Part shown: piece after piece, positions 1 to 35,496 of the stretch
Layout of the letters: the number at the start of each line of letters is the position of its first letter
Numbering within the stretch: position 1 is the stretch's first letter
Virus record (IMG/VR): IMGVR_UViG_3300011114_000127
Location: 1 to 35,496 of that record
Direction: 5' to 3' (one strand)
DNA length: 35,496 nt
Source: a virus
Translations under genes and position numbers: made by a program
The notes under the pieces: generated by a model
What the model was told of the DNA's origin: nothing
Database searches by the model: none
The model's input: the letters and a program-made list of their open reading frames with translations, nothing else

Positions 1-3000
1 ACTTGCGTTCTATCTTTAATCCATACTAAATCAGGTTTAAATTGACCTTGATTAACTGCTGTTAAACCAACTGCATTACCAGCATATAGCGTTGCATCCA
101 TATACTTATTACCTTGCAATATAGTAGGTGTAGGAAGGTTAAATGTGTTTAGTGCTACAAAGCCAGTAGGAGGTGTGTATGAGAATGGTCTTTGACCGAA
201 GTTAAATTGAAACCCTGAACCATTGTAGCTATCATAACAACCTACAATATAAGTTCCTGAAGGCAAACTACTATAAGCTGTGCCTTGACTAACATTGTTT
301 TTGTAAAATGTAAGTGTTCCATTATCCAAGTCTAAAGCAACACCAATAACATCACCATCGGTATAAGATGCTCCATAAGCAGAGGATGAGTTATTGTTAT
401 ACTTATTACCACTATATACATAAGCATATTCATTAGAAGCATAACCAAAGTCAAATGCACTAGATACTGTTTGGCTAAATGGTGATAAAGCCACACCTAA
501 ATTTGCATAAGCAGTTCCTGTTTTAGTCACTTCCCAATACCATTTACCTGATGAAACACCAAATGTTGATGAACCTATGGATGATGCAGTTCCACTAGGG
601 CATACAACAGTTAAATTGCCATTAGATATAGTAGGTGTTGGCGTAGTAGTTCTATATGCAAGTGGGCTTACAACACAATAATTAGCCACAGTCGCACTTG
701 TATTAGTAGGCACGTCTGTCATAGCATCATACGTTGTGCCAGATGTTAAGCTAATATTGTTACAAGTCCAATTATTGCCATTAGGCGATGAGTCATAGCC
801 TAATGTTGTAGTGGATGTTGTGTTGCCAAAGGTTAAGTAGAAACCATTAGTGCCGTATGTGCCTTTATATTGGATAGGTTTCCATACACCATTAGCGTCA
901 TTGTTGCCAAAGTAATATGGTTCTAGTGCTTGACCGTCAATGAAGTTAATGTCAGCCATGTAGCCGTCAAAGTATTCAAAACCTGACCAACCTGCACCAA
1001 TAGAATTGTTAGCGTTTGCACTTGTTAATTGTGAAGCAGCATTTTGTGATGGATAGTTTGCAGTTGAAAAAGCAGTTACTTGGTTACCATTAACATACAT
1101 TTTAACTCTATTAGCCGCAGTAGCTTGTGTTGTATCTATTGCAATTACAATGTGATACCAAGCTGAAGGGTCACGAAATACTTGTGTTGATGTTAATGCG
1201 TTATTTGCTGCACCACCAAATTCAACTTTTAAATTGTCATTAGTAAAGTTAATTTCTGTAGAGTTAGCTGAACTTCCATCATAGCAACCCATTAATCTAT
1301 AAGTTGCTGAACCACTTAATAGACCTCTTTTTACCCATGCAGAGAATGTTTGTATTTTATTGTTTGTGCCTGTAGTTGCAAATGTTCTTGATAGTCTTGC
1401 ACTCGCACTACTTCTAAACCTTAAAGAGTTGTTTAGGTTATTTGTTAATGGTGTTAAAGCACCTGTAGAAGTAAATGTGTGGATAGTATTACCACCTGAT
1501 GTAGTGACTAGACCACCGTTAAATATTTGTGAGCCAGCGTATGAGATAATAACGATACCGCTACCTCCATTACCTGAAGCAAATACCGCTGAAGTTGATC
1601 CTGTTCCACCTGAACCACCTCCTGTGTTTGGTGTTCCATTTCCACTAGAGCCACTACTACTTGTTCCATCAGAGCCACCTCCTGAACCACCCGTTCCAGC
1701 AGTGGAATTAGAACCACCGCCACCGCCACCAGCATAATAAGTAGCTGTGCCTGATATAGATGATTGAACACCTATACCTCCATTACCAGCAGCAGTTCCT
1801 GATCCATTTCCACCTACAGCACCTGCGCCACCTCCGCCACCACCACCATATGCAGAGGCTGCTCCTGAACCTGTTCCGCCATTGTTACCTTGACCTGATG
1901 TTCCTAAACCACCTGATGTATTATTTCTAGCTCCACCGCCACCTGAACCGCCATCTAAACCACTTCCTGATGTAGATTGTCCTGTTCCTCCACCACCGCC
2001 TACTGAAGTAAGTGTTGTAATACCTGTGCCTGATAATACGCTATTACTACCATTATTTCCACGAACAGAGTTAGTAGTAATACCTGCTCCACCAGCACCG
2101 ACTGTGACTACATAAGTTGCGCCTGAATAAATAGTTGTTGAGCCTGTTTGTAATCCTCCAGCACCGCCACCACCACCAACGCCTACACCACCTGAACCAC
2201 CACCAGCTACAACTAAATAACTAGCTGTAATAGGTGTAATAGGGCTTAATGTGCCTGAAGATGTAAATGTGTGTATTTGTTTACCACCAGAAGTAGTAAT
2301 TGTGCCACCTACGAATTTAGGTGTAGCAGATGTGTAAGATATGATGACTATGCCTGAACCGCCACTTGTTTGATATGTAGAATTTCCACCACCAGCTCCA
2401 CCGCCTGTATTAGCAGTTCCTGATGTAGCTGTTGCTTGGTTAGCTGAACTTCCTCCATTACCGCCACCACCAGCACCGCCTGTTCCAGCAGAACCTAATC
2501 CGCCATTACCTCCGCCGCCACCAGCATATGTTACGCTAGAACCTGAAATGCTAGATGCAGTTCCTGCTCCGCCATTACCGCCATTTGATCCGCCTGCTGA
2601 ACCTGCCGCAGATGCACCACCTCCGCCGCCACCTGTGTAAGGTAATGAACTATTACCATTTCCACCTGCGTTACCTTGTCCTGAAGTTCCTGCACCACCA
2701 GCGTTAGGTGAACCTCCTCCGCCACCACCACCACCTGAACCACCTGATGCACCTGAATATCCACCAGATGAGCCACCTGCACGACCACCACCAACAGAAG
2801 TAACAGTAGTTAAACCTGTTCCTGAAACGGATGAATTAGCACCATTTGTTGTATAAGCACCACCAGCACCTACTGCAATAGAATAAGTATTTAATGTGGA
2901 TAATGTAAACGTAGAAGTTTGAAAGCCACCAGCACCTCCACCGCCTGATGAATCATTGTTGCCACCACCACCACCAGCTACAACAAGATAAGAAGCAGGG

Positions 3001-3077
3001 ACATTGTTAGCTGATCCGCTAACTAGCATACCAAAACCTCTAGCTGCCTCTACTGCTATTCTTGATAATAGTGACAT
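1..3077 (-). CDS. Long glycine-rich tail fibre / adhesin, N-terminal part (cut by window edge)
   Basis: An open frame of 1025 codons starts at the ATG at 3075-3077 behind AGGAATAGTTA and runs off the window. Domains in order: a short N-terminal segment (residues 1-26, MSLLSRIAVEAARGFG...); two tandem glycine-rich modules (about 27-255 and 284-520), each opening with SYLVVAGGG and closing with GSGIVIISY followed by an IHTFTS strand; a LamG/concanavalin-like domain (about 545-735, with FSAWVKRG, WYHIVIAID, VKMYVNG); a SPRY-like domain (about 812-962, with GKWYWEV, GDVIGVALDLD, LTFYKN); and the start of a DUF7483-like repeat (PDLVWIKDRTQ). Such fibres bind surface glycans or proteins on the host. 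This is the last leftward gene before the window edge. Its missing C-terminus is most likely the fragment at 34739-35496. The family call is firm; receptor specificity cannot be read. Confidence 0.88.
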   Translation of the reverse strand, partial: MSLLSRIAVEAARGFGMLVSGSANNVPASYLVVAGGGGGNNDSSGGGGAGGFQTSTFTLSTLNTYSIAVGAGGAYTTNGANSSVSGTGLTTVTSVGGGRAGGSSGGYSGASGGSGGGGGGGGSPNAGGAGTSGQGNAGGNGNSSLPYTGGGGGGASAAGSAGGSNGGNGGAGTASSISGSSVTYAGGGGGNGGLGSAGTGGAGGGGNGGSSANQATATSGTANTGGGAGGGNSTYQTSGGSGIVIISYTSATPKFVGGTITTSGGKQIHTFTSSGTLSPITPITASYLVVAGGGSGGVGVGGGGGAGGLQTGSTTIYSGATYVVTVGAGGAGITTNSVRGNNGSNSVLSGTGITTLTSVGGGGGTGQSTSGSGLDGGSGGGGARNNTSGGLGTSGQGNNGGTGSGAASAYGGGGGGGAGAVGGNGSGTAAGNGGIGVQSSISGTATYYAGGGGGGSNSTAGTGGSGGGSDGTSSSGSSGNGTPNTGGGSGGTGSTSAVFASGNGGSGIVIISYAGSQIFNGGLVTTSGGNTIHTFTSTGALTPLTNNLNNSLRFRSSASARLSRTFATTGTNNKIQTFSAWVKRGLLSGSATYRLMGCYDGSSANSTEINFTNDNLKVEFGGAANNALTSTQVFRDPSAWYHIVIAIDTTQATAANRVKMYVNGNQVTAFSTANYPSQNAASQLTSANANNSIGAGWSGFEYFDGYMADINFIDGQALEPYYFGNNDANGVWKPIQYKGTYGTNGFYLTFGNTTSTTTLGYDSSPNGNNWTCNNISLTSGTTYDAMTDVPTNTSATVANYCVVSPLAYRTTTPTPTISNGNLTVVCPSGTASSIGSSTFGVSSGKWYWEVTKTGTAYANLGVALSPFSQTVSSAFDFGYASNEYAYVYSGNKYNNNSSSAYGASYTDGDVIGVALDLDNGTLTFYKNNVSQGTAYSSLPSGTYIVGCYDSYNGSGFQFNFGQRPFSYTPPTGFVALNTFNLPTPTILQGNKYMDATLYAGNAVGLTAVNQGQFKPDLVWIKDRTQ

Positions 3078-3086
3078 TAACTATTC

Positions 3087-5720
3087 CTACTTAAATTGTG
3101 TTTGTGAAGCAAATACTGTAAATGTAGCTGAGCCTGTTTTAACAATCGTGTATGAGTAAGCATCAATTCCTGAAGCATTACCACTTGACCATGCTGTGCC
3201 ACCTTGATATTTAGGTGTGACAGATGAACCGTCAATAGTAACCGCATTATTATAGTATGCAGTTGCACCTTGTGTGACTAGGAATACAACAGTCATGGAT
3301 TGACCTGTAGCCATAGCTGTGTTTAATGATGTGCCACTTGATGCTCTAAAGTTTACAGTCCAATTAGCACTAGCATTTGTTGTGTAGTAAAGAACTGATT
3401 GTGTAGTTACATCGTAGTTAATAGTGCCTGTAGCCGCAGTTGCAGATACCGTCACTACTTCAGCTGCGTTTGTAAATACAGCCGCTAAAACACTAGATGA
3501 TCCGCTAAATGTTTGTTGAGCAGTAAACGTATTAGCTACGTTTGTCACAGGAATATTAGCCGCAGCTAATGATGTTGCACCTGTGCCACCGTAAGATGTG
3601 CCTAATGGGTTAGTTGGTGTCAAGCTAGTTGCGGTTAAAGCGCCTGTGCTTGGATTAAATTGGAATTTAGTAGAGCTTACATATTCAGTCGTTAATGAGC
3701 CTGTGGTAACTGAAGTGAATAGTGGGTAACGAGTTGCATTGGTAGTTGTGTCGTCAGTAATTGCTAAACCTGTGCCAGCAATTGTAATAGAACCTGCACC
3801 ATTAGTAATTGAGATGCCTGAACCTGCTGTTAATGTAGCGTTTTTCCAATATCCTGCTACAGCGTCATAAATTAAAGTTTGACCTGAAGCTAATGAAGTA
3901 AATTGAACATTAGAGTCTGTGCCACCTAATGCAGAGCCAGGATAAAGATTAACAGTAATGACGCCACCACCTGCTGAACCGCCTTTGCTACAAATAGCTA
4001 CTTGAGCCTTAACATTAGGTGCAGAAGGTTTAGTATTAGTTAATCCACCTGTAACGCTTGGGTTATACCAAAGAATATCGCCATCTGCAAATCCTGTGGT
4101 ATTTACATTGTTTAATACACCTGCTAATTGAATAAATCCAAAGGCATTTAAAGCTATTGATTCTGCGGCTACACCAAGAATATATGTGCCGTCTGTAATG
4201 CCTGTTGCAGGTGCGCCTGTTAATACGCCTGAAGCACCTACTGCTCCTGTGAGCATAATCACTTGACCTTTGGTGATTGCAGAACTAGCTTTTACATATA
4301 CATACTGATCCTCACCAATATGTTGAGTTATATTACCACCTGCCATGCCATAAGCTAAAGAATTGTTTGTAGAATCCCAGCCTAATTGACCTGCTGTGAG
4401 CGCAGTTGCATAAGATGTATTAAATGTAATGAAATTAGGTGTTGCAATACCGCCTGTTAAGCCTGTTAAAGACGTAATATTAGAATTAGCACCTGAATTA
4501 GCCTTATTATTAAATGTATTCCAATCAGTTGATGATAAATAGCCGTTTGTTGATGTTGTGGCTTGTGAAATACTGATATTAGGAGTTGTGCCACCACTTG
4601 ATGATAGTGGTGCAGAAGCAGTAACGCTTGTCACACCTGTTGAAGCTGGTGCAGACCATACAGGTAAACCGCCTGTTAGTGTTAAAACATAGCCGTTTGT
4701 GCTAGGAACTAAAAATGATGTAGTGCCAGCCGCAGATTGATAAGGTAATGCACCTGTTACACCACCACTTAAATTAGCTGATGTGGTAGCTGAACCTGCT
4801 GTCGTAGCAGTTCCTGCATTTCCTGTAATACTTCCGTTAATAGTTGTTGATACAGTTAATCCTGTTAATGTGCCAACGGTTGTGATTCCTGTGTAAGAAC
4901 CTGATAAATAGCTAGAACCTATTGTTCCACTTGTAATTTGATTGCCATTAATTGATATATCTGATGCAGATAGTGAGGTTAATTGACCTTGTGCGTTAAC
5001 TTGTGCAGTTAAAGTCTTACTTGCAGAGCCATAAGAACCTGCGGTCACACCTGTATTTGTAATAGAAAATTGTGTGCCTGTTAAAGTTAGGCCTGTGCCT
5101 GCTGTATAACCTGCCGCAAATGAAAGATTAAAGAATTGGATTGGTGTTACACCTAATGTTCCTCCAGGTTGAGCCGTGCAATACCAAGCTGTTGTGGCTT
5201 GACCGCCTGATTCAATATAAATGATAGCACCTTCGTATTCAGACCATGTATCTGCACTTGGCGCTCTAGACCAAGGGCCACTTGATACGGTATAAATTCC
5301 GTTTTCAGATAAAGTTGATTGATTCTTTACTAAAACTGTGTTTCCAGCCACAACTGATACAGTATCAATCGTTTGTAAGCCTGAAAGCGTAATATTTACT
5401 GTTGTTGCAGCGTTTGCTGGTGGTTTCCATGAAGCACCTGCGACTGCATAATCTACATATTGTTTGTTTGCAATGTCAGTAGAGCCTGTTGGAGTAGCGT
5501 CTACTTGACCTGATAAAAAGTGACCTGTTGATGGTGTTGTAGCACCAATAGTCGTGCTATCAATCGTGCTATTTGTTATGTGTAAACCTGATTGATATGG
5601 GTCAATTGAAGCAAAGAATGGCTTGTTCTGCCCAATAAAAGTAACAAAATCACCTGTAACCGTAAAATACGCTTGAACAGGTAGTAAATTCTGAACGGTA
5701 GATTGAGCAGGACTAGTCAT
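3087..5720 (-). CDS. Tail fibre protein (877 aa)
   Basis: The protein is rich in Gly, Ser, Thr and Ala, as in trimeric beta-structured fibres. The first 60 residues are probably the virion-attachment part. Next come an IGATTPSTGHF motif and a TDIANKQYVDYAVAG motif, both recurrent in phage fibres, then a domain with TVLVKNQSTLSENGIYTV (about 127-205) that is common at fibre N-termini. A later region (about 470-600) beginning QYVYVKASSAITKGQVIM and ending GGGVITVNLYPG is another recurrent fibre domain. YLSSTDWNTFNNKA is a fibre-shaft motif. No S74 chaperone domain is seen at the C-terminus. The start ATG follows AAGGAAATATA, the ribosome site style used through this structural block. It lies 9 bp upstream of the second long fibre gene, so the two probably form a branched or stacked fibre. 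These domain names are from memory of phage fibres, not a search. Confidence 0.85.
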   Translation of the reverse strand: MTSPAQSTVQNLLPVQAYFTVTGDFVTFIGQNKPFFASIDPYQSGLHITNSTIDSTTIGATTPSTGHFLSGQVDATPTGSTDIANKQYVDYAVAGASWKPPANAATTVNITLSGLQTIDTVSVVAGNTVLVKNQSTLSENGIYTVSSGPWSRAPSADTWSEYEGAIIYIESGGQATTAWYCTAQPGGTLGVTPIQFFNLSFAAGYTAGTGLTLTGTQFSITNTGVTAGSYGSASKTLTAQVNAQGQLTSLSASDISINGNQITSGTIGSSYLSGSYTGITTVGTLTGLTVSTTINGSITGNAGTATTAGSATTSANLSGGVTGALPYQSAAGTTSFLVPSTNGYVLTLTGGLPVWSAPASTGVTSVTASAPLSSSGGTTPNISISQATTSTNGYLSSTDWNTFNNKANSGANSNITSLTGLTGGIATPNFITFNTSYATALTAGQLGWDSTNNSLAYGMAGGNITQHIGEDQYVYVKASSAITKGQVIMLTGAVGASGVLTGAPATGITDGTYILGVAAESIALNAFGFIQLAGVLNNVNTTGFADGDILWYNPSVTGGLTNTKPSAPNVKAQVAICSKGGSAGGGVITVNLYPGSALGGTDSNVQFTSLASGQTLIYDAVAGYWKNATLTAGSGISITNGAGSITIAGTGLAITDDTTTNATRYPLFTSVTTGSLTTEYVSSTKFQFNPSTGALTATSLTPTNPLGTSYGGTGATSLAAANIPVTNVANTFTAQQTFSGSSSVLAAVFTNAAEVVTVSATAATGTINYDVTTQSVLYYTTNASANWTVNFRASSGTSLNTAMATGQSMTVVFLVTQGATAYYNNAVTIDGSSVTPKYQGGTAWSSGNASGIDAYSYTIVKTGSATFTVFASQTQFK

Positions 5721-5729
5721 TATATTTCC

Positions 5730-6077
5730 TTAAGATTGATCGCCAACAGGTGTTACATAGAGAGTAGTTGTATCTGTGCCACCACAAACAGTAGTAATTT
5801 GAAATGGAACTGTAGGAACTGCAAGAGTTACAGGATATGTCATATTTGCTGGTAATACAAAATCACCTGGAGTGCCTGCGCTTGGAAATACACAAGTTGG
5901 TGCAGTAGCTAAACTAGAAACAGTAACAGCACAAGCTTTTGAACCAGCATTTAAAAATGTGGCAAAGTTAACTTGATCGTTAGTTTGATCGTCAATAGTA
6001 ATTGAGGTTGATGATGTAGCCGTAACAGCAATGACAGTTGTTTTACCTGCGGGTTTTAAAACTGTGGTATTAGCCAT
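5730..6077 (-). CDS. Small structural protein, possibly head decoration or fibre-base protein
   Basis: 115 residues with few charges, many Thr/Val/Ala, and alternating hydrophobic residues throughout, suggesting a compact beta fold. Three Cys residues are spaced through it (near 48, 62 and 98). The start ATG is preceded by AAGGAAATAATC. It sits between a strong terminator (6118-6146) and the fibre genes, 9 bp from the fibre start, so it is likely co-transcribed with the fibres by read-through or from an unseen promoter. I do not recognise the family. Its size, composition and place fit a virion decoration or fibre-connector protein, but this is inference. Confidence 0.6.
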   Translation of the reverse strand: MANTTVLKPAGKTTVIAVTATSSTSITIDDQTNDQVNFATFLNAGSKACAVTVSSLATAPTCVFPSAGTPGDFVLPANMTYPVTLAVPTVPFQITTVCGGTDTTTLYVTPVGDQS

Positions 6078-6117
6078 GATTATTTCCTTGAATTTGTTAA
6101 ATTATAAACTTTAATAG

Positions 6118-6146
6118 AAAAAAAGCCATTAGAAATTTAATGGCTT
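6118..6146 (-). terminator. Rho-independent terminator after the coat/decoration genes
   Basis: On the minus strand a perfect 9-bp stem (AAGCCATTA / TAATGGCTT, 6123-6131 with 6138-6146) closes a 6-nt loop and is followed by seven Ts (complement of 6118-6124). It lies 21 bp past the stop of the 139-aa gene. It should end or attenuate the leftward transcript after the coat block and lower fibre gene expression. Confidence 0.85.
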
Positions 6147-6166
6147 CTTCTCATTACATTACTTGC

Positions 6167-6586
6167 TTATAGTTGTGTAAAGTCATAGCCATAAACATAG
6201 ATGTCAAATGTTGCAGCCGCACCTTGTGCAGTTCCAACGTTAACATATAAGTTTTGACTTGTTTGCACAGCTGTTGAAGCAACAGTTCTTTCTGATACTA
6301 CAGTTGGGCCTGTTAGAGCAGATAAAGCTGCGTTAGCAACAATAGCTGTTCCACCTGCTGATGGAGCATTGAAAAGACCTGCATAAGCAGCTGATAAGCT
6401 TACTGAAGCGTTAGTAGCAACAACAAATTTTACTGAATATGATGATGAGTCAATAATTGGTAAAACTGTGTCACCTGTTGCATTAGCGTTAACACCTGTT
6501 GCAACTGCTAATAAGCGTAGAGCTTGATTAGAGCCTAAAACCTGTGGGTGTCCGCCTTGTGAACTTGCTGGGCCTGGATTTGCCAT
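6167..6586 (-). CDS. Probable head decoration or minor capsid protein (139 aa)
   Basis: Small, Ala/Val/Thr-rich protein with almost no charged residues and no Cys. It begins MANPGPASSQGGHPQVLG and ends in an aromatic DIYVYGYDF strand. The start ATG is preceded by AAAAGGAAAATTTATT. It follows the coat gene by 64 bp, with a hairpin between them, and is followed by a strong terminator. That arrangement is typical of an abundant virion protein expressed with the coat. I do not recognise a named family; the decoration role is inferred from position, size and composition. Confidence 0.6.
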   Translation of the reverse strand: MANPGPASSQGGHPQVLGSNQALRLLAVATGVNANATGDTVLPIIDSSSYSVKFVVATNASVSLSAAYAGLFNAPSAGGTAIVANAALSALTGPTVVSERTVASTAVQTSQNLYVNVGTAQGAAATFDIYVYGYDFTQL

Positions 6587-6615
6587 AATAAATTTTCCTT
6601 TTCTGTTATTTAATG

Positions 6616-6637
6616 GAAGGGACTTTTACATCCCTTC
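6616..6637 (-). promoter_or_regulatory. Hairpin between coat and decoration genes
   Basis: A perfect 7-bp inverted repeat (GAAGGGA 6616-6622, TCCCTTC 6631-6637) with an 8-nt loop sits in the 64-bp gap between the coat stop and the next ribosome site. No T-run follows on the leftward strand, so it is more likely an mRNA-stabilising or processing hairpin than a full terminator. Confidence 0.45.
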
Positions 6638-6650
6638 ACCGTTACATTAC

Positions 6651-7889
6651 TTAAGCTGCTACTCGGCAAGCTAACTCTGGGTAGAGTGGCGCCCAACCGT
6701 ATAACACATCAAGACGTGTAGGAATTGAGTCATTGTTAATTGTGTATTGACGAACTACACGCATTGAAAGACCAATTTCTTTGTCAGATGCACGACCAGC
6801 AAAATGAACACCGTCAGGCAATTCAAGATCAGCCATAGCTAATGTGAACGCATTTCTGTGCATAATGATGTTTTGTGGTGATGTAACACCTGTGTTATTG
6901 AACGGAGTAACAGTTTGTGAACCTGTTGATGTTACAACTACGTTTTGGAATTGACCTGCTGTAATAACAGCTGGTGAAACCGTAACTGAAGCTGAACCAG
7001 CAGCAGAAATTGTCACAGGAGCAGTTACAACGAAGTTGCGTAATTTACCATATGATTGACGGTTTTGTGGGTTAGCACCATAAACGCCAGCGATAGTGAT
7101 TACGTCACCTTGGTTGAGTGAAGCATTAGCAGTAGCTGCATTAATAGTGATTGTTGATGTTGAAGCCCAACCACTTGTTAAGAAGCCTGTTGCTGTTGTA
7201 ACGTTACATGAAAGAACAGAAGTAGCGTATGAACCAAATGTTTGTGAAACAACGTTTTGGTCAAGTTTCCAATTCATACCACCTGAATCACGACCCATTA
7301 AACCTTTAGTATATTGAGCAGAGATTTCTGTTTGTGGATTGAAAAGGCCTTTTAAGCTGTCAACAATAGTTGCAGATGTAAATGGCTCAACGATACATGA
7401 TCTGCGGCCATCTCTTGGAGCGCCTTCAGAATCAAGATATGCTTGACCTGTTAAGAAAGTGATTAAACCTGTTGGTGTTACACCTGCTGTGCCAACGATG
7501 TTAGCTGTGTTATTTTTAGCAGTTACAAGACCGTCACGATCAATCTTATTCGCAATCGCTGCAACAGCTGGTTTTAATACACGGTCACTAAACATATCTA
7601 AAGATAATGCTAGGTCTTGTGTAGTAAATTGTGTGTCAACGTGGAATTGTGTTGATAAAGTAACAGGGACTGAAGTTTCATTGAAATCTTCAACGTTTAA
7701 AGCTGGGCCTGTTGTGCCGATGAAACGACCAGGTCTGCGAACGTTAACTGTGTTACCGATTTTTGCACCTACAACAGCGAATTGGTCATCGTAGTTACGA
7801 TCAACTTCTGAAGTAAATGTTAATTCATTTTCCAAGACCATCAACGCTTCGTTAGTGATCTTGCTAATGGTTAGTAAATTATTAGCCAT
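6651..7889 (-). CDS. Major capsid (coat) protein, P22 gp5-like
   Basis: 412 residues, close to the 430 of P22 coat protein. The N-terminus (MANNLLTISKITNEALMVLE) matches the P22 coat family pattern, followed by a VDRNYDDQFAVVGAKIGNTV segment, an NVRRPGRF strand and a QFHVDTQFTTQDLALSLD segment. The middle (about 215-330) is Thr/Ser/Val-rich and may hold an insertion domain like that of P22. The C-terminus includes RLDVLYGWAPLYPELACRV, a coat signature of this group. The start ATG follows AAGGAAATATC. It lies 32 bp after the scaffold gene and before the putative decoration gene, the classic scaffold-coat order. It forms the icosahedral procapsid shell with the scaffold protein. Confidence 0.93.
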   Translation of the reverse strand: MANNLLTISKITNEALMVLENELTFTSEVDRNYDDQFAVVGAKIGNTVNVRRPGRFIGTTGPALNVEDFNETSVPVTLSTQFHVDTQFTTQDLALSLDMFSDRVLKPAVAAIANKIDRDGLVTAKNNTANIVGTAGVTPTGLITFLTGQAYLDSEGAPRDGRRSCIVEPFTSATIVDSLKGLFNPQTEISAQYTKGLMGRDSGGMNWKLDQNVVSQTFGSYATSVLSCNVTTATGFLTSGWASTSTITINAATANASLNQGDVITIAGVYGANPQNRQSYGKLRNFVVTAPVTISAAGSASVTVSPAVITAGQFQNVVVTSTGSQTVTPFNNTGVTSPQNIIMHRNAFTLAMADLELPDGVHFAGRASDKEIGLSMRVVRQYTINNDSIPTRLDVLYGWAPLYPELACRVAA

Positions 7890-7921
7890 GATATTTCCTT
7901 ATTTAAGAGTTTAATATCCTG

Positions 7922-8872
7922 CTACCTTACTCTTCCTGCTTTACGAGCCTCACGCCATTGTTGATAAGTGCCATGAAATTCACCATTGGTGTCCACGCCC
8001 ACATCAGCAACCACAGAACTCGTTTTAATAGGAGTAATAGGTGCAGGTGCTTTACTGCGAGCAACTTGAGGTTTCTGTTCAGCTTCAGTCTTGGCTTCTT
8101 TTGTTGTTGCTTTAGCTTCAAACTTGGCTTCCAATTTTCCAATTTCACGAAGGGCTTTTATTGGACTAGATGAATTAAGCGCATCTACTAGCTCAGGATT
8201 TTCTGCTAGGTGATATAGGATTCTAGGGCCTACATCGGACTCTATAATTGCATCTCTGATAACATCGTTCACTTGAACGTCTGCTGCCGAGGCAATCATT
8301 TCATCATAGTCAGGTAAATCCGCCTTAATAGTAGCTTCACGTTGTTTCCAAGATTCTGCCAATTTTTGACGTTCCTCTTGTGCTTTACGATCAGCTTCAG
8401 CTTTTTCTCTGTTCAATATGGCTTGTTCAGCACTCCATTCAGCTAATGCTTCAGCGTATTCAAACGCATCATTAAACTGACTAGGCTGTGGCTTTACGTT
8501 TTCCTCTACAGGTTTAGGTTCAGCCTTTCCTTCTAGCTCTGCTATACGACTTTCTAATGCTTCACGAGCTTCACGTTCACGTTGAGCCTCTTTACGAGCC
8601 TCTTCACGTTGCTTTGTTAGCTCTGAAAATCGCTTTTCAAGCTTTGGATTTTGTTTCTTTTCCTCTGTTGCTTTTGTTTCTGTTTCTGTTTCAGTTGTAT
8701 TTGGTTCACTCTCAACTTCAGCTTGTTCCGTTGGCTCTGTTTCAGCAACTTCCTCTTTAGGTGTTTCTGCTACAGCCTCAATCGGTGCTTGTTCAGCTAA
8801 ACCCAACCTATTTGCGTAAAATTCCTCTGCGTTTGCAGAAGTTACTACACTTCCTGCTTCTTTTTCTGACAT
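7922..8872 (-). CDS. Scaffolding protein (P22 gp8-like role)
   Basis: 316 residues, very rich in Glu, Lys, Ala and Gln. A long acidic N-terminal region (Glu/Thr repeats, about 20-75) leads into a predicted coiled coil (about 75-185, KRFSELTKQREEARKEAQRE). A Lys/Ala-rich stretch precedes a basic C-terminus, QQWREARKAGRVR. A basic C-terminal coat-binding end is typical of scaffolds. I start at the ATG at 8870-8872 because GGAG lies 6 nt upstream; an in-frame TTG four codons earlier would overlap that ribosome site. It is directly upstream of coat and downstream of portal and a small gene. It organises procapsid assembly and is normally absent from the mature virion. Identity rests on composition and position. 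Confidence 0.85.
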   Translation of the reverse strand: MSEKEAGSVVTSANAEEFYANRLGLAEQAPIEAVAETPKEEVAETEPTEQAEVESEPNTTETETETKATEEKKQNPKLEKRFSELTKQREEARKEAQREREAREALESRIAELEGKAEPKPVEENVKPQPSQFNDAFEYAEALAEWSAEQAILNREKAEADRKAQEERQKLAESWKQREATIKADLPDYDEMIASAADVQVNDVIRDAIIESDVGPRILYHLAENPELVDALNSSSPIKALREIGKLEAKFEAKATTKEAKTEAEQKPQVARSKAPAPITPIKTSSVVADVGVDTNGEFHGTYQQWREARKAGRVR

Positions 8873-8892
8873 GGATGACTCCAAGAATTAAC

Positions 8893-8950
8893 CCAATGAA
8901 ATCCATTGGTAGATTGTTGCGATTTTACTACTTAAATGCTTTTACTACAA
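8893..8950 (-). promoter_or_regulatory. Possible weak promoter and leader hairpin ahead of the scaffold gene
   Basis: In the 84-bp gap before scaffold, the leftward strand has TAAAAT (8922-8927; five of six consensus -10 bases) 17 bp from TTGTAG (8945-8950; three of six at -35). Downstream is a perfect CCAATG/CATTGG hairpin (8893-8909, 5-nt loop) just before the ribosome site. In AT-rich DNA such a -10 is not rare, so the promoter is tentative. The hairpin is clear in the sequence. Confidence 0.3.
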
Positions 8951-8956
8951 TTGCTA

Positions 8957-9370
8957 TTAATCGTAATTAAAATTTGTTGGGTCTTCTACTTGCTCTCTGT
9001 GCATACTTTCAAAGTGATGTGCAGCTTCTTTACGAGTTGGAACAGGGAACATTTCATGCCATTTAGTATCATGTGAACCATGTTCTTTATGATAAGATTG
9101 TGCAGCACGATCAGCATGATAACCCCATAATTTACGAGCTTTTTCTTGATCGTATTGACCTTTTGCCATTTTCTTTTGAAGATTTTTTACAATTGGTATA
9201 TGACTTGATCTGTATAAATGTTGGTCATTATCAGCATGAAGTGCTAATTCTTTAGCTTCATCGCTTAATTTATCCCAATCAGACTCTTCATACATTGATT
9301 TTTTACCTGATTGTTTTTCCATGTGTTTACGGTCATGTTCCGCTTTGGTTTTACTTGTTACGGTTGGCAT
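8957..9370 (-). CDS. Conserved-looking small hydrophilic protein next to portal
   Basis: 137 residues, highly charged and rich in His and Lys (MEKQSGKKSMYEESDWDKLS, then KLWGYHADRAAQSYHKEHGSHD). Helical and soluble, with no membrane segment or Cys. Its ATG overlaps the portal stop as TAATG, so translation is probably coupled to portal. No known motif is recognised. Small genes between portal and scaffold in P22-like phages vary in role, and I cannot assign one here. Confidence 0.75.
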   Translation of the reverse strand: MPTVTSKTKAEHDRKHMEKQSGKKSMYEESDWDKLSDEAKELALHADNDQHLYRSSHIPIVKNLQKKMAKGQYDQEKARKLWGYHADRAAQSYHKEHGSHDTKWHEMFPVPTRKEAAHHFESMHREQVEDPTNFNYD

Positions 9371-11445
9371 TATATGGCCCTTTCTGTAGTTTCAGCGTTA
9401 GCGAGTTTTGATTGATTGTTATTAATTGAAGCAAGTATAAGTGCTATTTGCGCTTTAAGCTCTTCAATTTGGATTTTAGTGTCGTTATCGATGTCTGTAT
9501 CACGAGCTTTAGTTGCTTCACGCATTTCTGTATCGTGTGCTTTAGCTGTGACATCCATAAGTTTACGTTTGGTTTCTGCATCTTGTCTAACTCCTTCAAT
9601 GTCTTGACGTTGTTGAATATAAACTTGCATATCTTGCACAGCTTTTTGTAACTGTTGGTTTTGTGCTTGGAGTTGTTGTAATTCCATTTGAACTCTTGGT
9701 GGAACTTTAGACTTGTCATCGACTTTAGCTAATGGGTTATTTACTGCTAGACGATCAGCAATAGTTTCTGCGCCAGGGAAGTCCATGTTTCTGACAAGTA
9801 AATCACCAGCTTGTTGGATTAAAGCAGGGTCAGCTGCAAATAAAGCCATCATAGAATCTACTGCTTCTTGACGTTTTGAGTTATAGCCTGGGCCTGTATC
9901 CATAACAATGTCATATTCACCAATGGTAATGTCGTTTAATACACGATAAATGCCTTCTTCGTCTTGGCCATATTGATTAATAGTTAAGATTTCAGGCTTG
10001 CCGTCATCACCAATAATACGCATAACACGTTCTTTATCGTAAATCTTTGGAATAAGGTCTAGGATAATGCGACCTGTTTGACGAATAGAACGAGTTAAAT
10101 TGTCATAATAGTGGAAATTAGTCATATCCACTTGTTGTTGCTGACCTTGAATAGCTTTACCTGATACATTGCCTTGAGGTAATTGTGCTGGATCAAATAT
10201 ACCGACTACTTGCATTAAATCAGTAGTCATAGATTGAGCCGCAGCCATAATACCTGCTGGTGGTGGTTCAGGTTGTAATCTTTGTGGAACAGGAGCAGGT
10301 TTGCCATCAATGTCTGTTTGTTTGTAACGTAAAACAGGCATGGATTTAATGTTAGCTTGCGCCCATTCATTCTCATGGCCTTCATCTTGTCCTTCAGCCA
10401 ATAACCATTTAGCTTTAGGTGCTAATGCAACTGACTCTGTAAGAGAAGTTTGCCAAAAGTTATACATTCTTTGTGGGTCTTTAGCCATACGGACTAAACC
10501 AAAGCGTTTCTTTTTAGCCTCTACAACGGTTTCTTGACCATAAACAGGCACGATAGGAATATATTTACCAGCCCACTCGCCTTCTTCTAATACTTGCATA
10601 GCGGTTAATTTGCACCATTTAATTTGTTTCTTGTAAGAATCACGCTTATCAACGATTGTGATACCTGATTCATCTAATACTTCTTGTGGTGGCAATTCTG
10701 ATTCTTCAACGCTTGTCCCATCTGATAATAGGCATAACTTAATAGCTTTGCGTTCAGTCCAAAAGTATTCAGCTAAACGGATGTCTTCTTTCATAATCCA
10801 TTCAGAATTCATATCACCTGTGCCACGCATAGTAAAACCTTGATCTATTTCGGCATTAGGATACATTTTCTTAAATACTTTTTTAGGGATAACTGTGGTG
10901 ATTAATACTTTTTCAGCGTCAGAGCCGTCAGGTTGGATAGAATTAGGATCAAAATAGACTGTGAAAGGATTGTCTATCTGTTCAATGTAAATTTCTTGGT
11001 CAAATGAATCGTCTTTGACATATTTTGTAGTGACACGCCAATAACCCCAACCCATTCTTACTGCAAAGTCACCAGCTTTGTCATAAGCTTGGTCTGCATC
11101 TGATTGAACTTCAATGTGTCTACAGATGCCTTGAATGATTTGAGCCATTCTAGCGTCTGCTTCAGTATTCATGCCATGCACTTTAATGCGTGGTCTTTGT
11201 TGCCTCATTTGATTGGTAATTTGACGGCAATATGCGTCAACTTTATTGACTGTTAAACATGGTCTAGCTTCTAATACTCGGCTGTTTTGAATTTCAACAG
11301 GCCATTGGTCACCTGCTGCAAACTTTAAATCTTCTAATGCTTCAGAGCGATTCATCTGATCTGCTTCATTGGCAAACTGCAAGAATTGAATTGCGTCTGC
11401 TATGCGTGGATCATTGTCAACGACTTCTGTTTTTTTCTTTGCCAT
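9370..11445 (-). CDS. Portal protein, P22 gp1-like
   Basis: 691 residues (P22 portal is 725). The N-terminal part has AAGDQWPVEIQNSRVLEARP, TVNKVDAYCRQITNQMRQQRP and a MGWGYWRV motif, the signature of P22-type portals. Mid-protein segments include YFDPNSIQPDGSDAEKV and YIPIVPVYGQE. The last 120 residues are Gln/Lys-rich and coiled (VQMELQQLQAQNQQLQKAV), matching the long C-terminal barrel or helical region of these portals. The portal forms the dodecameric ring at one capsid vertex through which DNA enters and leaves. It lies 3 bp after terminase large and is stop/start-coupled to the next gene. Family identity is strong. Confidence 0.93.
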   Translation of the reverse strand: MAKKKTEVVDNDPRIADAIQFLQFANEADQMNRSEALEDLKFAAGDQWPVEIQNSRVLEARPCLTVNKVDAYCRQITNQMRQQRPRIKVHGMNTEADARMAQIIQGICRHIEVQSDADQAYDKAGDFAVRMGWGYWRVTTKYVKDDSFDQEIYIEQIDNPFTVYFDPNSIQPDGSDAEKVLITTVIPKKVFKKMYPNAEIDQGFTMRGTGDMNSEWIMKEDIRLAEYFWTERKAIKLCLLSDGTSVEESELPPQEVLDESGITIVDKRDSYKKQIKWCKLTAMQVLEEGEWAGKYIPIVPVYGQETVVEAKKKRFGLVRMAKDPQRMYNFWQTSLTESVALAPKAKWLLAEGQDEGHENEWAQANIKSMPVLRYKQTDIDGKPAPVPQRLQPEPPPAGIMAAAQSMTTDLMQVVGIFDPAQLPQGNVSGKAIQGQQQQVDMTNFHYYDNLTRSIRQTGRIILDLIPKIYDKERVMRIIGDDGKPEILTINQYGQDEEGIYRVLNDITIGEYDIVMDTGPGYNSKRQEAVDSMMALFAADPALIQQAGDLLVRNMDFPGAETIADRLAVNNPLAKVDDKSKVPPRVQMELQQLQAQNQQLQKAVQDMQVYIQQRQDIEGVRQDAETKRKLMDVTAKAHDTEMREATKARDTDIDNDTKIQIEELKAQIALILASINNNQSKLANAETTERAI

Positions 11446-11448
11446 AAT

Positions 11449-12738
11449 CTATCCCATCCAGCCTATGCTAGGAGTAAATGTTTGTTTTTGAGCTTTGCGT
11501 TCTTTTTTGTCACTAATCATCAATCCAATATATCTAAATGCGTCAGCTCCATGTGAATAAACATCATGGAGTGGATTTCTACTAAATTGTTTTGTATCAG
11601 GATCGACTTCGTAACGATAGTGACGAAGACATTGTAACCCATCTGCACAATTTTCTCTATCAAAATAACAAGAATTGAATATGGTTCGTGCAGCGTTTAT
11701 GGAATCTACTACAGGAACTCTAGGCAATATGTTAGTTTTAAATCCTGCTGCTCTTACTATGTCATCAATAGACCGACCAGCTGAAGCTATAGTTTTGCTT
11801 TCTGCATCATGTGGAAGATGAATTGTGTCGTAAAAATAGCCAAATTTTTGCATTTCCTGCAAATAATGGGTCATGGTTTTTTGCGTATCTTGCAAATATC
11901 TGATTAATCTTGTTTCCATACCTACAAATTGCACAAACCAAATAGCTGTATGATCTGCCCATCCCAAATCAAATACAGCATGAACAGGTTTGGTTGCATC
12001 ATAAGGGACTCGTGTGATTCTTCCTGATAGTTCTGCCATATTCATCTCATTGGCAAAAATAGCTCCATCAACTGTGAGTCGGCATAATCCTTCCCATACA
12101 TTGTTATAGGCTTGCAAATCTCTATTCTTGAGTGAATCTTTTTCTAGTCGTAGTGTTTCAGGAAACCATGGGTTATCTGACCAATTGATTCTTTGGACTA
12201 CAGAGTGTTCAGGTGGATTTACTACGAATCTTTGATAGGTTTCATCGGATTCTAGTTCAGGATTAAAAGTAATCCATATCTCTGACTTTTCTTTACGGAT
12301 TGTAGGAATAAGAACATTCCATGAGGTTTTGGATACAGTTTGCGCCTCTTCTACCCAGCAAATGTCTATACCCTCAAATGATTTAACATTGGCAATGTTA
12401 TTCTTTAAGCCTACGAATGAAAACTCTGATCCGTTTAATCCTCTGATTGTGGCTTGAGTTATTTCATAGAAGGATTGCAAACCCATTTCTGCAATTTGAT
12501 CTGATAGAAGTTTATGCACAGAATCCTTCATAGAAGTCATAAACTCTCTAGCGCATAAAACTCTGATTGGTTTCTTTGCACCTAAAATGAGTAAAGCGCG
12601 AGCCACACCCCAAGACTTCGCACCACCTCGACCTCCATAAAGGACTCGATAACGTGCTTCTTTAGGTTCAAATAGACATTCTAGCTTTTGAGGAAATTGG
12701 ACTTTCCCTATAGCCTCATTTATCTGTTGTTCATTCAC
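11449..12738 (-). CDS. terL: Terminase large subunit (DNA packaging ATPase/nuclease)
   Basis: 429 residues. ATPase domain: Walker A GGRGGAKS (35-42), Walker B ICWVEEA (126-132) and coupling motif ITFNP (156-160). RNase H-like nuclease domain: candidate metal-binding Asp at 257 (AVFDLGW), 311 (LPHDAESK) and 399 (HGADAFRY). This is the Terminase_3/PBSX-like arrangement. It translocates DNA into the prohead through the portal and cuts concatemers; P22-type neighbours suggest headful packaging. The start is a GTG at 12736-12738 overlapping the TerS end by 8 bp. No in-frame ATG lies before the conserved FPQKLECLFEP segment, so GTG is the reasonable start. Very confident on function. Confidence 0.95.
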   Translation of the reverse strand: MNEQQINEAIGKVQFPQKLECLFEPKEARYRVLYGGRGGAKSWGVARALLILGAKKPIRVLCAREFMTSMKDSVHKLLSDQIAEMGLQSFYEITQATIRGLNGSEFSFVGLKNNIANVKSFEGIDICWVEEAQTVSKTSWNVLIPTIRKEKSEIWITFNPELESDETYQRFVVNPPEHSVVQRINWSDNPWFPETLRLEKDSLKNRDLQAYNNVWEGLCRLTVDGAIFANEMNMAELSGRITRVPYDATKPVHAVFDLGWADHTAIWFVQFVGMETRLIRYLQDTQKTMTHYLQEMQKFGYFYDTIHLPHDAESKTIASAGRSIDDIVRAAGFKTNILPRVPVVDSINAARTIFNSCYFDRENCADGLQCLRHYRYEVDPDTKQFSRNPLHDVYSHGADAFRYIGLMISDKKERKAQKQTFTPSIGWMG

Positions 12739-13000
12739 TTGGTTTTACAAACGTGACTTCAATCCCTGTGAGCAATGGACTTCCTTCAGCGCCTGTAATT
12801 TCTTGGAATTGGATTGCTTTACCATCCATTCTATCCATAAGCTCTTTTACTGCCCATGGTTCACGAGCCATAGCTGCCTCAATAAGTCCTTCTGCTACTT
12901 TCTCAAGTTTATCAGGTGATTGAACAAGCTGTTTACGCAAAGCATCATAGAATATCTTTGCCTTTGCATTGTTCTTGTTTCCGAAAGGTGCGCCTGCCAT
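12731..13000 (-). CDS. terS: Terminase small subunit
   Basis: 89 residues. An N-terminal GAPFGNKNNAKAK segment looks like the DNA-binding start of many small terminases. A helical middle follows (KQLVQSPDKLEKVAEGLIEAAM), then WAVKELMDRMDGKAIQFQEITG, a signature common to small subunits paired with PBSX-like large subunits. It should recognise the packaging start site and recruit TerL. It overlaps terL by 8 bp. The pac site, if headful, may lie in or near this gene. Identity from the DRMDGKAIQ motif, size and position. Confidence 0.82.
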   Translation of the reverse strand: MAGAPFGNKNNAKAKIFYDALRKQLVQSPDKLEKVAEGLIEAAMAREPWAVKELMDRMDGKAIQFQEITGAEGSPLLTGIEVTFVKPSE

Positions 13001-13050
13001 AATTAACTCAAATAATAACTAAATGATTAATAAATAAAACTTATCGTTAA

Positions 13051-13290
13051 TTATTCGTTCTTCATGCTATTTGAATTGGCTTCAGCTTCATCCACTTTAG
13101 CTTGTGTTTCAGGATTAGCTTCAACCTTATTGACAGCATTTTGAGCTTCGGTTTGTTGTTGTGCTATTTGTGGCATAGCTTGACCTTTAATCTTATTGAC
13201 AATAGGTTCAGCTACTTCCATTGGTAGTTTATAAAGACCTGCTACTACTAATTCTGCTTCTTTTAGTTCAAGCTCCAACTTAATGGCCAT
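13051..13290 (-). CDS. Small acidic protein upstream of terminase
   Basis: 79 residues. The N-terminal half (IKLELELKEAELVVAGLYKL) is a predicted amphipathic helix with a KLP turn. The C-terminal half is Gln/Asn/Glu/Ala-rich and probably coiled or disordered (QQQTEAQNAVNKVEANPE). The start ATG follows GGAGTAAATC. It is the first gene after a leader with two interleaved inverted repeats (13310-13366) and lies 50 bp before terS. Not a recognised family; similar short helical proteins occur near terminase genes in other phages. Confidence 0.65.
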   Translation of the reverse strand: MAIKLELELKEAELVVAGLYKLPMEVAEPIVNKIKGQAMPQIAQQQTEAQNAVNKVEANPETQAKVDEAEANSNSMKNE

Positions 13291-13309
13291 GATTTACTCC
13301 TTAATTAAT

Positions 13310-13366
13310 TTTGCCTGTAAATATTGTTTTCATTCAAAATACAGGCAAATTGGTTATGAATGAAAA
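13310..13366 (-). repeat. Two interleaved perfect inverted repeats (possible RNA pseudoknot)
   Basis: Repeat A is TTTGCCTGTA (13310-13319) with TACAGGCAAA (13340-13349). Repeat B is TTTTCATTCA (13327-13336) with TGAATGAAAA (13357-13366). Each is a perfect 10-bp inverted repeat, and the arms alternate A-B-A'-B', so both stems can form together only as an H-type pseudoknot in the leftward RNA. Loops would be 7, 3 and 7 nt. The element ends about 9 nt before the ribosome site of the 79-aa gene that precedes terminase. It lacks a T-run, so it is not a normal terminator. Translational control, RNA processing or a packaging or protein-binding site are all possible. Confidence 0.7.
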
Positions 13367-13380
13367 TTGTGTAATATATA

Positions 13381-13518
13381 CTACTTTTTCTTTTTATTTG
13401 CTTCACGTTTTACTGCATAAGCTATTGCAACTGATTGCTTAATTGGTTTTCCAGCCTTAACTTCAGCTTTAATATTTTCTTTAAACGCTTTAGCGCTTGT
13501 TGATTTCTTTAGAGGCAT
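13381..13518 (-). CDS. Tiny basic protein (45 aa)
   Basis: A 45-codon gene starting MPLKKSTSAKAFKENIKAEV behind GGAGTAAAATA and ending in a Lys-rich tail (REANKKKK). The pattern PLKKS-s-a-f-EN-i-EV-aGKP-KQ-vAIAYavKR matches a tiny basic protein family often seen in phages of Gram-negative bacteria (resembles DUF6496-like proteins, from memory). It sits 15 bp after the 85-aa gene and just before the interleaved repeats. High charge suggests nucleic-acid binding, but its role is unknown. Confidence 0.7.
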   Translation of the reverse strand: MPLKKSTSAKAFKENIKAEVKAGKPIKQSVAIAYAVKREANKKKK

Positions 13519-13533
13519 TATTTTACTCCTTTA

Positions 13534-13791
13534 TTATGAATTTGGGCATTTCCAACGTTTTAATGATGCTTTTGCTCTAGGTGCGTCACCTTTGGCGTGT
13601 TTTACAACTCCGCTCATTCTTGCACAGAAACTATCTTTTCTTGATCCACCTTCAGGTTGTGGTGCTTTTAGATGTGATCCTGTAGCTTTGTTATAAGCTT
13701 TGCGACCAGCTTCAGTCATTCCAGCACCTTCTTTAGTGCTTAAATAATGACGGCCTTTGCCTTTTGTGGTTTTACTTATAGGACTTGCCAT
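13534..13791 (-). CDS. Small basic protein with SFCARMSG motif (85 aa)
   Basis: The sequence begins MASPISKTTKGKGRHYLSTK and has EGAGMTEAGRKAYNKATGSHLKAP in the middle, SRKDSFCARMSG (about 50-61), and a C-terminal KRWKC. This resembles a family of short proteins of unknown function found in phages (DUF6321-like, from memory). Two Cys flank the conserved part. It lies 1 bp past the preceding gene's stop, in a run of tiny basic proteins between the co-chaperonin and terminase. Likely nucleic-acid or virion associated, but this is not shown. Confidence 0.75.
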   Translation of the reverse strand: MASPISKTTKGKGRHYLSTKEGAGMTEAGRKAYNKATGSHLKAPQPEGGSRKDSFCARMSGVVKHAKGDAPRAKASLKRWKCPNS

Positions 13792-13792
13792 A

Positions 13793-13948
13793 TTATTTGC
13801 CTTTCTTTGCTGTCTTTGCAGCTTCTTTAAATGCTTTAGCAGTAGGAGCGCCTTTTGTGCCTGGCTTTCTCATTGTTTCTTTACTACCATGTTTAATCCG
13901 TTCACGTTTAGCGTGGATGTTTGCGTATAACCCTGGTTTAGTTGCCAT
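13793..13948 (-). CDS. Tiny basic protein (51 aa)
   Basis: Starts MATKPGLYANIHAKRERIKH and contains GSKETMRKPGTKGAPTAKAF, a recurring phage small-protein pattern (LYANIhaKReRI...MRKPG-kGAPTa-aF). I start at the ATG at 13946-13948 because a strong GAGGAAGAG site lies directly upstream; a longer reading beginning nine codons earlier has no such site. It overlaps the co-chaperonin 3' end by 11 bp. Net charge is strongly positive. Function unknown. Confidence 0.75.
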   Translation of the reverse strand: MATKPGLYANIHAKRERIKHGSKETMRKPGTKGAPTAKAFKEAAKTAKKGK

Positions 13949-14243
13949 TCTCTTCCTCCTCAATAAAACATACATCTTGCCAAGACATTATAAGATATTT
14001 CTCACCGTTATCGGTCACTTGTTGGTATTTAAGATATTCGTCTTTACCCATAGTGCCAAATCTAACCTTGTCACCAATATTAACAGGCATAGGTTCGTAT
14101 CGGCCTTCCTTGATCTTTTTGCCTTGGCCTACGGCTATGACTGTTCCTGTATTATATTCCTCTTTCATAACAAAGCCTGGAATAGATGACTTTTCACGTT
14201 CAATGGGTTTTACTAGAATTTTATCGCCAAAGGGTCTAATCAT
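13938..14243 (-). CDS. GroES-like co-chaperonin (phage Cpn10)
   Basis: 101 residues, near the 97 of E. coli GroES. The N-terminal strand IRPFGDKILVKPIE (2-15) matches IRPLHDRVIVK of GroES. TGTVIAVGQGKKIKEGRYEP (32-51) and VNIGDKVRFG (55-63) match the conserved beta-barrel core, and EKYLIMSWQDVCFIEE (81-96) the C-terminal strand. The GroEL-binding mobile loop is short and altered: IPGFV occupies the place of the usual GGIVL. It probably caps host GroEL to fold the coat or another virion protein, as T4 gp31 does. It starts in a 4-bp ATGA overlap with the zinc-finger gene before it. Family call is confident; substrate is inferred. Confidence 0.88.
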   Translation of the reverse strand: MIRPFGDKILVKPIEREKSSIPGFVMKEEYNTGTVIAVGQGKKIKEGRYEPMPVNIGDKVRFGTMGKDEYLKYQQVTDNGEKYLIMSWQDVCFIEEEENGN

Positions 14244-14485
14244 TTTTTAATCCTCAAAGGTTTCTTTTCAATCTGAATAGGTTTTGATTCTAATTGTGGT
14301 GCTTGAATAGGGTCAGGGATGATTTCGTCTTTAGTTCTTGCTACGTTAGCAAATATGAACTCACCACACCAATCAGAAGGTGATTTGTTTAATGATCTAG
14401 GGTATCTGTGACAAGCGCCAAGTTGACCACCTGTAATAAAGAATTTACAAGATATGCAACTGTCGGTAGAATTTACATTAGCCAT
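14240..14485 (-). CDS. Small four-cysteine (probable zinc-binding) protein
   Basis: 81 residues with a CxxC (C10, C13), C25 in GACHRYPRS and C40 in DWCGEF. This spacing and the CGEF end recur in small phage proteins likely to bind zinc. The C-terminal half is Pro/Lys-rich and probably disordered. The start ATG follows GGAGGTTTATTAA. It is translationally coupled by ATGA to the co-chaperonin gene. Role unknown. Confidence 0.75.
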   Translation of the reverse strand: MANVNSTDSCISCKFFITGGQLGACHRYPRSLNKSPSDWCGEFIFANVARTKDEIIPDPIQAPQLESKPIQIEKKPLRIKK

Positions 14486-14517
14486 TTAATAAACCTCCAT
14501 TATTATGTGGTTAGAAT

Positions 14518-14546
14518 ACCCAAGTAGAAGCTAAGGCTACTTGGGT
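14518..14546. terminator. Strong hairpin between small genes, terminator-like on the + strand
   Basis: A perfect 10-bp inverted repeat (ACCCAAGTAG 14518-14527, CTACTTGGGT 14537-14546) with a 9-nt loop. On the + strand it runs into TTTTCGTTT, but the flanking genes all read leftward, where only ATTCT follows. It may weakly attenuate leftward transcription, stabilise mRNA ends or stop antisense transcripts. Confidence 0.5.
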
Positions 14547-14556
14547 TTTCGTTTAA

Positions 14557-14766
14557 TTACTTTTGTGACTTATCTTCTTTAGCGTAAGCGCCTCTTGTAT
14601 GCTCATAGCATACTTTTTCAGAGCTTCCGCCTTTAAATTGTTTGTCAGCACCGATTGCATCAGCTTTACCCATGCCAACACCACCACGAAGACTCTCTTT
14701 TCTTTCGCCTGACATATCAGAAGCAGTAGCGCCTTTTGGTAGTTTTTCTTTGTTATAGTAACCCAT
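14557..14766 (-). CDS. Small hydrophilic protein (69 aa)
   Basis: Charged, Gly- and Lys-rich protein: MGYYNKEKLPKGATASDMSG, then ERKESLRGGVGMGKADAIG, ending in ..HTRGAYAKEDKSQK. No membrane segment and one Cys. The ATG follows AAAGGAAAATAAAC, a strong site. It lies between NinG and the four-Cys gene and is followed by a stable hairpin. Unknown family; probably one of the small late-gene accessory proteins. Confidence 0.65.
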   Translation of the reverse strand: MGYYNKEKLPKGATASDMSGERKESLRGGVGMGKADAIGADKQFKGGSSEKVCYEHTRGAYAKEDKSQK

Positions 14767-14790
14767 GTTTATTTTCCTTTAGCTAAAAGC

Positions 14791-15363
14791 TTAACCTCGA
14801 CCATCAAGATTAAGAGCCTTTATTTTATCAGAAAATTGTTGTTTGATAACCTTTATTTCTTCAATATTTAACTTTACTGTGGCGTTATCAGATTCGAGTG
14901 TTTCAACAGCGTGTATTCCAATTTTTCTAATAAGTCCGAGTCTGTAATTGATGAGGTTACCAGATAAATGGGTGTTACAGGCGCTGCATTGTCTGTGGCA
15001 GTTAAGCTCGTGAAATCGTAAGTGTCCTGCACTTCCAATGCTTCTGTAATGGCCTGCATGATATGCGTAGGCACTTTTTGACCCACAACTAATACAACCG
15101 TCATTTTGATCCCTTAATCGAATATATTTATTAAATATTACTTGTGTTTCTTTTAACCAATCTGATCGGCTTTTAAGTTTTTGTTTAGCTTCTTTAACTT
15201 CTTTTTTGACAGTTTTGATTCTTTTGTTTTTAGCTAACTCCAATGCACATTCAAAACCACAAACTTGTTGCAATGGTTTTGTGGGTGTGAACTGTAATTT
15301 ACATATTTTACACTTTTTAGGCTTGATAGGTTTCTGTAAATCTAACACCAAGGTTCGCTCCAT
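14791..15363 (-). CDS. ninG: NinG/Rap-like recombination nuclease
   Basis: About 190 residues. An N-terminal zinc cluster (KKCKICK, then CGFEC) precedes a charged helix (KEVKEAKQKLK). Next is the hallmark NinG core: RSDWLKETQVIFNKYIRLRD, then DGCISCG, YHAGHYRSIGSAGHLRFHE, NCHRQCSACNTHLSGN and YRLGLI. In lambda, NinG (Rap) cuts Holliday junctions and D-loops and aids RecBCD-pathway recombination. The start is uncertain. I use the ATG at 15361-15363; a GGAG at 15352-15355 would favour TTG or GTG starts at 15351 or 15348, and longer ATG starts exist at 15399 and 15426. It overlaps ninB. Family identity is strong. Confidence 0.88.
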   Translation of the reverse strand: MERTLVLDLQKPIKPKKCKICKLQFTPTKPLQQVCGFECALELAKNKRIKTVKKEVKEAKQKLKSRSDWLKETQVIFNKYIRLRDQNDGCISCGSKSAYAYHAGHYRSIGSAGHLRFHELNCHRQCSACNTHLSGNLINYRLGLIRKIGIHAVETLESDNATVKLNIEEIKVIKQQFSDKIKALNLDGRG

Positions 15364-15769
15364 AAGCATATATTTGTTCCATGTATATGCTAAATCCATG
15401 TTTTGTAAGTTTAGAAGTTGATCCAATTAAGATTCTTCTTCCGTCAGGTGTTTCTTCGTATTTTTTATAACCTTCTTTTGTTATTTCAGAATTGGCAAAT
15501 TCAGGAAGGAATTGTTCTTTAAAGTATTCATGCCATACTAAAGCAGAGTATTGTTTGCCATGAACCCAAGCTTGATTAGCTATGTCATTTAATGGGCCAG
15601 CCCACATAAGAGCATTAGCACTTAATGATCTTGCTTTTTGTTCTTCTCTAATAATTACTTCAAGTGGATATTCTGAATCTATTGGTGCATTTTGTATTGC
15701 GTTTATGGCTACTTCTTTTTGTGCTGTTCCAATAAGTCTAATGGTTTTGGTGAGGTAATTTATTGTCAT
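15317..15769 (-). CDS. ninB: NinB-like recombination mediator (lambda Orf family)
   Basis: 150 residues from the chosen ATG (15767-15769), which follows GAAAAGAC; an in-frame ATG at 15790 lacks a ribosome site. The core EQKARSLSANALMWAGPLND with WVHGKQYSALVWHEYFKEQFLPE aligns by eye with lambda Orf (RSLDQNRKLWA... WHG...SWK). The later GSTSKLTKHGFSIYMEQIYAYGANLGV matches GQSTSRM...F..L.E.I.A.G...GV of Orf. Lambda Orf helps load recombinase onto SSB-coated DNA. It lies between the TraR-like protein and ninG and overlaps both. With SSB two genes upstream it forms a recombination group. Confidence 0.88.
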   Translation of the reverse strand: MTINYLTKTIRLIGTAQKEVAINAIQNAPIDSEYPLEVIIREEQKARSLSANALMWAGPLNDIANQAWVHGKQYSALVWHEYFKEQFLPEFANSEITKEGYKKYEETPDGRRILIGSTSKLTKHGFSIYMEQIYAYGANLGVRFTETYQA

Positions 15770-15950
15770 AATGTCTTTTCTCGTAATCATTGCGACAGTC
15801 TATGTCACAAAAGCGTTTTTTAGAAGGTTCGTGACAGTTAAGACAAAAGCCATTTGATTCAATTGATTTTTGATGACTGCGAATATATTTAATCGCTTCA
15901 TCTCTATCGTGTTGTTCTAAATCGCTGGCTTTGTCGAAATCGTCTGTCAT
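15738..15950 (-). CDS. TraR/DksA-like small zinc protein
   Basis: 70 residues. The N-terminus MTDDFDKASDLEQHDRDEAI follows the TraR/DksA small-protein pattern (acidic start, D-A--E--RD-AI). Then come a CxxC (C36, C39) and a second pair CDIDC (C48, C52) in RFCDIDCRNDYEKR, giving a four-Cys zinc site. TraR-type proteins bind RNA polymerase through its secondary channel and mimic DksA plus ppGpp. The second half instead resembles phage zinc ribbons with an RFC-x3-CR-xDYE motif, so this may be a hybrid or simply a zinc ribbon. It begins 3 bp after the ssb stop and overlaps ninB. Confidence 0.65.
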   Translation of the reverse strand: MTDDFDKASDLEQHDRDEAIKYIRSHQKSIESNGFCLNCHEPSKKRFCDIDCRNDYEKRHYDNKLPHQNH

Positions 15951-15953
15951 TAG

Positions 15954-16364
15954 TTAAAAAGGGATGTCATCTGCCATGTCATCAAAGTTAGTTTTAGGCG
16001 CTTCAGAAGTTTTAGTAACTTCTTTTGCTTCATCACGACTACCTAACATTTGCATTTGATCTGCAACTATTTCAGTTGTATAACGATCCTTTCCTTCTTT
16101 GTCTTGCCATTTACGAGTTTGAAGTCTGCCTTCAATATAAACAGGTCGGCCTTTCTTTAAATATTCACCTGCAATCTCTGCAAGTTTTCTAAATATTACT
16201 ATGTTATGCCATTCTGTTTTATCTTGTTTGTTACCGTCTTTATCTTTCCATGATTCAGTTGTAGCTAAACTAAAGTTACAAACTGCGTCACCATTTGGAA
16301 GATGTCTTACTTCAGGGTCTTTACCAAGATTACCTAAAACGATTACTTTATTTACTGATGCCAT
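15954..16364 (-). CDS. ssb: Single-stranded DNA-binding protein
   Basis: 136 residues from the ATG at 16362-16364, which follows AGAGGAGTGCAAC; an upstream in-frame ATG lacks this site. The OB fold (1-108) has [20 protein letters not shown], a [20 protein letters not shown] segment and [16 protein letters not shown], all SSB hallmarks. The short linker ends in the acidic tip DDMADDIPF, which docks SSB partners. It coats single-stranded DNA during replication and recombination. It sits with NinB, NinG and the replication genes. Confidence 0.95.
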
Positions 16365-16524
16365 GTTGCACTCCTCTGTTGTGAATTGATGTGACATTAG
16401 ATAATATATATTTTTTACCCATTTGTCTTTTTAAATTTTGCACTTCAATAAATCTTTTTTCACAAAATAATATGTCTTTTGTGGTAATAGGAAGATTAGC
16501 CCCATAAAAGCTATGTAGTAACAC
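16348..16524 (-). CDS. Possible 58-aa gene with GTG start, overlapping ssb
   Basis: Open frame from a GTG at 16522-16524 behind GAGGTGATTC to a TAA at 16348-16350. The sequence includes [20 protein letters not shown] and a basic middle ([14 protein letters not shown]). It overlaps the preceding gene's end by 14 bp and the ssb start by 17 bp, as other genes here do. It fills what would otherwise be a 146-bp gap. It may be a HTH-like small protein ([13 protein letters not shown]), but this is only a reading of helix pattern. Moderately supported. Confidence 0.5.
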
Positions 16525-16687
16525 GAATCACCTCACCTGTTGATTTGTCAAGCTCATATTCTGCTAAAGAATCTGAAGTTGTTTTCTGATTTTTAATACG
16601 TTGACCAAATATGCGTTCAAAGTTTTCGTCAAACTTTTTTTGATCGACTGATCTATACATATCACCTTTTCCAGCTTCATGTGCCAT
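16511..16687 (-). CDS. Small phage protein of the MAHxAGKGD..F..IFG type (58 aa)
   Basis: Starts MAHEAGKGDMYRSVDQKKFD behind AGGAGGCAAT, a near-perfect ribosome site. It continues ENFERIFGQRIKN and ends in [15 protein letters not shown]. The AHxxGKG start and F-x3-F-x2-IFG core recur in tiny proteins in replication regions of many tailed phages. Function unknown. It follows the 57-aa gene by 8 bp and overlaps the possible GTG-start gene. Confidence 0.75.
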   Translation of the reverse strand: MAHEAGKGDMYRSVDQKKFDENFERIFGQRIKNQKTTSDSLAEYELDKSTGEVIRVTT

Positions 16688-16695
16688 ATTGCCTC

Positions 16696-16869
16696 CTAAA
16701 ATAATGGTTCAGCTTTAATTAAATCAAATACATTTTCTTTTGGTGCTTTAGGTAATCTAATAACTTGAATATCTTTGTGGGTATCTTGATACCATTTAGC
16801 TTCTTTGTTTGACCAACGATATTTTCTAATCATATCGCCATTATCCATTACAGCATGAGTAAAGTTCAT
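16696..16869 (-). CDS. Small hypothetical protein (57 aa)
   Basis: Starts MNFTHAVMDNGDMIRKYRWS at an ATG that immediately follows the stop of the preceding gene (TAAATG), with GAGGA just upstream. It ends KENVFDLIKAEPLF, 8 bp before the next gene. Soluble, with an aromatic and basic N-terminal half (KYRWSNKEAKWYQD). No known family. Support comes from the ribosome site and tight packing on both sides. Confidence 0.65.
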   Translation of the reverse strand: MNFTHAVMDNGDMIRKYRWSNKEAKWYQDTHKDIQVIRLPKAPKENVFDLIKAEPLF

Positions 16870-17160
16870 TTAATCCTCGCAGTTTCCGCCAATACACATT
16901 TTACTTTTTAACACAGCTTCTTCAATATCTGCAATAGCATCTTTGCCAATAAAGTCATCCGCTGCACTACACAATCGTTTATATAAACTATGTTCAATCT
17001 CTGTCACAGATGTTCGCATAATTAATCCACGATCACGACCATGATCTGAAATAATAGAATTAACATAATCAGAAGGTTCTACACCCCATGATTCAACTTC
17101 GTCATATTTCTTTTGATCTAATTCAACTTCAATAATAACTGAAAATTTTTTAAGAGTCAT
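16870..17160 (-). CDS. Hypothetical acidic protein (96 aa)
   Basis: Begins MTLKKFSVIIEVELDQKKYD, a beta strand then helix, followed by SWGVEPSDYVNSIISDHGRD, a region with ELD/DYV spacing. The C-terminus has two Cys (MCIGGNCED) and may bind metal or form a disulfide. The start ATG follows AAAGGTTAAAA. It overlaps the upstream 60-aa gene by 11 bp and abuts the next gene with no gap. Unrecognised family; it belongs to the replication-region small-gene run. Confidence 0.65.
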   Translation of the reverse strand: MTLKKFSVIIEVELDQKKYDEVESWGVEPSDYVNSIISDHGRDRGLIMRTSVTEIEHSLYKRLCSAADDFIGKDAIADIEEAVLKSKMCIGGNCED

Positions 17161-17332
17161 TTTTAACCTTTCTGATAAGCTCTAACATTTCTGATCTGCC
17201 ATGCTTGGCTTGGTATCGTTCAAGCATAGCTTTGGCGTGTTGTTTATGTGCGCCTCGTAGCCATCGCACCCAACAACATTGGTTATTAAAATCAAAACGG
17301 CCACGATTTTCATTGCATAATTCACAATTCAT
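17150..17332 (-). CDS. Small Cys/Arg-rich protein (60 aa)
   Basis: Starts MNCELCNENRGRFDFNNQCC, with CxxC at 3/6 and a CC pair at 19-20, consistent with one zinc site. The following WVRWLRGAHKQHAKAMLERY is basic and helical, suggesting nucleic-acid contact. It starts in an ATGA overlap with the helicase-loader gene. Similar CELCN...RGR...CC.VR small proteins occur in phage replication regions. Function unknown. Confidence 0.7.
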   Translation of the reverse strand: MNCELCNENRGRFDFNNQCCWVRWLRGAHKQHAKAMLERYQAKHGRSEMLELIRKVKNDS

Positions 17333-17763
17333 TTAATGCGTAATGCTTCCCTAGCAAATTTAACTCCAATTTCTAATTTATATTTGCCTTTGTCTGCATC
17401 ATTTAAAATTCGTCTTGCCCAAGCTTTAGGATCAACACTTGGTTTACTTGCAATCTCACCTACAACTCGTTTCATTTTATCGTGATTGTTTTTAATTTCT
17501 TCTTCACTAAAATGTCTTGGCAATGCTTTTACAAATTGAGGTGTTTCTTGTAAACGACATAAATCTAATATGTCAGATATTGTTGGCATAAATTTATTTG
17601 AGTTGACGTAGGTATCGAAAGCTTTTGATACAACCATAAACTCATATCGTTCAAGTTTAGCCCACCATATTCTTAAAGTTTCACGATCCAATTCAGGTTT
17701 TGAATAGATTGTAGTGATGCTGTGCATCATGTCTTTAAAACCATGCTTTTGAGTATCTATCAA
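17329..17763 (-). CDS. Probable helicase loader (lambda P / G39P-like)
   Basis: 144 residues. The N-terminal helical domain (DMMHSITTIYSKPELDRETL, then RIWWAKLERYEFMVVSKAF and NSNKFMPTISDILDLCR) matches the pattern of G39P/helicase-loader N-termini: W--L, then al--Y-----fPT--di. The C-terminus has a DPKAWARRIL motif. It would deliver the host replicative helicase to the origin. It directly follows the replication initiator, the lambda O-P order. The start is a TTG at 17761-17763 overlapping the previous stop, with AAGGAAG 6 nt upstream; ATGs at 17730 or 17727 are alternatives. Family similarity is by pattern, so moderately sure. Confidence 0.65.
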   Translation of the reverse strand: MIDTQKHGFKDMMHSITTIYSKPELDRETLRIWWAKLERYEFMVVSKAFDTYVNSNKFMPTISDILDLCRLQETPQFVKALPRHFSEEEIKNNHDKMKRVVGEIASKPSVDPKAWARRILNDADKGKYKLEIGVKFAREALRIK

Positions 17764-18413
17764 AATGCTTCCTTTTCTTCAGGTTGTTCATCTTGCCAAC
17801 GCATTTGATTTAAATATGTTGTAGCCATAGGAATATAACCTTTTTTCCACTTTTCACTTTCTCTTTGCCAATTCAATGCAAATATAACTTTATCTATTGG
17901 TGGATTTGTTGCTATCCAACTTTTAAGAGATTCCATTTTTCCGTCTTTAATTGGATATAAACTCCAAAACTCTAAAAATTCAGGGTAATCATCATAGTTA
18001 TATGACTTCTTTACTTTAATAGGTTTTTCTTTATCTTTATTTATGTCTTGTTCTTTATCTTTCTCTTTATCTTGCTTATAAGTTGCTTGCAAGTTTCTAG
18101 TATGATTATCCCTAAATTTCAATAAGTTAGGAATTTTAACTGTAATAATATCACAATCACGTTGAATTAACATCAGACCAACATCAGAACAACATTGAAT
18201 AAGAAAAAGGAATTTTTTAGTAGTGATGTTAGCTTGACGACCCCATCTAGATAAACTGTAAGTAACATCATGCTTATCAGTTTCGTCTATACCTTCAGAA
18301 ACAATTTCAAGCATTTTGAAATAAAATCCATAACCTTCAAGACCTGTTTTATCTTCCAATAAAGCAATCTTTTCATCGTTTCTTGCAGTTGAATAATGTT
18401 TAAACCACTTCAT
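17760..18413 (-). CDS. Replication initiator (DUF4373 / lambda O-like)
   Basis: 217 residues. The N-terminal winged-helix-like domain (1-110) starts MKWFKHYSTARNDEKIALLE and continues GLEGYGFYFKMLEIVSEGID, the hallmark of the DUF4373/Lin1244-type domain found in phage initiators. A charged linker made of KDKEKDKEQDINKDKEK follows (about 114-130). The C-terminal segment YPEFLEFWSLYPIKDGKMES with YIPMATTYLNQMRWQDE is a lambda-O-like/DnaD-like initiator tail. It probably binds the phage origin, which in lambda O lies inside the gene. The Lys/Asp-rich linker DNA here is a candidate AT-rich origin region. Followed by a helicase loader. Confidence 0.8.
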   Translation of the reverse strand: MKWFKHYSTARNDEKIALLEDKTGLEGYGFYFKMLEIVSEGIDETDKHDVTYSLSRWGRQANITTKKFLFLIQCCSDVGLMLIQRDCDIITVKIPNLLKFRDNHTRNLQATYKQDKEKDKEQDINKDKEKPIKVKKSYNYDDYPEFLEFWSLYPIKDGKMESLKSWIATNPPIDKVIFALNWQRESEKWKKGYIPMATTYLNQMRWQDEQPEEKEAF

Positions 18414-18819
18414 TTTTAATTTTCCTTGCTTTTTTTCCTAATTCATATAATTTTTTATATATTGGTTTATCTATAAAACAAGTAAAACTAATTATTCCTT
18501 CATAGGGTATTTCACCGAATCCAGCCATTAAAAATAATGCGTAATGTCTATCGGATAAATTTAAGAAAGCATTAGTCCATTTAAAAAAATCAAAATTATC
18601 ATGTTGCTCTTCATGGCAATCTTTGCAAACAACAGACAATTGATTGGCATGATATTCCCATGGCTCATGTCCTTTTAAATATTCTTTATGATGAACATGA
18701 AGTGTTATTTCTTTTGTTCCACATATTTCACAAGTAAAATCTTTTGCTTGCATAGCTTGTAAACGCAATTTTTGCCATCTTGGGTCTTGAAGCTTTTGAA
18801 AATACGTTAATTCAGCCAT
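18400..18819 (-). CDS. HNH endonuclease domain protein
   Basis: 139 residues. Zinc/HNH motif: CEIC (30-33), LHVHHKEYLKGHEPWEY (40-56, catalytic His in VHHK), then LSVVCKDCHEEQH (61-73). The second half is helical, ending in a basic LGKKARKIKNEVV. Free-standing HNH proteins in phages may be homing enzymes, packaging helpers or restriction-like nucleases. Here, between the Cro-like gene and the replication initiator and far from terminase, the packaging role is less likely. It overlaps the initiator start by 14 bp. Confidence 0.85.
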   Translation of the reverse strand: MAELTYFQKLQDPRWQKLRLQAMQAKDFTCEICGTKEITLHVHHKEYLKGHEPWEYHANQLSVVCKDCHEEQHDNFDFFKWTNAFLNLSDRHYALFLMAGFGEIPYEGIISFTCFIDKPIYKKLYELGKKARKIKNEVV

Positions 18820-18821
18820 TT

Positions 18822-18998
18822 TTAGTCCTTAAATTTGCGTTTTAAGAAGATTTCAGGGTATTGAAGCTTGATTTTGGCTGGAATACCTCGTTTTTTCCAT
18901 TGATAAACCTTGATTTGTTGGCTCAATCCTGACCAGCCCAATCGCTTACACAGGGCTTTAGAACCACCATAAAACTCAATAATTTCAGAATCTGTCAT
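18822..18998 (-). CDS. Cro-like DNA-binding regulator (58 aa)
   Basis: Starts MTDSEIIEFYGGSKALCKRL behind AGGATTAGGATACAAAT. It shows a Cro/YdaS-type HTH: YGG--ALCKRLGW-------V-QWKKRGIPAK, and ends KLQYPEIFLKRKFKD. The pattern (GGsxALc-rLGw ... v--WkkRGIPak--lqyPeiF) is typical of small Cro-like repressors in phages and prophages. It is the first leftward gene from the divergent control region and probably binds the inverted repeat at 19053-19089. No CI-type partner is seen. It is followed 2 bp later by the HNH gene. Confidence 0.85.
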   Translation of the reverse strand: MTDSEIIEFYGGSKALCKRLGWSGLSQQIKVYQWKKRGIPAKIKLQYPEIFLKRKFKD

Positions 18999-19038
18999 AT
19001 TTGTATCCTAATCCTTATTTTATAGTTTGTGTAAAATA

Positions 19039-19067
19039 TTTATAACTTTTTGTTAAATATTTGTTGA
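19039..19067 (-). promoter_or_regulatory. Leftward early promoter (candidate)
   Basis: On the minus strand, TCAACA (19062-19067, four of six -35 bases) lies 17 bp from TATAAA (19039-19044, five of six -10 bases). It reads into the Cro-like gene starting at 18998. Its -35 lies inside the left arm of the inverted repeat and overlaps the rightward -35, so the two promoters probably compete and share an operator. Confidence 0.55.
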
Positions 19068-19089
19068 CATCATAATAACAAATAGTTAA
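19053..19089. promoter_or_regulatory. 13-bp imperfect inverted repeat (candidate operator)
   Basis: Arms at 19053-19065 (TTAAATATTTGTT) and 19077-19089 (AACAAATAGTTAA) are reverse complements with one mismatch, separated by 11 bp. It covers the -35 of both promoters and part of the rightward -10. Its place between divergent genes next to a Cro-like regulator makes it the likely operator. Confidence 0.6.
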
Positions 19090-19093
19090 TAAT
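19064..19093 (+). promoter_or_regulatory. Rightward early promoter
   Basis: Consensus TTGACA (19064-19069) is 18 bp from AATAAT (19088-19093, five of six bases of TATAAT). It reads into the membrane peptide gene at 19127 and the recombination genes beyond. Confidence 0.65.
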
Positions 19094-19126
19094 GCAAGTG
19101 TAGTTTTTAATTTTATGGAGGAAATT

Positions 19127-19237
19127 ATGAAACGTGACTTTATCAAAGGCTGTATCTTTGCAGTAGCAACCCTATCCTATATGGCTTTATGGCTATATGT
19201 CTTATACCCAATCTTACTTAAACATTTTGGAGCTTAA
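19127..19237 (+). CDS. Tiny single-pass membrane protein (36 aa)
   Basis: Starts MKRDFIKGCIFAVATLSYMA with a near-ideal GGAGGAAATT site. A short basic head (KRDFIK) is followed by a hydrophobic segment of about 20 residues (GCIFAVATLSYMALWLYVLY) and a short tail. It is the first gene of the rightward unit and ends 1 bp before the next ATG. Small early membrane peptides of phages may act on host membrane functions or superinfection. No specific role is visible. Confidence 0.7.
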   Translation: MKRDFIKGCIFAVATLSYMALWLYVLYPILLKHFGA

Positions 19238-19238
19238 T

Positions 19239-19523
19239 ATGACTATTCAACAAGAATACGCTGAAGATTTAATTGACACCGATCCATTAGAAGTTTTTGC
19301 TCACATGGATCAAGAACAACTAGCTGGCACGATTCGTGCTTTATATTGGGCTAATCAAAAAGGCGATATGTTAAGTCTTAATCTTTTTGCCAAATCTATA
19401 AGTAACGCATTTTTTGATACTGCAATGGAACTTACTGAAAAAAAGTTAAATGAGGCTAACGTCTATCAAGGGCCGTTTGATGCCATGTATGACGCTGGCC
19501 ACCAACATGGGGACTTTCTATAA
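19239..19523 (+). CDS. Hypothetical acidic protein (94 aa)
   Basis: Starts MTIQQEYAEDLIDTDPLEVF at the ATG at 19239-19241 behind GGAGCTTAAT; an in-frame upstream ATG lies inside the membrane peptide gene and has no such site. Mostly helical and acidic (DQEQLAGTIRALYWANQKGD, then DTAMELTEKKLNEAN), ending QHGDFL. It overlaps the following tiny gene as TAATG. No known family; it probably acts early with the recombination genes. Confidence 0.7.
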   Translation: MTIQQEYAEDLIDTDPLEVFAHMDQEQLAGTIRALYWANQKGDMLSLNLFAKSISNAFFDTAMELTEKKLNEANVYQGPFDAMYDAGHQHGDFL

Positions 19524-19609
19524 TGAGATACTTAATTAATGTTTTGTATTTGTATTACAAAGGTTTCACTTTTAGAAAATCACTTCAATTAGCAAAGGGC
19601 ATTAAATGA
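19523..19609 (+). CDS. Tiny basic peptide gene (28 aa)
   Basis: MRYLINVLYLYYKGFTFRKS begins at a TAATG overlap with the gene before and ends at an ATGA overlap with the annealing-protein gene after. It has a short aromatic amphipathic helix and a basic tail (FRKSLQLAKGIK). The double coupling supports real translation and may only serve to carry ribosomes to the annealing protein. Low certainty on any function. Confidence 0.5.
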   Translation: MRYLINVLYLYYKGFTFRKSLQLAKGIK

Positions 19610-20133
19610 TTACTTTTAACGAATTAAAAAAGATTAACGTTAATGAGCATACAGAAAAGAAAGGCAATTTAACGTATCTTTCATGGGCATGGGCAGTAGA
19701 TCAATTATTAACTAATGATCCGACTGCAACTTGGGAATATAAAGAGCCTGTTAAGTTTGGCGATACATTAATGGTGTTTTGTTCAGTTACTGCATTTGGC
19801 AAAACCATGACAGCTCAACTTCCTGTATTGGATTACAAGAATAAAGCTATACCTAATCCTGACGCTATGGCTACCAATACAGCTATGCAACGTTGTCTAG
19901 CTAAAGCAATTGCTTTACATGGTATCGGTCTTTATATCTACGCAGGTGAGGATTTACCACAATCTGAACCAGCAACTCAAGATGACATTGAAGATGTCAT
20001 TAAACAAATCAACAAAGCAGAATCAGTTGATGAACTTATGTCTATTTATAGACAAGCTGCAAATTTTGACAAGGCGTCTTTAGCAAAAATAAAGACATAT
20101 TTATCTGATCGTAAAAATGAATTGGAGGCATAG
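19606..20133 (+). CDS. Single-strand annealing protein, Sak3 / DUF1071-type
   Basis: 175 residues. The core has NLTYLSWAWAVDQLLTNDPT (21-40), KFGDTLMVFCSVTAFGKTMT, QLPVLDYKNKAIPNPDAMAT and NTAMQRCLAKAIALHGIGLYIYAGEDLP (about 90-117). This is the DUF1071/Sak3-type recombinase pattern. A more variable helical C-terminus follows. It anneals complementary single strands in phage recombination, working with the exonuclease two genes downstream. It starts in an ATGA overlap. Family is confidently recognised. Confidence 0.9.
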   Translation: MITFNELKKINVNEHTEKKGNLTYLSWAWAVDQLLTNDPTATWEYKEPVKFGDTLMVFCSVTAFGKTMTAQLPVLDYKNKAIPNPDAMATNTAMQRCLAKAIALHGIGLYIYAGEDLPQSEPATQDDIEDVIKQINKAESVDELMSIYRQAANFDKASLAKIKTYLSDRKNELEA

Positions 20134-20134
20134 T

Positions 20135-20356
20135 ATGAATCAGCAAGAACGTTTAACCGAGTATTTAGAAAAGCATGGCAAGATTGATCCATTAAAAGCA
20201 TGGACTCAATTAGGCATCTATCGATTGGCCGATACTGTTTTTAACTTACGCAAAAAAGGTTACGACATAACAACAACCAATAAAAAAGTTAAGAATAAGT
20301 TTAAAGAAGTTTGTGTCGTAGCCGAATACAAATTGGAAGGATCAAACAATGTCTGA
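20135..20356 (+). CDS. HTH-domain protein (73 aa) between annealing protein and exonuclease
   Basis: Starts MNQQERLTEYLEKHGKIDPL behind GGAGGCATAGT; a longer reading six codons upstream lacks that site. The fold pattern Q-e-l-eyLekhG-I-pl-AW-qLGiyRLa--v--LRkkGydI is a winged helix-turn-helix of the HTH_39 type, common in phages. It ends with a short strand VCVVAEYKLE. It overlaps the exonuclease start by 8 bp. It may regulate the operon or bind DNA during recombination; the role is inferred. Confidence 0.8.
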   Translation: MNQQERLTEYLEKHGKIDPLKAWTQLGIYRLADTVFNLRKKGYDITTTNKKVKNKFKEVCVVAEYKLEGSNNV

Positions 20357-20981
20357 CATTATCTTACAGGGAACGCCTGAATGGTTAGAGTTGCGTAAAG
20401 GTCATGTCACAGCTTCACGAGTGGCAGACATAATGGCTAAAACTAAAACAGGGCCAAGTGCTAGTCGGCAAAATTATTTGATTGAATTAGCAATCCAACG
20501 TGTTACAGGAATTGTTGAAGAGTCATATAAAAATGATGCAATGATTCGTGGTCAAGAGGAAGAACCAAAGGCACGAGCTGCATACGAAACTATTACCAAA
20601 ACCTTTGTTGAGGAAGTGCCTTTTGTCAAACACAAAACAATTGAATGGTTTGGTGCATCGCCTGACGGCATTATTAAAAATAATGATGGCACATATAACC
20701 TTTTGGAAATAAAGAATCCAAATAGTGCTACGCATTGGTCTTATATTAAAGAAGGTGAAATACCAACTAAATATAAAATTCAAATGATGGCTCAAATGTC
20801 TTGCACAGGCGCTCAATGGTGCGATTTCTTTTCTTACGACAGTCGTATGCCTGAAGGAAGTAAATACTTTTTAGCTAGATTAACTCGTGATCCAAGTTTC
20901 ATTGATGATATGGAAAAGGAAATCCAAGCTTTTCTTGAAGAGGTCGCACATGAAACTAAACTCATGGAAAATCGAGTATAG
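20349..20981 (+). CDS. YqaJ-like (lambda Exo-type) recombination exonuclease
   Basis: 210 residues of the PD-(D/E)XK fold. Motifs: TPEWLELRKGHVTASRVADI (9-28), GQEEEPKARAAYE (68-80), FGASPDGI (101-108, metal Asp at 106), LLEIKNP (118-124, Glu120 and Lys122 catalytic) and KIQMMAQM (143-150, the Q motif). It degrades duplex ends to make single strands for the annealing protein upstream, giving a Red-like two-component system. It overlaps the HTH gene. Highly confident. Confidence 0.93.
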   Translation: MSDIILQGTPEWLELRKGHVTASRVADIMAKTKTGPSASRQNYLIELAIQRVTGIVEESYKNDAMIRGQEEEPKARAAYETITKTFVEEVPFVKHKTIEWFGASPDGIIKNNDGTYNLLEIKNPNSATHWSYIKEGEIPTKYKIQMMAQMSCTGAQWCDFFSYDSRMPEGSKYFLARLTRDPSFIDDMEKEIQAFLEEVAHETKLMENRV

Positions 20982-20990
20982 ATTGAATAA

Positions 20991-20999
20991 TGGTATAAT
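20991..20999 (+). promoter_or_regulatory. Extended -10 promoter before the cell-wall hydrolase
   Basis: TGGTATAAT is a perfect extended -10 (TG-N-TATAAT). No good -35 is seen 16-18 bp upstream, which extended -10 promoters can lack. It lies 10 bp after the exonuclease stop and gives a leader of about 25 nt ending in a GGGGGG ribosome site, so the hydrolase can be made independently of the early promoter. Confidence 0.65.
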
Positions 21000-21030
21000 C
21001 TTATTTGGCAATAACACAGGGGGGTCATTT

Positions 21031-21420
21031 ATGATCGACCAAGCCTTGCTATGTCTTGCACAAACTATTTATATGGAAAGTGCAACAGAGCAAAAAGAAG
21101 CGCAAATTGGAGTTGGATACGTTTTGATGCGAAGAGCCGACTTTGACAAAGATCAAGTATGTAATGAAATGAAAAAGCCATATCAATTTACTTGGTATGG
21201 AAAAGTCAAACCACCTGAACATAAAGAAATAAAACCTTATTTCCTTAATCTTGCATATCGTATTATGCACAAGTTAGAGCCTGATTATTCCTATGGCGCA
21301 ACTAACTTTCACGACACTTCAATTAAGAAACCTCAATCATGGTGGAAACTCAAAAAGACTATTCAATGGTCACACATGATATTTTATAAACAGGAGGAAT
21401 TAAAATATGCTCAATATTGA
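21031..21420 (+). CDS. SleB-like cell wall hydrolase (muralytic enzyme)
   Basis: 129 residues from the ATG at 21031, behind GGGGGGTCATTT. The domain (Hydrolase_2/SleB type) shows DQALLCLAQTIYMESATEQK (3-22, catalytic Glu at 16), a GVGYVLMRR strand, QFTWYGK (about 52-58), YGATNFHD (88-95), PQSWW and WSHMIFYK (113-120). No signal peptide is seen, so it needs a holin to reach the wall. Reads extending upstream lie within the exonuclease gene and lack the domain. It is separate from the late lysis cassette at 24-25 kb, so the phage has two muralytic enzymes. Confidence 0.85.
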   Translation: MIDQALLCLAQTIYMESATEQKEAQIGVGYVLMRRADFDKDQVCNEMKKPYQFTWYGKVKPPEHKEIKPYFLNLAYRIMHKLEPDYSYGATNFHDTSIKKPQSWWKLKKTIQWSHMIFYKQEELKYAQY

Positions 21421-21661
21421 GTTATTTGCTAAACAAATTAATGGTGAGATTGATGTAACAAAAATAGTCAGTCCTCCACCACCGCCAAAACCTGACGTTA
21501 AATTAGATTGCTATATTTATAAACTTGTGGGCAATCAATCAAGAATGTTATCTGCTAACAATGGCAGAAGAACCAAGCCTTGCAATGTAACGCTTGTATT
21601 TAATGGAAACACAGGTCAACTAAAAGATATATATTTAATAAACAAAAATGCAAATATTTGA
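21407..21661 (+). CDS. Hypothetical protein with proline run (84 aa)
   Basis: Starts MLNIELFAKQINGEIDVTKI behind AGGAGGAATTAAAAT, overlapping the hydrolase by 14 bp. A PPPPPPKP run (residues 23-30) splits a short N-terminal region from a beta-rich C-terminal part (CYIYKLVGNQSRMLS...NVTLVFNGNTGQLKDIYL). Family not recognised; it may be an accessory to the lysis or wall enzyme. The next small membrane gene overlaps its end. Confidence 0.65.
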   Translation: MLNIELFAKQINGEIDVTKIVSPPPPPKPDVKLDCYIYKLVGNQSRMLSANNGRRTKPCNVTLVFNGNTGQLKDIYLINKNANI

Positions 21662-21761
21662 TATATTAATTAAAGTTTTAATGTTTTTTGGAGGTGTCGG
21701 TCTTTTGATCGGCATTTTTTTCATGCTTGAACTTTTATTTGGAACTTACATATGCCATTAA
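21648..21761 (+). CDS. Tiny hydrophobic membrane protein (37 aa)
   Basis: MQIFDILIKVLMFFGGVGLL is followed by IGIFFMLELLFGTYICH. Almost the whole chain is a hydrophobic helix with a GGVGLLIG centre. It overlaps the previous gene by 14 bp and the metallophosphoesterase start by 10 bp. It could be a small pinholin-like or regulatory membrane peptide linked to the hydrolase nearby, but the sequence alone does not decide. Confidence 0.6.
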   Translation: MQIFDILIKVLMFFGGVGLLIGIFFMLELLFGTYICH

Positions 21762-22966
21762 AAAAAGAACAATTGTTGGAGGCGGTTGAAGCTTTTAATA
21801 AGACAGGAAGTGAAACCAAAGCGGCAGAATTACTAGGCATTAAACGAGCTTGTTTGCAAGGTAGATTGAAAGCGGCAAAGCTTCAAAATATGTTGACCGC
21901 ATTACCACCTGAAACACAACTCCCACCTGAAATAGCATTAAAAGACAAAATAAGAACGCTTGAAGCACAAATTGCTTCATTTAATCGTGATGTGTTAAGT
22001 GAGAATTATGTTAAATCTAAAATTCTCAAAATGGCTGAAAAGAAACCATCACCTCCTAGTTGGTTACTTAAGCCCACATCTAGCAAATCTGCTCCAGGCG
22101 TTCCTACTCTTTTTGCTTCAGATTGGCATTGGGGCGAAAATGTTGACCCTAATCAAATTAATAACGTTAACTCATACAACATGAAAATAGCCCATAAACG
22201 TGCTAAACGCATGATTGAAGTGGCTATTGATCTATTAAATAATCATATGGTCAATCCTAAATATCCAGGCATCGTATTTGCTTTAGGAGGCGATATGGTG
22301 TCAGGCGATATACATGAGGAATTAATGGCTACCAATGATGCAGAGATTATGCCTGTGGTTATAGACTTGTTTGGTGTGCTAATTTGGTGCATAGAAACCC
22401 TAGCCAATCACTTTGGTCGTGTGTTTGTGCCATGCGTAGGCGGTAACCATGGCCGCAATACTCACAAGATTAGAAATAAAGGCAGGAACTTTACTTCTTT
22501 TGATTGGTTAACCTATCAATTCTTGGCCAAGCACTTTGAGTCGGATAAACGAGTATCATTCTTAATACCTGACGGCCCTGACGCTATCTATGCAGTTTAC
22601 AATCATAAATACCTATTAACTCATGGCGATCAGTTTAGAGGTGGTGACGGTGTTATTGGTGCATTAGGCCCTATTATTCGTGGTGACCACAAGAAACGAT
22701 CAAGAAATGCTCAAATTGACATGGAATATGACACTATGATTATTGGTCACTTTCATCAACTTATTCAGTTAGAAAGATTGATTGTCAACGGATCATTAAA
22801 AGGGTATTGTGAGTATGCCTATAGCAATAACTTTGGATTTGAACCTCCAAGACAAGCTTTATGGATAACGCACCCATATCATGGCATTACTTTTTCAATG
22901 CCTGTCAATGTGGATGTATCTTTTGAAAATTCAGATAAATCAGAATGGGTTAGCTGGAAAGGTTAA
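21752..22966 (+). CDS. HTH-metallophosphoesterase fusion protein
   Basis: 404 residues. Residues 1-43 form an HTH (FNKTGSETKAAELLGIKRAC...LKAAK), followed by a coiled linker (about 61-96). The catalytic domain is calcineurin-like: DWHWGE (124-129; D-x-H), GGDMVSGD (179-186), GGNHGR (230-235; the usual GNHD/E is GNHG), THGDQFRGG (290-298) and GHFH (332-335). These give a two-metal site. It likely cleaves phosphodiesters in nucleic acid. HTH-metallophosphoesterase proteins are widespread in phages; the substrate is unknown. It sits after lysis and recombination genes and 2 bp before a SprT-like gene. The fold is firm. Confidence 0.88.
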   Translation: MPLKKEQLLEAVEAFNKTGSETKAAELLGIKRACLQGRLKAAKLQNMLTALPPETQLPPEIALKDKIRTLEAQIASFNRDVLSENYVKSKILKMAEKKPSPPSWLLKPTSSKSAPGVPTLFASDWHWGENVDPNQINNVNSYNMKIAHKRAKRMIEVAIDLLNNHMVNPKYPGIVFALGGDMVSGDIHEELMATNDAEIMPVVIDLFGVLIWCIETLANHFGRVFVPCVGGNHGRNTHKIRNKGRNFTSFDWLTYQFLAKHFESDKRVSFLIPDGPDAIYAVYNHKYLLTHGDQFRGGDGVIGALGPIIRGDHKKRSRNAQIDMEYDTMIIGHFHQLIQLERLIVNGSLKGYCEYAYSNNFGFEPPRQALWITHPYHGITFSMPVNVDVSFENSDKSEWVSWKG

Positions 22967-22968
22967 AA

Positions 22969-23313
22969 ATGTCATTATTAAACGCTAAATATATTTCAGC
23001 TCTCTATTCAGCGTTTAGACTTATGCCTCCGTTTGACCGATATGATTTACCACCAGCCTCAAAAATAGAATGGAAGATAATTAATGACCCAGCGGCTTAT
23101 GGTTATTTTCATGCTGATCCAAATTTAAAAATTGAAATATCCAAAGGTCGTTGTTTGCATTTTTCTACCATATCCGAAACGCTTTTACATGAAATGTGTC
23201 ATTTAGCACTTTATAATCGTGGCTATAAGCATTGGGATGCTCATGGTAAGGTTTTTTATAAATTGGCAGACAAAGTATCCAACCTTTATGGATTTGACCC
23301 TAAACGCCTTTAA
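22969..23313 (+). CDS. SprT-like metalloprotein
   Basis: 114 residues, short for SprT/SPRTN proteins. The zinc-metallopeptidase motif HEMCH (74-78) within TLLHEMCHLALYNRG is followed by DAHGKVFYKLADK (90-102) with a likely third ligand His at 92. No C-terminal zinc ribbon is present. SprT-like proteases act on DNA-protein crosslinks in cells; in phages the substrate is unknown. It begins 2 bp after the metallophosphoesterase stop. Confidence 0.82.
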   Translation: MSLLNAKYISALYSAFRLMPPFDRYDLPPASKIEWKIINDPAAYGYFHADPNLKIEISKGRCLHFSTISETLLHEMCHLALYNRGYKHWDAHGKVFYKLADKVSNLYGFDPKRL

Positions 23314-23326
23314 AATGCGTTTTAGG
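23299..23326 (+). promoter_or_regulatory. Hairpin over the SprT-like stop codon
   Basis: CCTAAACGC (23299-23307) pairs with GCGTTTTAGG (23317-23326) with one bulged base. A T-run appears only 10 nt later (CTTTTTT), so it may be a weak attenuator or an mRNA-stability hairpin ahead of the last rightward gene. Confidence 0.35.
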
Positions 23327-23352
23327 CATATATTACTTTTTTAAGGTTAATT

Positions 23353-23613
23353 ATGGGCAAAATATTAGATATTTTAGAAGAACGTGAAGCAACTCATGGC
23401 GATTTTGAAATGAAAGCTATATTTATTCAAGAAATCATGGAAAACATATCAGGATTATATGCTTGGGAAGATATGAACGCAGATCAACGTGAGGCTATCC
23501 ACATGATTTTAGTTAAGTTAAGCCGTATTTTATATGGAAATGCTAACCATGCAGATCATTGGGATGATATTGCAGGTTATGCCACTTTAATATCAGAGCG
23601 ACTTAAAAAATAA
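23353..23613 (+). CDS. DUF6378-like protein (86 aa)
   Basis: MGKILDILEEREATHGDFEM begins a helical protein with LYAWEDMNADQREAIHMILV and KLSRILYGNANHADHWDDIAGYATL. The R--THG-F and L-Ri--G-----DhW-DiaGY-tL patterns match the DUF6378 family found in phages, which resembles MazG-type nucleotide hydrolases in fold pattern (my inference). The start ATG follows AAGGTTAATT. It is the last gene of the rightward unit. Biochemical role unproven. Confidence 0.8.
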   Translation: MGKILDILEEREATHGDFEMKAIFIQEIMENISGLYAWEDMNADQREAIHMILVKLSRILYGNANHADHWDDIAGYATLISERLKK

Positions 23614-23684
23614 AAAGACTAATTTGTAAGATTAAGTTATTGATTTGTTTGATAAAACAGGCATTTTTAAACGGAACAAGATGT

Positions 23685-23710
23685 AAAAAAAATGTATAGT
23701 ATATTATACA
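23685..23710 (-). terminator. AT-rich terminator at the end of the leftward late unit
   Basis: On the minus strand a TGTATA/TATACA stem (23705-23710 with 23693-23698) is followed by eight Ts (complement of 23685-23692). The stem is weak but the T-run is long and sits just after the last leftward gene. The rest of the 107-bp gap back to 23614 shows no clear rightward terminator. Confidence 0.6.
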
Positions 23711-23720
23711 AAAAGTTACA

Positions 23721-23951
23721 CTAATAGTTACTTTTCAAAACACTATGTCTTACATTAAAACGCATTTCCTCCCACCACCATGTGCGTCTATATTTTCTAT
23801 ATTGATTTGACCATCTTTCATACTTGCTTAATCTGCGAATCTTTATAGTTCTAGGTTTAGTTCCTATCCACCCAACAACTCTATAAATAATCATTACCAA
23901 TAACAAATAATATATTCTGAAAGTATATGGAGAGGCAAATAGCACATACAT
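23721..23951 (-). CDS. Possible small membrane-anchored protein (76 aa)
   Basis: MYVLFASPYTFRIYYLLLVM and the following residues form one hydrophobic segment (about 10-29), then a strongly basic tail (KPRTIKIRRLSKYERW, RKYRRTWWWEEMRF). One transmembrane segment with a basic cytoplasmic tail is likely. No clear ribosome site precedes the ATG, and an in-frame stop lies three codons upstream. It is followed by a terminator. It could be a late membrane or lysis accessory; moderately supported. Confidence 0.45.
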   Translation of the reverse strand: MYVLFASPYTFRIYYLLLVMIIYRVVGWIGTKPRTIKIRRLSKYERWSNQYRKYRRTWWWEEMRFNVRHSVLKSNY

Positions 23952-24003
23952 ACCAAGCTAATGCTAATAGTAAACGCAACAAATACGTCAAAAAAGTTAT
24001 CCA

Positions 24004-24174
24004 CTATTTCTTTGGATGAGCACGACTCATTGGCATCTTTTCGTGCATTTTTAATTCACGAGATAACTTTTCAACTTTAGCCTTTTCGTGTTCCCAATCC
24101 TTCATAATTTGCATTTCTTTTTTCTCGTGACGGATTGAAGGTTCACACTTTTCTACTTTCATATTTGTAGCCAT
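24004..24174 (-). CDS. Small charged protein in lysis region (56 aa)
   Basis: MATNMKVEKCEPSIRHEKKE then IMKDWEHEKAKVEKLSRELK: highly charged and helical, probably a coiled coil, ending MPMSRAHPKK. The start ATG follows AAAGGATAAATT and lies 3 bp after the M15 peptidase stop. No family recognised. Good ribosome site and tight spacing support expression. Confidence 0.65.
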   Translation of the reverse strand: MATNMKVEKCEPSIRHEKKEMQIMKDWEHEKAKVEKLSRELKMHEKMPMSRAHPKK

Positions 24175-24177
24175 AAT

Positions 24178-24618
24178 TTATCCTTTAAAAGTTCTTGTTC
24201 CTGATTTATCAATTACTAATTTTTGTAGTCGTGGTTTCGCATCATCCTCTGCAAAGCCAATATGACACCATCTATCATATTCCAAAATAACTTGATCGTA
24301 TTGTATATTAGAGGAAACAATAGCACGCACAATATCAAGGGGAGTGCCAAAAGAAGGACTAATAATGTCAGCAGCCAATCCCTTAATATGAGATGAGGTG
24401 GGCTTACTTCCCAACAAAGCATTAACGGCCAAACAACGATAAGCACTATTAATATGTATAGGTTTTCCAAGTAATCGCCTCACGCTTTCTAAATTCAATG
24501 CTAATGATTTTAAATTGTTTAATACTTTAGGGTCAGTAGGTGTATTGTCAATACCATTACGATCCGCTATTTCGGAAGCGTATAGTTCCTCAAAAGTAAA
24601 ATGTTGCGTTAAGTTCAT
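24178..24618 (-). CDS. Peptidase M15 endolysin
   Basis: 146 residues. FTFEELYASEIADRNGIDN (8-26) is followed by HINSAYRCLAVNALLGSKPT (55-74), SSHIKGLAADI (75-85, zinc ligands His77 and Asp84), and a later WCHIGF (117-122, His119) with Glu113 as the likely catalytic base. This is the Peptidase_M15_3 type, which cuts peptide cross-links in peptidoglycan. No signal peptide is present, so export depends on the holin. It overlaps the holin gene by 4 bp in ATGA style. Confidence 0.9.
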   Translation of the reverse strand: MNLTQHFTFEELYASEIADRNGIDNTPTDPKVLNNLKSLALNLESVRRLLGKPIHINSAYRCLAVNALLGSKPTSSHIKGLAADIISPSFGTPLDIVRAIVSSNIQYDQVILEYDRWCHIGFAEDDAKPRLQKLVIDKSGTRTFKG

Positions 24619-25004
24619 TTCTTTAATTTTTCAACAGTTCTTAAAGTTCCCATACCTAATAGACCTAAAAGAACAGTTAAAAGAGTGTCCATTTGAAAAG
24701 GCACAAGAATAGGTTGTTGTCCGCATAACATGAGAAAGTAGTTGAATAAGGGTAAAATGACGAAGTGGAGTCCAAAGGCAATGGAACATATCCAGCCAAC
24801 AGAAGGCCTCCAACCTGATTTAAAAAAGCTGTCAGATTGTGCTTCAATAGCATTAACTTTAATCTGTTCAATGGCAAGCTGAAACTCCTGTCCTGCTAGT
24901 AATATTTCTAATTGTTCTTGTGCTTCTTTGCGTTTGTTTGTATCAGGAATAACTTTTTCTAATACAGAACCTACAATACTAATAACTGAATCAACAATTC
25001 CCAT
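24615..25004 (-). CDS. Three-segment holin (GTA_holin_3TM-like)
   Basis: 129 residues. The N-terminal half is a soluble amphipathic region (KEAQEQLEILLAGQEFQLAI). The hydrophobic part begins at GWRPSVGWICSIAFGLHFVI (about 69-88), continues LPLFNYFLMLCG, and ends DTLLTVLLGLLGMGTLRTVE. The RPSvGW and GLLGMGtLRTvEK motifs match the 3TM holin family of gene-transfer agents and phages. It permeabilises the membrane for the M15 enzyme. It starts in a TAATG overlap with the preceding gene's stop. Confidence 0.88.
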   Translation of the reverse strand: MGIVDSVISIVGSVLEKVIPDTNKRKEAQEQLEILLAGQEFQLAIEQIKVNAIEAQSDSFFKSGWRPSVGWICSIAFGLHFVILPLFNYFLMLCGQQPILVPFQMDTLLTVLLGLLGMGTLRTVEKLKK

Positions 25005-25240
25005 TATTTTTTATCGGCTTTTGACTCTAGTTTATCAAAGAGGCGTTCTAGGATATTTTCAATCTTATCAAAACGAGATGCAATATCTACTTTTTTCACA
25101 TAGTGTTCAGATACATTTAATTCTAAATCTGATACGTCTTGTTTTAATTGTTGTGTGGCATCCCACAGTTGTCTTGCAAACCAACCAATTGCTGTTAAAC
25201 CCACACCTAAAAATATATTAAATAAAGATTGAAAGTCCAT
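25004..25240 (-). CDS. Membrane-anchored coiled-coil protein (lysis region)
   Basis: 78 residues. A single hydrophobic segment (FNIFLGVGLTAIGWFARQLW, 7-26) is followed by a coiled coil (DATQQLKQDVSDLELNVSEH, then DKIENILERLFDKLESKADK). Such proteins next to holins are common in phages; an inner-membrane spanin-like or holin-associated role is possible, but no Rz signature or lipoprotein partner is seen. Stop/start coupled to the holin. Confidence 0.75.
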   Translation of the reverse strand: MDFQSLFNIFLGVGLTAIGWFARQLWDATQQLKQDVSDLELNVSEHYVKKVDIASRFDKIENILERLFDKLESKADKK

Positions 25241-25247
25241 GATAGTC

Positions 25248-25991
25248 CTATGATTTCATAATGTAGCAAAGTGCATAATATGGAGGTAAGTTAGCGTTAG
25301 TGCCACTTGTTCCTGTTGTGGAGTTGGTTGTAGCAACTGTAACACCTGTTGTAGCAGTAGATGTTGTAAGTGTTGCACCACCTGTTGCTGGCAATGAACC
25401 ACCACCTGATACAGTTCCGTTTTGCGATGATTGATTAGAAGCTGTAACTGTATGATTGTGACCTGCATCTGTTACAACTGAAGTTGCTGTATGAGTATGA
25501 GATACAACAATTGCATCTGCACTACCGCCTGTTGCATTAACTGCATAAGCGTCACCAGCACCAACTAAAAATCTGTTTCTTAAATCAGGAGTTCCATTTG
25601 AACCGTCACATAAATAATAACCTGAAGGAATAGAACCTACTGAACCTGACCATAAAAGAATCATGCCTGAAGGCACAGTAGATGATGATGTAGGAATAGT
25701 TCCTAAAATACCGTAGATGTTGTCATAGGTATAAATTAAAACGTCATTAGAGTCTTTTAAAACTAACTTGTAGTTATAGCCATAAGTTAACCATAATTCA
25801 CTAGGAAGTTTGCCGTCAGAACCTAAAATGATTGGATTAGAGTTAGCAACTGTGCCATCAATAGTTGTATAGCTTGCAAGTGGAGTAGATGAACCAGCTT
25901 GATAAGTATATAACTTGCCACCTGCTAAAGGTAAGCCTGTCGTGCCTAAAAAGCTAATTCCGTTTCCTATTGGTGATAGATTGACTGACAT
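25248..25991 (-). CDS. Short tail fibre with phage tail-collar domain
   Basis: 247 residues. The N-terminal virion-binding part (MSVNLSPIGNGISFLGTTGL) leads into PLAGGKLYTYQAGSSTPLASYTT-type repeats. The C-terminal collar domain (about 105-247) has PSGMILLWSGSV, GYYLCDGSNGTPDLRNRFL, SHTHT and HNHTV, and ends NLPPYYALCYIMKS, the phage_collar/short-fibre signature with metal-binding His pairs. Gene order: after ejection protein, before lysis genes. It probably forms an additional fibre or spike. The start follows GGAAAATAAA. Confidence 0.88.
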   Translation of the reverse strand: MSVNLSPIGNGISFLGTTGLPLAGGKLYTYQAGSSTPLASYTTIDGTVANSNPIILGSDGKLPSELWLTYGYNYKLVLKDSNDVLIYTYDNIYGILGTIPTSSSTVPSGMILLWSGSVGSIPSGYYLCDGSNGTPDLRNRFLVGAGDAYAVNATGGSADAIVVSHTHTATSVVTDAGHNHTVTASNQSSQNGTVSGGGSLPATGGATLTTSTATTGVTVATTNSTTGTSGTNANLPPYYALCYIMKS

Positions 25992-25992
25992 T

Positions 25993-28224
25993 TTATTTTC
26001 CTATATCTGAAAGTTTTGTTTTTGGTTGAGGATTTAAAGATTTTTTAACTTCTTTAGCCATTTTTCTTTGGCTTAATACTTGCGCAGCAGGCTCTACAAC
26101 AGCACCAACAACAGGTATGCGTCTTACTAATTCACCACCGTATTGTTTAACCATTGAGCCTAAAGCTGTTGCAGTATTTGATTCATTTACAAAAGAGCCA
26201 CGAGGTCTAGCTTCTACAATTTTTGCAACTTCCGCTAAATCTTTTAATTGTTTTGCGTTTTCACCAAATAAAGCGTCTAGTTTTTTGTTTACATCAAGAT
26301 TGCCAATTTCTTTTTGAAATTTAGCTGTGCTAAAGTTTCCGCTAGCATCTGTAGAATTTCTAATAATATAATCCATTGTGCCTGAACGTAAATGTTCTAA
26401 TGCCACAGGATCATTTTTAAGTAAATCAACAGATTTTATAAAGTCTGCATTTTTTGATCTTATAACAAAATTTTGTATAAAGTCTTTGCTGTCAGCAGAT
26501 TCATTTAAAACTTTACTATATAAAGGATTTGATTTTTCAAGATCAAAGTCAGCTTTTGCAACTTTTCTAGCGTTGTCAGCTAATGCTTTTAATGCAACGT
26601 CACCTTCTTGCATAGGCAAGTTTTCTAATTGATCTCTTACCACTCCTAATACATGTTTAGCATTACCGTCACCTGCTCTGTCTGCTTTACGCATTTCAGC
26701 CGCTAGGTCAGAGCGTAGGTTTTCAAATAAATTAAAGTTCATTTGTTTTGAACCTGATTCATACGCTTCTATTTTGTTTTTAATAGTGATTGGTAAGTAA
26801 TCTAATCTGTCTTCCTCTTTTAATTTTTCAATGGTATTTTTAGCAAATTTTTGACCATCAATAGGAAATTTACCGCCAGCCGCATCTTCTAATGCTTTGT
26901 AAGCTTCTTGAGTTTTTGTTTTGTTAGCTTCTTTAATAGATTTAACTGAATCAATTAAATTTTGAGCATCTGCAACGTAATCTGTAGTTGTAATGTTAGG
27001 CGCTACATTTTGCTTAATAATATTAGCGTTTTCTTGAAGCGCTCTGTTTTGCTCATTAAAACGTTCTGCATGTTTTTCTTTAAAGCCACGCTCATTACGT
27101 TCACGAGAAATTAATACAGGGTCTTGTGCAGCTTGACCTGCTGTTAATTCTACAGGCACAGGTAATTCTGAAGCTTTTTTAAGTCTAATGTCGTGCAATA
27201 CATCTTCAGATATTTGTGATTTAAACTCTTTAGGTGGTTCTACGCCTGTTTCTTCTGCCTTACGTTTAGCAAATTGACCTGCCATAGTTTCATCAATAGC
27301 GCTGACAGGTTTACCCTTAATTTTGCTATATACTTTAGCACCAGCTTCAGGCACAACAAACGATCCTGCATTAATTATATTTTGCACGTCTTCAGGAGCC
27401 ATACCTGTGTTTTTAGCAATCCAATTTGCACCTTTTTCAACGTTTCTGCCAATAAATTCCATAATTTTATTTACAGGTGCATTTGCATACTCTTCAGTTC
27501 CAGCAAGGCCTGTCATTTTTCCAAATGGGCTTTTAAACCCTTCAGAATAAACATCTGCAATTTTTCTAGCTTCTTCAGGTGTCTTTTTTAATCCATATCG
27601 TGCAGATGTATAAGCACCAATATCTGCCGCTGTTGCAGCTAAATTAGGAATAACATCTGCTAATGCAGTTGTTGAAGCGCCAACTGTAGTTTTTTGTGGT
27701 TGTGGAGCTACTGATTTAATAATTTCTTCTCTAGTGGGTTTAGCTTTTACTTTTTGTGCTTCAGCCTGAACAGTAGGTTCAGGAGTTTGTGTTAAGAAAT
27801 TAACAAACTCGTCTGTTGATTGTGCTTGTGGTTGTCCTGTTTGTGCTTGAGGTGAGCCTTTTAATTTTTTAAGGCCTTGCTCTTGTAAAATAATAGGGCC
27901 ACTAATAATGTGACGAATAGTAGGATTAGAAAGGTCAATTTCTTCATCAGGTTTTAGTCCTGTTCTTTGAGATACATTTTTAATATAAGCTTCTGTATCA
28001 TTTTCAGAAGGTGGCGCCCATCTAGATATAACTTCTCGTAATGTTTTTACTTTATGTTTTGATCCGTAAATTCTTAATTGGTCATCAACAGCTTTAATAC
28101 CTTCTTCAGGCGTAGCATATTGTTGAAAACCTGTAGTGCTACCAACAGGTCTTATATTGCCAACATTTGTAGGCACAGGTGATTTATTTGCACCGCCTGT
28201 TAAGAATTGAACGAACTCATCCAT
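25993..28224 (-). CDS. Large internal virion / ejection protein (743 aa)
   Basis: The N-terminal 125 residues (VGNIRPVGSTTGFQQYATPE, DQLRIYGSKHKVKTLREVIS, RWAPPSENDTEAYIKNVSQR) form a recurrent phage structural domain resembling lysozyme/transglycosylase-associated modules. A Gln/Pro-rich linker (about 125-180) follows. The rest is largely alpha-helical with long coiled segments, and ends GSMVKQYGGELVRRIPVVGA and KKSLNPQPKTKLSDIGK. Composition and place (after two other putative ejection proteins) fit a protein ejected with DNA, possibly digesting or crossing the wall. No glycosidase active site can be proven by eye. Confidence 0.75.
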   Translation of the reverse strand: MDEFVQFLTGGANKSPVPTNVGNIRPVGSTTGFQQYATPEEGIKAVDDQLRIYGSKHKVKTLREVISRWAPPSENDTEAYIKNVSQRTGLKPDEEIDLSNPTIRHIISGPIILQEQGLKKLKGSPQAQTGQPQAQSTDEFVNFLTQTPEPTVQAEAQKVKAKPTREEIIKSVAPQPQKTTVGASTTALADVIPNLAATAADIGAYTSARYGLKKTPEEARKIADVYSEGFKSPFGKMTGLAGTEEYANAPVNKIMEFIGRNVEKGANWIAKNTGMAPEDVQNIINAGSFVVPEAGAKVYSKIKGKPVSAIDETMAGQFAKRKAEETGVEPPKEFKSQISEDVLHDIRLKKASELPVPVELTAGQAAQDPVLISRERNERGFKEKHAERFNEQNRALQENANIIKQNVAPNITTTDYVADAQNLIDSVKSIKEANKTKTQEAYKALEDAAGGKFPIDGQKFAKNTIEKLKEEDRLDYLPITIKNKIEAYESGSKQMNFNLFENLRSDLAAEMRKADRAGDGNAKHVLGVVRDQLENLPMQEGDVALKALADNARKVAKADFDLEKSNPLYSKVLNESADSKDFIQNFVIRSKNADFIKSVDLLKNDPVALEHLRSGTMDYIIRNSTDASGNFSTAKFQKEIGNLDVNKKLDALFGENAKQLKDLAEVAKIVEARPRGSFVNESNTATALGSMVKQYGGELVRRIPVVGAVVEPAAQVLSQRKMAKEVKKSLNPQPKTKLSDIGK

Positions 28225-29582
28225 TATAGTGAACCTGTTTCCTCAAGTTTTTTAATGTTCATGTATTTTTCAATAAAAGCTTTACGTTCTTTTTCACTTT
28301 TAGGAAATAATCTAGCTTTAGCTGCTTCTTTTTCTTTAGGTGTTAAATCAGGGTCTTTAGCTATATTGTATAGCTCAAATATTTTAGAGTCTGCGTTTTT
28401 AGTCCACATTTGTTGAAATGCTTTAAAATTATTATCGCCAAATCTAGAGCTAAACTTTTGAGCCGCAGTAGCTTTTAAATCAAGTTCAGTCATGTCGGCT
28501 TGCGCTCTGTTAATAATGTTTAATAATACTTTAGGCGGATATGTTTCATCGCCATTAGCCATTCTAGTTAATTGTTGACCTGCAACGGTATCTAATGATC
28601 CGCCTTTAGCTTGAATATTAGATATTTGAACGTTTGCCAAATCTTTAGATAATTGTTTATATTTAACGCCCATTTCTGTGCCAAGAAATGTGGATATATT
28701 TCTACCTGTCATTCCTAAAAATCCAGCACCTTGCGCCCATTCTTCTTTTTCTAACTCTTTAGCAACTTGTTTGGCTTCATTAAGATTGCGGCGATCAGTA
28801 GTCAAATTAGATTGACGATCAACTAATATATTTCTATTTTTAAATCCTGATTCTTGATCTGCTTTTTCAGTAGGTGCATAAGGTGTAATAGTTGTTGGTG
28901 TTCTTACAGGATATGGTAATTTTTCAGGTTGACTGTAAACAGGTTTGCTCATGTTTTCTACAGTTGCACCTGCTCTTGATGTATCTGTTGCAGGCATATT
29001 TTCATTTGTGCCTCTTGGTGCATTATCAACTTGAGGCAATTGTGTAGGATACACGCCACCTGGAGCTAATTTATCTAATTGGCTTTGAGCGCCAATAGCT
29101 TTAGTTAAGTTACCTGCAAGCCATGCTCTATAAGCTGTAACGTCACCTTTTTCAGGTAAGCCTGCTAAAGATTGGTTTAATGATTGTTCATTACCGCCTG
29201 CATTTTTATTAATTTCAGTAGCACGAGCAACAATGTCGTCACGAGTTAAATCAGGTTTAGTGATTAAAGTAGAAATATTTTGAATAATGTTTTCAGTATG
29301 TTTTCTAGTATTTTCTAATTGTTGTGTGTTTAATTGTGTGCCAGCAGACTCTGTAATATATTGCTGTTGTTTAATTTTAGGGCCTAAAGTCTTTTTAGCT
29401 AACTCTTCTGCGGCTAAATTTTGCTCTAATACAGATTGAGCTTGTTGTAGTTCAATAGGATTAAGTTTTTGTTTTTGTTTATACTCTTGAATTCCACGAG
29501 CTGTGTTTAGCATTTCACCTAAAGACATACCTTGAGGCGTGTTAACTTTTAAAGCAATGCTTGGGTCTATATTAAAAGCCAT
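28224..29582 (-). CDS. Internal virion / DNA ejection protein (452 aa)
   Basis: Helical and Gln/Lys-rich: SIALKVNTPQGMSLGEMLNT, then a long coil (KQKQKLNPIELQQAQSVLEQ). A Pro/Thr-rich linker (about 180-245) leads to a second helical part with EEWAQGAGFLGMTGRNIST and QISNIQAKGGSLDTVAGQQL. This matches the arrangement of P22 gp20/gp16-type ejection proteins by position and composition, not by a firm motif. Its stop and the next ATG overlap (TAATG). Confidence 0.7.
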   Translation of the reverse strand: MAFNIDPSIALKVNTPQGMSLGEMLNTARGIQEYKQKQKLNPIELQQAQSVLEQNLAAEELAKKTLGPKIKQQQYITESAGTQLNTQQLENTRKHTENIIQNISTLITKPDLTRDDIVARATEINKNAGGNEQSLNQSLAGLPEKGDVTAYRAWLAGNLTKAIGAQSQLDKLAPGGVYPTQLPQVDNAPRGTNENMPATDTSRAGATVENMSKPVYSQPEKLPYPVRTPTTITPYAPTEKADQESGFKNRNILVDRQSNLTTDRRNLNEAKQVAKELEKEEWAQGAGFLGMTGRNISTFLGTEMGVKYKQLSKDLANVQISNIQAKGGSLDTVAGQQLTRMANGDETYPPKVLLNIINRAQADMTELDLKATAAQKFSSRFGDNNFKAFQQMWTKNADSKIFELYNIAKDPDLTPKEKEAAKARLFPKSEKERKAFIEKYMNIKKLEETGSL

Positions 29583-29591
29583 GATTTATCC

Positions 29592-30350
29592 TTATTGTCC
29601 TAAAATGCGACTTAATGCAAATGTGTTTCCTGCGTTTTGTAAAGCACCTGACCATGCGTTAGCTGCACCTACTTGACCAGCCGCTTGAGCTGCTGCGCCA
29701 CCTGTAGCTAAATTAGCCACATTAGTTCCATAGTTTTGAGCGGCTTGATTTACTTGTTGTTGTGAAGTTTGACCAATACCTGCAATACCAGCTAAAGTAT
29801 TGTAAATATTGCCACGTTGTGTTTGAAATTGATTAAACGCATTACCATAGGCATTTTGTGCAAAGTTTTGAGTGTAATCTTGCATTCCTTGTAGCGCATT
29901 ACCGCCTACAAGGCCTCCTAGCGCATTTTGTTGACGGCTTAAGGCTTGTTGCCCTTGTCCTAACTGAAATGCGTAATTAGGCGCTAAATATTGGTTTAAG
30001 TCCTGATTGGTAAATTGTTGGGTAAGGTAACCTGTTCCCATACCTGTTCCAATTGGTTTGCCTTCTGCGTCATATTTAGTATATTGACCTGGCATCATTG
30101 CGCCAATTTGATTTAGTGCGGTATAACCTGTGCCACGATATGGAGCTTGTTGTGCATTTTGTATGTCAAAGATTTCTTTTTGAACGCGAGCCTGTTGAGC
30201 TGCTGCATCGGCTTGAATTTGAGCTGCATCCTCTGCCGCACCTGCTGACATAGCACCGCCAATAAGCGAACCACCAACCATAATAGCGGCTGAAAATGGA
30301 TCGTTATAGCCTGGATGTTTTAAAATACCTACAAATCTTGGATTAAACAT
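29592..30350 (-). CDS. DNA transfer protein, P22 gp7-like
   Basis: 252 residues, Ala/Gln/Gly-rich. An N-terminal hydrophobic glycine segment (AAIMVGGSLIGGAMSAGAAE, 21-40) is typical of gp7-like ejection proteins. A helical AQIQADAAAQQARVQKEIFD follows, then YRGTGYTALNQIGAMMPGQY, and a Gln/Asn-rich C-terminus (QQQVNQAAQNYGTNVANLAT). It likely leaves the virion with DNA and helps span the envelope. It overlaps the previous GNAT-like gene by 8 bp and has AGGTGTAATT ahead of the ATG. Confidence 0.8.
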   Translation of the reverse strand: MFNPRFVGILKHPGYNDPFSAAIMVGGSLIGGAMSAGAAEDAAQIQADAAAQQARVQKEIFDIQNAQQAPYRGTGYTALNQIGAMMPGQYTKYDAEGKPIGTGMGTGYLTQQFTNQDLNQYLAPNYAFQLGQGQQALSRQQNALGGLVGGNALQGMQDYTQNFAQNAYGNAFNQFQTQRGNIYNTLAGIAGIGQTSQQQVNQAAQNYGTNVANLATGGAAAQAAGQVGAANAWSGALQNAGNTFALSRILGQ

Positions 30351-30714
30351 AATTACACCTATCGCATTTTAAATAAAGTCTGTCCTGATCCTCTTTTTCT
30401 ACTTCAAAACCAAGACGTTTACAGAAGTTAATACCTTTTTCATTGCTTTTCATAACACTTGTTCTAGCTGAACCATATATGTCAATTGTTTTTCTTAATG
30501 TATCTCGCAAATGCTTTCTAATAGTAAATTTAGGTTTTTTAGAATAGCCTATATGCAATTCGTTTTCTTTTACCATAACAGCACCAATTACATCGTCACC
30601 TTCTTTAAGTTCTACAAACTCCCAATCTTGCATAGCCTCTGCAAATTGTTCAGGTGTTATCTTTAATCTGTCTTTTATAGACAAATATATAGCATTTATA
30701 GCTTTATTACTCAT
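30343..30714 (-). CDS. GNAT-like acetyltransferase-fold protein
   Basis: 123 residues. The strand-helix pattern DDVIGAVMVKENELHIGY (about 39-56), IRKHLRDTLRKTIDIYG (65-81) and ARTSVMKSNEKGINFCKRLGF (83-103) matches the GNAT fold, including the conserved N-x-G--f---lGF end. The CoA-binding Q/RxxGxG/A loop is not obvious, so catalysis is uncertain. GNAT-like proteins occur among virion genes of T7-like and P22-like phages. It is sandwiched between a small tail protein and the gp7-like gene. Confidence 0.72.
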   Translation of the reverse strand: MSNKAINAIYLSIKDRLKITPEQFAEAMQDWEFVELKEGDDVIGAVMVKENELHIGYSKKPKFTIRKHLRDTLRKTIDIYGSARTSVMKSNEKGINFCKRLGFEVEKEDQDRLYLKCDRCNYV

Positions 30715-30943
30715 TATAATACGGAATCTTAAACGGCTTACCGTTAACTGTTACATTAATAAATCCTGCTGGTCTAGCAGGTAACGTTGCTGTTCCTGTA
30801 GTTGCTGTTTGTGAACTACTAAAATTAAGCAAGTTTAAAAAGAATTGTTGCCAAGCACGAGTTGGTCTTTTAGTCGTAGAATCTAAAAATTCAGTCTGTG
30901 GGTAAGGATTTTGCTGACTTGTGCCGTAAATATTAGTAGCCAT
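30707..30943 (-). CDS. Small tail-region protein (78 aa)
   Basis: MATNIYGTSQQNPYPQTEFL leads to a conserved-looking KRPTRAWQQFFLNLLNF, then a Thr/Ala linker and a C-terminal strand (GFINVTVNGKPFKIPYY). The TR-WQQFFlNL motif recurs in short proteins next to gp10-like genes in many phages. It is stop/start-coupled (TAATG) to the gp10-like gene. Probably a minor virion protein. Confidence 0.72.
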   Translation of the reverse strand: MATNIYGTSQQNPYPQTEFLDSTTKRPTRAWQQFFLNLLNFSSSQTATTGTATLPARPAGFINVTVNGKPFKIPYYNE

Positions 30944-33057
30944 TAATTTTCACCTACAGTAGCTTTTAGATTAGCAGATATTATAACTGCATTTATAGGG
31001 TCTGTAACTACTACTTCATAAACTCTATCTCTAGCCCAACCCAATCTGCGCCAAATAGCACGATTTTTATATTGACCAACTTTACCAATAGAAGTCCAAT
31101 GTTCATAAGACCAAGTAGAGCCACCGTCATCTGACCAACGAAGCATGGCTTGTGGTGTTTGACCTGGATCAGATTGGTTTCCTACGCCTGGTTGGAATTG
31201 TATTTGTAATTCCTCTAAATATTGACGTTGTAGGTCTGAAACAATATGTGGCGCTCTGCGTAATCTACGAATCTCACCACCATTGTCGGTATAGTTATTA
31301 GGGTCTAATAAATAGATTTGACCGTTAGAATGATCGCCTACATATACTTTGCCTTGGAATACAGCAGAGCAATTACCACGGTGTCTATGATAAGTATTGG
31401 TGGTATCTACCCATAACCATTTGTGCCACATTCCTGTAGATAAGTCATATACCCAAGTTAAATCTAATGTTGGAAATGAAACCACATAACATTCGTGACC
31501 TTCTTGTTGATAAGTCCAAGCTACTGCATCATCTATATATTTATTTAATAATGTCTGTTCTACGGCATGAGTTGAAATGCGAGTAGGAACATAACCTTGC
31601 ATTTGCATAATTTGAGCTTCACCACGATTGTTTCTAGATACATAAGCAAAAGAGTTGCCTAATCTAGACATTGAGAATTTAGCTGCAATACCGTGTTGTG
31701 TATTAGTGCCTGGAATACGTTGGAAAGGGAAAGGGAAAGTTCCTACGTCAATCCATACTTCAGATGAAGTTTCACCTAATAAAAATACTTCACGATTAAC
31801 TACAATTAAAGATACTAAATTATCAGGCGCACCGTCTTTAGATGAAAAGCTTAATGCTGGCGTAATAGGGCTTAAAGGATTTGAAGCTGCCCATTGTTGA
31901 GAGCTAGGTTTATTAAATACAAAATAATTATCTACAATATCAACAGTATTGCCACCTGAAAATGCACCGTCAGATGAAGGTAAAATGCTGAAGTTTAGCG
32001 CATACATTGTGCGCGAAGTCACAGTTTGACTTGTGCTTATAACGTAATTACCTGTGCTACCTGATCCTGTTCCAAAGGTAAGCGTTAAGGTTAATCCTGT
32101 GCCTGAACCGTTTGATGACGTAGAAACATTGTTAGCAGGAGTAGATGTATAGTTACCTGCATTAGTTTGAGTTAAGGTTGTAACTGCACCGCTTCCACCA
32201 ATAGCCGTAACTGTATAAGTGGCAGGCGTTGTGCCATAAACACCACCTAATACGGTTACAGTATCGTTTACAGCGTATCCTGTGCCTGCTGTAGCAATTG
32301 TGTGGCTTAATACTGTGCCTGAACCTAATGCTGTAATCATAGTATTAGCAGTAACAGTAGAACCTTGAATAGTTTGACCTGGATATAAAGTGCCTGTATT
32401 GGCAGTAACTGTTAAAGTTGTGCCTGACATTGAAGCTGTTAATACTGAAGCTACAGCCGCAGAGTTCATTAGAGTAGAAGTTACAGTTTGGCTTAAATTA
32501 ACTGAATATGTGCCTACACCACCTGTTGTGCCTGTTAATTGACCTGTAATAACAGTTTCATTGGTTACACCTAAACCAAATAAAGCTTGATTAGCACTAA
32601 TTGTGCCTTGATTAACTGTTGTGACTGTTAAAGTAGTGCCTGAAATAGAACCTGTAAATAAAGCGCTTGAAGGATTAGATATGCGCCATGTATAACGATA
32701 TGACCCATCTACAATATAGACATTGACTCCGTTATCAGTAATACCTACACGACCTGTTGAAGTATTTAATTGGCCTACTAAAGTTGGAGTTAAGTCGCTA
32801 GTTAAAACATATACATATTGACCAACTACCGCCACCATGTATAAACCGCCTGATACAGTTCGCATACCACGAACAGATTGAGCATTTTGGAAAGTAATTT
32901 TTGAGGATAAGCCAGGTGTTGGATATAAAGAAACAACGCCTCTTTTACCCTCACCTTTTAATGGATCAATTTCAGGTCTAAAGTTAATGCACTCCTGCCC
33001 ATCTTGATAGATGGAAGGTGCTTCATAACTAGGGCCTACAAATCCAAAATCAGCCAT
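30943..33057 (-). CDS. Tail accessory factor, P22 gp10-like, with large inserted domains
   Basis: 704 residues versus 472 in P22 gp10. Family segments: N-terminal GPSYEAPSIYQDGQECINFR (8-27), SLYPTPGL, TDNGVNVYIVDGSYRYTW (107-124), then after the insert LPSSDGAFSGGNTVDIVDNYF (359-379), QQWAASNP, EVFLLGETSSEVW and GMWHKWLWVD. Residues about 132-356 are an insertion: one SGTTLTVT...GTYSVNLSQTV copy (132-199) and a second (206-352) that is itself split by a GTGYAVNDTVTV...LTLTLTFG domain (about 249-329). Removing the insert leaves about 479 residues, near the P22 length. It seals the tail between gp4 and the needle. Stop/start-coupled to neighbours. Confidence 0.9.
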   Translation of the reverse strand: MADFGFVGPSYEAPSIYQDGQECINFRPEIDPLKGEGKRGVVSLYPTPGLSSKITFQNAQSVRGMRTVSGGLYMVAVVGQYVYVLTSDLTPTLVGQLNTSTGRVGITDNGVNVYIVDGSYRYTWRISNPSSALFTGSISGTTLTVTTVNQGTISANQALFGLGVTNETVITGQLTGTTGGVGTYSVNLSQTVTSTLMNSAAVASVLTASMSGTTLTVTANTGTLYPGQTIQGSTVTANTMITALGSGTVLSHTIATAGTGYAVNDTVTVLGGVYGTTPATYTVTAIGGSGAVTTLTQTNAGNYTSTPANNVSTSSNGSGTGLTLTLTFGTGSGSTGNYVISTSQTVTSRTMYALNFSILPSSDGAFSGGNTVDIVDNYFVFNKPSSQQWAASNPLSPITPALSFSSKDGAPDNLVSLIVVNREVFLLGETSSEVWIDVGTFPFPFQRIPGTNTQHGIAAKFSMSRLGNSFAYVSRNNRGEAQIMQMQGYVPTRISTHAVEQTLLNKYIDDAVAWTYQQEGHECYVVSFPTLDLTWVYDLSTGMWHKWLWVDTTNTYHRHRGNCSAVFQGKVYVGDHSNGQIYLLDPNNYTDNGGEIRRLRRAPHIVSDLQRQYLEELQIQFQPGVGNQSDPGQTPQAMLRWSDDGGSTWSYEHWTSIGKVGQYKNRAIWRRLGWARDRVYEVVVTDPINAVIISANLKATVGEN

Positions 33058-34046
33058 TATCTAAAGAATCCGCCTGTTAATATCCAGCCTGCGTCTTTTT
33101 GACGGCTAGATAATAGTGCGTCATTAAACCTAGCAGATTGCATAGGTTTCATATTGGTGCGTTTTAATGTAGATTTACCTTGTGCAGCAAACGCTGTAAT
33201 CATAGCTATTTGCGTTTGTGAGGCCTTGCCATACATAGGCATCAAACGTTCAGCTAAACACCAACGTAGCGCCATTGTGTAGCCTTGTGGAAGGTTTATA
33301 TCGTCATTAATAGAGTCGTAGTTTCTAAACAAGGTTTGAGCAAACATATGGATTTCACCTTGAGCAGGATTAGGCCATACAAATACGTTACCTGAATCAG
33401 AGTTAGGATTGAAATATATGGCTTTTGGCCATGGGCCATTTAAAGTCTTTAATCCAATCATGTTGTAGTCATCCAAAGCTAAAATAGCGATTGGATAGTC
33501 TAATCCACCGTTTACAATAGGCTGACCATTAGAATTTGTATTGATACGAACATAAGCGGAGTCAATTCCAAGAGGCTTTTGGTAGTAAGCTTGAATAAGG
33601 GTAGATGCAACAGGGCTTGAATAAGTAACATTAAGTAAATATGTTCCTGCATAGTTTACGTTGCCTCCTGCACCTGTTAATTCATCTAAAATACGAGTGC
33701 CAGCAACAATACCTGTGCCTGATAATGTTTGACCTTGTGCAACTGCACCTGAAGTAATACCTGTAACGGTTAACACATTACCTGTAATAGAACCTGTAAA
33801 TTTTGCGCCAATAAAGTTAGGTGATGCGTGATTAGGGCCAATAGTGTATTGAACTTGACCTGCAATGACAGGCCATATAATTTCAGTTGTATTAAAGACA
33901 ATCATGTCCTCATTTGACCATTGGTCAATCATGTCATTTAGCATATCAAATGCGTCTTGAGCCTCCTCTGCCGTTGGAGTTTCACCTGATGCTAAAGCAC
34001 CGATGTCTTTCATGGCTCTTGATATGATGTCTATTGGTCTTGGCAT
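33057..34046 (-). CDS. Tail accessory factor, P22 gp4-like, with inserted domain
   Basis: 329 residues versus 166 in P22 gp4. Family segments: [20 protein letters not shown] (7-26), [18 protein letters not shown] (27-44), then [19 protein letters not shown] and [20 protein letters not shown] later. An insert at about 82-155 ([20 protein letters not shown]... [18 protein letters not shown]) has the same repeat pattern as in the gp10-like protein. gp4 binds the portal and starts tail assembly; P22 gp4 also has muramidase activity, which cannot be read here. It ends in TAATG overlap with the gp10-like gene. Confidence 0.88.
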
Positions 34047-34054
34047 AATAAGTC

Positions 34055-34372
34055 CTAGATATTAGGTTTAAATGTATTAGCAAGCCAAGGAAATTCCTCT
34101 TTTTTCTCTGACTTCAAATCTAATAATTGTTGATCTAAACGAGATTTTATACTAGAAACACCGTCTTTTGTTGTTTCAGTATCAATCCAATCAATAATTG
34201 TTTTCTCTCTCACTTCTTTATAAGGCACTAATATTTCTTTGTCTTTAAAATAATAGTTACCTTCTGTTTTTACAGTATTCTCACCGTCAGTTGCTTCAAC
34301 ATGATAGTAAGCGTGTGTAATTAAATCACCTTCAGATGTGACTTGTGAAATAGACCATTTATAGTTGTTCAT
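34055..34372 (-). CDS. Small protein resembling a common tail-region family (105 aa)
   Basis: Starts [20 protein letters not shown] at the ATG at 34370-34372, with GGGATGC upstream; three extra residues from an earlier ATG are less likely. The WSISQ--s-gdlI--ayy-----dg------g-y pattern recurs in small phage proteins (DUF7936-like, from memory). The rest is charged ([16 protein letters not shown]). It overlaps the preceding gene and precedes gp4. Function unknown. Confidence 0.72.
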
Positions 34373-34727
34373 TGATTGCATCCCAAGTTAATGTTTCCTC
34401 GTTCCATACATATCTGCCACCGTCAGTTGGATAGTCAACAGGTGCTTTCCATTGAGCAGTTGTTTCATCTAATACCCATGAAGCGTATGGTTGTGGTGGT
34501 ATAAATGCGTCTAAATTAGCGTCATATTTATAGCCAATACCTGCGTAATTTTTTCTGATCTTACCGTTGTAAGATGTTTGTTTCCAATTACCACCTAAAA
34601 GATTGTTGCAGAAAGCAATACCAATTGCTTCATTTTCTACACCGTCTTTATCGGCTGTGTCTTGATTAGCTACTACAATCACTTGAGTGACTATGTTTTC
34701 ATCGTTAAGTTGTGCAAAATGTGCCAT
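34359..34727 (-). CDS. Conserved phage protein MAHFAQLN-type (122 aa)
   Basis: MAHFAQLNDENIVTQVIVVA opens, then GVENEAIGIAFCNNLLGGNW, NGKIRKNYAGIGYKYDANLD and PPQPYASWVLDETTAQWKAP. This whole pattern is a widespread small protein in cyanophage-, pelagiphage- and other tailed-phage tail-fibre regions, thought to be fibre associated. The start ATG follows ACAGGAGAAAAC. It lies 11 bp after the fibre fragment, consistent with a fibre accessory. Confidence 0.82.
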   Translation of the reverse strand: MAHFAQLNDENIVTQVIVVANQDTADKDGVENEAIGIAFCNNLLGGNWKQTSYNGKIRKNYAGIGYKYDANLDAFIPPQPYASWVLDETTAQWKAPVDYPTDGGRYVWNEETLTWDAINEQL

Positions 34728-34738
34728 GTTTTCTCCTG

Positions 34739-35496
34739 TTATCTTGCGTTAGCGTTTTTAAATGGGTTTTCTGCAAATGCTGCGTAGATGTATGTAGTGC
34801 CATTTGCATTAATTTCACCATTACTATCTCTTAATTTAAACCCATTAGATACAAAGTCTACTGGGTTAATGGTTGCATTAGTTGCTGCAGATGAATTAGC
34901 AAGTAGTCCTTCATTTGCTACATTATATGTATTTCTAGATGTATCTAATATCCACCAATTTACCACAGCATTACCTTTAATCATTACATATTTAGGTCTA
35001 AAATTTGTAAACACAAACGGCCCATCCGCACTACCATTGCCTGTGTAGCTTCCAAACTTGGAAAACCCTGCTATTTCTGCCCAGCAATAGGCTACAATAG
35101 TATATCCATTACCGTTGACATTAGCAGATGAACCTGCAACAGAGAATACAGTTGAAGTAGGTGTTGTATTATTCCATGCTCCATCAGTTGCGGCGGCATT
35201 AGTTAAATTTAACCAAACAGACTGTGTATTTCCTAATGAAGCATGATATGTAACATGGTTTAAACCAGCATTATTTCTAACAAATGTAACTATCATTTTT
35301 GGTGCAACACCTAATCCATGACCTACTGTAGCATTAGCACCTGTCCCTGTATAAGTCACCACACTAAACCCAGCAGTTGTGTTTACAGATACAGTAGATG
35401 TAATAGAACCACTTGTGTTAGATGATGTTGAGCCTTGACCAGCTTGCCATTGCCAGCCTACAAAGTTATCGCCATTATTATTTACAACACCTGTTC
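34739..35496 (-). CDS. C-terminal part of tail fibre (DUF7483-like repeats; cut by window edge)
   Basis: An open frame enters from the right edge with no stop and ends at 34739, giving 251 residues plus a partial codon. The frame begins TGVVNNNGDNFVGWQWQAGQ and contains two DUF7483-like units: TAGFSVVTYTGTGANATVGH, GLGVAPKMIVTF, then FSKFGSYTGNGSADGPFVFT, NFRPKYVMIK and DFVSNGFKLRDSN, ending YIYAAFAENPFKNANAR. A GTG at 35362 is inside the repeat and is not a real start. The best explanation is that this is the end of the fibre gene cut at position 1. The protein is normally the host-contact end of the fibre. Confidence 0.85.
   Translation of the reverse strand, partial: TGVVNNNGDNFVGWQWQAGQGSTSSNTSGSITSTVSVNTTAGFSVVTYTGTGANATVGHGLGVAPKMIVTFVRNNAGLNHVTYHASLGNTQSVWLNLTNAAATDGAWNNTTPTSTVFSVAGSSANVNGNGYTIVAYCWAEIAGFSKFGSYTGNGSADGPFVFTNFRPKYVMIKGNAVVNWWILDTSRNTYNVANEGLLANSSAATNATINPVDFVSNGFKLRDSNGEINANGTTYIYAAFAENPFKNANAR

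Follow-up and report, generated by a model that had tools for sequence, protein, structure and literature searches.

Two adjacent tail-connector genes of an uncultured short-tailed phage, encoding a hub and the adaptor beside it, carry insertions of one and the same beta-module, twice in the hub and once in the adaptor, and the second hub copy is itself split by a nested module of another kind. The window, meaning the whole stretch of DNA analysed (35,496 nucleotides), corresponds to positions 1 to 35,496 of IMG/VR record IMGVR_UViG_3300011114_000127. On balance, we favour a stepwise, vertically inherited insertion of shareable beta-modules into surface loops of the tail connector, which would have built a nozzle at the tail tip and a collar.

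Identity of the hub and adaptor

Both open reading frames described in the first-pass annotation were recovered on the minus strand at the same coordinates. The hub (30943..33057, minus strand; 704 aa) is a P22 gp10-like head closure protein (Hc3) that, by profile and model, consists of a seven-bladed propeller and a platform together with an insert. In profile searches it matches phrog_578 (head closure Hc3) at an E-value of 8e-101, and a profile built from the hub core retrieves P22 and Sf6 gp10 at 1e-18. Gene order, with the hub beside the adaptor, is likewise shared with P22 and Sf6. The adaptor (33057..34046, minus strand; 329 aa) was identified by profiles and model as T7 gp11/SU10 gp11-like with a dock region, and matches Pfam SU10_adaptor (E-value 1e-7, 32.8 bits, for a cut-off of 27) and phrog_12985 (profile search, E-value 3e-43). 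Here, the earlier description as P22 gp4-like needs correcting with regard to size, as the core retains a beta dock region like that of T7 and SU10 adaptors. It is this region that leaves the adaptor with about 255 aa once its insert is removed, as against 234-238 aa in relatives lacking the insert. The helix bundle and beta dock region are common to T7 gp11, SU10 gp11, and the window adaptor, though the clade of the latter has an additional module A, in one or two copies, within the dock region. A similar beta dock region occurs in the Moo19 and N4 adaptors, but P22 gp4 is without one.

Modular composition of the inserts

The whole hub insert spans residues 131-354 (31996..32667, minus strand) and lies within one propeller blade, between the strands at 120-125 and 356-359, according to alignment and DSSP of the model. 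About 225 additional residues had been claimed for the hub, and in fact some 220 (about 131-354) are lacking in 8/8 annotated phages (hubs of 473-528 aa), while about 480 aa remain after their removal, very near the 479 first proposed. The P22 gp10 hub, with about 472 aa, has nothing in this loop. Module A is a beta-module of 64 residues, whose first hub copy occupies residues 134-197 (32467..32658, minus strand). Its second copy comes in two parts, residues 206-248 (32314..32442, minus strand) and 330-351 (32005..32070, minus strand), and so the first-pass description of a doubled module with a split second copy proved accurate. Between the two parts is the nested module B (GTGYAVNDTVTV...LTLTLTFG; residues 249-329; 32071..32313, minus strand), which has 81 residues, is unlike module A, amounts to an 84 aa insertion relative to the plain two-copy relatives, and gives weak profile matches to phrog_9703 and phrog_32129.

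In the adaptor, module A covers residues 83-151 (33594..33800, minus strand) inside the beta dock region. The roughly 74 extra residues noted there at first sight appear as a clean insertion at about 80-153 in the alignment with annotated phages, being absent from P26218, DSL-LC05, MW202557, PAE2, and phiAX1. The Manatee Spring phage genomes MW202674 and MW202520 share it. A stretch of similar appearance at this site in Xanthomonas phage PBR31 was not picked up by the module profile. That one domain is found in both proteins was borne out by BLASTP of the hub insert against the adaptor insert (44% identity, E-value 1e-9), as well as by the independent profile phrog_21413, which matches both (E-values 8e-11 and 2e-11), and judged from these comparisons, the likeness exceeds chance. 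Adaptors of 398-414 aa with two tandem module A copies are encoded at loci L017, L019, L021, L024, L148, and L189, where the second copies form a group of their own.

Predicted structures and position of the inserts

AlphaFold models of both proteins were calculated as monomers rather than as a hexamer. The hub model has a mean pLDDT of 81, with values mostly of 84-95 in the insert, about 70 in part of module B, and low in residues 1-44 and 600-704, such that the platform is uncertain; for the adaptor, the mean is 83, with 81-95 in the insert. Structural comparison of the hub model with P22 gp10 (8eap_D) gave a Z-score of 36 and 3.4 Å with 417/471 residues aligned. Similar Z-scores (32-36) were obtained with P22/Sf6 gp10-type hubs generally, and lower ones (22-24) with the SU10 nozzle and the crAss001 muzzle. 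Thus, in the model, the hub insert is an addition to the P22 gp10 fold rather than a part of the protein core. It is flanked by strands 105-125 and 356-359, and by strand count would fall between the third and fourth strands of blade 3, provided that 49-55 is taken as the velcro strand closing the propeller, as in T7.

In T7, the "bottom opening" is a loop of blade 3 (about residues 146 to 281) that leads to the nozzle tip (PMC6702177), while the SU10 nozzle domains are located between blades 2 and 3 (PMC9509320). For crAss001, IG1 lies between blades 2 and 3, IG2 in blade 3, and the crass domain is nested in IG2 (PMC10172136). Moreover, the insert of the window hub starts at residue 131, near the corresponding positions in crAss001 (163) and T7 (about 146). 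Taken together, strand count and published descriptions suggest, if indirectly, that the hub insert may occupy the same blade opening as the nozzle and muzzle domains of T7, SU10, and crAss001. The SU10 gp17 and T7 gp12 nozzles share the propeller core of the window hub, though we detected no sequence relation between their inserted beta domains and the window modules, the number of modules differs, and no rearrangement is known for the window hub. The crAss001 gp44 muzzle resembles the window hub in having tandem inserts at blade 2/3, the second with a domain nested in its loops, but crAss001 is far larger, and what its IG1, IG2, and crass fold share with modules A and B is so far a matter of arrangement.

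The adaptor model places the beta dock strands at 52-69 and 158-238, and superimposes on Moo19 (9d80_B) with a Z-score of 10.8 over 215/234 residues, whereas just 111 residues could be aligned with P22 gp4 (8u10_m). The structural matches of module A (8eci_1, 9n71, and EF-Tu domain II) have Z-scores of 6-7, a range typical of common arrangements and too weak to name a fold, and the match lists for the hub were filled by propellers and barely probe the fold of its insert. The nozzle domains of SU10 are Ig-like; for module A, Pfam gave no Ig match, and a profile search against solved structures with 40 module copies returned no relative and two chance matches only.

Distribution among relatives

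When IMG/VR was scanned with alignments of the hub, the adaptor, and the module, 225 loci were obtained and, from these, 142 distinct complete hubs, a set that favours close relatives of the window, so that its counts are not frequencies. Two further scans with distant members added 116 distinct hubs from outside the clade. Neither an insert at the hub site (0/116) nor module A (0/116) was found among the latter, which vary only at a second site, and the hub insert is thus a derived trait of the clade to which the window belongs. At both the hub and adaptor sites, homologues differ in whether the insert is present, and it is not carried at equal length throughout the family. Within the clade, hub length ranges from 489 to 1058 aa. 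Hubs of 473-530 aa among the 142 have an empty site, and those of 620-632 aa have two plain copies. Hubs of 652-674 aa also have two copies, of which the second is weak or escapes detection in some cases, and their second-site loop is longer; from 700 aa up to the maximum of 1058 aa, further modules are present. A chimeric assembly was ruled out as the source of the arrangement, which is common to more than 100 contigs from different samples.

A tblastn search of the modules against annotated phages gave almost no matches, probably because of the BLAST low-complexity filter, and this absence is not evidence. Module A was also seen inside a phrog_376 tail protein (L193, 366-2357) and a phrog_3287-like virion protein (L227, 3428-4684), both possibly hub-type proteins of other phage lineages.

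The second variable site in the window hub is the 8 aa stretch NQSDPGQT following FQPGVG (residues 627-634; 31156..31179, minus strand). In many relatives (L124, L202, L037, L352, L385, and others), the loop is 23-101 aa long and often made up of three quasi-repeats, for example SPYIIYPNATFTIGPFQTYVIG, AVAGTAIAGIAIAG, and TESDDYLITENGDYLIAE. Here, we noticed a resemblance to the pseudo-threefold, three-tryptophan fibre dock loop of SU10. The long second-site loop, which the window lacks, may thus be a better candidate for fibre docking than the inserts. The 1058 aa hub of L043 has diverged modules at the first site, and its second site is occupied by a 354-aa insertion.

Order and mode of gain

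A tree was computed from the hub core columns only, after 15 hubs lacking clear landmarks had been set aside; the long L043 hub aligns poorly, and its state is uncertain. On this tree, empty and insert-bearing states require 2 changes, compared with a mean of 18 after shuffling, and no loss of the hub insert was seen inside the clade. Every module copy in an adaptor or hub (338/338) has as its nearest neighbour a copy at the same site in another genome. Recent copying between both genes of one genome was considered and rejected, with hub-adaptor similarity being 0.51 within genomes and 0.49 between them. Because nearest copies are same-site ones and within-genome copies are no closer than those between genomes, the insertions are old and inherited, and the comparison of module copies gave no sign of ongoing exchange between hub and adaptor genes.

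Counting states in clade genomes with both genes complete, we found 20 with one module copy in the adaptor and an empty hub site, and in those with the hub insert, the adaptor has one copy in 109 and two tandem copies in 5. Six outgroup genomes have no adaptor module. As genomes with an empty hub site already have the adaptor module, gain in the adaptor preceded gain in the hub. The hub copies are about equally similar to the adaptor copy and to copies in unrelated fibre, spike, and tail proteins.

Compared with the plain two-copy hubs, copy 2 has received extra modules at three of its loops. In 31 hubs, loop 243 (after ITA) holds module B (about 84 aa), the module also nested in the window hub; loop 205-213, the first hairpin turn of copy 2, holds modules of 88, 128, or 263 aa; and loop 262, near the end of copy 2, holds two more A-like copies (137 aa). 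These three classes need 3, 5, and 3 changes, respectively, among the tree rows, from which it follows that nested modules were gained or lost several times. In L014, an extra segment is found in copy 1 at the loop matching that of copy 2.

Proposed function and alternatives

Among short-tailed phages, the hub varies from a small plug in P22 to a very large muzzle in crAss001. Hubs of this kind are arranged six-fold and the adaptors twelve-fold. In our proposal, module A would first have entered the dock region of the dodecameric adaptor in an ancestor. In one of the lineages descended from it, two tandem copies would then have been added in the distal propeller opening of the hub, and copy 2 would later have accepted further modules at three of its own loops. 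In the hexameric hub, the inserted domains may project from the tail-distal face and create a six-fold nozzle or skirt which, like the T7 and SU10 nozzles or the crAss001 muzzle, would touch the host envelope and help to position and open the tail at ejection. The twelve adaptor copies could likewise form a collar beside the fibre docks. It is the position of the inserts, together with the known ring symmetries and the nozzle and muzzle comparison, that favours a nozzle or skirt at the tail tip plus an adaptor collar. The initial view that these adaptors normally only seal the tail is too narrow, as the T7, SU10, and crAss001 hubs carry nozzle or muzzle domains and the T7 and SU10 adaptors dock fibres. 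Decoration of the tail surface, as suggested along with it, is plausible in itself, though the position of the inserts points to the nozzle and collar role instead.

Selection on the inserts was estimated by the Nei-Gojobori method, comparing the hub with four close relatives and the adaptor with five. In the hub, dN/dS is 0.06-0.26 for the insert and 0.06-0.17 for the core, and in the adaptor, 0.24-0.51 and 0.03-0.12, respectively. With values well below 1 in all inserts, the inserted domains are maintained by purifying selection. The adaptor insert changes more rapidly than the adaptor core, as would be expected of an exposed part. This faster evolution would also suit modules that act as adhesins, i.e., weak accessory receptor-binding domains on the tail that bind host surface polysaccharide directly. 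We regard this as unlikely, even though module A is likewise found in proteins of the tail fibre and spike types (matches to phrog_38233 and phrog_30742; the tail fibre of Sinorhizobium phage phi3LM21; L213, L225, and L220), given that many phage structural proteins for which no binding is known contain T/S/G-rich beta-modules and that searches of Pfam and solved structures gave no lectin or carbohydrate-module match above cut-off, the only carbohydrate-module match being CBM_35 (E-value 0.07, 13.9 bits, below the cut-off of 28).

Less likely still is a role of the modules in docking trimeric tail fibres or spikes. The adaptor module does lie within the dock region, where T7 and SU10 adaptors hold fibres, but the hub family has a separate dock candidate in its second-site loop, the nesting of unrelated modules fits poorly, and a comparison of low power showed no association between the hub insert and a large gene following the hub. 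Replacement of an adjacent tailspike gene by the hub insert was also considered and dropped, with no association with a gene of at least 350 aa between the hub and ejection genes among few informative pairs. Finally, although the wide length variation (620 to 1058 aa) and the many different modules nested in copy 2 would be expected of near-neutral hitch-hikers at permissive loops, conferring at most particle stability or weak stickiness, this explanation is about as improbable in view of the low dN/dS, the absence of hub-insert loss in the clade, and the retention of both module A copies in about 110 hubs.

Returning to the nozzle and collar, we tentatively raise the further possibility that in one P22-type lineage the hub, at first nozzle-less, has been acquiring a nozzle as shareable beta-modules were inserted again and again at the opening used in T7, SU10, and crAss001, with new modules nesting in the outermost domain. 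If so, this lineage would preserve intermediate steps by which muzzle-like tail tips arise. The clade displays graded states (empty, two modules, nested, and several nested) at one loop of one protein, which opens the growth of tail nozzles to step-by-step study, and domain shuffling is seen to extend from receptor-binding proteins to connector proteins. Neither inserted nozzle domains nor the sharing of beta-domains among phage proteins is in itself new. What is new, as far as the searched literature shows, is the occurrence of such domains in P22-type hubs, in graded and nested form at a single site, together with the order in which they were gained; no prior paper on nested modules in such hubs was found in a search whose coverage excluded most subscription journals. 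In the sections of the domain mosaicism survey drawn on here (PMC10684548), Ig-like and accretion domains are described as shareable beta-domains in several unrelated phage proteins, and nozzles are not discussed. Unlike the domains in those sections, the window modules keep to fixed sites of connector proteins, where they are passed on by descent instead of being reshuffled often.

Other features of the genome

A large glycine-rich, fibre-like open reading frame (3-3077, minus strand) runs off the start of the contig, and the C-terminal part of a DUF7483 protein (34739-35494, minus strand) runs in from its end, which together suggest that the genome is circularly permuted and, at about 35.5 kb, near-complete. 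After the hub comes a 123-aa GNAT-like open reading frame (30343-30714) with a weak match to phrog_308, an internal virion protein family, and small open reading frames of similar size follow the hub in many relatives. Elsewhere, an 877-aa open reading frame (3087-5720) matches head decoration and tail fibre profiles both.
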